Source: Tetramitus jugosus
Taxonomy: Eukaryota; Heterolobosea; Eutetramitea; Acrasida; Vahlkampfiidae
NCBI GenBank assembly: GCA_937625935.1
Contig: OW569358.1
Span: forward strand, 372,001-436,000
Length of the DNA stretch: 64,000 nt
Direction of reading: 5' to 3'
Both the position numbers and the translations under genes were made by a program. The notes beneath the pieces were generated by a model that was not told the origin of the DNA, searched no databases, and saw nothing but the letters and a program-made list of their open reading frames with translations. Position 1 is the first letter of the stretch, and every line of letters starts with the position of its first letter. Positions 1 to 64,000 of the stretch are shown here, piece by piece.

Positions 1-770
1 GGTATTTTCCAGAGAAATATTTGTGCCAATACTTGGTCGAAGCTCATGGAGAACATGAAACAGATTGTGTGACGTATACATTTGATCGTTCCAATGGTGT
101 TCGTTCCTTGACCAAGAGTTACGAAGCAATCATAACGAAACATAATATTGATGCTGTTATTATCGTAGATGGAGGCACAGATTCACTAATGAGAGGTGAT
201 GAAAAGGAGTTAGGATCACCAGAAGAAGATGCTTTGACGATTGCATCAGTGTACAATATATCAACAGACGTGTTGCCCATGGACAATAGGTTCTTAATGG
301 CAATAGGGTTCGGCGTCGATACGTTCCACGGCGTCAACCACTATCACTTTTTGGAGAATGTAGCTTCAATTGCAAGAAAGTATCCAAATGGTTACTTGGG
401 TGCTTTTTCCCTATTGAAGCAGATGCAGGAGTTTCAGCACTTCAAGGATGCCTGTAATTTCTCATTCTCTAAAATGAGTCAGTACCCATCAATTGTCTCG
501 AGCTCTATTATATCTGCTGTTGAAGGACATTATGGAGACTACCATGCCATACCAGACAGAACAAGTGGCAGCAAGTTGTACATTCACCCCTTGATGTCAA
601 TGTATTGGACTTTCCGTGTTGCGCCAGTCTTCACCGAAAGCACCTACATGTTCAAGTTGTTGGAAACAGACAATAGAGATGAGGTGAACTATTGCTTGAA
701 CAAGTATCGAACAAACCTGCAAAAGAACCAGCCTCATCTCATCAGACAACCTCAGAACCTGCCAGTCTAA
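1..770 (+). CDS. DUF1152-like protein, 5' partial
   Basis: The reading frame is open from the left edge and ends at TAA 768-770, so the start lies outside the window; at least 255 residues are visible. The segment VDGGTDSLMRGDE, followed closely by GSPEEDALT, resembles the central conserved region of the DUF1152 family (Rossmann-like proteins of unknown activity found in bacteria, plants and protists). A later stretch, GYLGAFSL, and the repeated short helices also fit that family. No signal peptide or membrane segment is visible in the part seen. The family assignment rests on recalled motif resemblance only, and no biochemical role can be given. The next gene starts 196 bases downstream on the same strand, and the spacer is A-rich with no ORF. 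Confidence 0.6.
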   Translation, partial: YFPEKYLCQYLVEAHGEHETDCVTYTFDRSNGVRSLTKSYEAIITKHNIDAVIIVDGGTDSLMRGDEKELGSPEEDALTIASVYNISTDVLPMDNRFLMAIGFGVDTFHGVNHYHFLENVASIARKYPNGYLGAFSLLKQMQEFQHFKDACNFSFSKMSQYPSIVSSSIISAVEGHYGDYHAIPDRTSGSKLYIHPLMSMYWTFRVAPVFTESTYMFKLLETDNRDEVNYCLNKYRTNLQKNQPHLIRQPQNLPV

Positions 771-966
771 TTTATCACCACACCTATTCCTCATTCCTCC
801 GACAGTAAAGTATTCAAATTGCTTGAAGGTTCAATAAAAATTTTCACACCAACAAAAAATTTCTCCACACACGCGAAACTAAAATTCAGCAAACAACACA
901 CCATCTCACACATTTGAAGAGTGAAACACAACTGAACGAACGAACAATAACAACAAAAACAAAAAA

Positions 967-3583
967 ATGACAGTCGGTGTGATGCATATACAGATGGCTG
1001 AGTGTTCAGATGATGAACTACCACCATCACTTCATGAAATTGAAGAAGAAACCATTCCTACCAAGTACCCTCACTTGAAGAAGCAACAAAAACAGGGAAT
1101 ATATGACAATCAATTGCGTTATTTGTGTGGAGGGCGATTCATATCGAAACCAATCTTTTTGAACAATGGTCAACTGTTTGCTATTGCTCAATCCACCAAT
1201 GTCAAAGTATACTCTGCACAGACTGGTCAATTTGTTGCGAATTTGCCACATGAAAAAGTGTTGACCGTTTTGGCTCATCCAGACAATGCAAAACAGGTAA
1301 TTATTCTCTCATTCTCTCGCCATCAACAAATGGATGATGATTCTATCGTGTGTGTTTTGTGTGTTTTGTGTGAAAATGATGATATCTGACAACAATATAT
1401 TTTTCTTTCGCTCGCAACAACAACAACAACAACAACAGGTATTCACAGCTTCAACAGATGGTTCCATTAAGCTTTGGAACATTATGAATGAGAACCTAGT
1501 GTCAGAGTATGACTTGGAGATGAATGGAGTGACTCACTTTGCTATATCATGTGTCGACAAAATCAATCCTTTGCTTGTTCGTGGTTTCGTTGCTGTCAAT
1601 CAATCTTCGACCGCTTCTTCATCATTCTATCAGATTGGTCTCTACACGGATGAGACAAACAAGGTGACTATTCAAAAATCGTCAAAAGTGACCGATATTC
1701 GCAGCGAATTCTCTCAATTCACATTGGCCCAGGATCACTCCATGATTCTCGTCTCTGATCGCAACAAATTGAACGTTTACGATTTACAAGATGACTTTTA
1801 TTCGAACAATAGGTCAAAGAGAGCAAACAACATTACTCACAAGCACATTATCACATGTGTCGCACATAACGCAAAGAGAAATTTGATTGCATTTGGTGAT
1901 GAGAGAGGTGCCATCATGGTGTATCACCCTAGTGGAGCTCACAGCTTACTCCATTGGCATCCTGTTGTCGTTAACAGTTTGGACTTTAGTTCCGATGGCA
2001 ATTACATGTACTCTGTTGCTAATGATGGTGTCATGTGCATGTGGAACATTTCAAAGGGATCTCGCATGAATCATTTCCCATGTGGACAAGCATTGAATCA
2101 TGTGACTGTGAGTCCAAAGCAAGACTCTTGCTTGATTGTTTCTGCTGGCAATCAAGTATTGAAGGTTGATTTGCATGGAAACAAGGACAAGTTTGATGTT
2201 CAAGGAATCTTGGCTCACAACAATCCAATGAGTGTCCAATTGCGTCTCGCTGTTCATCCAACAAGTGGCGAAGTCTCCATCACTGGATCCAATATTTTGC
2301 AATGGTACGATATTGAGAACGAGAAGGAAACAAAGAGAAACATTATTCAATATCAAGCGCTGACCTACAACCCATCTAGATATGAAAAAACCAAACCATT
2401 GACACATGTGATTACACACATTGCTGTGAGCGGAACAGGACATAGAGTCGCCACTTGCGAAAAAATCAATGATCAAACTTGTTTAAAGTTTTGGCATCTC
2501 ACCAAATACAAGTGCGAAACACTCAGCGTAGTCGACACTCCTCACGGAGCAGACATTACGAGTTGTGCCTTTAATCAATCTGCACGGGCTCAAAATATGT
2601 GCGTGACAACATCTCTTGACGGAAATGCAAAGCTCTGGAATAGATCAGGTGAAATGGAACATCACGTTTGCTATGCAATTATTGACTATCGGAGATTGAA
2701 GCCATGGTGTGCAGTGTTTTCTATTGATGGAAACTCTGTGATTATTGGTTTCGAGCATGTGATTACCGTGTGGGATGCAAAATCCGCCACTCTTGTGCTC
2801 GCTGAGGAATTTACTGATGGGCAAGGCATTCGTTCTGTTCACTGTCTCGATGATCACCACATTGTCGTGCAAACCAGAAACTGTGTTTATATTTATTCTT
2901 TAGTGAAGGCAAAGATTATTTGGAGCATTGCTCTGGGAGACACGATAACATTATTCGCATTCCATCAGAACAGTCGGCAGATGGCATTCAAATTATTAGA
3001 ACAATCCTCCGTGCATATTCTGTCCATACCAAGAGATGTTTCTCAAACAAAGCGTACAGCTGTTTCTGCTTGTGAGGTGTTAGTGAAGGCAATCAACTTC
3101 TCTACAAAGGGTCAACTTTTGGTTCTGACAGATGCATTCGACATCTTAACATTAGGAGGCAAGACTGAAGAGGAAAAGGAGTTGGCCAAAGTCCAAATCT
3201 CGGATAGTGCTATGGATATTGACATGGTGGATGAGAAACCAACCCAAAAGTTGTTGAATCCAGATACGGTTCAAACAACTGCCTTCGATCCAGAGTTAGG
3301 AATGAACGCATGGAAGGACATCTTTGGTGGCCATTCATCTCATCAGTTGATGTCCATGAACGACAGCTTCGGAACATACATGAACACTTTCTTGCTCAAG
3401 TCTGACCTCCACAAGCAAGCTCTCAAGAAAGAATCTGAACAAGCATCTCAAAAGGAAAAGACTGCCTTTGACTACTTCAAGAATGCAGCAGCAGTTTCTC
3501 ATCAAACTGCAACTGTTCCAACCGAGAACGAGCTATCGAAAGACATAGAGGCACTGCTCAAGAAGTTTGCAACCACCTTATAA
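967..3583 (+). CDS. WD40-repeat protein, WDR75/Utp17-like (SSU processome)
   Basis: Two exons, 967-1296 and 1439-3583, give 824 residues. The join is phase 0 (Gln | Val) and restores the WD repeat VFTASTDGSIKLWN. Several WD repeats are clear (IKLWN, VMCMWN, AKLWN, ITVWD). The order of an early blade, many degenerate blades and a helical tail with a GGHSSHQL segment resembles WDR75 (yeast Nan1/Utp17), a tUTP/UtpA subunit that binds pre-18S rRNA transcripts in the nucleolus. The 142-nt intron opens with GTAATT and ends in a (CAA)n run whose last CAG is the acceptor. That intron is A/T-rich and would shift the frame if retained. Another large WD40 protein of ribosome biogenesis is possible. WD40 identity is certain; the orthologue is likely. 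Confidence 0.8.
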
Positions 3584-3669
3584 AACAATTTGCAATCTGA
3601 AACCTGAAACACCAACTTTTTGTCTTCAACACCAGATGGATACGTTCTAATTTTACATCTTTTATTCAT

Positions 3670-4192
3670 TCAAAACTCGTAGCTAGAAGGTCTGTGGGCA
3701 CCTGCATTGGCTGTCAATCTTTTTTCAATGTCTGACTTGTTCAAGTCATCCTTGGTTTCAGCAGTGAAGACAACATGAGGAGCCAAGAAGTCCTCAACAG
3801 TCTTCTTTACAACAGATACTCTTGCACGCTTGATTGGTCTAACCTTGCTTCCAGTCCAAACAACACCAACAAACTTGACTCTTTTCTGTTTATGATCAAA
3901 AAGAAGTGTAAGTATGTTGACTCGCTCTAAAATGTAGCTCTAAAATCATATTCTAGCTACTTACTGTTGATTCTGCCTCTGCCATGATTGCCTTCACACG
4001 GAAAACTCCATACAAGATTGCTTCTTCATCCAAGTGCTCCAAAAATTCATCATATCCATTTGATCCTTGAGCATGAATACTGATTTCATCCTTTTCACCA
4101 TGCTTCAGCAAGTACCAGTTAACTTCTTCGTTGCTGTCACTTCTAAAGTTGTTGTTTAGCTCTTTAATTTCATCAGAGAATTTGACTGACAT
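3670..4192 (-). CDS. Coactosin-like ADF-H actin-binding protein
   Basis: Two exons on the minus strand, 3965-4192 and 3670-3885, give 147 residues, close to the usual 142 or so of coactosin. The 79-nt intron (3886-3964) runs from GTAAGT to CAG in phase 0 and joins ...EAEST to KRVKFVGVVWTG. The segment YGVFRVKA followed by KFVGVVWTGSKVRPIKRARV is typical of the ADF-H fold of coactosins, which bind F-actin and antagonise capping. The C-terminal part (VEDFLAPHVVFTAETKDDL) corresponds to the last helix region. The downstream end lies 86 bases from the end of the convergent WD40 gene. An actin regulator suits an amoeboid cell. The identification is from motif order and length. Confidence 0.87.
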
Positions 4193-4614
4193 TCTTATTG
4201 CTGCTTATGTTTTTTGAGATGATAGGAGGTCGATTGGTGTAAACGAATGATTTTGATTTTTGGGTTCACCATAGATTAGCGATGATTCGCGCCTCGACAA
4301 TCGGGCGTTTTATTGTAAGCGGGCAGTTACAATCGTAAAGTGCCACGTGTGATTATCCCGACAAACCTGTTTTTGAAAGAGAAATGAGAGATGGAGATGT
4401 TTGTTTGTGACTTTACCGAATGACATAAACAATCAGGATCATCGATAAGTTTGTTCTCCAACCAAGCTTTCCGGTATTTGATTGCATCCGGAGAAATAAG
4501 AATCAGAACGAAAAATGACAAAATGTTTGTTCTTCGTCCTTTTTTGAAGTCGAACCGCATAAAAAGTTACAAACAAGCACAGACGTTACATTATTACATC
4601 AAGACACGTTGAAG
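4193..4614. other. Intergenic spacer between divergent genes
   Basis: This 422-base spacer separates the divergent coactosin and ethanolamine kinase starts and presumably holds both promoters. A 77-codon minus-strand frame inside it has no recognisable content and is not called. I saw no clear TATA box or repeat. Confidence 0.5.
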
Positions 4615-5913
4615 ATGAAACACTTGGATATTACAATTGATTTGAAGAAGGCTGATGCTGTCAAGCAAGATATCACCCAACTAGTGATTGATCATTTGCT
4701 TCGGAAGAACGAAGAAGGAGGAACAGCTGTCAAGAGCGAAGGTTCCTTGAGCATCCACGATGATATTAGAGTGGAAGAGCTTGCGGGAGGTATCACCAAT
4801 AAGCGTATGTGTAACCCACAAATGTTTCGGCGTTTTTTGAGATGTCCTTGCTTGCAACGTTTGCGTTTTTTGCGGTTGACTCACATACAAAATTTATTTT
4901 TCTCCGACAGTGTATCAAATTCATTTGCAGATGAACAATGAGCCACTTGTTCTGCTTTGTCGCGTCAACGGCCTGGGAACTGAGGAGATCTTGGATCGGG
5001 CCCGTGAAACACATCACATGAATGAGCTCAGTAAATTTGGTCAAGGTCCCAAGGTTTACCTGACGTTCAACAATGGATTTGTCTATTCTTTCTTGCCTGG
5101 AAGATGCTTGCGTGTAGATGAGATGGAGAAATATGCGCCTCAGATTGCAAGACAAATGGCCAACTTCCACAATATGGACATTGATGCACCTGATCGCACA
5201 GAGTCAAACTTGTTTCGCATGGCTAAGAAATGGTTCCATGACTGTATGTACAAAAACACGTTTTTTTCCTTTTCAATGTATTGGTTGTTGGCTATTCACA
5301 CACAATTGTTGTCCCTCTCCTTGTCCCTCTCTCCATGATTGCAGTGCACGAGTTGAGATGTGATGAAGAAGTGAGACAAAAGGTGCACGAGTTCCATTTG
5401 GATAAGATGGAGCAGGAATTGACTGAATTGGAGCGCTTAGCAAAGCTCTATAATTGTGATATTGTATTCTGCCACAATGATTTGCTTGCCTACAATATCA
5501 TTTACAATGAAGGGACAGAGTCTATTCATTTTATTGATTATGAGTATTGTGGATATAATTATCGTGGTTTCGACATTGGAAATCATTTCTGTGAGCACGC
5601 ATCCAAGATTGATTGCTCATTGTACCCTTCTGTCGAAGCTCAGAAACGGTTCATCAAGTACTATCTAGAGGAATCTAGTGCAGGTGATTCAGACGATGAA
5701 CAATTGCAGGAGAAGTTGCGCGTTGAAGCCAACTTCTTCTCCTTGCTTGTTAACCTTGCGTGGGGAACGTGGGCCATTCCTCAAGCTCTTCACTCCACCA
5801 TCAAGTTTGACTATTGGAAATATGGTAGTGAAAAGTATGCTTGGTATTGGGCTAAGAGAGATTTGTACATTAAGGAGTTTGTCGATTTTTATGAAGGAAC
5901 AAAGACTCATTGA
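4615..5913 (+). CDS. Ethanolamine kinase (choline/ethanolamine kinase family)
   Basis: Three exons (4615-4804, 4911-5243, 5345-5913) give 363 residues. The first join restores GGITNKLYQ, the nucleotide-binding loop of choline/ethanolamine kinases. The second (phase 1) joins KKWFHD to LHELRC. The catalytic Brenner motif is HNDLLAYNII and the following metal-binding segment is IDYEYCGYNYRGFDIGNHF. The enzyme phosphorylates ethanolamine with ATP, the first step of the CDP-ethanolamine branch of phosphatidylethanolamine synthesis, in the cytosol. The short GGITNK plus EYCGYNYRGFDIGNHFCE pattern favours ethanolamine over choline, but specificity is not certain. Introns of 106 and 101 nt open with GTATGT. 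The second contains a pyrimidine-rich (CCCTCTCC)-like run. The start ATG at 4615 is the first in frame. Confidence 0.92.
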
Positions 5914-5986
5914 GATTATAGGTTCACTCAACAATCGAAACACATAAACAAGAATAAGTGGGTTTGGTCCAATAAACTCGATCGAG

Positions 5987-6769
5987 CTATTCTTCTGCTT
6001 TACTGCATGGTGCCTGAGCTTGATCGGCATCATGATGATTCATATACATGTCGAAGCAACTGTTCAAATGCTCGCGCAAAAAGTTGAACATTTCCGGCTT
6101 CAACTGAACCTCACCGGATATAATGTGCTTCAAAGGTGCCCATCTAGCTTCGGCAACCTCCTCTTTCAAAACAGGTTCCAACAATTCGTCTTTCGCGTGA
6201 ACCTCATCCAGACAGTGACCGCACAGATTGGCTATACGTTCCTCTTCTTCCTCCTCCTCATTCTTGGAGTCAAAATGCCGTGCATTATGTTGAAACAGAT
6301 ACAAGTGCACCTTTCTATTGTTCTTGTCCGGTTTGTGAATCGTTCCAATCTTTCCAATCAGCATCAAATGATCCTTCTGTACACCAGTCTCCTCATAAAT
6401 CTCTCTGTAGGTCGCTCCGAGTTCCGTCTCCTCCGATTCAATGTGTCCCTTGGGGAGTCCAAATGTCATCAACAACTTTTGTCGTTCTTCTTGTTGTCTC
6501 TGCGCGAGCAACTCTGGCTTGTTGAGATAGGTGCTTCGGACAATGATGATTTCATGACTGTTCACAAAATCGTTGACAGAGGTGGGGTTTGCAATGGACC
6601 GATATTGGTGCTTTTTACAGTGCGGGTGAATATGGTTGTTGTTGGGACGAATGACAATTCCGCCTGTGGAATGGAGACGAACATGTGGCTGTTCTTGTTC
6701 TGGCTGTTGTTGGCTGTGTGTTGTTGGTTGAGCTTGCATCTTTTCGGTTTTTGCCGTTGTTGTGCACAT
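5987..6769 (-). CDS. Nudix hydrolase
   Basis: A single-exon gene of 260 residues starting at ATG 6769; an upstream in-frame GTG at 6793 is not a likely start. The full Nudix box is visible as GHIESEETELGATYREIYEE plus TGV, giving G-x5-E-x7-R-E-x2-E-E-x-G. Nudix enzymes cleave nucleoside diphosphates linked to another moiety and need Mg2+ or Mn2+ bound by the Glu residues. A Gln-rich N-terminus (about residues 10-30) and an acidic EEEEEER insertion near residue 190 are extras to the core fold. The overall length and the late W/P region resemble diphosphoinositol-polyphosphate or diadenosine-polyphosphate hydrolases, but the substrate cannot be told. It converges with the ethanolamine kinase gene, the two stops being 73 bases apart. 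Confidence 0.85.
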   Translation of the reverse strand: MCTTTAKTEKMQAQPTTHSQQQPEQEQPHVRLHSTGGIVIRPNNNHIHPHCKKHQYRSIANPTSVNDFVNSHEIIIVRSTYLNKPELLAQRQQEERQKLLMTFGLPKGHIESEETELGATYREIYEETGVQKDHLMLIGKIGTIHKPDKNNRKVHLYLFQHNARHFDSKNEEEEEEERIANLCGHCLDEVHAKDELLEPVLKEEVAEARWAPLKHIISGEVQLKPEMFNFLREHLNSCFDMYMNHHDADQAQAPCSKAEE

Positions 6770-7425
6770 GGGGTGAGATAATATGAATTTCACCTATCAC
6801 TCGGTGTGAGAAACACGCGATTGTCGGGTGTCGATGATGGGCGGTGTCGGGAACTGTTCGACAATGTACAGTCAAATCAAACGATTGTTCTTGGTAAACA
6901 GGTAGTATGTTACTCGTTTGTTTGAGGAAAAGTATCAAGCATTGTCTTGCTTTATCAATATCTGAACAGAAAATAAACTGGGGAGAACTTTTTTATAGAT
7001 CACATTTCTTATCAAAACTCTCCCGGTACGCCTTCCAGCTGTGTCGAGGAGCAATTCATTCAATACAATTTTAGGAGTGCAGGAAAGACCAGATTGTCAA
7101 GTTGCAAGGACAATAAAGCCTTAGTAGGACAGAACATACCTTTCTAAGAGAGACGGAATTAGGAGACAATACAATCCTTCACAAGTGTCCTTGAAAACAT
7201 GACGATGCACAGAAGAAACGATTCAATTACGATCAATTCATACAGCAGGTAAAAATGTTCCATTGTTTTTAAATGCAACCCATTGGTTGCGCTTTTATTT
7301 CTTTGATGCTCTCTGTGCTTGTTTGCTTCGTGAGGGCATAATGCCGTCACTATGGTTTTTTGTTGTTCATGCTCTGCGAGCATTATCAACCGTCAAGTTC
7401 TTTGGAGCTAGTGAAGAGGGATGCA
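6770..7425. other. Spacer with no supported gene
   Basis: This 656-base stretch upstream of the Nudix gene holds only short frames on both strands with no recognisable content. It presumably includes the Nudix promoter. It borders the mobile-element island. Confidence 0.45.
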
Positions 7426-7660
7426 TCACCTCAATACACCTCTACAAATAGTTTGGCTTTTCTCTCTGCTGCGTCCATACGGATTGTGGAGTGCTTTGAT
7501 GCACATTCTTTTAGTGTTATTGATCACATTTTCTACCCTCTTTACGGCGTCTTTTGGCTTGCATCCCGACCTTTGGAGTGCACTCCAAACGTAGTGATAT
7601 CCTCCCTCGTATCTACTTCCTTCCCCATCATACCTGCTAGAATAACACTCGACGTTTTTT
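7426..7660 (-). pseudogene. Open-frame remnant beside element 1 (unrecognised)
   Basis: On the minus strand a frame of about 78 codons is open from the poly(A) end of element 1 to TGA at 7426-7428. Its translation looks protein-like, with segments such as YEGGYHYVWSALQ and KRVENVINNTKRMC, but it has no ATG at its left end and I do not recognise it. It may be the downstream part of a sequence interrupted by insertion of element 1, or part of another decayed element. Chance openness cannot be excluded at this length. Confidence 0.25.
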
Positions 7661-7715
7661 TAATACAACAAATGGTGCGTGAGCACCACGTTGCGGAACT
7701 TTTATCAGTCTTGCC

Positions 7716-8438
7716 TCAATTGAGTCGTGCTTTAATATCGTCTTCTAGCTGTACAATAGTTCGGGCTTGTTCGAGTGCATCTGCATCCGCAACATCTCCA
7801 ATATCTATACGACAATCGAGGTTCTTGATACGCGGGAGTTTCAACATTTCGTTCTTGATTCCGTCGGTCCCGGTGTCTTATGGTTTCATCAATGATGATG
7901 GAAGAGAATGCTCTTTCCATCTCAAAGGGTTTCTTGTTAAATTTCAACTGAGATACGACATGTCCTCAATCTCTTCAGAGAACGTCTCCTCGAAATGATT
8001 CGCTGCACTCTCTGCAACAGTTCTAGTGTCATGGGTCGTTCGTCTGGCACGAGTTGTACAACTGACTCTTTTGGCCTTCTTTGCTGTCGATGAAGCAAAG
8101 AACAGTTCGGACGTTCTCGCTTTCCAGAGCTACTTGTGGAACTGGCGATCATTGGTACTTCGCCTCTATTGTAAGAGTTTGTCAACCTTCTTAAGTGCTG
8201 CTAACACGCTGGACTTTGACTTGACCCCTTGCGAGCCATACTTGTTCAGGAGATGGTCCAACTTTGGGATCGATAATATGCTATTCGCGATTGAATCAAT
8301 CAACACTGTCCTGTACTGTATTAGTCGTTTGGTCAGTCTCTTCTCCCTCACTCTTTTCCTCTTTCCTAACTTGAAAGTTTTGGGCGTCTTTAATAATCGT
8401 GGAGGTAATGGGATCGCATTGCATATTGACATCACCAA
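7716..8438 (-). pseudogene. Decayed ORF in the 3' half of element 1
   Basis: A single minus-strand frame of 241 codons carries four internal stops (two TAG, one TGA, one TAA) and ends at TGA 7716-7718. Between the stops it reads as plausible protein, with a basic segment (KTFKLGKRKRVREKRLTKRL), then HFEETFSEEIEDMSYLS, then a helical end with CRIDIGDVADADALEQAR. Because the frame is continuous with only nonsense changes, it looks like an old coding sequence rather than chance. I do not recognise the family. It lies just upstream of the element's 3' UTR, so it is probably the C-terminal part of an element-encoded protein. Confidence 0.45.
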
Positions 8439-8556
8439 TGTCCGCGATCCTGTGTGTTCAAATCATCTAACAGTCCTTACGCGTATTTCTTTAGGGACTT
8501 CGTTCTAGCCAGGGAAACCTCATTAGCCATCGCTTGCAGAGACCATTTTGATTCCC

Positions 8557-8580
8557 CAATGACGCTCTAGCGCGTCATTG
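8557..8580. repeat. Perfect 9-bp hairpin
   Basis: CAATGACGC and GCGTCATTG are perfect inverted copies separated by TCTAGC. A related but imperfect hairpin beginning AATGACGCTCT occurs near 20208 in the third element copy, also preceded by ACAGC on the same element strand. It may be a conserved structure of the element family. Confidence 0.6.
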
Positions 8581-8978
8581 CTGTTGTTTCTCTTTCGTTG
8601 TCGTGAATAGGTGGAGGAGAGTCGTGAGACATCTCCGTTTCACACTATTCACGTAAGTTTGAGCTTTCTTATCCGCTATTACTGTCTTTACTCCTTTTGC
8701 TACCAAACTTTTCCTTCACTTCTATTACCGGTCTTTTACAGCTACCATCTCTCACATTCTTCCACTCTTCTGTTCCTTTCCTGGTCAAACAGTGACTGCA
8801 GATGCTTCCTGTTCTCTATGTGAAACATCCCTTTGTAGAGTGCGGTTCTTTTCTCCCCTGTTGAGTAGCTGGGTTTTGCGCAGCAAGCTCATGATTGCTC
8901 ATTTATTGACTTGTTTTGTGAGTGACGACCTGTAGGGCGCCATTCACTCTTCTTCTCTTGTTGTCCCCGACGGTGCAC

Positions 8979-9885
8979 CTACAGGTCGGAAGAATCACTC
9001 TGGTGAGTGTTTTGGTTGATGCCCTTCATCAAAGAGCGTAACCTTGTAGTAGGACCGTCGATGGACACAGAGCCATCTGTTGTTTTTTTCTTGTCTTGGG
9101 CCTTGTTGCTCCTCAGATCACCCAGTGTGATCCTAGCACTCCTCTTCTTGTTGTCATTGAGTTGTGGACTCTGAATCTCCTTTTCGGAGTCATCATCCAC
9201 ATCAATAATATCTGGTTCGTCCTCAGTCAAACCATACCTTTTGCGTGCACTGGCTAGTGCCAATGCAGCAATTTCCTTCTTCGCTCTTGCAAACACTGGA
9301 GAAGTGGCATTCACTTGCTCCAGGATTTGCCGATTTTCAGCGCTGAGCAGTACAACAGGCACTGTTGGCACTCCTTTGTTCTTCTGCCTCCATTAGATCA
9401 GGAGCAGTTCTTTGTGCAACTTCCAGTACCGGTATCGGAACCGGTTTGTTGCTCTCTTGGCCCTTTGTCTTTGTCAAATCCTTGGTGAGTTCTGTGACCT
9501 GTCGACGCAGTGCGTCGACCACCGTCAGCAGCTCCTCGTACATCTTTGTCAACCTCTTGTTGACAGCCTTGAGAGGATCATGTGGTCTCTCGACGTATCG
9601 AGTGACCGTGGCCTTTACCTTGTTCTCTCCGCTGAGCACTGCTTGTGCATAGGTTTCATCACCCACGACCACGAAAGCAGTGTCACGCTTCTTGAGCACA
9701 CTGGCAACCTTCTCAGGTCCCAGTAGCTTCTTGATGTCGTCCACTGACATGTTCTTCATGCCATGGACGACCACCTTTCTTGTGCAATCAACACTGCGCT
9801 TGGGTGCAGCAGTGCTGTTGCCAATCCTCCTCTCTTTGTTGAACAACTCAACAAAGTCATAGATGCGGTCACCCTTGACCGTCAC
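8979..9885 (-). pseudogene. ORF1-like protein, element copy 1 (deleted and frameshifted)
   Basis: Two overlapping minus-strand frames (9337-9885, then 8979-9371) together match most of the protein of copies 2 and 3. The first has an RRM-like segment (KKLLGPEKVASVLKKRDTAF) and a heptad-like segment (LTKMYEELLTVVDALRRQV). The second has IQSPQLNDNKKRSARITLG, matching the tail of copy 2. The first RRM-like domain is mostly missing, because the sequence jumps from near the 5' end directly into RVQVIK-equivalent sequence. RRM plus coiled coil is the usual build of non-LTR ORF1 proteins, which bind RNA. The function here is inferred from fold pattern only. Confidence 0.5.
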
Positions 9886-9959
9886 CCATGCAACAAAGCG
9901 TTGCTGGCCTTTCCTTTTGATGACTTGGACTCGGTTGTTTTTTTCTGCGTTTTTGGTGC

Positions 9960-11166
9960 TTTTTTTTTTTTTTAATACAACAAATGGTGCGTGAGCACCA
10001 CGTTGCGGAACTTTTATTTTTCTTTTGTGTGAGAGCAGGCTTGCCTGCTCTCAATTTTCTAACATGATGTGGTGCTTGCCCAGTGGAGTGGCAGGCCTAC
10101 GCAACAGGATTCATTCTCTTTCTGGAATGTTGTTTTGATCCCTTCTTCAGGGATTCGTTGCGAGGGCCTCCACTACCGTCTGGAGCACCACTGGTGAGGT
10201 CAGATGGCTCCATAGTCCTAGCCAGTTGGTAGGATCTACGGAGAGCACCTGACTTGATGCTGGCCAACCTGGCCGGGATCTTGTTGGCAGCAGTGTCACC
10301 AACGGTGACACATGCTGATCGCTTCTTGTTTTCGTTGAGTTGGGGACTCTGTAACTCGCAGTCGGAGTTACTGAGATCCAACTCAACTGGATCTTCTACG
10401 GTGGTTGTGCTTCTTGCACGGTCCACCATGATTGCTCGGGCAGCAATCTCCCCGCGAAGGGAATCCGGTTGACGGAAGCCATTTCTTTTAACACACTGAC
10501 TTGGTGGCGCAGGTCGTCCACCACAGCCAGGAGTTCTTGGTACATCTTTGTCAGCCTCTTGCTGACAGCCTTGACAGGGTCACGTGGGCGTGGAAGGAAG
10601 CGCTTTGCTTCCACCTCCACTGGCATGGATTGAACGTTCCGAAGCAAAGCTTCGGCATACGTTTCAGACTCCATCACAACAAAGGCAGTGTTGTGCTTCT
10701 TGAGCACATTCTTGACCTTTGTTGTGCCAAGCATGGCCTTGATATCGTCCTCCGTCTTACCTTTGACGCCGTGGAGGACGACCTTCTTGGCACAATCGAC
10801 GTTGTGCTTGAGTGCTGCCTTGCAGCCACTCATCTTCTTGTTGCGGTTGAAGGTTTCAACAAATGGGTAAATGTTGTCATCAACAACAGTTACCCACGCA
10901 ACAAACCTCTTGGGGCCCTTCTTGATGACTTGGACCCTGGTGAGCAAATCACCAAACTCCAAGCCAATCTTCTTGGCCAAGGCAGCCTTAGGAGAGTCAT
11001 CGCACTTTCCAGTGATGATGACCTCCTTGCTGCTTGGAGCAGTTCCTCTTGGTGCTGTGGTCCACACAGCATAGCGTGGATTCTCATACTCACGAACAAC
11101 AGGGGTGTGTGTTCGTTTTTTCATCGGCGTTTTTTCTGCGTTTTTGGTGCCACAATCTGTCCCCAT
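9960..11166 (-). mobile_element. Non-LTR-type retroelement copy 2, abutting tRNA-Asn
   Basis: About 1.2 kb on the minus strand. The left (3') end has 14 A residues on the element strand (9960-9973 on the plus strand), preceded by the same 3' UTR as copy 1. Copy 1 begins immediately after this tail, so the two copies lie head to tail with no spacer. The 5' end lies about 22 bases from the 5' end of tRNA-Asn (11189), in opposite orientation. It carries only the ORF1-like gene. Confidence 0.6.
10097..11166 (-). pseudogene. ORF1-like protein, element copy 2 (frameshifted C-terminus)
   Basis: The main frame 10396-11166 codes 256 residues from ATG 11166. It contains two RRM-like units: KEVIITGKCDD...RFVAWVTVVDD (about residues 40-115) and KKVVLHGVKG...NTAFVVMESETYAEALL (about 125-185). 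A helical segment, LTKMYQELLAVVDDLRHQV, follows. The tail continues in another frame (10097-10429) with LQSPQLNENKKRSACVTVG, matching copy 1. The frame offset differs from copy 1, so these are more likely independent frameshifts than a programmed one. This is the best preserved N-terminus of the family in the window. A nucleic-acid chaperone or RNA-binding role is inferred from the fold pattern. Confidence 0.55.
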
Positions 11167-11188
11167 TTTCTATTATTACATGCACAAT

Positions 11189-11261
11189 TCCTCCATGGCT
11201 CAGTTGGTAGAGCGTCAGGCTGTTAACCTGCAGGTCGTTGGTTCGAGCCCAACTGGAGGAG
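11189..11261 (+). tRNA. tRNA-Asn (GTT)
   Basis: A full cloverleaf can be folded: acceptor TCCTCCA/TGGAGGA, D arm with GCTCAGTTGGTAGAGC, anticodon loop CTGTTAA, T arm GTTGG-TTCGAGC-CCAAC and discriminator G. There is no intron. A nearly identical gene lies at 16517-16589 on the other strand, and the identity extends into the flanks (TGCACAATTC before, GACCCATATTTTAGT after). Confidence 0.95.
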
Positions 11262-11767
11262 ACCCATATTTTAGTTATTCGAAAATTCTCAACTGTTTGT
11301 ACGATGTGAAGCAGAGATCTTAGGATCGAGATGTATCAAATAGATAGTAAGAATGGTAATGAGTGATTGATTTAGCAATCTGGAGAATGTTTCTATCCAA
11401 TTCCCTTTGTCATTTTGTGTTATGTCGTTGATCGTTTTTGTTGGTACGCTTCTATTCGCTCGTGTTTTATAGTCTCCTCCACATGTGCTACAGACTAATG
11501 CCATGGGCTCGTGGTTATGTTGATTCCTTGCTCTGAATTTTCGTACTGATGTTAGTTTCATGGATTTTATGGAGTTGCTCGATGCCGTTATGTATCGTTG
11601 TAATTGAGGTTTGTTCGATACCAATTTATGATTGACAACGAATAATTGATCAGCAATTAAATCTTATTCGTCAATATGAATTTATAATAGTGAATAATTT
11701 ACCACTCATGTCACCTTTCGTTTTTGCAGTATAATTATTTTGTTCTATTAATTAGTTTGGAAGATTA
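11262..11767. other. Spacer, no supported gene
   Basis: This AT-rich stretch follows tRNA-Asn. A 111-codon minus-strand frame at 11289-11624 has no recognisable features and is not called. The first 15 or so bases are shared with the second tRNA-Asn locus. Confidence 0.4.
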
Positions 11768-12100
11768 CTCAGTGAGGAGCCTATTGAGGATTTGGGCCAT
11801 TTGACACAAATGTCCGATAAGGACTTCGAGGAGTTTGTTGAACAAGTAAACTGTTTCGCATTCATGCGATACGCAGTACGAAAGAAGGAACTCCGCTGCG
11901 AAGGGCAGGACCTCTCTTGTCAACCCCAAGGTACTGAGCTTAAAGGATTTGCTAGGGAAACTTACTCAAGCCTTGAACAAGAAAGTGTCATGTACTCAGT
12001 TGGCTCGTTTCTCTCACCATTGGATCCATGGAGGATTTGAAGGCTTTCCCCTACTGGTTGTGGGCCTACAATGGAACAATAAACAAACCACAAGTATGAC
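11768..12100 (+). pseudogene. Unrecognised gene fragment with an apparent frameshift
   Basis: One frame reads MSDKDFEEFVEQVNCFAFMR, continuing to about 11930. A different frame then reads as good protein, with KVLSLKDLLGKLTQALNKK and ARFSHHWIHGGFEGFPLLVV. Both halves look coding and the switch falls near 11925-11935, so I read this as one decayed gene. It ends by a GTATGA that could be a splice donor. It precedes reverse-transcriptase fragments and may be an upstream ORF of that element. The family is not recognised. Confidence 0.35.
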
Positions 12101-12373
12101 TTTTCAAAACACTTTTACACAATGAATTCATGATTTACTCAAACTCTTCTCATACGACATCACCAGGAAATCTTTTAAAAATCGCGTTCTTACTGGCATG
12201 GGCCAAATAAAGAAGCGACGATGTTGATAATAGATGGTCTTCTAGCTACGATCGCCAGTTCGCGTTTGTCCATGAGTTAAACGCAATTGTTAGCGAAATG
12301 CGAAGATTTGAACTCATTCTGAGTGATGAATCCAAATGTTTCACTTTGAAAACCAAATCTTAAATGTACTGGA

Positions 12374-12526
12374 TCATCCCAACAATTATATGGTTTTGGG
12401 TCAGAACAAAGAGATGTGTTTACTATTGACAAGCATCTGATGGATTTGTCATTGCTTAAGTCCTCTATCCTCCTATTTTTGGGAGACAATCCGACAAGCA
12501 ACAATCTCGTTGTATACTCATTGTAG
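12374..12526 (+). pseudogene. Reverse-transcriptase fragment (copy A)
   Basis: The frame includes YGFGSEQRDVFTIDKHLMD followed by LSLLK, which aligns with the intact ORF's [15 protein letters not shown] (about residues 320-335 of the RT ORF at 13983). It then runs into the sequence that forms the GIY-YIG 3' flank and stops at TAG 12524-12526. Degenerate traces of the RT region appear to extend upstream to about 12270. It is a truncated relic. Confidence 0.55.
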
Positions 12527-12531
12527 ACTGC

Positions 12532-12798
12532 CTACCTCAACATCATAAGGAAGTCAACTACGTGAGCCCTCGTTTTATTATTGACCCAACCAGTTAATGT
12601 TGTAGCTCCGAGATCCTCCTTCACTGATTCTACTTTTGTATCCTTCAACAGAAGACTTACGTTGTATGCGTCAAGTATACAATGAGTGTGGAGACTGCTC
12701 AGCAATATGGTAGCAAGATGTTCTCTTTCTTTTGATTTTTGATGGTATTTTATAGTGTGTTTATTGTAAAACTCGTTGTAAATAAAAAAGTCCGTCAA
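12532..12798 (-). pseudogene. C-terminal fragment of the GIY-YIG-like ORF (copy A)
   Basis: The last 55 or so codons (HTHCILDAYNVSLLLKD onward) are almost identical to the C-terminus of the ORF at 13053-13781. Upstream, the frame runs into sequence copied from the end of the RT ORF and its tail. The junction is at about 12696, where TGCT is shared by both sources. This is an internally deleted copy of the element. Confidence 0.65.
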
Positions 12799-12838
12799 AA
12801 AGCTCAGGCGGAGACAAAAGGATTATCGCCCACCGAGG
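12696..12838. repeat. Duplicate of RT 3' end, element tail and tRNA-Lys 3' terminus
   Basis: This block repeats 15181-15332 with small differences. It holds the end of the RT ORF (CTCAGCAATATGGTAGCAAG), about 100 bases of tail and the last 12 bases of tRNA-Lys (CGCCCACCGAGG on the plus strand). It then departs into unrelated sequence at 12839. Confidence 0.8.
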
Positions 12839-12877
12839 TTTATTTAGCCGCCAAATAAAGCGTTAATTGTTTTACAG

Positions 12878-12897
12878 TTTTTTTTTTTTTTTTTTTT
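12878..12897. repeat. Poly(T) run of 20
   Basis: An uninterrupted run of 20 T residues lies just downstream of the duplicated block, followed by AGAG and nine A residues. It could be the remnant of a minus-strand poly(A) tail. Confidence 0.8.
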
Positions 12898-13052
12898 AGA
12901 GAAAAAAAAATCTCTAGTACAACTCCTTCACAGAATTGTAAACTTTCATAATTGCTGAATGGTTTTTGTGGTAATTGTATATCTTCTATCCTCCTATATT
13001 TTGGAGACAATCCGACAAGCAACAATCTCGTTGTATACTCATTGTATACTGT

Positions 13053-13781
13053 CTACCTCAACATCATGGAGTTAAGGAAGTCAACTACCTGAGCCCTCGT
13101 TTTATTAATGACCCAACCATTCAATGTTGTAGCTCCGAGATCCTCCCTCACTGATTCTACTGTTGTATCCTTCAACAGAAGACCCACATTGTATGCGTCA
13201 AGTATACAATGAGTGTGGAGACTGCTGGCGAGGAACTCTTCGAACCATGATCGCGGAGACTCAGTAAAATACAACAACACTCTCTCAATACCAGGAACCG
13301 AGACAACCATAAGATGAGGATGTTGTGGTAATGAGACCTGCGGTACTTGATTCACAAAAATGGAGAAATACCTCGATCGAACAGGTACAAAAGCATTGCT
13401 ATCCAATTGCATTCCAAAGCAATGTTTCAAGCACCAGATTGCCTCCTCTCTATTGGTGTCAAATACCTCCCCAGCAATAAGCCTGTTACGCAGCCAACTG
13501 TGAATGAATCGTTCCCAAGCAACACAATTATTTACAACAAACACATCCAAGACCACATCCAAAACCAGCACCTTGGTCAACAACTTCCTCAATCTATTGT
13601 ACATATCTGTACTTTGACCTATTTTAGCACCTGCACACTCTGTGGATGAGAGGATATATATGCATTCTTTGACTGATTTGAGAGTTTTTCTTGGTGCAAC
13701 CTCACCATTGATCGTTATCAAGCAATTAACTGCAGACATAAAAAACAAAAGAACAAGTAATTGTGATTGTTTATTGGACAT
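13053..13781 (-). CDS. GIY-YIG-like nuclease ORF of the retroelement
   Basis: An intact 242-residue ORF starts at ATG 13781. After a hydrophobic N-terminus (LLVLLFFMSAVNCL) come CIYILSSTECAGAKIGQSTD and MYNRLRKLL, then WERFIHSWLRNRLIAGEVFD. That order (Tyr-Ile-Leu, Lys-Ile-Gly, Arg, Glu, His, Gly-Glu-x-Phe) fits the T5orf172/MUG113 branch of the GIY-YIG superfamily, whose members cut DNA with a single metal ion. The C-terminal 60 or so residues (VESVREDLGATTLNGW onward) look like a small helical, possibly SAP-like, DNA-binding module. The gene runs opposite to the RT ORF, with 201 bases between starts. The hydrophobic N-terminus is odd for a nuclease and may not be translated. The nuclease call is by motif order, without a search. 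Confidence 0.6.
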   Translation of the reverse strand: MSNKQSQLLVLLFFMSAVNCLITINGEVAPRKTLKSVKECIYILSSTECAGAKIGQSTDMYNRLRKLLTKVLVLDVVLDVFVVNNCVAWERFIHSWLRNRLIAGEVFDTNREEAIWCLKHCFGMQLDSNAFVPVRSRYFSIFVNQVPQVSLPQHPHLMVVSVPGIERVLLYFTESPRSWFEEFLASSLHTHCILDAYNVGLLLKDTTVESVREDLGATTLNGWVINKTRAQVVDFLNSMMLR

Positions 13782-13982
13782 TGAAACAACAGTTTATTTA
13801 AATAGGAATGTAGAGGACTTGATGGGTTGATGTTTTGATGTATTACTTTGATGAGGAACTGTTTTTGTTTGTTTGTTAGTTTGTTTGGTTTTATTTAAGG
13901 AGTTGATGTGATGTAAGATAATTGCTTTTGAAAAAAAAACAACAATAGTAATGGAAATAAGTGGCGTGAAGCAGTAGGATAC

Positions 13983-15227
13983 TTGATTGGAGCACTTAAT
14001 GCCATAGTTGATGCCCAGAGACTCTCCTCTATGGAATCAAGAAATGATCAACCTCAGGAGCAACAGTGTGTCCCGGATTTAACATCCACCATCCAGATGT
14101 TGCAAAGAAATGAGCAAGCTACAAGGAATGATCAGATGAATGTTGTCGAGGACACTACCTATGTGGTTGAGGCAAGAGAAACAAGGAAAGGCAAGGGAAA
14201 GGGGAAGAACAGGGCTGGTATGATCAGTCGACCATTCTGGCAATCGGCCGAGGAGATTCTCAAGACTGGGATGACTGTTAGATTCTATCAGCCCGAATCT
14301 GTTGTCCGTAAGAAGTTGTCTCGAATGATCATCAACAAGATCAAAGGAGAGATGTGCCAGGTGATGGATTCTCGAGTGAACGAGTATGTAGCTAGCGGTG
14401 TGTTGATAGAGATACCAAAGGAGGAAGCGTATTTTATTGCTCCAATGAGAATCATACCCAGAGAGTCTGATCCTTCTCGACCCAGAGAAATCTTGGATTT
14501 CACTGAGCTCAACAAGTACATTCTAGAGGCGGATTGCAAACTACCAACACGCAAAGATCTAGTGTTGTTGGTCGAAAGATACTCCTATGCGGCCTCGATT
14601 GATATCAAATCGTGTTACACCAACATCAAATTGGATGAGGCATTTCAGCCATATTGCTGTATTGGGTGGAGGAGCAAGGTCTACAAATTTACTCGAGTCC
14701 CTTTTGGAATCAAGTGTGCACCGGCATGTTGCCAGCTGGTCACAAGCCATCTCTGCGAGGAAACTACAATAGTATATCTTGATGACTTCCTTTTGTTGGG
14801 CAACTCGGAGCAACAAGTATTATCTCGAGTTCGAGACCAAGTGACCACTCTCGAAGATAGAGGATTGCCTATCAATGTTACCAAGTCCATTCTGGTTCCT
14901 CAGCAAGAGTTAGAGTTTAGCGGATACAAACTCTGTTTTGGAGGTGAAGTCAAGGGTGTTTACACTACAGATAAGCACTTGATGGATCTATCGTTGATGA
15001 TCAAACTGATTTTGACGCAGGAGAGCGTTGAATTGAAGACCTGGCAAAGGTTCATGGGTAAGTATAACTGGTGCAGGGCTCTAAAGGAGGATGAGAAGGT
15101 GCATTCGAAGTTGGTTGCGCTGATGAATGAGCGAGACACCAACTCTGATAGAATTGTAGTCGACCACGTCGCTAGAGCAATGCTCAGCAATATGGTAGCA
15201 AGATGTTCTCTTTCTTTTGATTTTTGA
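13983..15227 (+). CDS. Reverse transcriptase ORF (DIRS/Ngaro-like), probably lacking its start
   Basis: A 414-codon frame with RT motifs in order: [34 protein letters not shown], the [14 protein letters not shown] block, then [11 protein letters not shown] (catalytic YLDD) and LEFSGYKL. The VPFG...AP plus YLDD pattern resembles DIRS/Ngaro-type elements more than LINEs, but no tyrosine recombinase or RNase H was found in the window. The frame has no ATG. The related copy near 16230 has ATGGAAAACAAGTGG in frame, whereas here ATGGAAATAAGTGG is one base shorter, so the start is out of frame. The ORF is otherwise undamaged, suggesting recent activity. It ends 94 bases before the tRNA-Lys 3' end. 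Confidence 0.8.
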
Positions 15228-15332
15228 TTGTATTTTATGGTGTGTTTATTGTAAATACATTGTAAAACTCGTTGTAAATAAAAAGTCCGTCAAAAAGCTC
15301 AGACGGAGACAAAAGGACATCGCCCACCGAGG
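15181..15332. repeat. Element 3' tail and tRNA-Lys end (second copy of block)
   Basis: This is the partner of 12696-12838. It starts in the last 16 codons of the RT ORF and ends 12 bases inside tRNA-Lys. It has a small extra segment (ACATTGTAAA region) absent from the first copy. Confidence 0.8.
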
Positions 15333-15393
15333 GGCTCGAACCCTCGACCACAAGGTTAAGAGCCTTGCGCTCTACCGACTGAGCTAGACGGGC
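15321..15393 (-). tRNA. tRNA-Lys (CTT)
   Basis: On the minus strand the fold is acceptor GCCCGTC/GGTGGGC (with G-U pairs), D arm GCTCAGTCGGTAGAGC, anticodon loop CTCTTAA, T arm GAGGG-TTCGAGC-CCCTC and discriminator G. No intron. Its 3' flank is the retroelement tail, so the element lies immediately downstream of the tRNA gene. Confidence 0.95.
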
Positions 15394-16014
15394 TTGGATA
15401 TTCACTAAAAAATAAAAAAATACAAAAAACTCGGCCAAAAGCAAAAACAAAAACGCGTTCGTCAATTGTCCGCTTATGCATTTTTAGACTCTAAAATAAA
15501 TGAATCCTTGCCCGCAATTGTTTCGAATTTGATTCCAGAAGAGTGTGCATTTCCGAAAAAGCACAAAAAAGAGGGCTACATCATTTTTCATGGGCATCAT
15601 TTTTCTAGCAACAAATGGAGTTCTGAGAGAGTTAACATACAGGGGAAAGTTAATCTTTGGAGACGATCATAACACCGTGATTTGCACAGATCGAAGCGCG
15701 GAAAGTAAACAGTGCTAATTTTAGAGTATTGATATAGCCAACTCGTTGCAAACAAGGAGAACTTTCACAAATCCATTCTGAACCCTGGCTACTCCCACAA
15801 CGCTTTCATTACACCGTCGGTAAAACTTATCAATCTGTGATCCACTTTTTTCGACCGAATTTTCGAGAAGGTATGGAAAGTGACTTTTGATCTTCCTGTT
15901 GTAGTTGTTGTTTTTTTAGCATGAATCATCATCAGCAACAATTTCAAGTTCTTTTTGTGTGAAGATCTCCTTCTCTTCTCTCAAAAATGGATTCCAAATT
16001 TTTGAATATACTTC
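15394..16014. other. Spacer with possible decayed sequence
   Basis: A 68-codon plus-strand frame at 15466-15672 (segment LPAIVSNLIPEECAFPKKHK) looks somewhat protein-like but has no ATG and no recognisable family. The rest shows nothing I can support. Confidence 0.35.
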
Positions 16015-16400
16015 TCACTTCTCAGTAGTCTTTGGTTCCTGAATAACATTTGATACTCTTTGCTTCAGCTCACGACGGTACATGTGAACCGTATCTGGAG
16101 TGACCCCGATATCTCCAGTCTCGCTCAATAAGTCTATGAATTTTCTCGCATACATGAAAACATACAAACCCGTATGGTTGGCAATTAACCAAGTGCTCCA
16201 ATCAAGTATCCTACTGCTTCAAGCCACTTGTTTTCCATTACCTGTTGTTTTGTTCCAAAATCATTTATCTTACATGTGAATCAAGTGTCACAGGTCTCAC
16301 ATCTCACTCCAAAATATAGGAGGAGATCTCATTACCACAAAAACCATTCAACAACCAAGATAATTTACAATTCTTTGGAGGATCTCTAGTTCCTAGGATA
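16015..16400 (-). mobile_element. Retroelement fragment (copy C, 5' part of RT unit)
   Basis: On the minus strand, 16196-16400 aligns with 12900-13020 and 13900-14000 of the long copy: GAATGGTTTTTGTGGTAAT, CCTCCTATATTTTGGAG and then AAGTGGCTTGAAGCAGTAGG. The intervening GIY-YIG ORF is missing. The ATG (ATGGAAAACAAGTGG) is in frame with [13 protein letters not shown]. Beyond that, a frame reading YARKFIDLLSETGDIGVTPD runs to TGA 16015-16017. That extension is not in the long copy and is unrecognised. Confidence 0.55.
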
Positions 16401-16516
16401 AATCACCTTTTTGTTAGGAAAAAGTATTCAAAACTGAAACTTTTGGATTCCATCACTCATAATGAGCTTCAATAGACGCCACGGCATTATTGAAAATTTT
16501 TGACTAAAATATGGGT

Positions 16517-16589
16517 CTCCTCCAGTTGGGCTCGAACCAACGACCTGCAGGTTAACAGCCTGACACTCTACCAACTGAGCCATGGAGGA
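16517..16589 (-). tRNA. tRNA-Asn (GTT), second copy
   Basis: It matches the gene at 11189-11261 except for one base, which changes a D-stem pair to G-U (GAGT instead of GAGC). Acceptor, anticodon and T arms are intact, and the flanks TGCACAATTC and GACCCATATTTTAGT are shared. It is likely functional. Confidence 0.93.
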
Positions 16590-16753
16590 ATTGTGCATAC
16601 ATTCTACAAAATTAGAAAATCGGACGGGTCGTATTTCAGGGTTCCGTTCCTTGTTCCTCATGTTCAAACAACGTTCCCGTCCCTTGCAACAGAATCTAAC
16701 TTTACAATGAATGAATCTTCAATTCACTATAAATACTGAGATTCTGCGTTCCC

Positions 16754-18673
16754 TTGTGTTCAAATAACCAAAAAAATGAACACACAACTCAAGATCCCAC
16801 ACAATTCTCACAACTCCCTTTTGGTCAATTACTCCCAACAATCATACCAACCCGAGATCAGCAAGAGAATGAAGAAGAAGATTGTTTGATCGAGACAGTG
16901 GTGTCGTATGAGCAACCAAGTGACGATGGAGATGAATCAGCATTTGAAGAAGATGAGGAAGAGGAAGAGGACACTTCACAAAACCTGTGGAGAGTTTGTG
17001 AACCAAAACCATATCAACCAGTTGGTAAAGAACACACTAAGCAGTACACTTTTGCAGAGCACATATTTAACCATCATCAAACAAACAAACACTCTTCCAC
17101 ATACACATGTAAATTCAAAAGACCACCATATTCCTGTCGAGCCATGTTGAAGCAGATCTTGGAATCAGATCAATGGTTATACAAAGGTAAACACAATCAT
17201 CCTACACCACAATTACTAAATAGAACAAAGGAGAAGAAGCCATCATTCTCTGATCTCATTCATAGCAGACAAGAGGAATTGAAAGAATATGTCATTTCTA
17301 ACAAGCGTGTGAGAAATGCAAAGGCTGTTTGCTATGCACTGAACAAGGATGTAAATCCAAATGATCTTCAACAGTATATATTTCCAGAGCAAGTACATGA
17401 AGCGAGACATAAGTTTGTTCACACAGCATCAATATCTGACTGGAACGATCTTTACAGCAGAAAAGAGTTTACTCATACGAGTCTGGGACAAGCATACCTC
17501 AGAACTCTTCATTTGTATCCAGAGTTCTTAATCCAATACGCAGCTGACTGGCAAATAGATCTTTTGAAATCTGTTACTCAGGAGGATCAGTTATTCGTAG
17601 ATGGAACATTCAATGTCTGTCCTATGAATATTGAGCAGATGGTCACACTACTAGTTTAGAAGAAAACATGGAACCACGCATTGCCTGTAGTACATGCACT
17701 ACTTCAAAGAAGACAAGAAAGCACCTACGTCCATATGTGGAATCATATTATCAGACTTGCTCCAGAACTTCAGAATGTCAATAATCTTTGTATATCTGTA
17801 GATTTTGAAGTTGCAATGCATAATGCTATTAAGAAAGTTATCCCAGCCTCAAAGATCGTAGGTTGTGAGTTTCATTTGAAGCAAGCAATCTTAAGATATA
17901 CATGCAAAGGCAATGCAGGAAAGACAGTGAGTTCAGATATGAAAGAAAAGCTGAACAGAGCAGATCTCATTTCGAGGATATCAGCATTAGTTAACTGTCG
18001 GTCTGAGGAAGAATTCAGAGTGCTGAGGTCATCATTCATTAACTATTATTCTGTGAAACAAGGCTATAGTCGATTTGTTAGCTATATGGTAAACACTTGG
18101 TTAGGGTCTTCTGATGATGCATCAGTTACCAGATTTCCCTATACTCTTTGGTCCAGATGTGCAATGCCCTCGTTAAATCTGCACATGACTAACAACATTG
18201 CTGAAACTCTTCACAAAGAGATCAACAGTAAGTTCACAAGCAAACCACAACTGAAACATTGCATTAAGCTTCTTAAGGAGATAGAAGAGGACTCCTTGCT
18301 TAAAAAGAGACGTATGGAAAGCAACGTACAAGTTTCAACATCAGAACAACCTTCTGCAGTTGTCAGTACAGCAAATTCTAAAAAGAGATCGCGTCCATCT
18401 TCGAATAACTCACTAGTATTGCCTCCACAGAAGAAAGCAAAGAATAGTCAAAGTGGCTCTACACGTGCAATTCCATCCCAGTTTCTTCACTCTTTTCAAG
18501 TTGCACCTGTGAGCACTCCAAGCACTGCAATCTCCAGATCCTATTTGCCAAATGCTCCAACTTACTTTCCTCCACCTAATTTCAACAACAATCCACAATA
18601 TATCCATCAAATTAACTACTGGAACAATATGAATTTGGCTGTAAACGGGCAGTGGAACAAGAACATGCAATAA
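16754..18673 (+). pseudogene. MULE-type transposase with in-frame stop
   Basis: One continuous frame of 639 codons is broken by TAG at 17657-17659. It holds a FLYWCH-like zinc finger (YTCKFKRPPYSCRAM...KGKHNHP), the first DDE aspartate in LFVDGTFNVCP, the second in SVDFEVAMHNAIKKV and a conserved GCEFHLKQAI. This order fits the MULE (Mutator-like) transposase family, which cuts and pastes DNA. A Ser/Pro/Asn-rich tail follows. The frame has no ATG; an upstream TAA bounds it, and ATG 16777 is in another frame. It is therefore likely inactive, though intact protein on both sides of the TAG shows recent decay or possible read-through. Terminal inverted repeats were not found by eye. Confidence 0.75.
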
Positions 18674-18691
18674 AATCTCGTATTCCTAAAT

Positions 18692-19635
18692 TTGGTGGAT
18701 TCCTCAAGACTTTACAACACTGAACAAATTATTGGGGACGGAACGCTGAGACACGACCCATCGGACAGATTGGAGCAAAGAAAAACGCCGATGAAAAAAC
18801 GAACACACACCCCTGTTGTTCGTGAGTATGAGAATCCACGCTATGCTGTGTGGACCACAGCACCAAGAGGAACTGCTCCAAGCAGCAAGGAGGTCATCAT
18901 CACTGGAAAGTGCGATGACTCTCCCAAAGCTGCCTTGGCCAAGAAGATTGGCTTGGACTTTGGTGATTTGCTCACCAGGGTCCAAGTCATCAAGAAGGAC
19001 CCCAAGAGGTTTGTTGCGTGGGTAACTGTTGTTGATGACAACATTTACCCATTTGTTGAATCCTTCAACCGCAGCAAGAAGATGAGTGGCGCTCAAGCAC
19101 AATGTTGATTGTGCCAAGAAGGTCGTCCTCCACGGTGTCAAAGGTAAGACGGAGGACGACATCAAGGCCATGCTCGGCACAACAAAGGTCAAGAATGTAC
19201 TCAAGAAGCACAACAATGCCTTTGTTGTGATGGAGTCTGAAACGTATGCCGAAGCTTTGCTTCCACCCACTGGCGTGGCTTGAACGCCCACGTGATCCTG
19301 TCAAGGCTGTCAGCAAGAGGTTGACCAAGATGCATCAAAAACTGGCTGTGGAGGACGACGTGTTAAAAGAAATGGCTTCTGTCAATCGGATTCCTCTCGT
19401 TATTGGATGCCTGGAGCGAATCTCCGAATTTGAACCTTCGACTCCATCTACTACCGATGACTGGGAGTCGATCATGCCGGAGTCCCATCCCGCTACTCCA
19501 ACTAAGGTCACCCAAGAGTCAGTCTACAACACCATTGATGAGGATTCTCGTAGCATAGCAATTCTCGAGCTAGTATTGAACACATCCGAGGTGGTTAGTG
19601 AGCACTATTTGTTGTATAAAAAGCAGGAAAACTAG
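18692..19635 (+). pseudogene. ORF1-like protein, element copy 3 (multiple frameshifts)
   Basis: Three overlapping frames (18692-19108, 19086-19283, 19246-19635) together correspond to the ORF1 protein of copy 2. The first RRM-like unit is almost identical. The second (KKVVLHGVKG...NNAFVVMESE) is in a new frame after loss of bases near 19093. A third shift occurs at about 19260. The tail after VNRIPL differs from copies 1 and 2, with STPSTTDDWESIMPESHPAT, and ends at TAG 19633-19635. It is clearly non-functional as one protein. Confidence 0.6.
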
Positions 19636-20717
19636 ACGACATTCATAGATTCAGAATCAATTCTCAGAACGTCATCAAGAGTGATCACTTACCGATTGAG
19701 ATGAAGCTGAAAGTACCGAGTGGGAGCGTCCAGATATTATTTCTTACGGCATCCTAGGGAGGGGTCAGAAGTGAATATAATATCTGGACGCTCCCAGTAC
19801 TGTCAGTAGGAGCCATGGCGTGACTGCAATGAGGTCATCACTGAAAGTGTCCCAAAATGATTGGCTCGAATTTTGGTCTCATGAGGGTCCAAGTCCAGAG
19901 ATCCATAGTTGGTAACACAGTCGCCAACAAAATGCCAGGTCGGTCAGTATCAAGTCAGGTGCTCTCCCTAGGTTCTACCAGCTAGTTGCCATCTGACCTC
20001 GCCAGTGGCTCTGTCTTCGTCACCGAAGAAGGGAATTACAACACGACATAGAAGAAAATGAATCCTGTTGTGTGGTTTTGTCACTCCAAACAAAAGTGCC
20101 ATTCGTAGGAAAAACGGATTCCGCGGTCATGAAATAGATAAAGAGAATCAAGAAGTAATGTATTTAAAAAGGTTTACGAACGGCATCAAAAGAAAAATAA
20201 CACAGCAATGACGCTCTGACAGAAGAGTCATGTTAAGAGAAAGGAAAGAAGATTGTGCTACATGGGACATCATTGATAGTGACTCAGTATGACAATAAAG
20301 CGGTTCTTGCTGGATGATGGGTGGACTTAAGCCTGCAGCAGAGAAGTGAACGATGGATATGCCAATGATACGATCTCCTAGTTAAACACATGATAGAGTC
20401 TTTGAGAGACCAAAATAGGTGCACAACAACTCTACCAATGTATCGCGCCTTCTGATGTCCCAATCTCTTTTCGGGTAATATTCCCGCACACTCCGCTTTT
20501 TCACACGAAACTCATACAACACGCTTTTTCAATTTACCCACCAAGGCCAAATAAAATCGAGACTTACGCTCACAACAACACACAACACACGAGTGTGTTC
20601 AAAGATTGCACTGAAAACCACGCGCCTCCATCATCCCCTACCCTATTTCCCCCAAACGCGCACGCACACGCACAACACTAAGCAAATAGTACCCAAGTAA
20701 AAGCTTTTGAACTCAAC
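19636..20717. other. End of element 3 and promoter region of the next gene
   Basis: No ORF is supported. The left half belongs to element copy 3. A hairpin starting AATGACGCTCT lies near 20208. The right 200 bases are rich in ACAC and CGCACACGCAC motifs and lead to the ATG at 20718. Confidence 0.4.
19721..19796. repeat. 20-bp perfect inverted repeat
   Basis: TGGGAGCGTCCAGATATTAT (19721-19740) and its exact reverse complement (19777-19796) are separated by 36 bases. Outside them AGTAC and GTACT extend the pairing after a 4-base bulge. It lies in element copy 3 downstream of the ORF1 pseudogene. Confidence 0.85.
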
Positions 20718-23432
20718 ATGAGCTTTTCAACAAGAACAACAGCAGCAGCAACAACCATAACTTCATCTAATGTCCTATTGAACAATGACGACGACGACGA
20801 CGAGGAAGAAGAAGTTGTGTGCATTGGATTTCCCTCGCCTCCACCACCACCTGCTTCCACCTTTTCAGCTCATCACCCTTCCTCTTCACTCCTTCAACAA
20901 CACGCAACAAGCAGAATATTGCACTCTTCTTCTGCTTCTGCTTCTTCGTCATCATTCAACATGTTGGATCCATTTGGTTTAGCATCGCTATCCTCTACTC
21001 CAGCCATGACCAATGCATCTTCAAAAAACAACAACTACAATCACAGGAATGCTGCTCCCAATGCGATCGCATCTCCTGCAATAGTAACAACAACGAATGA
21101 TCATCAACAACCACAGCCACAAGAGCACGTCAATATATTTGGAAGTGTGACGCAACCATTTGATCCCTTTGATAGCGTAGTGTTCGATGATCCACCACAC
21201 GATATTGTCTGTTCTGTTTTTGAAGATCATTTTGGCTGTGAACAAGAAGAAGCAGAAGCAGCAGCGCAATTTAATAAAATCAATAGTGCAGAAAAGAAAA
21301 AGAAGCGCAACAGCCACAACAACAACAGTCGAACTGCTGCAATGAATGCAACAACCACCTCCTCATCTTCCTCAGCAAAACGCAAGATTCCAGCCAGCAA
21401 CACGGCCGACGACATCGCAAAATCAAAGCCGAAATCAAACAACAAAAAAATATCGAACACGACAACAACAACAACGAAGAAAGGAAACACGAACAACTCT
21501 GCTGCAGACAGTAACAAAAAATCATCGTCCAACAACATGAATGACATAAACAATGATCGTGACAGTATCAACAATAATAAGAAGACTTTTCACAACAAAA
21601 AACAACAACAACAACAACAATTGAAGAGAGAAGCAGAGAGTGACCATAGTGGTGGCAGTGGATCCATCAGTAGACATGGCAGTAGCAGTGGCAGTAGTAG
21701 TAGTAGTGACAGTGGTGAAAATGATGATGAGAGCGAAGAGGATGATGAAACATTGTTTGTGAGTGATGATTCTGATTCTGATGACGATGACGATGAAGAG
21801 AAAGTGAGTGACAAGAAATCGATGCGATCATCACCTGCAACGACAAAAGCAGCAGCAACAGTCGCCTCACGCAAAAAAACAAAGAGAAAAAACAATGATT
21901 CAACCAGTGGTCACCAGAAAAAAATTACAAAATTGTCAAAGAGTCGAAAACGAAAACAACGTATCGAAGATGATGACGATGAAGACAGTGACAATGATGA
22001 AGAAGAAGATGGAGATGGTACCCATAGTGACGATCACGAAAATGATGACGATGATGAGGAAGATAACGATGCAGGAAGCAAGAACACTAAAAAACAAAAA
22101 AGTCATTCCTCGAGCATTAGTAAAAACAAGATTAGTAGTAGCAATAATAATAGTAATAGTAAGAACAGTAGTAGTAGGGAAAAGAATCAGAAAAGTGGTA
22201 AGAATAGCAGGGCAAATGGGAAAAAGACCAATGACAGCAACACAGAAAGTGATAATGATGTTGCTGTAAAAAGAGAACAAAACGAGAGTAAGGACAACAA
22301 GGCATCGGGCAATATAATATTGACCGAAGAAGATATTTATAAGGACTGTAAGAGTTCATTGGAACGGTTACACATGAAGCGAAACATGTATGAGGCAATG
22401 TGTAAACAATTGAAAAAGAACAAGAAAGTTGTGGATATGCGGCTATTTATATTTAGTGAGATATTGGAGGAGGTTTGTACGGATTTGTGTGTCAATGTGA
22501 TGAAGCAGGAGCAACGACGAAGGTATTTGACGGAAAAGGCCGCGAATGAGCGATCGACCGTGAAATCTGAAACAAAAACATCGTCATGCAAAACCGAAAC
22601 AAAGAGGAAAACGAGTACTAAGAAGAAGAAGGGAGATAGCGATGAAGTCGAAACTGCACTAGTGGAGATTTACTCGCGAACGCTCTCTGATGTTCAAAAC
22701 AGTACAGCAACTGTTACCTGCGATCATTGTCAACAAACAATTGCAAGCTCGCGGTTTGCCCCTCATTTAGAGAGATGCATGCTGCGGTCACAGAGATCTA
22801 CGCGGTCGACTCGAACAAGATCGAGCGGTCAGAGCAGTAGTACCAATCAGACAACAACAACAAGCACAAAATCGACACCATCTCCATCAACAACAAAGAA
22901 GAAAACAAAGAGAACGAGTGAATCTATGTCTCCTCCTGTTTCTGTTGCATCTGTCGATGCTTCCACCACTACGACAAAGAAGCGAAAGAGAAATGTGACA
23001 TCTGAGACCAGACTTCAGAGAAAGAAGCTGAAAGAAGAGCTACAGTCTGAAGAAGAAGACCAAAGTTTTACATCCGAAATGAACGATGAGAAAGAACGAG
23101 TTGAACCAGTGAGCAACAAGATATCGAGCGATGATTCTGCAATTCCCTTGTCTACAGATGCTGTTGAAGATGATTTCGCAATCCCTCCAGCGCAGACCAA
23201 GGATGTAGTCAGTGATTCAGAGAACGATGTCTTTGGTGACTTCTTCTCCTCGAATCCATCCAACTCTAGTGCACTTCCATTCGCAGACCCAATGATCGAC
23301 ATCTTTTCAGATGTCCATTTCGTTCATTTCCCAAACGACGACGACTCAATATTCGGCGATGCAAATGTCTCCAACAGCAACACAAGCATGAACAATGGCC
23401 AAAACAATATAGCTCCCTTCTCAGACTGGTAA
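20718..23432 (+). CDS. Large low-complexity protein with an SGF11-type zinc finger
   Basis: A single exon of 904 residues. Most of it is Ser, Asn, Asp, Glu and Lys-rich low complexity. Two ordered parts stand out. One is a helical segment at about 535-615 (EEDIYKDCKSSLERLHMKRN and SEILEEVCTDLCVNVMKQEQ). The other is a zinc finger at about 666-690 with VTCDHCQQTIASSRFAPHLE followed by RC. The C-x2-C-x(n)-RFAPHLE-x-C pattern is the hallmark of Sgf11/ATXN7L3, the SAGA deubiquitinase subunit that contacts the nucleosome acidic patch. Canonical Sgf11 is about 100-350 residues, so this is far longer. The ends carry DPFG and DPFD motifs of unknown meaning. A SAGA DUB role is inferred from the finger alone. 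Confidence 0.7.
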   Translation: MSFSTRTTAAATTITSSNVLLNNDDDDDEEEEVVCIGFPSPPPPPASTFSAHHPSSSLLQQHATSRILHSSSASASSSSFNMLDPFGLASLSSTPAMTNASSKNNNYNHRNAAPNAIASPAIVTTTNDHQQPQPQEHVNIFGSVTQPFDPFDSVVFDDPPHDIVCSVFEDHFGCEQEEAEAAAQFNKINSAEKKKKRNSHNNNSRTAAMNATTTSSSSSAKRKIPASNTADDIAKSKPKSNNKKISNTTTTTTKKGNTNNSAADSNKKSSSNNMNDINNDRDSINNNKKTFHNKKQQQQQQLKREAESDHSGGSGSISRHGSSSGSSSSSDSGENDDESEEDDETLFVSDDSDSDDDDDEEKVSDKKSMRSSPATTKAAATVASRKKTKRKNNDSTSGHQKKITKLSKSRKRKQRIEDDDDEDSDNDEEEDGDGTHSDDHENDDDDEEDNDAGSKNTKKQKSHSSSISKNKISSSNNNSNSKNSSSREKNQKSGKNSRANGKKTNDSNTESDNDVAVKREQNESKDNKASGNIILTEEDIYKDCKSSLERLHMKRNMYEAMCKQLKKNKKVVDMRLFIFSEILEEVCTDLCVNVMKQEQRRRYLTEKAANERSTVKSETKTSSCKTETKRKTSTKKKKGDSDEVETALVEIYSRTLSDVQNSTATVTCDHCQQTIASSRFAPHLERCMLRSQRSTRSTRTRSSGQSSSTNQTTTTSTKSTPSPSTTKKKTKRTSESMSPPVSVASVDASTTTTKKRKRNVTSETRLQRKKLKEELQSEEEDQSFTSEMNDEKERVEPVSNKISSDDSAIPLSTDAVEDDFAIPPAQTKDVVSDSENDVFGDFFSSNPSNSSALPFADPMIDIFSDVHFVHFPNDDDSIFGDANVSNSNTSMNNGQNNIAPFSDW

Positions 23433-23481
23433 GGCAGTGTGACTGAGAGAGATTCTCAATAAAGTGAACAAACACAAAAAC

Positions 23482-23964
23482 ATGCTTGTCGTCAGACTTT
23501 CACAAAAGAATAATTTCTCCTTCGAAAAAGAAAGCAAGATGAGCACGTCGTATGAACTGTTGGTCGATGAAGGCAACCAACAACTCTTGGCACCTGACAA
23601 TGACAACACCAAAAAATCTCAAGGTGTATCCTACCAACTCCCACCACTACCACAACAACAACTGACTGATCAACTACAACCCATTGTCATCTCATCAGGT
23701 GACACATTTCAACTGTTGACCAAGGATGGTGCTCTCAATATTTCACCACAGTACAGTTGGTATGAACCGATTGCTGAGCTAGAGCTCAATCAATCCACAT
23801 CCAAAAAATGGCAGTCATTGTCAGTGGATCCACACAATGGAAAGAGAGGTCGTTGGGCCTACGTGTTGAGTATAGCTAGCATGTTTGTGGGTCATTTGGT
23901 GTTGATTCTGATGTTTATGGGCTTGTTCTTTGCCATATCACTCAATCAACAAAATTTAAGATGA
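23482..23964 (+). CDS. Small tail-anchored-like membrane protein, unrecognised
   Basis: The ORF codes 160 residues from ATG 23482 or 141 from ATG 23539 (MSTSYELLVDEG), the second having a cleaner start. The body is Gln/Pro/Ser-rich and hydrophilic. One hydrophobic span near the C-terminus (WAYVLSIASMFVGHLVLILM and onward) is followed by a short polar end, which suggests a tail-anchored or single-pass protein. It follows the SGF11-like gene by 49-106 bases on the same strand. I recognise no family. Confidence 0.6.
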   Translation: MLVVRLSQKNNFSFEKESKMSTSYELLVDEGNQQLLAPDNDNTKKSQGVSYQLPPLPQQQLTDQLQPIVISSGDTFQLLTKDGALNISPQYSWYEPIAELELNQSTSKKWQSLSVDPHNGKRGRWAYVLSIASMFVGHLVLILMFMGLFFAISLNQQNLR

Positions 23965-24227
23965 GAGCGGTGGGTGATTGCTGATTGCATCCGACTACAT
24001 TTGCTTTATTTTGCTTAAATTGTACATTATGGTGTTGAACACGCAGCCCAGAAAGGATTGTACGAGTTCTCGTGAAATTCACCCACTTCACTGCAGGCTC
24101 CATTTATTGTTCACTCGATTCAGAAATCTCCAAAAAGATGTTTGTTACAGTTGTGCATGCAAAACGCGAAGACTTACACAAGGAATGAAATGAGAAGAAT
24201 CGAGTGACATAAAAACACACACACATT

Positions 24228-24884
24228 TTAATATTGTTGGTGAACCTTTCTTGTAGATTTCTTTGGTTTGTTTTGATTACGCCTCTTGAGTTGAGCCAAC
24301 TCCTTCTTCTTCTTGTTCTCCACAGCTCTGCTCTCCAAGATCAAATTGTCAACAACTTGAAGAACAAACAGTGGCTTCACACCAAACCTCTGAGCCAACG
24401 CTTGAGTAGTGTTAGTGTATGGGTCCTGTGCATAGAGCTCTCTTGCCAATTTGATTTGTTCAGCGCTCAGTGTCTTCTCAGGCTGTGTAGTACGCTTCAT
24501 CTCACTCAACTTTTCAACATATTTCTCCTCCAATTGCTTTCGCTCGAATGGATCTTGAACATCCTTCATCACTTGATCCTTCTCCTTCAAAATTTCAACA
24601 GTTCTCTTTTGAATCTTCAATTGAACAGAGTATCTGGCTTGCTTTACTTGCAAAACTTGTTCATATGTTGGATGCTTGAAGAATACAGTCTCCATAATTT
24701 GTTGTTGTTCATTTTGATTAGGGATCAATGATTGTTGCCATTCCAATGGTGTCTCTAGCATATTTTGGCTCATTGTTCGGCTCGTGTGAAACATGGATGG
24801 TGTTGCTGTAGTAGTGCGCATGCATTTGCTGCTGCTTGTCGACAATCTGCCGCACAAGTTTCTTCTCAAACTTTGCATCATCAT
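24228..24884 (-). CDS. Mitochondrial ribosomal protein of the MRP-L20/mL58 type
   Basis: A single exon of 218 residues starting at ATG 24884. The N-terminus (MMQSLRRNLCGRLSTSSSK) is basic and Ser-rich with no acids, as in a mitochondrial targeting sequence. The middle is helical and charged. The segment EQIKLARELYAQDPYTNTTQ and the following ALAQRFGVKPLFVLQV matches the 'D-P...L-A-x-x-F-G-V-x-P-x-F-V' helix-turn-helix of fungal Mrpl20 (mL58) and relatives. The C-terminus is very basic (KKKKELAQLKRRNQNKPKK), suiting rRNA contact. Assignment to the large mitoribosomal subunit is by that motif and targeting signal; a different mitochondrial RNA-binding protein is possible. Confidence 0.65.
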   Translation of the reverse strand: MMMQSLRRNLCGRLSTSSSKCMRTTTATPSMFHTSRTMSQNMLETPLEWQQSLIPNQNEQQQIMETVFFKHPTYEQVLQVKQARYSVQLKIQKRTVEILKEKDQVMKDVQDPFERKQLEEKYVEKLSEMKRTTQPEKTLSAEQIKLARELYAQDPYTNTTQALAQRFGVKPLFVLQVVDNLILESRAVENKKKKELAQLKRRNQNKPKKSTRKVHQQY

Positions 24885-25024
24885 TTTTTTTGTTGTTGTT
24901 GGTTCTTGTGCGTTGTGTGTGGAAGATTATTTTTTGTGTTTTTGCGGCGGTGTCGATGATTTTTCCGCTTGTGCAAAAATCACGCTCGAAAAAAAAGCTT
25001 TTGTAATCTGCATATAAGAAGAAA

Positions 25025-25627
25025 ATGGTTTCGTTCAATCCATTGGATCAACGTCTTGGCTCTCTGTCCATCAAGGAATCTCTCAGACTCATCAACTACA
25101 AGGGTCTGTTGGTCGGTTCTCTGCTATTAGGTGGTGCCATTGTTGTCGCAAACGAAGTTATGGTTCAGGTAAGTTTATCATTATGATTTCTATACATTGT
25201 AGCATAAGTGAAGCTCTCTTCCTCCCACACGCTATGAAATGCAACATTGTCTAGGATTATCGTTGCAATGGTTGTGAAACATCATTATCCAATCGATTTT
25301 TTGTTGAACAAAAGCAATGAAATTATTTTGGTGGATTGTTGTTGTTGTTGTTGTTGGGTGAGTGAAGAGAGTGCAATGAACACTGTAAGCTAACAATTCT
25401 TTTTGCATGTTGAAAATCAATGCGTCTGTCATCCACTCTTTGTTGGTGTTTATTGTTGAATGTGTGACTGATGACGAATACAGACTGTTTCAAATACTAT
25501 TGTGTCGCGTAACCAATTGAGAGGTGCAGAACTTCATCCACAATATCAACGTGCTACACTTGTGCCAAAGACCAAGCCTGACTTTGTGAAGAGATGGGAG
25601 GCAACATATGGCAAGAAGCAAGAGTAA
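25025..25627 (+). CDS. Small single-pass membrane protein, probably mitochondrial
   Basis: Two exons, 25025-25168 and 25484-25627, give 95 residues. The 315-nt intron starts GTAAGT, ends ACAG and is phase 0. One hydrophobic stretch (LLVGSLLLGGAIVVANEVMV, residues 28-47) is followed by a polar, basic end. The size and layout resemble small accessory subunits of respiratory complexes, but no family motif is recognised. The gene is divergent from the mL58-like gene, with 140 bases between start codons. Confidence 0.6.
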
Positions 25628-25953
25628 ATTTATCTATTATCAATCACACAACCAAGTAAATTCTACCTTTGTGTAGGGGCATTGTATTGCTATTTAGTGT
25701 TTCTCTTTTGATGAATGGTGCAGTACATTGACTTGGCTCGATTGTCACCCAGTCAAGTCAACTACCTTTCTAGTTGCTCATTTCTTTCGACCCAAGATCC
25801 CAACTCCAAGTGCTTCATTCTTATTATTTGGAGAGTCTTCGAAAGCACCTGACCTTGCTTCAAGTCCTCGTTTTAATTTTAGAAATCTTCTTGCCTCAAA
25901 AACCAACAAAAACAAAACGAACACTGAAAAATCTTTGATCCCTCGAAGAGAGA
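25628..25953. other. Spacer, no supported gene
   Basis: This 326-base spacer lies before PSMG4. A plus-strand frame crossing it from 25728 overlaps the next gene out of frame and is not called. Confidence 0.4.
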
Positions 25954-26532
25954 ATGACAACAACCGAAGCACCAATCGAAACATCCAATGCAAGCAATTC
26001 TACGATCACGATCGAGCGGGCACAACCCAAGATGACCATTGATTCCTGGCAAGACAAATTCATGGACATTCCAGTGTACTTTAGAATTGTTTGGATGAAG
26101 CCAGATGCTTGTTGGATATGGATGGGATCAGCACAACCTGCACTCAACTCTCTATCAGTTGCCATGAACACCAAATTCGTACGTATATGGTATTTAGTGA
26201 TCGACATGTGTTGCTGATTGAAACAGAAATGACTAACTGTTATTGAATGTTTTATCGAATGATATAACTATCTGCTATTACTGTTCATGTATGTATGTAT
26301 GTAGGGCAAGGTTCCATTAGGTACAGATATCATTGGTTGGGAGCAAGCAGCAGATGGTGCAGGAAAGCAATATGCACAACGGTTGGCCATGAATTTCAAG
26401 AAGAAGGCAAGCGATCCCAACTCAAACGACATTGTATTTTATGTAAGCTATAATCTAGATAACAATCCAGAGTTGAGGATGTTTGCTGAGAAGTCCATGT
26501 CTCAAAAGATAAAACAAACACTATCGGCCTAA
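25954..26532 (+). CDS. PSMG4: Proteasome assembly chaperone 4 (PSMG4/PAC4-like)
   Basis: Two exons, 25954-26178 and 26305-26532, give 150 residues. The phase-0 join links AMNTKF to GKVPLGTDIIG. The segment CWIWMGSAQPALNSLSVAMN followed by QYAQRLAMNFKKK and IVFYVSYNLDNNPELRMF matches the PAC4 pattern (hydrophobic strand, G-x-x-x-P-x-L-x-x-L-x-x-A-M, then A-Q-R-L-A and V-S-Y-N-L). PAC4 pairs with PAC3 to guide assembly of the 20S proteasome alpha ring in the cytosol. The length is near that of metazoan PSMG4 (about 123), with an extra Thr/Ser-rich N-terminus. The intron's 3' end has a (GTAT)n repeat before GTAG. Confidence 0.8.
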
Positions 26533-26628
26533 GAGGAAAATGCATTTGGCGCCATTTTTCGTTTCCCGCCAAGATTTCATTTCCATGAAGGCTTGGAACA
26601 GAAAAATAAAAACAACACGATTGGTATC

Positions 26629-28617
26629 ATGTCGCAACAACACACCAGTATCACTTCGCTCATTCAGGAGCCATTGACCATTGTTGACAACATTTTGCAA
26701 ACCAACATTCAATCCCATGGATTTCATGCAGAGGCTGTGAAGGCAACCATCCATCAAGTGCAAGAGCTCTATCAAAATAGCTTTCGTACGCGAGAGGAAT
26801 GGAACACGATCCCACTTCTCAATGACACACAATACAAACAGAGTAAGCTTCCTAGGCAATCACTCGTCAGAGTAAGATGCATGGTTCAAGACATGATGGA
26901 CCAAGAGATGTTTCCCGGTGTGTTTCGTTGTTCTGAGAATCGGTATAGCTCTGCACTGTTTAGAGATGAGATTCAAGAAGACAGCAATGATGACGATGAG
27001 ATTGATGGAAATGATCCAAGAAACTTTATTCTTTCTGATCGAAGTGTGCTCTACTGTGTTCCTGTGCCGGGTGAATCTCAATGGGCTAGACAATTACAAC
27101 AAGCATCCATTCAAGCCAGCAATCAAGAGAGTGCCAATGGTAATACGGCTAACAGAAAGAGAACAAGAAGAGATGAAGACAACAACAATAATGAAGATGA
27201 ATCAATGGATGTGGATCAAGAAGAAGAACAAGTTCAATCCTTATCAGAGATAGAAAAGAAGAGAGTAAAGTCCGAGACGATGTCTGAGCAAGAGTCATCG
27301 AATCATGCTCAGGACGGACAAAGTCTCAAACAAGCATACACCTTGGACTATCCATTGCCTGGAGAGACAGAGATTCCATTCTTGATCAAGATGTTTGATA
27401 CCAAAGGATCTGACGATCGTATCGCCCTATGTGATATCATTGAGGTTATTGGTGTGCTGGCAGAGAATACCTCACAGTTTTCGGATGAGTATACCAAGGA
27501 AGATGAGTACGTTTCTATTGTAATTGTACGTGCTTTTTGTGTATGACATTGTTGTGTTAACTTTTCGTCTTTTTGTAATAGGAGTGAACTATTGACTGTT
27601 TATCCACCACAGAGCTTAGTGCCAAGAATTCATTGTATCGCATACAAGAAGACTCACTCTGTACATCAAGCTTTTGCTGATGAATCCAAGATTTCTGTTG
27701 TTAAGAACGTCTTGCCAACGTTAAGATCCACTATCGTATCGTATATTGCGCAGACATTCCATTGTGATCAATTAGTTGGTCAGTATGTTCTTCTGCACAT
27801 GTTATCAAGAATATATTCGAGAGTTGGCTCTATGAACTTGGGAAAACTTGTGCTCAATATTACTCGATGCCCCTCTGGTCAACCAGACTTCTCTTCCAAG
27901 GTCGAATTAATGTTCTCTTCGATATTACCAGCCATATTTTTGCTCAAATTGAGTCCTACTAACTTAAGTCGAATGCGCTTTGGACCCAGAAAGGATTTCT
28001 CGACAAACAAGCTCAACTCTGGAATTCTGCAGTTGGCTCAAGGAACACATTTGATTGTTGATGAGAATGCACTTGATCAGGGCGAGATTAGAGAGCAAGC
28101 GTTATTGAATATGCAGTTGCTTCAAGCTGTTATCAACCAATCAATCGTTTCGTATGATTTTGTCTATAATCGCATGGAGTTGCCCACCGATTTAAACATT
28201 TGTATTCTATCCGAGGGTAGATCCATCTTCAAGCTAGGAGTTGATTGCACTGTCCCTATGGTTTCTGTTGACACGACACAATCAATTCAACTCTCGGATG
28301 ACCAATTACAACTGATCAGACAATACCTGTCAATTGTTAACTCCCTCAATGCTGGCTATCTTTCATCTGGGGAAGCCTATTCCATTTCTGCAAATGTTGC
28401 TAAAGCTGCAGAATCTGATTTTGTTGAAGCCAGAAACGGAGGTGCTCATCCAGATGCCTCAATCACAGCTGACGATTTCCATCGATGGCTGTCATTGGCA
28501 AGGTTGGTTACTCTGTCTCACGGTGATACTCAACTCAGTCAAGAACACTGGAACACTGCAAGACAACTAGAGAAGGATAGATCTGATCGTGTCACCCAAT
28601 TCCATCCTTCCTCCTAA
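26629..28617 (+). CDS. MCMBP: MCM complex-binding protein (MCMBP/ETG1-like)
   Basis: Two exons, 26629-27506 and 27582-28617, give 637 residues, similar to human MCMBP (642). The 75-nt intron (GTACGT...ATAG) joins EDE to SELLTVYPP. Diagnostic parts are the N-terminal LVRVRCMVQDMMDQEMFPGV, the acidic linker with a KRTRRDEDNNNN patch (about 185-225), and the central and C-terminal mini-MCM-like region (LVGQYVLLHMLSRIYSRVG, then GTHLIVDENALDQGEI). MCMBP binds MCM3-7, helps unload the helicase and supports sister chromatid cohesion in the nucleus. It sits 96 bases after PSMG4 on the same strand, with no sign of functional coupling. Confidence 0.9.
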
Positions 28618-28672
28618 GTCAGTAGCTTCTGCATACAAAAAGGGATAAAGGATTATTACAACATATTTATTT

Positions 28673-29713
28673 TCAAACATCGAAGCGATTGGTATATGGC
28701 GTCTTTACACCCAATCGTCTCAACACTTGAACTGGCAATGCATAGGTAGGGTCGATCGTCTTCAAGCCTGACTCTGCTCTCATGAGTGACAGACCAGCAA
28801 TACCAAAGAACGTGTGGAAAACGTCAACCATGTTGCCAGGCTTGTCAGAAATACCTCCATTCTCATCGTCCTGACAATTCAAAATAAATGTCTTGAGTTT
28901 CTCTTGACTGATCCAGTGAAGCCTGTCCATAATGGCCAAACAGCTCAACACCCACCACGAATAGCACACATCAGACAATTTGCCCGGTCTTCCGTTCAAC
29001 CCACCATTCTCCTCCACTTGTCTCTCGCACAACCACCAACTCAAAGTATCCTGATCAATCCTGTCCAACGCACCAGCCACCGACAATGCACCCACACAGC
29101 AGAAAATTTGTCCAGCATGACTCTCTGCTCCAGGCACCGCACCGAATCCACCATCAAAGTTTTGACAGGACAACACATAATCGACAGCTGCTTCCACATT
29201 GATCCACTCACTCTTTTGTTCATTGGTCACATAACCCAACAGTGTCAACCCGTTCAGCACACAATACGAAAAACGAGTGTCCACCTCACCAAACTCATCT
29301 CCGACAAAACTGCCGTCCGGTTGCTGTAGATTTGCCATGTATTTTGCCACTTTTTTCGCATCGATCCTGTCCAACGCGTCCAACACGGCCAAAATCTGAA
29401 TGGCACTCAACGTGTACAACAAGTGAGCATCGTGTCGCACGTTGCCACCGAATCCTCCACTGCTCGTCTCATCATCAACATGTTGGCACGACAAGACAAA
29501 ATCAATAATTCCGTCTCTGTCCATTTGATCCACGTTTTGCAAGAGATCGAGTGCCGTAATGCCCCAATAGATGCCATTGATGCGCAAGTGTTCAGTCACA
29601 TAGTACTCGAATGTGTCTTGGCCCAGTTTGTCCAAGTTGACAATGTATTGAACGTGGAGAGGTCTGACAGTGTCAAATGGAGTAGGTTGGTTTGATGACG
29701 ATGATGATGCCAT
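28673..29713 (-). CDS. RABGGTB: Rab geranylgeranyltransferase beta subunit
   Basis: A single exon of 346 residues, start ATG 29713 (MASSSSSNQP). The same frame is open upstream to 29851, but that extension looks untranslated. The protein is built of alpha-alpha toroid prenyltransferase repeats (SCQNFDGGFG, LNGRPGKLSDVCYSWWVLSC, CQDDENGGISDKPGN). The zinc ligands Asp and Cys in LSDVCYSWW and His in DVFHTFFGIAGL are present. With the alpha subunit and Rab escort protein it attaches geranylgeranyl to C-terminal cysteines of Rab GTPases. The GG-x-x-x-(K/R)-P-x-K-x-x-D pattern and length favour the type II enzyme over farnesyl or GGTase-I beta subunits. It converges with MCMBP, the stops being 56 bases apart. 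Confidence 0.93.
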   Translation of the reverse strand: MASSSSSNQPTPFDTVRPLHVQYIVNLDKLGQDTFEYYVTEHLRINGIYWGITALDLLQNVDQMDRDGIIDFVLSCQHVDDETSSGGFGGNVRHDAHLLYTLSAIQILAVLDALDRIDAKKVAKYMANLQQPDGSFVGDEFGEVDTRFSYCVLNGLTLLGYVTNEQKSEWINVEAAVDYVLSCQNFDGGFGAVPGAESHAGQIFCCVGALSVAGALDRIDQDTLSWWLCERQVEENGGLNGRPGKLSDVCYSWWVLSCLAIMDRLHWISQEKLKTFILNCQDDENGGISDKPGNMVDVFHTFFGIAGLSLMRAESGLKTIDPTYALPVQVLRRLGVKTPYTNRFDV

Positions 29714-29937
29714 AATGATGATATGATTTGATGATGGATCTTGTTTTGGAGTTTTTTTGTTCAGGTGCGGAGAAACATATCCAAACAATCCCCACAAAAA
29801 ACAAGCACGAAAAAAGAATGCTGTGTTGCTCTTTTCCATAATGCCCAGCACACCAACACCCCTCGATCAGAAAAGGTTAAGAAAATCAAATTTTCGCTAC
29901 TTCGGCCAAAGTTGCGATACCATATTACTCGTATATC

Positions 29938-30010
29938 GGGGGCGTGGCTCAGTTGGTAGAGCGCTTCCTTAGCATGGAAGAGGTCCTGGGTTCGATTCCC
30001 GGCGCCTCCA
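29938..30010 (+). tRNA. tRNA-Ala (AGC)
   Basis: Fold: acceptor GGGGGCG/CGCCTCC with one G-U pair, D arm GCTCAGTTGGTAGAGC, anticodon arm CTTCC-TTAGCAT-GGAAG, T arm CTGGG-TTCGATT-CCCGG, discriminator A. No intron. It lies between the divergent RABGGTB and aminotransferase genes. Unlike the tRNAs of the island, it has no mobile element beside it. Confidence 0.95.
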
Positions 30011-30187
30011 CGATCTTTTGTCCAATCAGAATGCATCATTCAATCAAAATGAGCAATGTCGCCTGATCTGGATTGGAAAACATCGCACACCCTCTCAAAT
30101 TTCTTTATCCTATCCCACCCAAAACCTCCACCCTCTGAAAAAACCAAATTAAAACACGTGTGTAACACTTCTTCCAACAATCAAACA

Positions 30188-31486
30188 ATGACTAGCGAAC
30201 AACCTCAACAACAACAAGAACAAGAACAACCTCAGCTAAGAAAACCATCTTCATGGTCCAACATTAGTGCCAGCAAGAGCTCCATGCGCACATCCAATCC
30301 CATTCGTCTCATTGTCGATCAATTGGACCCTTCACAAGCCAACAAGAGCAAGCCACTCATTCCATTGAGCATTGGTGATCCAACAGTGTTTGGTAATTTG
30401 TCTACTCATGAATTTGTTCTTCAATCCATGGTCGAATCAGTCAACCATGGTGGTTACAATGGTTATGCTCATGCATGTGGTTACAAGGAAGCCAGAAGTG
30501 CAATTGCTGCAAAGTACTCGCAAAAATTTGAAAATCAAGATGGTGCATTTACGGATGAAGATGTCATTTTGGCGAGTGGATGCTCTGGTGCACTGGACAT
30601 GTGCTTGGATGTGTTGGCCAATGAAGGAGACAATATTTTGATCCCTACACCTGGATTTTCACTGTACAAGACACTGTGCGATCACAAGGGCATTGAAACG
30701 TATTTTTATCCGTTGATTGCGGAGAATGATTGGGAAGCGGATTTGAGTGCAATGAAAGAGTTGATTAATGAGAGAACGAGAGCCATTTTGATTAATAATC
30801 CTTCGAATCCATGTGGAAGTGTGTTTACAAGAAGACACATTATGGATATTTTGAAGGTGGCTGAAGAGTATTGTCTGCCTATTATTGCTGATGAGATTTA
30901 TGCGGATATGACGTTTGAGAAGGGTACGTTTGTGCCAGTGTATCAATTGACGAATACTGTGCCTGTTTTGACTGTTGGTGGTATTGCAAAGCAGTATTTG
31001 GTTCCTGGATGGAGAGTCGGATGGATTGTCGTTCACGATAGACAGGGATACTTTAAGGAGGTGAGACAGGGCCTAGGAAGATTGGCCACATTGATTCTAG
31101 GACCAAACACCATTGTTCAGGGAGCGTTGCCAAAGATTTTGAACGAGACTCCACAACAATTTTACGATGATTTAAACAATAGTCTCAAGGAGAGTGCTGA
31201 TTATACGTTTGAGCGAATTTCAAAGATTCGTGGACTGAATGTCATTCGACCAAGAGGAGCCATGTATTGCATGGTTGGTATTGAAGTTGGCAAATTCGGT
31301 GCTGAGATTACTGATGACGTCAGTTTCTCCAAGTTGTTGCTGCAAGAGGAATCAGTGTTTGTCTTACCTGGCCAATGCTTTAGAATGCCAAACTTCTTCA
31401 GAATCGTCATTTGTCCACCAAAGGCAAAGCTCGAGGAAGCATACGATCGCTTGGAACAATTTTGTATGCGTCGATATCAAGAATAA
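30188..31486 (+). CDS. Tyrosine/aromatic aminotransferase (PLP class I)
   Basis: A single exon of 432 residues, start ATG 30188 just before a Gln/Glu-rich leader. The fold-type I motifs are in order: GYNGYAHACGYKEARSAIA, ILASGCSGALDMCL, ILINNPSNPCGSVF (PLP-contacting Asn), IADEIYADM (Asp to the pyridine N) and GGIAKQYLVPGWRVGW, with the Schiff-base Lys at about residue 267. The last pattern, A-K-x-x-x-V-P-G-W-R, is typical of tyrosine aminotransferase. It would transfer the amino group of tyrosine or phenylalanine to 2-oxoglutarate in the cytosol. There is no targeting signal. A related plant-type aromatic or alanine-type specificity is possible. It converges with the thioredoxin reductase gene. 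Confidence 0.9.
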   Translation: MTSEQPQQQQEQEQPQLRKPSSWSNISASKSSMRTSNPIRLIVDQLDPSQANKSKPLIPLSIGDPTVFGNLSTHEFVLQSMVESVNHGGYNGYAHACGYKEARSAIAAKYSQKFENQDGAFTDEDVILASGCSGALDMCLDVLANEGDNILIPTPGFSLYKTLCDHKGIETYFYPLIAENDWEADLSAMKELINERTRAILINNPSNPCGSVFTRRHIMDILKVAEEYCLPIIADEIYADMTFEKGTFVPVYQLTNTVPVLTVGGIAKQYLVPGWRVGWIVVHDRQGYFKEVRQGLGRLATLILGPNTIVQGALPKILNETPQQFYDDLNNSLKESADYTFERISKIRGLNVIRPRGAMYCMVGIEVGKFGAEITDDVSFSKLLLQEESVFVLPGQCFRMPNFFRIVICPPKAKLEEAYDRLEQFCMRRYQE

Positions 31487-31578
31487 AACTTAGGGAGCTT
31501 TTTCAAAATTCAATTTATTGCTTGTGCTCACCGTTTCTGATTGATGCCTGCCTTCAGAGGCCAGTCCAAAGCAAAGTT

Positions 31579-31663
31579 GTTACCACTATTGTCAGAGCGT
31601 ATTCATTGTCTGCGGTATTGGTTGAGACGAGGGTTTATGAATACGTTCGTCATGTGCGGTAAC
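31579..31663 (-). promoter_or_regulatory. Candidate SECIS element of thioredoxin reductase
   Basis: On the minus strand, 78 bases after the stop codon, helix I pairs GTTACCGCAC with GTGGTAAC. The SECIS core follows as ATGA (31650-31653) opposite TGAC (31591-31594). Helix II is the perfect CGTATTCAT/ATGAATACG, and the apical region starts with AAA. GTCT and AGAC inside the loop can form the extra short stem of a type II SECIS. The order ATGA, stem, AA, stem, GA is the eukaryotic consensus. The fold was worked out by hand and not scored. Confidence 0.7.
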
Positions 31664-31740
31664 TTTCACCTCGAACACATCAATAACATACTAAAGCTTG
31701 CACAATCCATTCACCTGCTGGACATTTCAGACCAGCAGGT

Positions 31741-33420
31741 TTAACCTCAGCATGATGTAGACTCGGTAACCCCATACACGAGTCCAGTCATTTCTTCGGC
31801 TGTTGTTGGATGAATACCAACAGTATCATCGAAATCTTGCTTTGTTGGATTGAATCTCATTGCGATACCGACTCCTTGAGTCACTTCACCAGCATTTGGT
31901 CCACAGTAATGGAATCCGAGCACTCTTTCATCATTATCCTTTGTACAAATGAGTTTTATGAAGGCTTGATCTGTCGATTTTCTTGGACCGAGACTGTACT
32001 CCAATACATAGTAACTCTTCTTGTAAACCTTGATATTGTCCTCTCCAAACTTTTTCACTGCGTCCTCCTCAGACAAGCCACATGCACCATATTCCAATGG
32101 AGTGAAAACAGTTGTTGGAACAAGATTAAAGTCCATCTTCTTTGTACTTCCTGCATAAAATCTCTGAACAAGCAAACGACCAGTCTTAATAGCCACAGGT
32201 GTCAATTCTAATCCACCGGCAATAATATCACCGATTGCATAAATGTGTGGTACAGATGTCTGTTGATACTCGTTTGTTAAAATCTTCTTGTCCTTCATCT
32301 TCATGTCAAACATGTCAAGATGCAGTGCTTTCACATCAGCATATCTTCCAATTGCAAAAAATACAGTATCGAACAGTTCACTAGACTCTTCCTTGGTAAA
32401 TGCGTGGGTGTATGTAACTTGCAACTTTCCATCGTCCAATTTTTGAATCGCCTTCAAATTATAAGGCTGCAAGAAGCGAGTTCCATGCTGTTGCATATGA
32501 ATGGTAATCTTGTCTGCACATTCACCGTCGAAACCTCTGAGAATATACTCTCTGACCATCACAGTAGTGTCACATCCAACACCGTGCAAGAATCCAGCAC
32601 ATTCCAATGCGACATAGGCAGCACCAACAACCAATGTCTTACCAGGGTTCTTCTTCAAATAAAAAATATCGTCGCTAGTGATTCCGTGCTCATAGCCAGG
32701 CACCCACTCTGGTAGAGAGGGACGACCACCAACAGCAATCACAAATCGACGAGCAGAGAACCTTTGTTTCTTCTCAAACTTTGTTCCCATCTTGAATGTA
32801 GCTTCTACAGTGTGCTTGTCCACAAACACAGCATATGCATTGTGATACTTGACACCACTCTCTGCCAAATCACCCAAATAACCAAAGTTGATACTCTTAA
32901 TGTATTGACCAACATTGGCAATCATTGTGGACCAATCATGATTCACATGATGATTGGATGACTCACCACCAGATGGCAAACTCCATCCAAAGTTTGCACT
33001 CTCTTCCACCTTCTCTCCATAGATGGAAGCAGTGTGCATGAGCTTTTTTGGAATGCAACCAACGTTGACACATGTTCCACCGAGACCCCATTTGGTTCCC
33101 TTTGGAGATGGCTTCACAAAGTCAAAACAGGCCACTCTTTCTCTACCGTCCTCATTCTCACCATACTTGTTCTTGAGAAGCTTTGCGGCTTCTTTGGCAC
33201 AGGCTAGACCACCTGATCCTCCACCAATAACAATGAGATCATAATCAAATCCGTGATTTGTCTCTGGTAGTTCAGTGTCTTGGGTTCGGTGTCACGACAG
33301 ATGGAGAAGTAGGTGGTGTCAGTTTCAACAAATCATGAAAAAAACATTAAAGAAGATTTTTTTTGCTTTCTTTAGCTTTTAATATTTGAATCACTTACCA
33401 ATCATATTTGTGTTGGACAT
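31741..33420 (-). CDS. Thioredoxin reductase, selenoprotein with C-terminal Cys-Sec-Gly
   Basis: Two exons, 33399-33420 and 31741-33278, give 519 residues including Sec. The 120-nt intron (GTAAGT...CCAAG) splits a codon and joins MSNTNMI to DTELPETNHGFDYDLIV. Domains: FAD loop DLIVIGGGSGGLA, redox disulfide GGTCVNVGCIPKK, NADPH-binding GKTLVVGAAYVALECAGF and the dimer domain with GIHPTTAEE. After ESTSC the frame meets TGA (31747-31749), then GGT and TAA, so the end reads Ser-Cys-Sec-Gly. That is the known C-terminal redox centre of high-Mr thioredoxin reductases, and a SECIS-like fold follows. Read as a plain stop, the enzyme would lack the centre that passes electrons to thioredoxin. No targeting signal is evident in this model. 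Confidence 0.88.
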
Positions 33421-33619
33421 GTTGACAACTTGTTGTTGATCTACCCTTCTCTTCTTTGCTTGCTTTTCTTCGAAAATGGTTTTGCGACACACAACAACGA
33501 AAAATACGAGCAGAAAGAGTTGTTTTGCTGTGTTTCGAGAGGGAGATCGCGCCAAAATATTGCGCACGTTTATGGTTGAAAAAAATAGACCCAGTCCAGA
33601 GCTTTTCGATCGAAATTTA

Positions 33620-33970
33620 TTAGACTCCCTGGAACCCTTCATTCCTCAGACACATCTTGTGAGCTTCAATCAAATGTTTACAATCTTCATGTTCCTGTCC
33701 ATACTGCACCAAACATGCATCTCTCACCTTCTTTGTGTCTGGACAGCTGCAACAAATCTTTTTGGCGGGCGTTTTTGGGTTCTCACTCAACTCCTTTTGT
33801 ATCTTCTCAATGTATTCCTCTTTTGTGTTATATCCCATGCACATGTTGTGAGCTTGAATGAAGAATTGACATTTGGATTCATCACCACTGTTGAACATGC
33901 ATTCGTCTCTTGCTTGCTTTGTGATTGGGCAGTCACAGCATGGTTTCTTTGTAATGGTTGTTGTGCTCAT
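33620..33970 (-). CDS. Cox17 copper chaperone with two tandem Cox17 domains
   Basis: A single exon of 116 residues, start ATG 33970. Domain 1 (residues 9-48) has [16 protein letters not shown] and QAHNMCM. Domain 2 (70-112) has [15 protein letters not shown] and [13 protein letters not shown]. Each carries the CC-x-C copper site and twin Cx9C spacing (C14-x9-C24 and C34-x9-C44; C76-x9-C86 and C97-x9-C107). Cox17 delivers Cu(I) to Sco1 and Cox11 in the mitochondrial intermembrane space and is normally a single domain of about 63-70 residues. The second copy is closer to the consensus (ETKK-like and IEAHK). The gene lies 200 bases upstream of thioredoxin reductase on the same strand. Confidence 0.9.
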
Positions 33971-34179
33971 TGTTGTTTTTCAGTTTGTTGTTATTATTTC
34001 GTTGTTGTTCGTGTGAATTCTTGGTTTTGTTGCTGCTTTTAGGTTTAGAAACCGGAGCTTTTTGTTGTTGGATGATTATCCGCAATGTGCGATAGAAGAA
34101 GAATGGAAGACCAAGACAACTGTAGCTACAGCTCCTGTCACAGAATACAGGCACTGTGTTTCAAAAGGATATGAGAGTT

Positions 34180-34992
34180 TTATTTGTTCTTGCGCACAAG
34201 GACCTTCTTCATCACAATTTTTCCTTCCATCAGAGATTCATCTTCATCAACCTCTTCAATTTCTTCAAATTCGTCATCGTTGTCATCGTTGTCATCATTG
34301 CCTTCTTCTTCTTCATCATCTTCTTCATCATCTTCCTCATCCTCTTCATCCTCTTCATCCTCATCTTCTTGATCTTCACCTTCTTCATCATCATCATCTT
34401 CTGCTTCATTGTCCTTTTCTGTTTCTTCTTGTTGTTCCTCACGATCATCATCATCGACATCGTCGTCATCCTCTTCTTCATTGTCTTCTTCATCTTCATC
34501 TTCTCCTTCACTGTCACTTGCTTCACCTCTCATTCTTCGTCTCTCCTTTCTCTGCAAATACTCTGTCTGATCAATCTCTCTCAGAATAGTCTTTTGTTTT
34601 CTGAGTGGCAATGCAGCCAATTGTTCAGCCAACCTTTGCACTTCCTTCTTATCTTCCATTCTCTTAATTTGTTGATCGACCAATCCACCACCTTCGTCCT
34701 TTGTTTGACACTTTGCACAAATTTTGTGTTGAATGGCACATGGGTCACAGACGACGTGATAGGCAAGTGTTATATTTTTTTGATCGCACTTGTTGCATTT
34801 TCGGGGTTGAACCAGAGGTTTGTACTTTCGGTATTGCTTCTTCCATTCGATGATATCATGACACTTTTGACAGAGTCCTCTGTTGGGCGTTCGGAGAATC
34901 TTTTGAGTCTTTTTGGAGCCCTTGTTGTGTTTGAATGCGTGTGTGTTTTGATGGAAACCTGGTCTTTTTCCGGTTCCTTTTGGTTGAGGCAT
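34180..34992 (-). CDS. C9orf85/DUF2039-family zinc-binding protein with acidic tail
   Basis: A single exon of 270 residues, start ATG 34992. The N-terminal 100 residues match the DUF2039 family: RPGFHQNTHAFKHNKGSKKT, then GLCQKCHDIIEWKKQYRKYK, then KCNKCDQKN and CDPCAIQHKICAKC. The paired CxxC motifs suggest two zinc sites. A long Asp/Glu run follows (about 160-250), ending in EGKIVMKKVLVRKNK. The family is widespread in eukaryotes and its role is unclear. The acidic tail far exceeds that of human C9orf85 (about 179 residues). The DNA of the tail is a dense TCATCTTCTTCATC-type repeat on the plus strand, prone to length change. Confidence 0.85.
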   Translation of the reverse strand: MPQPKGTGKRPGFHQNTHAFKHNKGSKKTQKILRTPNRGLCQKCHDIIEWKKQYRKYKPLVQPRKCNKCDQKNITLAYHVVCDPCAIQHKICAKCQTKDEGGGLVDQQIKRMEDKKEVQRLAEQLAALPLRKQKTILREIDQTEYLQRKERRRMRGEASDSEGEDEDEEDNEEEDDDDVDDDDREEQQEETEKDNEAEDDDDEEGEDQEDEDEEDEEDEEDDEEDDEEEEGNDDNDDNDDEFEEIEEVDEDESLMEGKIVMKKVLVRKNK

Positions 34993-35522
34993 TGCTGTCT
35001 TGTTGTTTTCTTGTTGTTGTTGTCGCTGTTTTGGGGTGCAGGTAGTTCAACAGAGAAAATGTGTGAAATTCAAGGAATTGATTGAAGTTCAAAGACGAAA
35101 CAGTGACACAAGATTTTTCAGACCAAGTCGGACCAAGATCTTTTTGGTTCATCACCAAAGAACGAGCGGTCTGTTTGATAAGACTTCACAACTCAATTTC
35201 TTGAAGTTGATGTAATACAAGTCGAACCTATAACCCTTCCACTGGAAATGCAAGATTTTGAAGGTGTCGATTTATGCCCAAAATCGTAGAAGAACTTTTC
35301 GCGGTTGTCGGAGGAGAATCAGACAAAATATCGCCTGTCGATTTCGTAAGTTCATGGCCTTTCGAATATCACGGTGGAAGGAACTTATTCAGTACATTTC
35401 ACAATTAAGGTGAGAGCTATCCGTTATTAAGCGCTGCCAATTAGCACGACAAACAGAACACCCAAACAAACAAACAAAAGCAATTCTCCAGCAAAAAGAA
35501 CTGAACTAATTACTCACATATC
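34993..35522. other. Spacer between divergent genes
   Basis: This 530-base region separates the DUF2039 and TM2 genes. Only short frames occur. It presumably contains both promoters, with (CAAACAAACAAA) near the TM2 start. Nothing else is supported. Confidence 0.4.
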
Positions 35523-35987
35523 ATGTCAATCACAAAGAGTCACTTGCAAACTGTTGGAATCATCTACTTGGTGATTGTTATCTCAGCTGCTGTCTGCGCA
35601 GCACTCACTCTCGGTGTTGCCTCCTGGTTGCCATCGACCCCTGTTGTTGCTGCTGTTGAGGAAGTTTCTGCCTTGTCAGAGTCATTCGGTATTTATGGTA
35701 CCTATGCTGCCAATGCCATTGAAAGAGTCATGAACACAACTGAGGACGACAAGTACTGTCCAAAGAAACCAAGTGAAAAGAAGAAGAGCAAGCTCGTTGT
35801 TTTCTTGTTGGCCTTCTTCACTGGTTCATGGGGTGTTGATCGTTTCTACACAGGATATACAGCTCAAGGTGTCTTCAAGATTTTGACCTTGGGTGGATTG
35901 GGCATTTGGAATTTGGTTGACTGGGCATTGGTTCTAGCCAACAAGAGACACATGAAGAATGGATGTCCATTCTATCAAGATATGTAA
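35523..35987 (+). CDS. TM2-domain membrane protein
   Basis: A single exon of 154 residues. An N-terminal hydrophobic segment (VGIIYLVIVISAAVCAALTL) is followed by a polar loop with a possible N-glycosylation site (NTT). The TM2 domain comes next: SKLVVFLLAFFTGSWGVDRF, an intervening YTGYTAQGVFKILTLGG and a second helix GIWNLVDWALVL. The conserved G-x-x-x-x-DRF turn between the two helices is present (GVDRFY). TM2 proteins occur in animals, protists and bacteria and their molecular role is not settled. The extra N-terminal helix could be an uncleaved signal anchor. Confidence 0.85.
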   Translation: MSITKSHLQTVGIIYLVIVISAAVCAALTLGVASWLPSTPVVAAVEEVSALSESFGIYGTYAANAIERVMNTTEDDKYCPKKPSEKKKSKLVVFLLAFFTGSWGVDRFYTGYTAQGVFKILTLGGLGIWNLVDWALVLANKRHMKNGCPFYQDM

Positions 35988-36220
35988 GCGTGCCTGGGAC
36001 AGCAGCACAGCTGGGCACACAACTCAACTGCCACCGATCCGACCACACAAAAGTTCTCATTTTCATGTAAAGCACTTCATTTTCCCGACTTGTCTGTCAC
36101 CTGTCTTGTCACAAAAAACGATTCGACATCCTCGCACAAAATCATTTTCGCTTCCAAACTCAAGAAACCCAAGCAACACAGAATCATTCAAAAGCACAAC
36201 ACTCCTTAACTGTACAAAAA

Positions 36221-38102
36221 ATGTCTACCGTACCACTGTACTTTTATCTCAAGAACATCCCAGCATCCGACTCTGAACCCTTCCAGATCAAATTCCAAGA
36301 CCAGGTCATTTTTGAGAGCAAAACTGATATAACGTCACAGGTGGAACACGTGGTGAGAATTGAAGAGCCAACACATGCTTCCTATCATCGCATCTACCTT
36401 CACATCTTGATTCCAATGTGTGACATTGATGAGTTGAGTCAGTACAATTTGACTGAGATGGGCACTCACTTTGAAATTTCAACAGTGAGTTTGAAGATTA
36501 AGATCAAGCAGGGATTTAACTCTGAGTTTAGTACAACGAGCGAGAGAGTGTTGATTGATGATCAGAAAAAGTTTGATGTTGATGAAAAGTAAGTCAATGA
36601 CACACACATTCATTGTTGCCTTGTTTTCAATAGCTATGGTTATGCAGGACTTTTTTTTTCTGACGTGTGATTGACTGATTTTTTTTATTGTTAACAGAAC
36701 GGGAGAAGTGTTTTACAAGTACAATAAGCCAGCATACATGAGAGAGGGTTATGAGAAGCCACCAAGCAAATCTGCAAAAGCAAATGCTGAACTGCAAGAA
36801 GAAAACAAGAAGAACTTTGAAACTTCGAGCACTAGAGTGTGGTTCCATCTCAGTGGTATTGAAGCTTCTGATCAAGAACCTTTTAGCTTAACTGTTGAGA
36901 ATCAAAGAGTGTTCAAGTGGAGTAAACCAATTGGAAAGAGACAACAATTCCCAGTGTACATTAAAAAGAGTGATACAAGTGCAAAGAATCATGTGATTGA
37001 ATTGAAGATTGACATTCCAATGCTCGGTATCGAAGGTGCACTCTCTACTTTTAACTTGACTGAAAACGGACAACAAATCATGATTGCTGTGATTGACGAC
37101 GGAACCAATGTCAAGATTTTGCAGGCAGATGCGCGCGATAAGTTGCCAAACTACGATGATCAATATAATCCAAAGGATTACGTCGAAGAGAAGAAGACTG
37201 TGTCAAGCTCTAGCGCACCATCTACTTCTTCGTCTTATGCATCTCCATCAAAGTCTGTCTCCTCCAGCAGTCAATCCTCCATTCCAGTCTTCTTCTATGC
37301 AGGCAACATTCCAGCCAGTTCTCAAGAACCATTCAGATTGAGTGTCAATGAACAATTGTTGTACGAATCAAAGAAGAATATTGGCAAGGATGAGATTGTG
37401 ACTGCAATCGCTGAACTCCCAGCACCAAACAAGGGCTCTGACCACATTATTCTCGTTCGTTTTGAAATTCCAAGCAGAGGTGTCGATGCTGAGCAACAGT
37501 TCAACTTGACACGCAATGGTGCATACATCATGATCAAGTTGACCGAGGAGAATGGTGATGAGAGAGTGAGTCTTCAACAACAGCACAGAAATGTGTATGG
37601 TGGTCCAGAGCCAAAGTCTACTCCCAAAACTAGCTCTCTACCAGACACTGAAACTGTCTTCTTCTATTTGAACAACATTCCTGCTTCGACCACTCAACCA
37701 TTCGAATTGTTGATCAATGGTCAACCATTCTATCACACAACTGACGACATGAGTGTTGGTGATAAGAAGCATCAAATTGCATCATTCGAGGGAAGAATGC
37801 CAAAGCCAAAGTCTGGTGATCATGTTGTTCAATTCACTGCTCGAGTGCCAGTCATTTCTAGAGATCAAATTTCTGTTGAGATGAACTTGACAAAGAATGG
37901 CAAGTATGTCAAGGTGTTTGTCGATGAACAAAAGAAGATTCACATGATCCAAGGCAGAAATGACCAATTCGCAGAACCTATCGGAACTGAGCCTACTATT
38001 GATTATATCAAGGAAATTGAAACTTTGGCTTCTTTGATGCAATCTGGTATTTTGACCAAGGATGAATTCGAACAAAAGAAGAGAAAGATCTTGGGTCTTT
38101 AA
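36221..38102 (+). CDS. Protein with four tandem beta-rich repeats and a C-terminal SHOCT-like motif
   Basis: Two exons, 36221-36588 and 36698-38102, give 590 residues. The 109-nt intron starts GTAAGT, and the split Lys codon restores DEKTGEVFY. Four repeats of about 100 residues begin near 3, 168, 317 and 442. Shared landmarks are F-Y-L-x-N-I-P-A-S-x-x-x-P-F near the start, a central D-H-x-I-x-L and the end signature F-N-L-T-x-N-G. A Ser-rich linker (about 290-315) splits the pairs. Residues 559-588 (IKEIETLASLMQSGILTKDE and FEQKKRKIL) match the SHOCT pattern, a short helical hairpin common in bacteria. I do not recognise the repeat family. No signal or membrane segment is seen, so it is probably cytosolic. 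Confidence 0.8.
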
Positions 38103-38139
38103 GTAAATAAATTACATTTGTAAAATAGTTCGTCCTCTA

Positions 38140-39489
38140 CTAATGGGCCCTTTTCAGCAGCAGACTCATATCCTTGGGGATTTGTTGCTCCAGACGAATT
38201 CTCTCATTGTTCTTTAGAGGATGGTTAAACTCTAACTTCCATGAATGCAATGCATGTCTCCCCAAGTATCGGTCCTTTTGACCATACAAGTAATCTCCAA
38301 CAACTGGATGACCAATGTGTGCCATATGAACACGAATCTGGTGGGTCCTTCCTGTTTGTGGTGTCACACTCACTAAGCTAATATTACTGTCCTGAAATTG
38401 TTTCAAGACTTGATAGTGTGTGATGGCAATTTTCTCATCAGTTTCAGACACGATTCTTCTGCCACCTGTTCCCATAGCCATACCCGTTCGAATGGTTCCC
38501 TGAAGATCAGCATCACCAGTGAACACACCATGTACGATTGCCAAATAGGTCTTTGTAATTTGTCTATCTCCAGTGGTAGTGTCTGAGACCTTCGCTTCTT
38601 TTGAGTCATCAACAGCTTCGGTGGATGGAGTAGACCACTGTCTGCTCAACAATTGTTGAACATGAGAGTTTTTAGCCACAAGAACCAACCCAGAAGTATC
38701 CTTGTCAATTCTGTTGACAAGACAGATCTTATCTGCTTCGCTTGTACGAATAGCTTTGGCATTCTGATTTGTCTGCTCACCATTTTCTCTACTTTCTCTT
38801 CTTTGATCCCATAGCTCCCTAATTCTATCAATCAGTGTATTCTTTTGGTAGGACTTGGTGGGATACATCAATACGCCAGGTGGTTTGTTCACAACGAGCA
38901 GATGCTCATCCTCGAACAAAACTTTTATGCTCTTGTTAACTGTATTTGCAGCTATGGTAACTTGATCTTCTGCTGGACGTGGTGAGTTGACATTGCTCGG
39001 CGCAGAATTTGTTTTGGCGGCATTGACCGGTGTTGCTGGCGGCGATACATCTACGGCCTTGCTCACGAGAATTTTGATCACTTGACCTTGCTTTCCCTTG
39101 TTCTGCAAAAAAGGACGCTTGTTATTCACAAAGAGACCTTGGATCCTGGTCGCTCTTTGTATCGTTTTGCCAGAAACAAGCATGTGCTGTGTTAAAATGT
39201 CCTTGATTGTCTTATTGTTTGACTGTTCATCCACAGTGTATTGTAGCCAACTTCCCTTGCTTGAAGTCTTGGTGCGTGGCACAGTAGTAGAGCCATTATG
39301 ATGACTCTCTTGTTCTTCAACGACTTGTTCTGCTTGTGACTTGTCACCTGATGACACAAAAGATCGACTTGTTGTAAGCGGCTGGTGACCCTGGGGAGTA
39401 TGAAAGCATGGTTGATATCGTCGTTCGGTGTGCAAGAGTTGTTGCGTGCAAGAAGACAAGAATTTGCGTGAACAACCGATTCTTTGCAT
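38140..39489 (-). CDS. RluA-family RNA pseudouridine synthase, probably mitochondrial
   Basis: A single exon of 449 residues from ATG 39489. The N-terminus (MQRIGCSRKFLSSCTQQLLH) is basic and amphipathic, like a mitochondrial presequence. An S4-like segment (LTQHMLVSGKTIQRATRIQG) precedes the catalytic domain: VLFEDEHLLVVNKPPGVLMY, then VNRIDKDTSGLVLVAKN with the catalytic Asp (NRID in place of the common HRLD), and TGRTHQIRVHMAHIGHPVVG with GDYLYG. It isomerises uridine to pseudouridine in rRNA, tRNA or mRNA. A Ser/Thr-rich stretch near residue 290 interrupts the domain. It converges with the four-repeat gene, the stops being 37 bases apart. Confidence 0.9.
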   Translation of the reverse strand: MQRIGCSRKFLSSCTQQLLHTERRYQPCFHTPQGHQPLTTSRSFVSSGDKSQAEQVVEEQESHHNGSTTVPRTKTSSKGSWLQYTVDEQSNNKTIKDILTQHMLVSGKTIQRATRIQGLFVNNKRPFLQNKGKQGQVIKILVSKAVDVSPPATPVNAAKTNSAPSNVNSPRPAEDQVTIAANTVNKSIKVLFEDEHLLVVNKPPGVLMYPTKSYQKNTLIDRIRELWDQRRESRENGEQTNQNAKAIRTSEADKICLVNRIDKDTSGLVLVAKNSHVQQLLSRQWSTPSTEAVDDSKEAKVSDTTTGDRQITKTYLAIVHGVFTGDADLQGTIRTGMAMGTGGRRIVSETDEKIAITHYQVLKQFQDSNISLVSVTPQTGRTHQIRVHMAHIGHPVVGDYLYGQKDRYLGRHALHSWKLEFNHPLKNNERIRLEQQIPKDMSLLLKRAH

Positions 39490-39548
39490 TTTGTTTTTTC
39501 CTTGGCCAAAGTTGATTTTCTTCTACTCTAGTAAATTGATTGCTTTAT

Positions 39549-39746
39549 TCACTTGTTTTTGTTGTTATTGTTCATATCCTTGTTTGTTTGGTGGACGTAT
39601 CTTTGGTTAGACATTCCATCATCGTCCAGTCTTTGATCATCAAATTCTTCGACTTTTTCTTCTTGACCTCGTGAGAAGACATCACCCTTCTCCAGTTCAT
39701 CTCTCTTGGACAACGATTTCTTGTCCTTGGTTCTTTGTGTATCCAT
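39549..39746 (-). CDS. Possible small charged protein
   Basis: A 65-codon frame from ATG 39746, very hydrophilic (KDKKSLSKRDELEKGDVFSR) and ending in an Asn/Lys run (NNNNKNK). It lies 60 bases upstream of the pseudouridine synthase start on the same strand. No family is recognised. It could be a short gene or an uncoded leader; composition resembles the disordered proteins elsewhere in the window. Confidence 0.25.
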   Translation of the reverse strand: MDTQRTKDKKSLSKRDELEKGDVFSRGQEEKVEEFDDQRLDDDGMSNQRYVHQTNKDMNNNNKNK

Positions 39747-40154
39747 TGGCAGTTAATAAAAAATTGGTCTCGAAAACTCTTCTGTTCTTGCTTGGTTGTA
39801 TTTGTTGATTTGTACACGATCAGAGTTATGATCGACAGTTCAGTTCCGCAAAAAATATGTTGATTCTCAGATTTTTAATAGCCTAAGGTTGTCCTCATTC
39901 GATGATTGTTGAAGGAAACTTTTCAGGCTGGGGTTTCGCTGGATGGAATGAGTTCAGATTCAACAAACTCTATCGGTTGTACAAACAGCATTATCAGGAA
40001 TTTTGTGCTTTGAAAGTGGGGTCAGTTGCTTAATTCTCCGCTCTGGTCAACTACTCCATTTCGTGAACTCCGTGAAACTCACAAGGCACCCACAATACGT
40101 TTATAAATAGGAAACCCAAAACCAAAACACAAGTCAAAAGCTGTTCTATCAATC
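39747..40154. other. Promoter region of the RRM gene
   Basis: No ORF is supported. TATAAATA at 40102-40109 lies 46 bases before the ATG at 40155, a plausible TATA box at the distance expected for a short leader. This is the clearest TATA-like match I saw in the window. Confidence 0.35.
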
Positions 40155-40799
40155 ATGTCTCAATATTCAATTTGGTACGTCAAGGAAATGGAGGGGAAGT
40201 TTCCATTCATGAAGCACTACTCCACCGACAAAAAAAACGAGTTTATCAAGAGGAACGAAGCGTTGGACTACGCTAAAACCACACTGCACGGCACTATAGG
40301 ATCCTCTCATTCAGATTTTTTGGACAGAGAATGGGCACGAGACCAGATTGAAGCAGAATGGGAAACAAGACGTCAGGAGTACTTGGAACGAACAAAGGCA
40401 AGAGAAAAAAGACATTCTGAATACCTGGAACGCCAACGAATCAGAGAGCAGAGAACTCAAGAAAAACAACAAAAACATGAAGAGTATTTACAACGGAAGA
40501 AGGTTCGTGAAGAACGAGAAGCAGTCAAGCAGAGAACAGTGTTTGTCAAGAATCTATCTTTTAGAGCGAACAATGAGGATCTGAGTAGTCTCTTCTCTCA
40601 GAGCGGCAATGTACAGAGTATTGTCATCCTGACAGATCAACTTGGAAAATCCCGAGGTTTAGCCACCATAGTATACTCCTCGAGAGATGAAGCAAACAAG
40701 GCACTAACTCTCTTCAATAATCAGATATTCAAGGGTCGAAAACTTACTGTTCAGATTGATAAACATTCCGTCGGCAATTCAAGGGTTATTAGACGATAA
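40155..40799 (+). CDS. RRM protein with a charged helical N-terminal half
   Basis: A single exon of 214 residues. Residues 50-128 form a long Glu/Arg/Lys-rich helix with a repeated R-x-x-Y-L-E-R pattern (RRQEYLERTKAREKR, HSEYLERQRIREQR, HEEYLQRKKVREER). The RRM (130-205) has RNP2 VFVKNLSF and RNP1 KSRGLATIVY, with the usual betaalphabetabetaalphabeta spacing. It should bind single-stranded RNA. RNP1 has Ala in place of the first common aromatic (R-G-L-A-T-I-V-Y), which may weaken stacking. Partner and pathway are unknown; similar R-E-rich plus RRM layouts occur in splicing and nucleolar factors. Confidence 0.8.
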   Translation: MSQYSIWYVKEMEGKFPFMKHYSTDKKNEFIKRNEALDYAKTTLHGTIGSSHSDFLDREWARDQIEAEWETRRQEYLERTKAREKRHSEYLERQRIREQRTQEKQQKHEEYLQRKKVREEREAVKQRTVFVKNLSFRANNEDLSSLFSQSGNVQSIVILTDQLGKSRGLATIVYSSRDEANKALTLFNNQIFKGRKLTVQIDKHSVGNSRVIRR

Positions 40800-41307
40800 T
40801 TCACCTCTAAATTTGATGAGGAAGCTAGTGGATAAATTGAAATACAACACAGAGACCTTTGACATTCTGTCATCCTCTCGGTTCAATCAAGTCCACACAT
40901 CCAGATAAAGATCTAACACATTAGTGATGGAATTGTGTTGTTTAATACAACGGTGACAATTTCTCTGTGATGTGGCCCTTGGCAAAGCAAATTACTTTTA
41001 TCCAATTTCAGAGAATTCATCCAAATTTCGCATGCTACATTCTCCTGAAGAAATTCTTAGGACTTGGTTCCGATCCGATCCACAAAGATATTTCGCCATG
41101 AGAAAAAATGTTCACACGAACGGCAAGTGCCGCAAAGTGTCGCCAGGGATCCACCAGGGAGTAATTCTCGCTTGCAATTGCCCGCTCTTGATTGGGCCTA
41201 CCTCTTTGGTCACCTCACCAAATCTTGGGCTTTGCCAGTGACTGTTGATCGAAGTGACGCAAAAAACACATACACACCCCAAGACACCATATCACTAACA
41301 AACAACA
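40800..41307. other. Spacer before the lysine-catabolism gene
   Basis: This 508-base spacer holds only short frames with no recognisable content. It presumably includes the 3' UTR of the RRM gene and the promoter of the next. Confidence 0.4.
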
Positions 41308-44291
41308 ATGATCAGAAACTTTGTCAGATCAAGCAACAACAAACACAATAGACACTTTCAAGAGTACCTCCAGCGGTATTATGCCACACTTGCTATTCGT
41401 GCTGAAGACAAGAATGTTTGGGAAAGTAAGTTTTACAAATAGACATTGTGAATTTATTGTCAAAGAATATTCAATGTCAAAAGAAACATTGACAACTAAC
41501 ACTAACGAATCACTTTCATAGGAAGAGCTCCATTGGCACCCAAGCACATCAAGGAAATTGTAGAGAAGGGTATCGCTGATGTGATTGTTGAGCCTTCCAC
41601 AACTAGAGCGTATGTGCAATGTCCTATTTTTTTTTTCTCTCTTCATGTTGGATGTCAAAGATTTTTAGCTTACGCTTATTTTTGGCGCTGCTCGCGTAAA
41701 CATTTTTGCTTTTTGCGCTGCGATTGGTTGTGTTTAGTTTTACAGATGAAGAGTACGTTAAGGCTGGTGCTTCCATATCCAAGGATCTATCACAAGCTGA
41801 TGTGATTTTTAGTGTAAAGGAAGTTCCTATCACGAAGCTTCAACCAAACAAGACTCATGTCTTCTTCTCTCATACCATTAAGGCTCAACCATACAATATG
41901 GATCTTCTGGACTCTATTCTAGAGAAGAATATTCGTTTGATTGATTATGAACGTATTGTCAATGAGAAGAATGAGCGTTTGATCCGATTTGGACCTTATG
42001 CTGGTTTTGCGGGTGCTATTGATACACTCTCTGTGACGGGAACACGTCTATTGGAAGAGTATTCAATCAGTAATCCATTTATTTCATTGTCTCTCTCCAA
42101 GAATTATCCTTCATTGAAGACTGCATTGGCATGTGTCAAGGAGGTTGGTGATGTGATTCGTGATCGTGGTCTGCCAAAGCAAGTGTTTCCATTTGTGATT
42201 ACACTGACCGGTAGAGGTAGTGTTGCTGCTGGTATGAAGCAAGTTTTGGACGAGTTGCCACTCAAGCAAATTACAGTTGATGATTTGCCAAGATTGTGGG
42301 CAAGAAGAGGTCAAGAAACGGAAGAAGAGCGCAAGTGGATCTATTATTTGAATGTGTCTGCCAAGGATTGGTGCAGAAGAAAGCTTGTCGGAGGTTTCGA
42401 CCCAGAAGAGTACTATGCTCATCCAGAGTTGTATGAGTCAACATTTGCAGAGAAGATTTTGCCATATTCTCGTGTCATTTTGAATGCCATCTACTGGGAG
42501 CCAAAGTACCCTAGATTGATTACAACCGAACAAATTAGAAGAATTGAGCACAATCTGGTGACTATTGGTGATATTTCTTGCGATCCAAATGGTTCTATCG
42601 AATTTTTGACCCGTGTGACATCTATCAGTGATCCTGTCTTGATCAATGAGGGAATTGCTTTGTTGGCTTGTGATCATTTGCCTGCTCAATTCCCAAGATC
42701 TTCTTCCGAAAACTTTGGAGGTACATTGCTTCCATTTGTTGAGGAAATTATGAAGCAAAACTATTCTCAACCAATCAGAACTGCTATGATTGCTGAAAAT
42801 GGTCGCTTGTCACCAGCTTACGAATATATTGCTCAATTGAGAGCTGCGAATGAGAGAAAGGGTGTTAAGGGTGAGAAGGCACACAGAAAGCGTGTTGTTG
42901 TTTTTGGTGCTGGCTTCTGTGTACCACCAATTGTTGAATATTTGAGCAGACAGAAGAATTTGGTTTCCGAGGTGTTGTTGGTTGATCAGGGTAAAATCTC
43001 CAAGGAGAAGTTTACTTTCGATAAGAACCCTGTTCCTATTAGATTTAGAACTGCCTCTATTGAAGAAGCTCATCAAATTATTGAAGAGGAAGATGGTGTT
43101 GTTATTTCCATGGTGCCAGCATTCTTGCATACCAAGATTGCCAAGATTTGTCTTGAGAAGAAGGTACCAATGGTCACCGCAAGTTACATCTCCCCTGAAA
43201 TGAAGGAGTTGAATATGGAAGCTGAGAGACAAGGTGTGCTCATTCTGAATGAAATCGGTTTGGACCCTGGTATTGATCACTTGTGTGTCATGAAGACATT
43301 GAAGGGCATCAGAAACAGAGGTGAAACATTGACTCAATTCAGAAGTTACTGTGGAGCTTTGCCTGCACCTGAAAGCGCCATCAACAGCATTGGCTACAAG
43401 TTCTCATGGAGTCCAATGGGTGTTATGAAGGCATCTGGTAACAGCGCAGAATTCTTGTGGAATGGAGAAAAGGTCAATGTACCAGGACCATTGTTGCAAT
43501 TCTGTCCAACCGTAGAAACATCATTCCCTGCTTTGAACTTGGAAATGATCCCTAACCGTGACTCTCTCTCCTATGTCAACACGTACAACATGTCCGAATT
43601 CAAGAGCATTCAAACATTTGTTAGAGGTACATTGAGATTCCCTGGATTCACAAACTTCTTCCGTGCTCTCTCTGTTTTGGGATGCTTGGACGAAAAGAGA
43701 GTGTTGACACTTGCACCTGGTAACAACTCTTGGTCCCATGTCATGAAATCACTTGGCGTTGACAACTTGAAGCAATTGTTTGCTGATCACTTGGAGAAGC
43801 ATAGCGCTGCAGTCACCAATGAGTTCGTCTCATCCAAGGTGAACGAGAGAAAGTCTACATTGTCCAAGGATGTGAACATTGCCCTCAAGACATTGAACGA
43901 TCTTGGCTTCATGGAAGAGAAGCAAGTTTTGCCAATTGGTGAATTCAATTTGATGCAACACGTCTGTAATCAACTCGAAAAGAAGTGCGCATACACCAAG
44001 AAGGAGAGAGATATGGCATTGATGACTCATCAATTCTACACCACTACCAAAGAAGGCAAGGACCAAATCATTACATCCAACATGGTCCAATACGGTGATG
44101 TCAGAGAATTCTCTGCCACAAGCAAGACTGTGGGAGTTCCAGTCGCTGTTGCATGCTCCATGATCTTGAGAGGAGACTTGGACGGATTGAGCGGTATTAG
44201 AGCACCAATGGACGAAGTCATTTGGTCACCATTGCTCAAGGAATTGGAAAAGGAAGGTATTGTTATTAACGAATACGTCGAACCAGCTTAA
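41308..44291 (+). CDS. AASS: Bifunctional lysine-ketoglutarate reductase/saccharopine dehydrogenase
   Basis: Three exons (41308-41425, 41522-41609, 41738-44291) give 919 residues, close to human AASS (926). The first join restores WERRAPLAPKHI and the second RAFTDEEYVKAG, both conserved in the family. The N-terminal half is the reductase (FFSHTIKAQPYNMDLLD, LTGRGSVAAGMKQVLDELP), which condenses lysine with 2-oxoglutarate using NADPH. The C-terminal half is the dehydrogenase (VVVFGAGFCVPPIVEYLSRQ, then NEIGLDPGIDHLCVMK), which cleaves saccharopine to glutamate and 2-aminoadipate semialdehyde. The N-terminus (MIRNFVRSSNNKHNRHFQEY) is basic and fits mitochondrial import. Both fused activities are the animal and plant layout, the degradative route rather than fungal synthesis. 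Confidence 0.95.
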
Positions 44292-44409
44292 GAAATAAAA
44301 TAATTTATCGCAATAATAATCCATGCATCGACAATGTATTTGATTTCCTTTTTCTATACAGTTTGATGATATTGGTGGTACAAAGTGTGTGTCGCTCTCT
44401 CTCTCTCTC

Positions 44410-45366
44410 TCAGTTTGATGGTGTCAAGTGAATCGTTTTCACAACGCGATCCGCTATTTCTTTCAATTTGATCGCACTGGTCGTCTCGGGATACATTTTA
44501 ACAAAATCAATGCCCTCATCTTCAGCATTTCCCAGCTTTGGATCAATAGGAACAGTTCCCAGCACTGGCACATTGAACTGTTGTGCCAATTCTTCACCAC
44601 CACCCTGTCCAAATATATATGTGACTTCGTGACAGCACGGACAAGCAAAACCGCTCATATTTTCCACAATTCCAATCACTGGAATGTTTAGCTTTCGACA
44701 AAAATTGAGTTCTTTGCGCACATCGGCCAACGACACACCCTGTGGTGTAGTCACCACAATGGCACCATCCAATGGAATCTCCTTGAAAATCTCTGCAATC
44801 GAAATGTGCTCATCCGATGTGCCAGGAGGTGTATCCACAATCAATACATCCAAATCTCCCCAGTAAACATCTTGCATAAACTGCCGTATCATTGCTTGTT
44901 TTTTTGGACCTCTCCAAACGACTGCGTCATCCTCATTTTGCAACAAGAAGGCAATACTCATGCAGCACAAGGTGTTTTTTGAAGAACCTCCGGCGTAGTC
45001 AACCAGTGGATCTCCGCCGGCGGAGGCATTTCCGGCGCCAATCGCGGAGTCACTCATTTGTCCGCTGTCGGAGGAATACTGATCGACGTGAACAGGAACC
45101 CAGCCTTCACTGCACTGGAAGACTTGTCGTTTTTCAATGCCCAAAATCTTGGGAACACTGGGTCCACATATATCAATATCAAGAATACCGACTCTATATT
45201 GTTGTGATAGTGTAAAGGCCAATTGGGTGCTGATCGAAGATTTTCCGACTCCGCCTTTTCCCGACAAGACGAGAATTTTGTGTTTGATGGTGCTCATGCG
45301 GCGTTGTAGTGTGGTCATACCACCACTATTGTTGTTATTGGTGGAAGTGTTGGTAGGTGATGACAT
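44410..45366 (-). CDS. NUBP2: NUBP2/Cfd1-type P-loop ATPase, cytosolic Fe-S assembly
   Basis: A single exon of 318 residues from ATG 45366 (MSSPTNTST). The frame is open upstream to 45528 (ATG there), but a cytosolic protein does not need that basic extension. Motifs: deviant Walker [59 protein letters not shown] and the C-terminal [12 protein letters not shown], where the CPxC-type cysteines bind a bridging 4Fe-4S cluster with the NUBP1 partner. The lack of an N-terminal four-Cys ferredoxin-like region makes this the NUBP2 rather than NUBP1 paralogue. An insertion of about 30 residues (Ser/Gly/Ala-rich) follows the GWVPVHVD strand. A (TC)n run lies just beyond its stop, between it and the convergent AASS gene. 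Confidence 0.93.
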
Positions 45367-45878
45367 GGTTTCTATTGTTTTGTTGTTGTTGTTTGATTTT
45401 TTTTTTGCCTTGTTCGAACCAAAAGTTTTAGCGAAGTGATTTCTACGCAAATGGAAAAGGCGTGAAATCCCGATGAAGTTTTGGTGAAGTGCGGCATTGG
45501 GGCACAGGGTTGTTATCAGAGAATACAAAGTTGTAGTGAGCAGCTCTCGGTGGTCCTACAGGCAGTCCTACTCCTTCCAAAACCAATGGAGTTTTCACTC
45601 GCTTTCCATCTCGGCTCAACTTTCGATCGAGAGAGCAATAACAGCGCAACACAAGTCAGGTTCAATTTTTGTCAAATTGTTTTAGTTTGTCCGCTGCCCT
45701 CTGTTCGCACTTCTCATAAAATGTGCACCTGAATTTCTGTGTGAACAATTTCATGGTTTCCATTCAAACAAACAACAAACAAAGAAATCACTACTTGTCG
45801 GACAACCTTTCTCTTGAATTGACTTGGATAGATATATCTATTCGCACATATTCAAATTATATAATACCTTAGATTGGA
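45367..45878. other. Spacer between divergent genes
   Basis: A 512-base region between NUBP2 and the carrier gene. No supported ORF; frames here overlap on both strands without content. It should contain both promoters. Confidence 0.4.
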
Positions 45879-47067
45879 ATGATCACTCAACAACAGAACA
45901 ACACCAACAACAACAACAATAACAAGAATATCAATAGCACAATCAATTTGAAGAGTCATCCGATGCAACAACAACAACAACAACAAAATTTAACATTGCC
46001 ACAACAGATTTTATCGGCAAGTGCAGGAGCTTTGTTGACGACATCGATCGGTATGTTTGCTTTTTGTTGTTCGTTCGCCCATGCATCATTATTCGCTCCA
46101 TTTGTGCATTTTGAGCTAATAACAAGCTTGATTTTTGGTTTGTTTGTTTGTTGAATGAACAAAATGATTTTATTGTGATGTGTGCATGTTGTGTGTGAAT
46201 TCTTCTAATGCAATTCTCACAGTGACGCCATTTGATGTGATCAAGACACAAATTCAAGTGAACAGAGCGAGTTACATGGCTGTTGAACAAACTTTGGCGC
46301 ATCACAATACTCCGACCGCACTTGGATCGCTCAAGTACATTTTAAAGAATGGTGGAGTAAAGGGATTGTGGAGAGGATTGGCGCCCAGTTTGGTGATGCA
46401 AGTGCCAGGAACAGGCCTCTATTATTCTTCCTATGAAAATTTGCGGATATTTCTTGATCGGAATCTCACTTCCAGAAAAGAGTGGAACCCATTGTACGCT
46501 GGTTGTTTGGCGCGTGTTTTGGCGGGAACGATAACGAGTCCTTTGGAGTTTTTGCGGACGGCGGTACAGGCCAATTTAACACCAAGCAGTCGGTTGGCTG
46601 AGAAACCTTCCATGACATCCTTTTTTCACATGGTGAAGAATGGTCAAGTGAGTCCATGGACGGGTCTCGGAATTACTTTGCTCAGAGATGTTCCATTTTC
46701 TGCACTTTACTGGTACTGTTACGAGAGATTTAGAGCTATATTTTTGAGGGAGTATGGTGCAGATTATTTGGTTGTGAGCTCGTTTTTTGGTGGTGCAGCT
46801 AGTGGAATGGTGGCTGCCATTTGCACGAATCCACTCGATGTGATCAAGAGTGAAATTCAAGCTCATGGTCTCAATAAGAATAGTGAAAAACGATTGTGGC
46901 AAACGACAAAGAATTTGTACATGGCTGATGGACTGTATAGCTTTACCAGAGGATGGGCACCACGGTTGGCTAAAGTGGCACCTTCTTGCGGAATCATGAT
47001 ATCGAGCTTTGAATTGTTCAAATCCTTATTTTTGGCACAAAATTCGAGTAAACAATCTGCATCCTAA
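45879..47067 (+). CDS. Mitochondrial carrier, SLC25A39/SLC25A40/Mtm1-like
   Basis: Two exons, 45879-46050 and 46223-47067, give 338 residues. The 172-nt intron joins TTSI to VTPFDVIKTQIQ in the first carrier signature. Three carrier repeats follow with P-x-D/E-x-x-K/R-x-x-x-Q signatures: TPFDVIKTQIQ, SPLEFLRTAVQ and NPLDVIKSEIQ. The segment LLRDVPFSALYWYCYERF and the end LAKVAPSCGIMISSFELFKS are specific landmarks of the SLC25A39/40 group, implicated in mitochondrial glutathione import and, for yeast Mtm1, in manganese and iron handling. A poly-Asn and poly-Gln leader (residues 4-36) is peculiar to this organism and is encoded by AAC and CAA runs. Confidence 0.9.
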
Positions 47068-47237
47068 CCATAACTATTACAATGACCGGCATGACGCTGT
47101 CACACGGAAGCGTAGTATGGAGCGTTATCGTCCGATGAATATTTTCCCGACACTTACAAATTTTTGAACGTTACGCTCTCGATTAATATTCAAAAAGCCC
47201 AAAAACCAAAGAAAAACATATTATCCAGCTCAAGGAA

Positions 47238-49391
47238 ATGAATAGCAATAATTACTGGACCCAAACACTGAACCATTATCCACACTCGGGGAACAACAGT
47301 ACCCTATCTTCTACTTCGTCCTTCCATAGCAATGCTACTCCTCTCAATCAAACCTCACTGTCCCAGGCAAGTTTCTTGAGCGCATCAACGATACCACCAG
47401 ATGAGAGTTTCAATTTTGACCAATTAGTGAGGGATGCTCAGAATTGTGAAAGGGTATTGAATCACCAACGACCACAAAATTCAACTATCTACGGTGTACA
47501 GCAATACAGTGGACCACAAGCATCGATCAACCCATACCAAATGCAACCCAATATCCAAACTTCTTTTGTACATCCGCATCAATTACACCAACCATTTAAT
47601 GTACCTCTGTCAATGCACCAGCAAATGTATAGCAACTCGAGTAGTAGCATGAACTCTTCAACATGCGAACAAGAGAACAAAGATCCTAATTGTAGTAAAG
47701 AAAGTCCAATTGGAGGTAAAAAAGAGGGGTCTCCTCGAATTCCAACCAAGAACATGCGGATCAGTAAAGAGTTTAAGCTCCCTCGAAGAAGAGATTCCAA
47801 GATTTCGACAGAAAACATCAAGAAAGAAGTCGAAGAGAAGTTTCACACTGAATGTACATTTAAGCCACAGATCACCAAGTACACTGGTTCTAAAAGAGAA
47901 TTATCAGCAGAGGAGCGGTGGAATCGACTGGCTGACAGTAAGAGAACAGCCTATCAGAATAGAGAAAAAGAGAAGCAAAGGTTGGAGCAGGAAGAAATGA
48001 AACAGTATTCCTTCCAACCCAATGCACAAAAGAAGAATACCACCGTTCGTAGTTCGAGTGTTGTAGATAGACTTTCGAAGAAAGGAGTCGACAAGGTTGC
48101 ACAGAGAGAACAGGCCAAGAGAGAGATGGAAATGGCTCAGATGAATCAACATAACTATGCACCTAAGATTAATCAAAGCGTTCCCGAAAATTATGTACCC
48201 GTGTTTGATAGAGTTGCAGAGCTCCAAAAGAAAAAGGAGGAGAAGTTGAGAGAGCTACGGATTCAACAGTTTTATGGAAACAAGGAGTTGACCTTTAATC
48301 CAGAGATTAACAAAACAAGTGAACAGATTGCCAAGACAAAGAATGGATTACACTTCCATGAAAAGGTACAGATGGGCCTGCTTAACGAAGCAACGAGCAA
48401 GCCTCCTTCACAATCGGAAGAAATCAAGGAGTGTACATTCCAACCAAAGGTGAATCCAAAGAGTGAAGAAATGCTGAAGTTTTCGAGACTGTATTCCAAA
48501 GAGACAGATTTTGTGAAGAGACAAGAGATCCTTGTTCAACGAGAGCAACAACGAAAAGAACTATTGAGGGAGAAGGAAGATAGTACCAACCAGTATACAT
48601 TCAAGCCTTCTATTAACAAGACATCTCAAATTATTGCCGAGGCAAAGTCTAGTAGATCATTAGAAACAGAAGAGGATAGAATCCAGAGATTGTCTCAAAA
48701 AGATATGATGAAGAAACAGGCACTTCAGTCAATTATACAAGATCAATACTACTCCCAATTCACATTCCAACCCGAGGTAAACGAGAATTCCAAGATGATG
48801 GCTCCTTCGTCCTCTTCAGTTACAGATTACAAGCTTCATGAAGATATCAAAAAACACAAACTAGATATGTTAAAGAAGGATAAGTACGATTTTAAACCAA
48901 CATTAATCGCTAAACCTCTCAATGTTCAACCAAAGGTCCTCGATGTGAACTACGAAGAATTCAAGAATCGAAAGCTGGAGTATGCTCAACAGGTTCAAGA
49001 GTACAATGAAATCAAAGATTGCACATTCAAACCTCAAGTCAATAAGAGCATACCAGAGAAGGATCATGGACCGATCGTAATCAAAGGACTTGGACAATTC
49101 CTTGACAGAAAAGACAGAGCAAAGAGAATCGAAGAGGAAAAAAGAGAAGCCGAAGAAGCTGCTTTTCGACCAAGGTATCGTGTTGATCAAAGTATGAACA
49201 ACACAGGATACACCATACCAGAGCCCTTCCAAAGTTTACATCCAGGAAACAATGAAACCTTCCAGGAAGTTCGAAGAAGAGAACTCATCAATCGCGTCAG
49301 ACAGGAAGAAATGCAAAATTGTACCTTCCATCCAAGAACCAATGCTTCCTCAGTAGATGTTGGCATTGAGTCCTTTTTGGCTGACCTGTAG
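47238..49391 (+). CDS. Protein with multiple CTFxPxIN-type repeats
   Basis: A single exon of 717 residues. The first 140 are Asn/Ser/Gln-rich. From about 190 on, a short motif recurs every 50-90 residues: ECTFKPQI, QYSFQPNA, NYAPKIN, ELTFNPEIN, ECTFQPKVN, QYTFKPSIN, QFTFQPEVN, KYDFKPTL, DCTFKPQVN and NCTFHPRTN. Between motifs are charged helices rich in Glu, Lys and Gln, likely coiled coils. Similar (C/Y)TFxPxIN repeats occur in uncharacterised protist proteins, some linked to cytoskeleton or flagella; that link is from memory and is weak. No catalytic domain, signal or membrane span is visible. Confidence 0.7.
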   Translation: MNSNNYWTQTLNHYPHSGNNSTLSSTSSFHSNATPLNQTSLSQASFLSASTIPPDESFNFDQLVRDAQNCERVLNHQRPQNSTIYGVQQYSGPQASINPYQMQPNIQTSFVHPHQLHQPFNVPLSMHQQMYSNSSSSMNSSTCEQENKDPNCSKESPIGGKKEGSPRIPTKNMRISKEFKLPRRRDSKISTENIKKEVEEKFHTECTFKPQITKYTGSKRELSAEERWNRLADSKRTAYQNREKEKQRLEQEEMKQYSFQPNAQKKNTTVRSSSVVDRLSKKGVDKVAQREQAKREMEMAQMNQHNYAPKINQSVPENYVPVFDRVAELQKKKEEKLRELRIQQFYGNKELTFNPEINKTSEQIAKTKNGLHFHEKVQMGLLNEATSKPPSQSEEIKECTFQPKVNPKSEEMLKFSRLYSKETDFVKRQEILVQREQQRKELLREKEDSTNQYTFKPSINKTSQIIAEAKSSRSLETEEDRIQRLSQKDMMKKQALQSIIQDQYYSQFTFQPEVNENSKMMAPSSSSVTDYKLHEDIKKHKLDMLKKDKYDFKPTLIAKPLNVQPKVLDVNYEEFKNRKLEYAQQVQEYNEIKDCTFKPQVNKSIPEKDHGPIVIKGLGQFLDRKDRAKRIEEEKREAEEAAFRPRYRVDQSMNNTGYTIPEPFQSLHPGNNETFQEVRRRELINRVRQEEMQNCTFHPRTNASSVDVGIESFLADL

Positions 49392-49453
49392 ACACGAATA
49401 CAATTTCTCACCCAGTCATAAATCAAAATCTCCGAAACTTTTCCCACCAAAAA

Positions 49454-50269
49454 ATGAATCAACAACAAGTTCGTTGGAATGATCAAGATGAATTTGATGA
49501 TAACATCATCGAAGACGATCAAGGTTCTCCATCCATGAACAACCCAAATGCAAGGTCCTCTCTCGTCGATGATGAAGACGATTACAACCCAGATGATCCC
49601 GAGAGTAACTCCGATAATTTCTCCGATTTTTACGAAAATGAATTGCAGGAGGAACAAGAAGAACAACTCCGTCAATCTCATGAACGACTCTTGATGCAAG
49701 AATCGGAAGAATCTCGTCTCTGGGAGAATGATTCTTCTTACCTGGTTGCCGTTTCACCTCGTCTCTTTGAAAACGATCGAATTCGATTGAAATTGATCAT
49801 GGGTTACCGTGTCTCTTCACTGGTTCATGGCCTGGACAATGACTATAGTGCTACGGCGCAATCCGCAATGACATCTGCCAATTCTCCACTCGTGCCATTC
49901 AATCGAAGAACTCGTAATCGATTGGCACAGTTCTACAATCGGAATGAGATGAATTTGAGGATGACACCGGAGCAGTTTAATCGATTGCCAGAGTACCAAC
50001 AGAGGAGGATACTGAGAGAGAGGTATTTGGCGAGACAGTGGAGAGAAAATAGAGATTTGAGAGATGGAATGATGCAGACGAGATTGCAGCGCAGCAGACA
50101 ATCGACGCCGTATTATGACAATGGCAATCCAGTGTCGTTTGCTGGATTTTTTAATTGGGCAGCATCGAATATGAATCAGATTGGATGGAGAAGTATGGTG
50201 GGTGTCGCAGCATTTGTCATTGGATTGATACGAGCTGCGGGAGGAAGAGGAGCGAGCGGCATGTCGTGA
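49454..50269 (+). CDS. Acidic N-terminus protein with C-terminal hydrophobic segment, unrecognised
   Basis: A single exon of 271 residues, 62 bases after the CTFxP gene on the same strand. The first 90 residues are very acidic (DEDDYNPDDPESNSDNFSDF). The middle is Arg/Asn/Gln-rich (FNRRTRNRLAQFYNRNEMN, QQRRILRERYLARQWRENRD). Near the end comes a moderately hydrophobic helix (WRSMVGVAAFVIGLIRAAGG). It could be tail-anchored. I recognise no family. Confidence 0.6.
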   Translation: MNQQQVRWNDQDEFDDNIIEDDQGSPSMNNPNARSSLVDDEDDYNPDDPESNSDNFSDFYENELQEEQEEQLRQSHERLLMQESEESRLWENDSSYLVAVSPRLFENDRIRLKLIMGYRVSSLVHGLDNDYSATAQSAMTSANSPLVPFNRRTRNRLAQFYNRNEMNLRMTPEQFNRLPEYQQRRILRERYLARQWRENRDLRDGMMQTRLQRSRQSTPYYDNGNPVSFAGFFNWAASNMNQIGWRSMVGVAAFVIGLIRAAGGRGASGMS

Positions 50270-50400
50270 TGAAGCATGTGTAACGAAAATGTCAGGAAGC
50301 ATAACAATCTCATCCATTAGCTAAGATCGATCGAGTAAAAGGACCGATCAAGTTGAATAATACAGCATCAAATGGTTACAAGTTATTTGTTGTTTTATTA

Positions 50401-51405
50401 TTATTCTAGTTTACCAAGGGAGGCCATGGAGGGAGCACCTACTGACTCATCCGTATCCAATCCTAATTCCTCCAAAAACTGAGCAGGTTTCTGATCAGCC
50501 GCCTCGGACAACTTGTCCACAATGTCCTTGAATATCGATTTTCTCTGTTTCCAATGCTTGAGATACAAGTTCAACTTGACCATTGCATTCTTCTTATCAT
50601 CCGGATGAGCCAACTGTGCACCACCCTTCAATTTATCTAGTCTCGCCTGTTTCCGCTCGCATTCCTCTTCCAATTGCCGTATCGCCTCAGCCAATTCATC
50701 ATTGCTCATTGATTTTGCATATTTTGCCTTTTCCGAAGTCAGGGCATTCACTTCATTCTTCAACTCGTTTCTCTCCACTGTTAATTCCTTGATTTGATCA
50801 TCCATTTGTTTCAGTTCGTCCTTGTCCATCACTGGCATCAAATCCTGATTCATAAAATACACTTTTGTCTTCTTATTCTCCTTGAGTGTCACTTTTTTTT
50901 CCTTGACTAGTTTGTCGATACATTTCTGACACATGGCCTTCTTGACTTGACCATGCAAGTTGTCCACTAAATTGACTACACTGAACGGACGATTCGTCTT
51001 CTTCAAATAGTCAAAAACAACTTCTCTGGCTTCTGGTTCCGATTTGATACTGACATCTTTTTTTTTGGATGCTGATTTGGAGGTGGTCGATTTGGATTTT
51101 GATGCAGTTGATGATTCCTTTTTGTTTGACGCACTCTTTTTTGTAGTGGTGGTGGTGCTTGATGCTGCTTTTTTCCTTGTTGAAGAAGAAGCAGCTTTTT
51201 TTGTTGTTGTTGTTGATTCTTTTTTGGCCTTCTTCTTGGGAGGTGGTGATTCTTCATCTTCTCCGTAGGATGCGTCATTGTCATCGTCGTCGTCGTCATC
51301 ACCACCGCCATTGTCGTGTTCATCGTCATCTTCGAAAGCTGCTTCGTCTTCAAAGACAAAGTCACCATCTTCGTCGTCGGAATCTGCCTTTTTTCGTTTG
51401 CCCAT
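50401..51405 (-). CDS. PSMC3IP: Hop2/PSMC3IP-like meiotic recombination protein
   Basis: A single exon of 334 residues from ATG 51405 (MGKRKKADSDDE); the frame is open further upstream but out of character. The C-terminal 210 residues match Hop2: the winged helix (VVFDYLKKTNRPFSVVNLVD, MCQKCIDKLVKEKKVT, KVYFMNQD), the coiled coil (ELKQMDDQIKELTVERNELK) and the ending KHWKQRKSIFKDIVDKL and FLEELGLDTDE. Hop2 with Mnd1 stimulates Dmc1 and Rad51 strand exchange. The N-terminal 125 residues are an added acidic then Lys/Ser/Thr-rich region (DDDDDDDNDAS, KKAASSTTTTTKKSAS) not found in usual Hop2 (about 217 residues). Confidence 0.88.
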   Translation of the reverse strand: MGKRKKADSDDEDGDFVFEDEAAFEDDDEHDNGGGDDDDDDDNDASYGEDEESPPPKKKAKKESTTTTKKAASSSTRKKAASSTTTTTKKSASNKKESSTASKSKSTTSKSASKKKDVSIKSEPEAREVVFDYLKKTNRPFSVVNLVDNLHGQVKKAMCQKCIDKLVKEKKVTLKENKKTKVYFMNQDLMPVMDKDELKQMDDQIKELTVERNELKNEVNALTSEKAKYAKSMSNDELAEAIRQLEEECERKQARLDKLKGGAQLAHPDDKKNAMVKLNLYLKHWKQRKSIFKDIVDKLSEAADQKPAQFLEELGLDTDESVGAPSMASLGKLE

Positions 51406-51626
51406 TTTTTTTAAAGTTGGTTTGTTGTTGTTGTTGTTCGTTTGTTTGTAGATGTGTGTTTGATTTTTGTTTCTTTGTGTATTCGAAAAATGGTTTTTTC
51501 GTGTTTTTTTTGTTTGGCGCTTTGAAAGTTCCAGCAATCGCTGGAAGGCGAGTCATTTCTCGAAGTGCGCGCCTTTTCCTACGACCCATTCGCGTTTTTG
51601 TTCCAAAACCAACGAATTGAAAGTTG

Positions 51627-54284
51627 ATGATGAATAGTGGTACGAACCGGCGATCGATTCATCATCACCAGAACCCCACTGTGACCACTACAAGGGACGA
51701 AAGTGATCCTAGTCGTCATCATGCCCCACCTCCGATCCATGATGACATTGAAGAATTTGAGGATAGCTTTCATAATGGGAAGAATTCACTCAAGAAGCAT
51801 CGTAGCTCTAGCTCTCACAAGAAGGCTTCCAAGTCAAGTTCTCATCACCACAAGCACAAGTCTCATTCCTCCTCCAGGAGACGAACAACCAGTGATGAGA
51901 GAAACGAAGATACAGACAAGAAGAGAAGAAGAAGCTCTAGTACAACTGTTGGTGAATCGTTGTCTTGTTCGAAAAAGAATTCTGTGAGTGGTAAGGATCA
52001 CCATCATCCTCATCAATCTCAGTTGGTGATCGTGTCTTCGGCGCAACAGAGACAAGCAGTCATGAATCCTCCGTCATCTCATGTTATGCAAGCAGGAGGC
52101 GATTCAAAAAGGTCAAGTGTGAGTGTTGGAATAGGGACTAATGGAATAGCGCACGATGTGAAACGTGTGCGAATCAGTGATGAACACTTGCAAGCTTTTA
52201 TATCTACTGATCGAGAGAGCGGGAAGGTGGGCGTTTATAAGCGTGTCAAGTTGGAAGAAGAGAGCTATGATGTCAATGATGGCGCAATCCAGCTATCTAA
52301 GAACTCTGTTCAAAGATCAGTGGAGCAGAGAAGAGAGCATGAACAACAATTAGAGACCTCTAGATTACCACAGTATGATAGTGACCATGACGATGACGAT
52401 GATGTTGTGGATGATGATCATGAGACTACTACCACGGCAGTAAGAGTCAAGAGAGAAATGAATGATAGTAGAGATGACGATGCGTTCGAACAACATTCGA
52501 TCCTACGCACAGAGATTGGTGAAACACAGTCCCAAAAGAATACTCCTGAAACTAATATGACGGTCGCCCCTTTATCGACTCCAGTTGCTACTAGAACTAT
52601 AATATTTGGTGCAAAAACGACGAAGGATAGCACGCACATGAATGAAGATCATAAAGCGAGCCCTACGATAGAAGAGTCGAAGGAGGGTAGTGCACATTGT
52701 CAAGAGGAAACGTACGAACGACATCCCAAGATTGAAGCGGCCGATATCAAACATGAAGTGTTTGTCGAACACAAACCAGTATTTGAGAATACTCGCAACT
52801 GCCAACGACCAAATAGTAATCTTGTAGAACCAAAATCGGAAGATTGTCACATGTGCGTTGAACAAACCATTGATACCCATCGCACTCAATTTACAGAATG
52901 GGTGACGCTTAGGATTCAAGGTAGAACATTTGAAGTGACAATTGAAACTCTTCTCCGCAACCCAGAGTCTATCTTTCATAAGCTATTCGATAAGAGTGTA
53001 GTGAATGATGAGCGATTGAAATATTTCCGAATCGCCGCTCGAGCACCAATTACATTCGATTCGGTCAAGTCTATACTCTCTTCTCACCGAGTCACAATAA
53101 CCATTGATAGGGACGAACAGTTATTTGGTTATATTTTAAATTATATGAGAACAGGGAATGTCGCAATACCGAATACCGTAAGCTCTAGCTCGATTATACA
53201 GGAAGCAAAATTTTATGGTTTGGATGCCCTGATTCACGAAATCGAAAAACCACTGAATAGGAGTGATGTGATACGGATTTTAATGGAATCGAGTGGTGTG
53301 ATTAGGCTTCGTGGGTGCAATTTACAATCGGCAGATCTTAGAAATTTGAACTTGAGCTCGATAGACATGTCATATTGTAACCTATCGCATTGTACATTGA
53401 TGAAAACGTCCATAGAAACTTGTATCTTTAAGGGTACTATGCTCAATGATGCTGATTTTTGTGATTGTGATGGTAAAGCGACTGCCTTTGACAGTATAGA
53501 TGCATCAACGGTTAATTTTGGAGGATCCAAGCTCATGAGCTCCACTTTCTCTCAGTCAAAGCTGACTACATGTCGGTTTCAGAACACGATTATTGACAAA
53601 TCATATTGGAAAGATATCACGTTGACCGAATCAAAATTTAGGGATGTGAGTGCTGAAGCGTGCCATTTCACTTATGTCAACTTTCGAAAGTGTGATCTGT
53701 CAGGAACAAACTTCAGTGAATCTGTTTTCGAATCAGTGCAATTGGATGAGTGCAAATTATTTAGGGTGTACTTAAAGAATTGTCAGTTTAGTACGATGAA
53801 GTTCATCGAGTTTGATTTCACAGATTTACTCGATTTCTCTTCCTGCTCGTTTAACAAGGTTGTGTTTCGCAATACCAATTTCTCTGGAGTTAACATCTCC
53901 AGAGTAGCTTTTAGTCATTGCAATTTCTATCAGTGCAACTTTGAGGGTGTTACCTTCCAACAGAAGAGTAAGATTGGAAACTGCACATTCTCTGAATGCA
54001 ACTTCAAGAAGGGTAAATTCCTTCAAAAAACAGATATCAAGTTCTCAGAGTTTGAGTCTTGTGACTTTAGACAGTGTTCTCTACATCAAGTCGAGTTTGC
54101 AGACAATCAAATGAAGAGAGTCAAGCTTGATGGAACTACGTTTCAAGGTTGCGACATCAACTTTTTACAGTGCAGCCAATGCTCAATGTTTGACACAAAA
54201 ATGTTGGACTCTCAAGGTGTTCTGGCCAACAGCAACCAATTCATTGATTGCTCAGGTTTTACTCAAAAAACCATTTCTCAATAA
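51627..54284 (+). CDS. BTB/T1 domain plus pentapeptide-repeat protein (KCTD9-like) with disordered N-terminus
   Basis: A single exon of 885 residues from ATG 51627. Residues 1-420 are His, Ser, Arg and Asp-rich disorder with basic patches (KKRRRSSSTT). A T1/BTB fold spans about 424-525 (WVTLRIQGRTFEVTIETLLR, EQLFGYILNYMRTGNV). From about 555 on come long pentapeptide repeats, A(D/N)LXX-like with F or L in the centre (SADLRNLNLSSIDMSYCNLS, CNFYQCNFEGVTFQ). BTB plus pentapeptide is the KCTD9 layout, thought to serve as a Cul3 adaptor with a right-handed beta-helix. The N-terminal 400 residues are an extra feature here. The start is divergent from Hop2, with 221 bases between the ATGs. Confidence 0.85.
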   Translation: MMNSGTNRRSIHHHQNPTVTTTRDESDPSRHHAPPPIHDDIEEFEDSFHNGKNSLKKHRSSSSHKKASKSSSHHHKHKSHSSSRRRTTSDERNEDTDKKRRRSSSTTVGESLSCSKKNSVSGKDHHHPHQSQLVIVSSAQQRQAVMNPPSSHVMQAGGDSKRSSVSVGIGTNGIAHDVKRVRISDEHLQAFISTDRESGKVGVYKRVKLEEESYDVNDGAIQLSKNSVQRSVEQRREHEQQLETSRLPQYDSDHDDDDDVVDDDHETTTTAVRVKREMNDSRDDDAFEQHSILRTEIGETQSQKNTPETNMTVAPLSTPVATRTIIFGAKTTKDSTHMNEDHKASPTIEESKEGSAHCQEETYERHPKIEAADIKHEVFVEHKPVFENTRNCQRPNSNLVEPKSEDCHMCVEQTIDTHRTQFTEWVTLRIQGRTFEVTIETLLRNPESIFHKLFDKSVVNDERLKYFRIAARAPITFDSVKSILSSHRVTITIDRDEQLFGYILNYMRTGNVAIPNTVSSSSIIQEAKFYGLDALIHEIEKPLNRSDVIRILMESSGVIRLRGCNLQSADLRNLNLSSIDMSYCNLSHCTLMKTSIETCIFKGTMLNDADFCDCDGKATAFDSIDASTVNFGGSKLMSSTFSQSKLTTCRFQNTIIDKSYWKDITLTESKFRDVSAEACHFTYVNFRKCDLSGTNFSESVFESVQLDECKLFRVYLKNCQFSTMKFIEFDFTDLLDFSSCSFNKVVFRNTNFSGVNISRVAFSHCNFYQCNFEGVTFQQKSKIGNCTFSECNFKKGKFLQKTDIKFSEFESCDFRQCSLHQVEFADNQMKRVKLDGTTFQGCDINFLQCSQCSMFDTKMLDSQGVLANSNQFIDCSGFTQKTISQ

Positions 54285-54514
54285 ATAAGATCATGATAAT
54301 ATGACCAACATGAGCCAAAAGATTCTTTTTCATTGTATTGGAATCGCACGCTCAGAAATCGAACAGACAAGTTAGATTCCGCTGCGGCTAAACTACCACA
54401 GCCAGGCGAGAAAGCTCCTTGTGTGGAAAAACTAAATCACGCAAAAAACAACAACAGCAGACACGCAACACTTTCGAACAACAACAAACAACAATAACAA
54501 AACACCAATCAAAC

Positions 54515-54829
54515 ATGCATCCAGTCATCAAAGAAAATGAACTAACACCAGAATGTCTCAAAGTTTGGCAAGACTTCAAGAGATGTCACGCTGAAAAACG
54601 AGTGGGCAGACTCTTTAGAGCATGTGCTCAGCTAGAAAATGATTTGAATGATTGTTTGGGTAGAGAATGGGAAGCAAAGGTGGAAGCTAACAAGGAAGGA
54701 CTAGACGTGTATCGCAGAATTGAATACTTGAGAGATTTGAAGAAGGAAGAAGAACAAAAGAAGAGAGCTACAGATGGTTTGACATTGGAGGAGAAGATTA
54801 AGCTCGCAAAGAAGGAGGCTCAAGTCTAA
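54515..54829 (+). CDS. CMC2: CMC2-like twin Cx9C protein (cytochrome c oxidase biogenesis)
   Basis: Start ATG 54515 (MHPVIKENELTP) gives 104 residues; the frame is open upstream but the M-H-P start is a CMC2 hallmark. The twin Cx9C motifs are C-LKVWQDFKR-C and C-AQLENDLND-C, with LFRAC between. This coiled-coil-helix-coiled-coil-helix fold is imported to the intermembrane space and oxidised by Mia40. CMC2 supports complex IV assembly. A long charged helix follows (RRIEYLRDLKKEEEQKKRAT), extending beyond the usual end. It joins the double Cox17 and the SLC25A39/40-like carrier as mitochondrial metal-related genes in this window. Confidence 0.82.
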   Translation: MHPVIKENELTPECLKVWQDFKRCHAEKRVGRLFRACAQLENDLNDCLGREWEAKVEANKEGLDVYRRIEYLRDLKKEEEQKKRATDGLTLEEKIKLAKKEAQV

Positions 54830-55134
54830 GAAGAAGGATTTTTTTTCTTGTGTGATCATCGTCTTCATTGTTGTTGTTGTTTTGTTGTGTCGTGAACGTG
54901 GACAGACATGATGATTTTTTGTGAATGAATTTTTCTTTGCCATCATCGCAAACTGGTGACGATGATTGCTCAAGCAGTATGATGATATTTGAGGGAATAT
55001 AGGAGGATAATCGTAAATGACGATTATGTAAGTGGAGGGAACTGGATCCATATGAGAGAAAAGAGCGCGTGCTTTTGGCGTCGCGATCGCAATAAAGCAA
55101 AAATCGTAAAAATGAAATACGCGGTTGTTTTACT
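54830..55134. other. Spacer between convergent genes
   Basis: This 305-base stretch lies between the ends of CMC2 and the HD gene, mostly T-rich and with (TTG)n and GAT repeats. No supported gene. Confidence 0.4.
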
Positions 55135-56041
55135 CTACGGTAAGAGTTGCTTCTTTTGGAGACTTGCACATTCTCTGTTCATGTTGGCAAACGCTTGTGA
55201 TTCACACAATTGTGTCATCTCTTGTGTGTAGTAGAGCTTCTGATTGTTGTTGTTTTGCGTTGATGCCATGTGCTGCAGAAAGGCTGCTCTCTTCTCACAA
55301 AAGGTATCAAACGGCACAAATTGATACTCGTGCCTGATCTGGCGACTGTATTCATTGTATCGTTCTTCGTTGGCACCTAGAATACCTAAATCGAAATCCA
55401 AGAACCACTTGAGAGCTTCGTCCGTCTCTTGTGCATGTGAACCATGATTCTTCGTGCACAGGATATACTTTACAACTGAATCGACTACTTGTTGCGGGAT
55501 CCATTGCACTTGACTCGCAAACTGTTCAAACAGCTTTGCACTTTGTTCTTCATTGTCGCTTGCTTTTGAGTCATAAATGATACTTTAGCCAAACACAAAA
55601 GAAAATTAGGTTACAAACTCCTTGACAAAAAACAACTTGACAAAAAACCAAACGTAAACCAATTATGTTGCTTTGTACTTACTCATGAAAGAAAATGCTC
55701 CATTGAACAACAAGTCTTCTGTCAGCATCCTGCGGCAACAGGTGCTCGAACCGCTCAAACCACTGAAAAAGCTCCTTCAAGTGATTCAAGGTGTGATACG
55801 CTCTGTGCTCTTCAGAATGACGCTGCACAATTGTCTTCCACCATTGTTCAACCACCACAAGATTGTCATTTGAATCGCTGCTTTCTTGTTTTTGCAGTTG
55901 ACAAAGCTGTTTCCATTTCTGTGCCAAATCAAAGCTGGGTCCCGACTTGATTGTTGACATTCTTGCAATTTGATGTTGAAACTGTTTTGATAAAGACGAG
56001 AGATGTTGGTTTGATCTGATCTGTTGAGTCAATCGGAACAT
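55135..56041 (-). CDS. Predicted HD-superfamily metal-dependent phosphohydrolase
   Basis: Two exons, 55683-56041 and 55135-55582, give 268 residues. The 100-nt intron (GTAAGT...CTAAAG) splits the Asp codon of the HD motif, restoring FFHDIIYDSKASDNEEQSA. With the upstream HRAYHTLNHLKELFQWF this gives the His and His-Asp metal ligands of a bacterial-type HD family often annotated 'predicted metal-dependent phosphohydrolase'. The end has FDLGILGANEERYNEY, also typical. Substrates are unknown. ATG 56041 (MFRLTQQIRSNQHLS) gives a basic, Ser-rich leader that could be a mitochondrial presequence; ATG 55960 (MSTIKSG) is the alternative. The start is only 30 bases from the divergent kelch gene. Confidence 0.8.
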
Positions 56042-56071
56042 CGAAGAATTCAAGAAAGAACAGGTTTTTTG

Positions 56072-57395
56072 ATGGGCACTCCTCCTTCCAGAAAACAACA
56101 AAAAAGAACTTCTTTTGGAATTGTTGTTGGCATGAAATTGCATCTGGTTGAATGTTCCCAAGATTTTGAGAACTGGAGTACAAACACTCCAGCAAGTCAC
56201 GATGGTATAAAGTCCCGAGTGCCAACTCACAGTTACCAATGTGGAAACTCATGGTGCTTCTTGGATGATGTTGATCTACCTCAACGTAAGAGGTATGAAC
56301 TGGATATGGAGAAGAAAAAGTGGGTTGGAGTGGAAGAGTTTGAACCGTTCCATCTTTGTGCATCGTAAGTATAAGTGCATATGATGAACATTGAAGTTGG
56401 TTTACTTGCTGAAGAACTCACATTTGTTCAATTAATGTTGTAAAAGAGGATCGCATACCATTGTGTCTGCTGGAAATGGAATAGCGTATTGGTTCGGTGG
56501 ATCCGGAAGCTTATTCGGATCACCAATGCAGGATGTTCTAGAGCTTGATCCTTTGCAGGACAAGGAGTGGTGTTTGGTTCAACCTCGTGTTCCTTTTTCA
56601 TCGATTGTTAGTGATGGCAAACTTCCTGTTTGTGGCGGTGACCACCCTGGTTTAGAGTACTGCACATCTACGAAACCCACGGAAGATGATGGCCTGGAAT
56701 GCTCCATTGATGATCCTGATGTGAATCATAATGATGGTGGCGGAGCCGCCTACAGTGGAGGGCCTTGTTTATTGGTATTTGGAGGATACGATACAGGAGA
56801 CGGCATTTATTTCAATGGTCTCTATCGCTTTGATATTCAATCGAAATCATGGTCCAAATTGGATTCAGTTGTCAAACCGAGTGGTCGATCCCATTCAACC
56901 TTGGTTCACTTGGCAAGTCAACAAAAGTTGCTCATGTATGGTGGAAGAGGTGCACGCAATGCGACTTTTGATGATCTGTGGATATTCGACCTCAGCAAAC
57001 AGAAAAAGGGCTGGCAAAGAGTGACTGCAACAGGAGCAGCACCCAATTGCTCGAATACAACGGTGGTTGTCTTCAAGGGTTCGAAACCAAAGATCCTCGT
57101 GTTGAGAGAGGATCCAACAACAAAAGAGATACTGTTATATTTCTTGGATTGCTTGACCTTGCACTGGACTGCGTTCAACTCTCATATTCGAATGGAACTG
57201 AAATTTGCTTCCATTTTCCAACCAAAGGAATCAGAGGTTGTCGATGGAATTCATTTCTTTCTCTACTTGGCTGCGTCTCAGGGCGAAGCACGCATCTATT
57301 TTGTTTCCTTGAAGAGCAACAGCGTGCCACTCAAGTTGTATGAGACATCACTCCACAGACACTTGTGCGATATTACAATTGAATGCCAATCTTAA
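56072..57395 (+). CDS. Kelch-repeat protein
   Basis: Two exons, 56072-56364 and 56447-57395, give 413 residues. The 82-nt intron (GTAAGT...AAAAG) joins HLCAS to GSHTIVSAG. Kelch units are clear: YWFGGSGSLFGSPMQDVLEL, LLVFGGYDTGDGIYFNGLYR and LLMYGGRGARNATFDDLWIF, each with the GG and a later W (KSWSKL, KGWQRV). They build a beta propeller for protein binding. The first two blades are separated by an insertion rich in Asp and Gly. There is no BTB or other effector domain, and the partner is unknown. Confidence 0.8.
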
Positions 57396-57512
57396 TGAAT
57401 CTAATGTTCGATAGTACGCAAACATATCATTTAATCCTGTTGATCTTGTGCAGTGCTGAATCGATGAGAGCTGTACAGCCAATAAGCAAAAGTTTTATTT
57501 CTCTCCTCATGC

Positions 57513-59123
57513 TTACTTTTTGTGGCGTCTATAGTGCAAAACTGGGACACCTGGAGCGACAGCTTGAGCTTCGATGGCAGCTTCATCGACACCCTTCTTG
57601 ATTAAGAAGTATCCGTCCATACCCCAGTCAGCTCCCCAACTGTTCTTAGCAATCCAGTACTTGGTGTCTGTTTCCTTGTCAACACCCCAGCCAACAATGG
57701 CAACAGAGTGAGTGGTAGCCTCAAAATCGTTCACAGCATCCTTGCTTCTCACCTTTTCGGCCTTCACATTCGAGTAAATACCATTTTCATAGTACTTGAA
57801 ATCGGAGTAAACTTGATAGCTGACAGGGATTGGACCATTGGTATAAATCTCTCTCATCATCAATTCTTCAGTGTTACCAGCACCATAGAATCCACCAATG
57901 TATTGATAGTCACCATTGACGGTGACACGGAGTCTTGGGTTCTTACACTTGAGGGAGCATGGGACACCAGCATCACCCTTGTATGGGAAGCAATCTTCAG
58001 TCACAAGAGAGAAGTCATTGGTTTGCTTGCCAACAAGGAATGGGAAGCCACCGCTGCACTTTTGATTGTAGGCAGAACAGCTGACCACATCCTGAGGTGC
58101 CAAAATTGCTTGTTCCTTGTTCTTGGTCAAGATACGGATTCTGGATTCAAAGGCAGCCAATGTAGCAAATGTATAGCAAGAGCCACATGAGCCTTGATCA
58201 CGAACTGGTGACACATAATTGACACCAGAAACGTTTCTCCAGTCCCAGCTCTCTGGCAATGATGACACAGAGATATCAGACATGGATTCTGCTTGTCTTT
58301 GTTGCTTCTTGTTCTTCATCTTGTTCAAGTATTGGTTGAGATTGACATTTGGAGCCATACCATTGTAGGCCTTAATCTGTCCATTGGTCAACTTCTCAAA
58401 TCGCTTGTAAGCCTTTGCTTTCCACAAGCTTTGCTTCTCGTTGATCAATCGGATCAATTTGGCATCATTCTTGAACAATTTGGAGTCTTCCGACAGAGTC
58501 ATGGACGCAGAATCAGACAGAGCATGAGTGTTCAATTCCTTGTGCTCCTCAGGGTTCTCATAGAGCTTCATATTCACTGGCAAATCAGTCACAGTATCCG
58601 ACTCTTTCTTGTTCATCTTTCTTGCATAGTAGCAACCGAATGAAACAGCACCAGTTTTTCTCTCTGTTCTCTCATACCATCCAAAATTGGTCTCTGCACA
58701 AAAACTAGTAATCATATCACTGCCCTCATGCCTTGTAAAATTATTGTAAGCAAAAAACTTGTAATTCTCCGCCGTGAACTCAAATCCTTGATCGTAGACC
58801 ATGGTCCAAGCACCCAACACACTTCTCTTTGCCGCACCACTCTCCTTCAAGAAACGAGTGACTACATTGGGCGATTGCAATGAAACGGCCATTGTTTGAT
58901 GGAAGACAAAAGAGAGAGGAGTGAGATCTTGACACTTCAATGGACGTTTGGCAAGCTTATTGGCAGAAGACATGAGAATGAGCCAATCTCCCTTAATTTG
59001 CTTGTGTTCACAGTGAAGAGGCAAATCAGCCCGAGTCGTCGTGGCAGTAAACAGCAACAGCAATAGACTGCAGAGTAGACTCAAGAGCAAACAAGAATGT
59101 ACGTTGTTGTTGTTGTTTGTCAT
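57513..59123 (-). CDS. Cathepsin C (dipeptidyl peptidase I)-like cysteine protease
   Basis: A single exon of 536 residues from ATG 59123. A signal peptide is visible (SCLLLSLLCSLLLLLFTATT). The exclusion domain (about 35-160) starts DLPLHCEHKQIKGDW. The propeptide follows, and the mature papain-fold begins near LPESWDWRNVSG. Catalytic Cys lies in DQGSCGSCYTFA, His in TTHSVAIVGWG and Asn in IAKNSWGADWG. Length and the exclusion domain fit cathepsin C (human 463), a lysosomal enzyme that trims dipeptides from N-termini and activates other proteases. In an amoeba it would act in phagolysosomes. The frame stays open upstream to 59306 (ATG), but that would bury the signal peptide. Confidence 0.92.
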   Translation of the reverse strand: MTNNNNNVHSCLLLSLLCSLLLLLFTATTTRADLPLHCEHKQIKGDWLILMSSANKLAKRPLKCQDLTPLSFVFHQTMAVSLQSPNVVTRFLKESGAAKRSVLGAWTMVYDQGFEFTAENYKFFAYNNFTRHEGSDMITSFCAETNFGWYERTERKTGAVSFGCYYARKMNKKESDTVTDLPVNMKLYENPEEHKELNTHALSDSASMTLSEDSKLFKNDAKLIRLINEKQSLWKAKAYKRFEKLTNGQIKAYNGMAPNVNLNQYLNKMKNKKQQRQAESMSDISVSSLPESWDWRNVSGVNYVSPVRDQGSCGSCYTFATLAAFESRIRILTKNKEQAILAPQDVVSCSAYNQKCSGGFPFLVGKQTNDFSLVTEDCFPYKGDAGVPCSLKCKNPRLRVTVNGDYQYIGGFYGAGNTEELMMREIYTNGPIPVSYQVYSDFKYYENGIYSNVKAEKVRSKDAVNDFEATTHSVAIVGWGVDKETDTKYWIAKNSWGADWGMDGYFLIKKGVDEAAIEAQAVAPGVPVLHYRRHKK

Positions 59124-59512
59124 TATTTGGAGTATGTTGGTTATGTATGTATGAGTGAACAAACGAACACGTTTTTTTGTTTGCGAATAAAATGGATGTT
59201 TTTTGGAAACTTGCACGACCGTCGGCACAAAAAGCTCACGTGGGATTTCTCCGTTGACATCCAAAAGCACATATCTCATTTTTCTGCCACATGACCCACA
59301 GGTCAAAGAGGATTAAAGAGGATTGGGTGAACGAGTTGCCAATAGGCAACTTTGTGGGAAGAAAGCTGTGGGTGTTCAACAGAACTCCAACTTGATTTCT
59401 TCATTTTGTTCCCGCCTTTTGCTCGTTTATCGAAAAACTACAACACGGCGAAATTATCAAAAACTGGCGTTAGGAGCTAGAAACGTACTTTGATCTCCGC
59501 ATTAGTGAAGAA
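59124..59512. other. Spacer between divergent genes
   Basis: This 389-base region holds the cathepsin C promoter and the upstream part of the Rho-fusion gene. Its only notable content is the in-frame extension of the cathepsin ORF (CGSCGRKMRYVLLDVNGE), judged untranslated. Confidence 0.4.
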
Positions 59513-62029
59513 ATGTCGAAGGAATTAGCTACAAAGTCATCCATGGATTCCTCTGTTCGCACAGGATACATGACAGAGGATCAATTGGCAGATTATTTAA
59601 CTCGAATGGATGGAAATGTTTCGAAACCTGAAGTGGAGTACATGTACTTGTCAAGACGTAGACAGTCTCTAGATATGGTACGTAATGATGTGTTTTTGTG
59701 TTGGTGAATTGGATACTGGGAGAGTGCGCCTTAACTGTTGTTGCTTCTTCTTCCGTTGAACAGAAGACAAATTCGGATCGTATGAGTGGAGTCACTCAAC
59801 ATGCTCAAACTATGATGCTCTCAGCGAATAATTGCTTTAATCCCTATCCATTCAAGGTGGTAATCCTGGGAGATGGTATGTCATTATTGATCAAAGACTC
59901 CAATTCTATGAACGACCATTCGTTATTTACCTGCTGTGTTTACGATTAGAATCCATCTCTGGGAAGCAGGAGATTTTTCATTTATTTACTCTGCTTGACA
60001 TCATCAAGAAGAATTCAAATGCTCTCGATTTTACTCAGTTGCCTCCATGTGACATTCAAACACAGATTTTGCAATTTAAGGACACTGAAACGAACTCGAC
60101 AAAGAACTATGCTCTTGAATTGTTTTTACCTCAATGTGAGCAGGAGTATGATTCATTGAGATCTTTGTTCTTTCCTGCAGCAGATGTTTTCATTGTTATT
60201 TTCAGTATAAAGAGCTACGGCTCACTGATGGAAGCCAAAAGTCGGTATTTACCTGAGGCCCGCCGTTTTATTGACGAACACTCAAAGGTAAGTGCATTCC
60301 AGTAGATGAACGAATTATTTTATGAATGAAGTATTCACTGTTATCCGACGTTGAGTTGGGAGATATTCCAATTGTTTTAGTAGGCAACCATACCGAAATA
60401 AGAGATGATAGAGAGTATCGAGGAGAGATAGTGGATTCACAAGACGCAGTTGAAGTAGCGCAAGAGTTTCAAGTTTCGAAATACATCGAAGTATTCTCTG
60501 AGAACTTGTTTCATGTACAAGAAATCTTCCAGCAAACAGTACATGCGATCAATGCATTCCATGCAAATACATCCATAAGGGAGGAAGAAAGAAAGAGATA
60601 CAACGCATATGAAGACAATTATTTTAGAGGCTTGCTTACCGTACCGACACCGGAGGGAGAGTTTGATCAGTTTGAAAAAACTTTTGAGATTAATACTCTT
60701 GAAGGAGTTGATTATTTTTACACTTTTGACGATGAAGACCCCAACAAGTTGAGTAAGAGATATTCTTCAGCCATTAAGATTCAGCGACCATTTCCACGAT
60801 TAATCAAGGTTATTGCAATTGAACGATGCAAGTTCGCGAGCGAGATATCCAGATTTGAAATTCCCCTAGAAAGCAATGAACCTACCTGTTACTTTGATCC
60901 AATAACGAAAGGCTTTCACATACACTCCGAGGCTAATACTGCTTATTTCTTAACAATTGATGGATCGAAACCTAACAGCAGCTCTATGATATATTCCGAC
61001 CCTGGTTTATTTTTTGATGATCTACCCAACTATTGCTTTGGTGATAATCCCAAAGTCCCTCAAACAATCAGAGTTGTTGCAGTGGAGCAAAATCGATTTA
61101 AGAGCAAATGTATCACATTTAAACCATTTGAAATATTATCTCCTCCCGTGGTTCACTATAGTGAGAATATGTTGCGAATTGACACGATCCCTGGAATAGT
61201 GTACAAGTATACACTAGATGGAAGTCTGCCCAATTTTAATTCTCTGACATACTCCAGACCTATCATGCTCTCCAGGACTTCTGACATGAGAGCAATTAAA
61301 GTGGCAGCATTTCCGAAGTTGTATTTTAGTAGTAAGTACGTCGAAATTCCTATTCCTCAATCGACATCTCCAGTTAAGAGCCAAACACCACAACCAACTG
61401 TCCGTATGACTAAAGCTGTTCTCCAAAGAATACAACACTCTGCCAACTCAACGAACCAGAAGACTGCCCAAGCTCAAGCACTCACATCTCCAAAGAAGAA
61501 AGCGTCACCTCCACGGAGCACTCGATCCAAATCTATCCCTCCTCAAGCCAAGAAACCTCTCGTTGTACCTCCTAAGGAGACAACAAAGCTACCACCCAGA
61601 AAAGTAGTAAATAAGGATGTTTCTCCTCCTGCTGAAAAATACATGAGGGACACCACAACCAATACGAACACTCTCGAGGAGGTCCAACCTGCTAAGGGTT
61701 GTCGATGCACTTGCAAAGCAGAGGGTACGAAGGTAGAATTCATTTTCGAGAAACATGTTCTTGTGAATCGTATGATCATTAAAACACCCGGAGATAGGAA
61801 TGGACCTGAGGGTTATGAAGTCTTCATGATCGAAGAACCAAGTGGTAAGATGGTGAAAATTGGAAGTGGACCTCTGGAAGACGAACCAACAGAACAGATT
61901 ATATTCATGCATGAGTCATTCTTGAAGCAGAATAAGAAGGTGAAGAAGATAGTGTGCGTGTTTTCCACACCAAAAGGTCAATCAGCTTTTAAGATTCTTG
62001 ATATGAAGGTAGATTACCGAGTGGCCTAA
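59513..62029 (+). CDS. Degenerate Rho-like GTPase fused to chitobiase-C-terminal-like modules
   Basis: Four exons (59513-59677, 59764-59875, 59950-60287, 60332-62029) give 770 residues. Residues 85-265 follow the Rho fold: FKVVILGDESISGKQEIF (P-loop with one extra residue and Gln for Ser/Thr), then QEYDSLRSLFFPAADVFIVI (switch II region lacking DTAG) and IPIVLVGNHTEIRDD (NHTE for T-K-x-D). Most nucleotide-contact residues are changed, so it is probably a pseudo-GTPase. Three modules like CHB_HEX_C/Fn3-associated domains follow (YFYTFDDEDPN, YFLTIDGSKPNSS, YKYTLDGSLPNFNSLTY). A Pro/Ser/Lys linker leads to a C-terminal beta domain (VEFIFEKHVLVNRMIIKTPG) resembling discoidin-type folds. I know no protein with this order. 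Confidence 0.75.
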
Positions 62030-62059
62030 CTCAAAATAAAAAGAAATTTAAAAGCTATT

Positions 62060-62130
62060 GAGGAGTGAGCGAATTGAACGCCCGACCTGCTGATCTGGAG
62101 TCAGATGCTCTACCGCTGAGCTAACCCCCC
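62060..62130 (-). tRNA. tRNA-Trp (CCA)
   Basis: On the minus strand: acceptor GGGGGGT/ACTCCTC with G-U pairs, D arm GCTCAGCGGTAGAGC, anticodon loop CTCCAGA, T arm GGGCG-TTCAATT-CGCTC, discriminator A. The outer anticodon-stem pair is a mismatch (U-C). It begins 30 bases after the end of the Rho-fusion gene. No intron. Confidence 0.9.
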
Positions 62131-62330
62131 ATTCCATGATATTTAGGATTCGGAAATCGGCCCGATTTTTTTAGATACGATCCGGTCTTGCAAAAGAGAA
62201 TGAACGTGCAATCGCATCCCTGATCTGAAACTCATGAAGGATTACCATAACAACGTTGTTAAGTGATGTTGCGGTTTACAAACTATTTTAACTGTTCTTT
62301 GTTGTCGCGAAATTCTTCTTCGAACAAGAA

Positions 62331-64000
62331 ATGGATTCAATTAACCCTGAAACGATCAATGAAGTTTTAACCAGGACTTTGCTGAGAGCGAAGAAGGATC
62401 TCAAAGAGCTTGCTCGTCTCAAGAAGAAAGAACTCGGACCCAAGTCAGCTCTCTACACTCAGACATTTCTCGATGATGTCAAACAGGTGATGTAAGTAGA
62501 CTACTCTCTCAGAATGAAAATCATATTGAAACCAACAAATCTTTGGTTAACTTTCTGTAATTGTTAGTCAGGAGGTAGGTGACGAAGAAAAGAATGAATC
62601 GGAAGAGAGAATCAGTTTCATCAAGAAGAGAGGTCACTCCGGAGATCTGTCGAACATTCAATTCTCGGATAATCAAGCAATTAATCAGCTCACGGTAAGA
62701 ATTCACTTTGGTCATTGTTGTTATCACCTCACAGTCACTCTTATCAACACTCCTCTCCACAACAAAATTCAATACAGGAACAATTGTTAGAGAAGGAAAA
62801 TGAGTTGAAGAGAAAAACACTAACTGCTCTCAATTTGAAAGAAATATTTGCTCGGTCTCGTAATCTGTATGAACATGTTCCCTGTTTTCACTACTTCTAT
62901 TCTTGAACTGTGACTCACATCTATATTTCTCTCTTTTAACTCAAGTATTGAGCATTTATGGACCGAGATGCATATTCCACCAAATGAAGCTGCTGAATTT
63001 GCCAAAAAGTACTTTTATCCAGAAACAATCATGAACTATGTGATCATGTTCCAAGAGATTTCCAAGCTATCAAAAGTTAGAGGTATCCAGCATCAAGTAT
63101 TAACCTTGATCGAACAACGAGAAGCATACATTCTGAGACTGCGACAGATCTCACAGCAACTACTTACCAACAAGCGAAGTTCTAACTCATTCTACGAAAC
63201 GACACTGATATCGAACGAAGTACCTGATATCATTCAAAACATAAGAGAAATTACCATACAGATTATTTTGGCAATAATGAGGTGGAGAGATAAGTTGACG
63301 AGGAGGCAGCCATTTACTTACAACTCTCAAAACTATATCATCAAGATGAGAAACGACTTGGATTTCTTGAAGATGACACCATTAGGACCGCATATGGAGA
63401 AAACATTCCCTTTGGAGAGCAATCCACTATTACTGCCAATGATTCATATCAATGAACGATTCACTTCATCTCTAAGTGTAAGTACTGGCAACCAGCAAAG
63501 CAAATTTTCTAAACCCTTAATGAATACCTCCACAAAATCCTTGAAACAGAGTGTGAATACATCGATCGTTGTCAATTCGAGCATTGTTCTCTTTGAACCC
63601 AATCATAGTAAGAATGTCATCCCGAATAATAGCAACATCATCCAAACAAAGAACTCTCAACTCTTGAAGTCATTAGAAGATCGAGGGGAGAAGTTCATCG
63701 AAGATTGTATTAGGGTGGATCGAGTAATCTTTGTAGGTGAGGACAAATTTCTAAATGAAATGATGGAACTGGAGATTAAAGAGCAAGCAGCAACTAAGAT
63801 TCAATGCTTTGTTCGTTTGTACATGGCAAAGAAGATTGCTCGACAATTGAGAAGAGAGAAGAACATCAGATATCGGAAGATTCAGGAGGTAGTTCAACCC
63901 ATCTCTGCGAGACAAACTGTTTCCGATGATCAATTGCAAGATGAAGAGGAAGACGCCATGATGACTCGATTGGAATCTCGATCAAATGGTGACATGGTAG
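62331..64000 (+). CDS. IQ-motif protein, 3' partial
   Basis: Four exons are read so far (62331-62491, 62568-62694, 62778-62866, 62946 onward) and the frame runs off the right edge, giving at least 477 residues. Joins restore VKQVIQEVG, QLTEQLLEK and RNLIEHLWTEM; the third donor (GTATGA) was chosen by phase. The N-terminus is helical and Lys/Leu-rich. Near residue 410 lies an IQ motif (AATKIQCFVRLYMAKKIAR), which binds calmodulin or related light chains. The region before it has helices and an Asn/Ser-rich linker (about 295-340). The rest of the gene, and so its class, is outside the window. Confidence 0.7.

Follow-up and report, generated by a model that had tools for sequence, protein, structure and literature searches.

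The principal feature of the window, by which we mean the whole 64-kb stretch of DNA that was analysed, is a thioredoxin reductase (TrxR) gene at 33420-31741 on the minus strand, running from an ATG at 33420 to a TAA with one inferred intron. Exon 1 (33399..33420; ATG TCC AAC ACA AAT ATG ATT G) was read from the sequence with its splice site inferred, and the 120-nt GT...AG intron (33279..33398) was deduced from the reading frame and from homology to Naegleria gruberi. Joining exons 1 and 2 gives MSNTNMIDTELPETNHGFDYD, the counterpart of which in N. gruberi is VIDTQEPETDHGYDYD. Exon 2 (31741..33278, up to the TAA) encodes an FAD/NAD oxidoreductase with the domains Pyr_redox_2 and Pyr_redox_dim (FAD/NAD and dimerisation) and the motifs CVNVGC and HPTTAEE, which we take to have their usual roles. 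The assignment is supported by a score of 601.7 bits against the TIGR01438 profile of the TrxR/TGR family (cut-off 475.85) and by the match to PDB 3ean (thioredoxin reductase 1), which covers residues 6-496 at E 2.9e-148.

The frame ends at 31755-31741 with TCA-TGC-TGA-GGT-TAA, that is, Ser-Cys-(TGA)-Gly-stop. The TGA (31747..31749) is the penultimate codon, placed as in high-Mr TrxR and predicted to encode selenocysteine (Sec; SCUG), and the TAA (31741..31743) is assigned as the true stop, giving a predicted protein of 519 residues with Sec counted. The sequence-only reading had recognized this ending as the Sec context of high-Mr TrxRs, and both the codons and the family score bear it out. 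High-Mr TrxRs are defined by the CVNVGC disulfide centre together with a C-terminal Cys-Sec or Cys-Cys pair. The window enzyme carries CVNVGC and the SC-TGA-G end, and the existence of its redox pair depends on decoding of the TGA as Sec. The gene is almost certainly, judging from its sequence, that of a high-Mr TrxR selenoprotein of a heterolobosean-like protist. Such an enzyme is expected and ordinary for the lineage, its kind having already been described as a predicted selenoprotein in Naegleria and Acanthamoeba, and the value of recognizing it as a selenoprotein lies in giving the correct end to an enzyme that databases truncate.

The closest named TrxR proteins were those of N. gruberi (58% identity), N. 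lovaniensis (57%), Willaertia magna (56%) and Acrasis kona (56%), which makes a heterolobosean host the most likely. All 12 relatives examined end at Cys, four of them (P0002-P0005, 75-99% identity) with ...STSC and the others with GC. Among 212 protein records, the query included, 184 end GC, 9 end SC and 19 end otherwise, the query being one of the 19. It had been claimed that an annotation treating TGA as a stop would lose the catalytic end; the ends of the 12 relatives and of two further Naegleria proteins agree with this, as Cys ends fit such an annotation, but alone they do not separate a Sec codon from a real stop. N. gruberi and N. lovaniensis each have, in addition, a second TrxR ending GC, from which it is deduced that the TrxR duplication probably predates the split from Naegleria. 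The prokaryote collection contained a single matching Vibrio locus (38% identity), and no match was found in the viral collection.

The 3' UTR contains a SECIS (31579..31663, minus strand) composed of helix I, an internal loop, the AUGA/UGAC quartet, helix II and an apical AAA, assigned by folding and by a descriptor. The core AUGA (31650..31653), the core UGAC (31591..31594) and the apical AAA (31634..31636) were read directly. Each strand of helix II is 12 nt long, and its pairing includes a single A-C mismatch and an uninterrupted core of 9 bp (CGTATTCAT/ATGAATACG); the outer helix I has 8 bp (GTTACCGC/GTGGTAAC, 31663-31656 with 31586-31579). In the minimum-free-energy fold a 12-bp basal extension lies below the SECIS (31564..31676; 31676-31665 with 31575-31564), and AATAAA at 31514..31519 downstream, by sequence reading only, is a possible poly(A) signal. 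With its AUGAC/UGAC, AAA and 8-bp helix I, the element agrees with the eukaryotic SECIS definitions in the available parts of PMC11227280 and PMC3316567. The ATGA begins 87 nt past the TAA and 93 nt past the UGA, the latter falling within the range of 51-111 nt given in the available text of PMC3316567 for the minimum UGA-SECIS spacing in Dio1. The SECIS order proposed earlier (ATGA, a stem with a perfect 9-bp core, AA, GA and a second flanking helix) was found as described, but its placement within 80 bases was too close, the ATGA lying 87 nt after the TAA. A convergent gene, aminotransferase-like by eye, occupies 30056-31486 on the plus strand. Its stop is about 255 bases from that of TrxR, so the SECIS lies within a short shared intergenic stretch.

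Folding of the 121-nt SECIS region gave -32.9 kcal/mol, equalled by 2/200 dinucleotide shuffles (z -2.82). The descriptor used (ATGA, helix with at most one mismatch, AA, GA), whose register was set after an initial version matched nothing and is partly post hoc, found one site on both strands of the 64-kb window, namely the TrxR SECIS, whereas 60 shuffles yielded 0.1 sites on average (a site in 6/60). Genome-wide (26,348,746 bases, 56 contigs), the pattern ATGACN{11,13}AAN{18,46}TGACAAT, derived from the TrxR site and the glutathione peroxidase-type (GPx) site described below and holding no pairing rule, had 116 matches (57 + 59) against 22 + 12 for the reversed control. Helix II pairing was scored in 96 of 100 listed matches, and TrxR ranked first (11/12 pairs), GPx second (11/13) and the next at 9/12; this third-best match (C18:35202) falls within an open frame of 637 codons and was dismissed as a chance hit. 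Rfam models gave zero matches to the TrxR SECIS region up to E = 1, and a genome-wide SECIS_1 search had zero matches up to E = 10, the GPx SECIS being likewise missed. This silence bears on the sensitivity of one model, and a SECIS_1 match is no defining feature. On the scoring of the element against background, then, the shuffles, the lone descriptor site and the top rank among 96 are favourable, and Rfam SECIS_1 is silent.

The sequence-only reading held that a Sec TrxR implies the whole Sec machinery in this organism and named tRNA-Sec, SBP2, eEFSec and SPS2 as genes to look for. The first three and a NifS-SelD fusion were located, together with SepSecS and a low-scoring PSTK-like kinase, in a first-look search in which exons were read separately. 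The tRNA-Sec scored 78.2 bits (cut-off 47) and has the anticodon TCA. SepSecS scored 476.9 bits (cut-off 224.85) across two frames with an apparent intron between them. The sole SelD match found in the genome (366.4 bits, cut-off 125) is fused behind a NifS-like cysteine desulfurase (L005:64-2556; C8, around 195825-196766), the NifS-like part of which scored 367 bits where the model cut-off is 530.75; the GCGCK of the SelD part suggests, by eye, a Cys form. For eEFSec, the domains euk_SelB_III and eEFSec_4th and a match to PDB eEFSec 5izk at 1.1e-124 were found, while its score against the bacterial selB model (201) was under the cut-off (242). SBP2 is a 627-residue frame in which residues 334-596 align with 520-783 of PDB SBP2 7zjw_B (3.6e-35), the only PDB sequence matched up to E = 1. 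The PSTK-like kinase scored 68.5 bits to TIGR03575, far under the NCBIfam cut-off of 382.35, and KTI12 is a distinct gene. The PSTK-like frame (L007, C22) ends in TGA and is the sole one to do so among the genes whose stops were checked; this small sample hints that the genome may disfavour TGA as a stop.

Three more genes likewise have an in-frame TGA where Sec would be expected; they encode GPx, a second TrxR (TrxR2; the window enzyme is TrxR1 where the two are compared) and a SelW-like protein. GPx (C32; L021 minus strand, UGA near 1530) reads VNVASK-U-GL, has an intron and carries a 3' UTR SECIS (L021 995-937) with its ATGA 67 nt past the TAA. This stretch folds like its shuffles (z +0.21), and the best fold nonetheless includes the SECIS helices. 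The SelW-like gene (C44, L019:1507-1762) reads EYCTSUGY, which shares its frame with the C-terminal part of Rdx, and its SECIS candidate, found by hand (L019 at 2009), has ATGA 244 nt past the stop. TrxR2 (C14, L057:663-2510 and downstream) is 48% identical to the window TrxR, has a long N-terminal stretch and ends GGA TGC TGA GGC TAG, with ATGAC...TGAC 90 nt past the UGA; the two TrxRs have GCACATGACGA and TCTGACAA in common around the SECIS core. The TrxR2 SECIS is absent from its minimum-free-energy fold (z +0.74). A covariance model was built from the TrxR and GPx SECIS only, that of SelW being left out because MAFFT misaligned it. The model refinds its training sites at 1.8e-8 and 3.1e-8, by construction, and in SelW it did not recover the site, a spurious place scoring 8.3 bits against 3.6 for the true one. 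Among the four Sec genes, SelW and TrxR2 have weak SECIS, which are treated as candidates only. MsrA was considered as a further Sec gene and rejected, as no stop lies within its match. Downstream of TrxR2 is a tRNA-Trp gene (L057:2781-2852, minus), past which (within 2781-3501) the sequence reads by eye like a retroelement reverse transcriptase. A low-Mr bacterial-type TrxR (L055:673-1731, C41; TIGR01292, 383 bits) coexists with the two Sec-type TrxRs.

The UGA-adjacent hairpins matter more than the Sec TrxR itself and are the part worth following. Directly after the true stop of TrxR1, in the 3' UTR, lies a perfect 9-bp hairpin with a 10-nt loop (31713..31740, minus; strands 31740-31732/31721-31713), found by a helix scan and by comparison with TrxR2. 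It begins 6 nt past the UGA and is a candidate selenocysteine redefinition element (SRE), agreeing with the stem-loop described for SREs in being stable, of 9 bp and 6 nt downstream of the UGA. It is one of 15 perfect 9-bp hairpins listed in the window, 9 of which belong to one poly-T tract. When the 60 nt that follow the Sec UGA in the spliced sequence were searched for a helix starting at 4-9 nt with nine or more stacked pairs, one was found for TrxR1 (6 nt, -19.7 kcal/mol), TrxR2 (6 nt, -16.8) and SelW (7 nt, -21.0), while no such helix was found for GPx (-4.4). This rule selects 3/4 Sec UGAs against 42/3169 other window TGAs (about 1%), and 116/9517 TGAs in 56 other loci, some of them overlapping. 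A stricter earlier rule (-19 kcal/mol or lower, at least 8 pairs, helix at 5-9 nt) selects 4/3170 window TGAs, TrxR1 included. Both counting rules were framed after the hairpins had been seen.

It is quite possible, if somewhat short of an even prospect, that the hairpin is unrelated to Sec insertion, being some other 3' UTR structure or a product of chance. The absence of a UGA-adjacent hairpin in GPx and the post hoc choice of criterion favour this, as does the frequency of the helix at the ends of open frames 150 codons or longer, whether or not these are real genes: 8/174 with TrxR1 counted and 7/173 (about 4%) without it. The hairpin statistics are in keeping with it as well: the 72-nt TrxR1 hairpin fold was matched by 9/200 shuffles (z -2.17, modest), and 33/500 column shuffles of the TrxR1/TrxR2 pair reached the observed value, a weak control with two sequences. 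The enrichment at Sec UGAs argues against an unrelated hairpin, and so does the fixed-register comparison, which is less open to the post hoc objection than the counting rules. When the TrxR1 register (6..33) was applied to TrxR2, 9/9 pairs formed with 4 two-sided changes and 12/28 bases identical, whereas sliding the partner by 1-3 columns left 39-56% paired with 0-1 two-sided changes. Only 2/3173 window TGAs, TrxR1 being one, pair at all nine positions in this register.

A bacterial-type SECIS, the hallmarks of which are given in the available part of PMC8704476 as a bulged U in the upper stem and an unpaired GU in the loop, was considered for the hairpin and rejected: the stems of TrxR1 and TrxR2 are without a bulged U and the TrxR2 loop, AACACA, is without GU, although GU is present at the end of the loop of TrxR1. 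A sigma-70/terminator scan gave no match. The UGA-adjacent hairpin has the anatomy of an SRE, and a stimulating role is suggested with less confidence than Sec insertion. We tentatively propose, as close to an even call without quite reaching one, that heterolobosean selenoprotein mRNAs carry, besides the 3' UTR SECIS, a structure-conserved stem-loop 6-7 nt past the Sec UGA, and that this stem-loop is ancient. Since the TrxR duplication is seemingly common to Naegleria, the local stem-loop would be old, in a lineage far from animals.

Two other readings concern the TGA itself. That it is an ordinary stop, the enzyme ending ...TSC and the SECIS-like fold having arisen by chance, is very improbable. 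The GC or SC ends in 193/212 records are as expected from truncation or a real stop alike, and Rfam is silent on SECIS in both region and genome. An ordinary stop would, however, leave one Cys in the tail and no counterpart of the family's second redox residue, and it is at odds with the presence of Sec machinery and of three other genes with an in-frame TGA; a chance fold is at odds with a SECIS that is alone in 64 kb and, with that of GPx, is the best paired of 96 scored (116 genome matches). Decoding of the TGA as an ordinary amino acid, by general reassignment or leaky readthrough, is hardly credible: Sec-independent readthrough can be driven by an SRE (available text of PMC4561486), and the stops of 12 other genes include 11 TAA or TAG and a sole TGA with TAG directly after it, but the genome has a tRNA-Sec with the TCA anticodon and a Sec route, a SECIS is present, the TGAs coincide in four proteins with sites known to carry Sec, and the machinery frames, up to 831 codons, are without internal TGA, contrary to what general reassignment would lead one to expect.

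For the preferred reading, Sec at the penultimate codon, the gene, its UGA context, the SECIS fold, the machinery genes and the further Sec genes are all present in the DNA. SBP2, bound to the 3' UTR SECIS, would recruit eEFSec with Sec-tRNA to a ribosome positioned at the penultimate UGA, and decoding of this codon would yield a C-terminal Cys-Sec-Gly. Through this tail, electrons would then reach thioredoxin from the FAD/CVNVGC centre. Both the SBP2/eEFSec recruitment and the Cys-Sec-Gly electron relay are established knowledge for the TrxR family; Sec insertion and enzyme activity in the present protein are predictions from sequence. With lower confidence, the hairpin 6 nt past the UGA may act as an SRE, disfavouring termination.

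Mammalian TXNRD1, which we take PDB 3ean and 1h6v to represent, belongs to the same family as the window TrxR over residues 6-496 (E 2.9e-148). Its tail is Gly-Cys-Sec-Gly, compared with Ser-Cys-Sec-Gly here. The Naegleria TrxR, 57-58% identical and ending at Cys in the database, likewise has Gly-Cys before the UGA instead of Ser-Cys. The Naegleria Sec machinery and a predicted Sec-TrxR have been published (da Silva et al. 2013, as cited in the available parts of PMC8038987 and PMC4561486). The available text of PMC4561486 describes NifS-SPS fusions in both N. gruberi and Acanthamoeba and for N. gruberi adds a methyltransferase-SPS2, in contrast to the one SelD match here. Acanthamoeba castellanii TrxR-L, as presented in the available part of PMC8038987, resembles the window TrxR in its UGA-GGT-UAA end, 3' UTR SECIS and coexisting low-Mr TrxR, a coexistence described there as unusual and reported for Acanthamoeba and Naegleria. 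Its SECIS lies 282-355 nt past the UAA, compared with an ATGA at 87 nt here, and that part makes no mention of a UGA-adjacent hairpin. It is a predicted selenoprotein, and the authors state that direct proof of Sec is missing.

SREs are stem-loops just 3' of the Sec UGA that favour recoding, with SELENON as the best studied case beside SELENOT and SPS2 (PMC8704476 and PMC4561486, available parts). The genes for which these texts describe them are from mammals and other metazoans, and the age of SREs and any link to the bacterial SECIS are left open there; descent from the bacterial SECIS is a speculation of PMC4561486. Literature searches on SREs generally, with protists and with TrxR found none for a protist TrxR in titles or abstract openings, which does not establish absence from print. 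The TrxR1 hairpin and the SELENON-type SRE are alike in being stem-loops close 3' of a Sec UGA, present besides a SECIS. Unlike the SELENON type, the candidate here belongs to a protist TrxR and lies in the 3' UTR just past the true stop. If true, an ancient protist stem-loop would bear on the proposed descent of SREs from bacterial SECIS (PMC4561486), and four Sec genes in one protist make both the age of SREs and that link testable.
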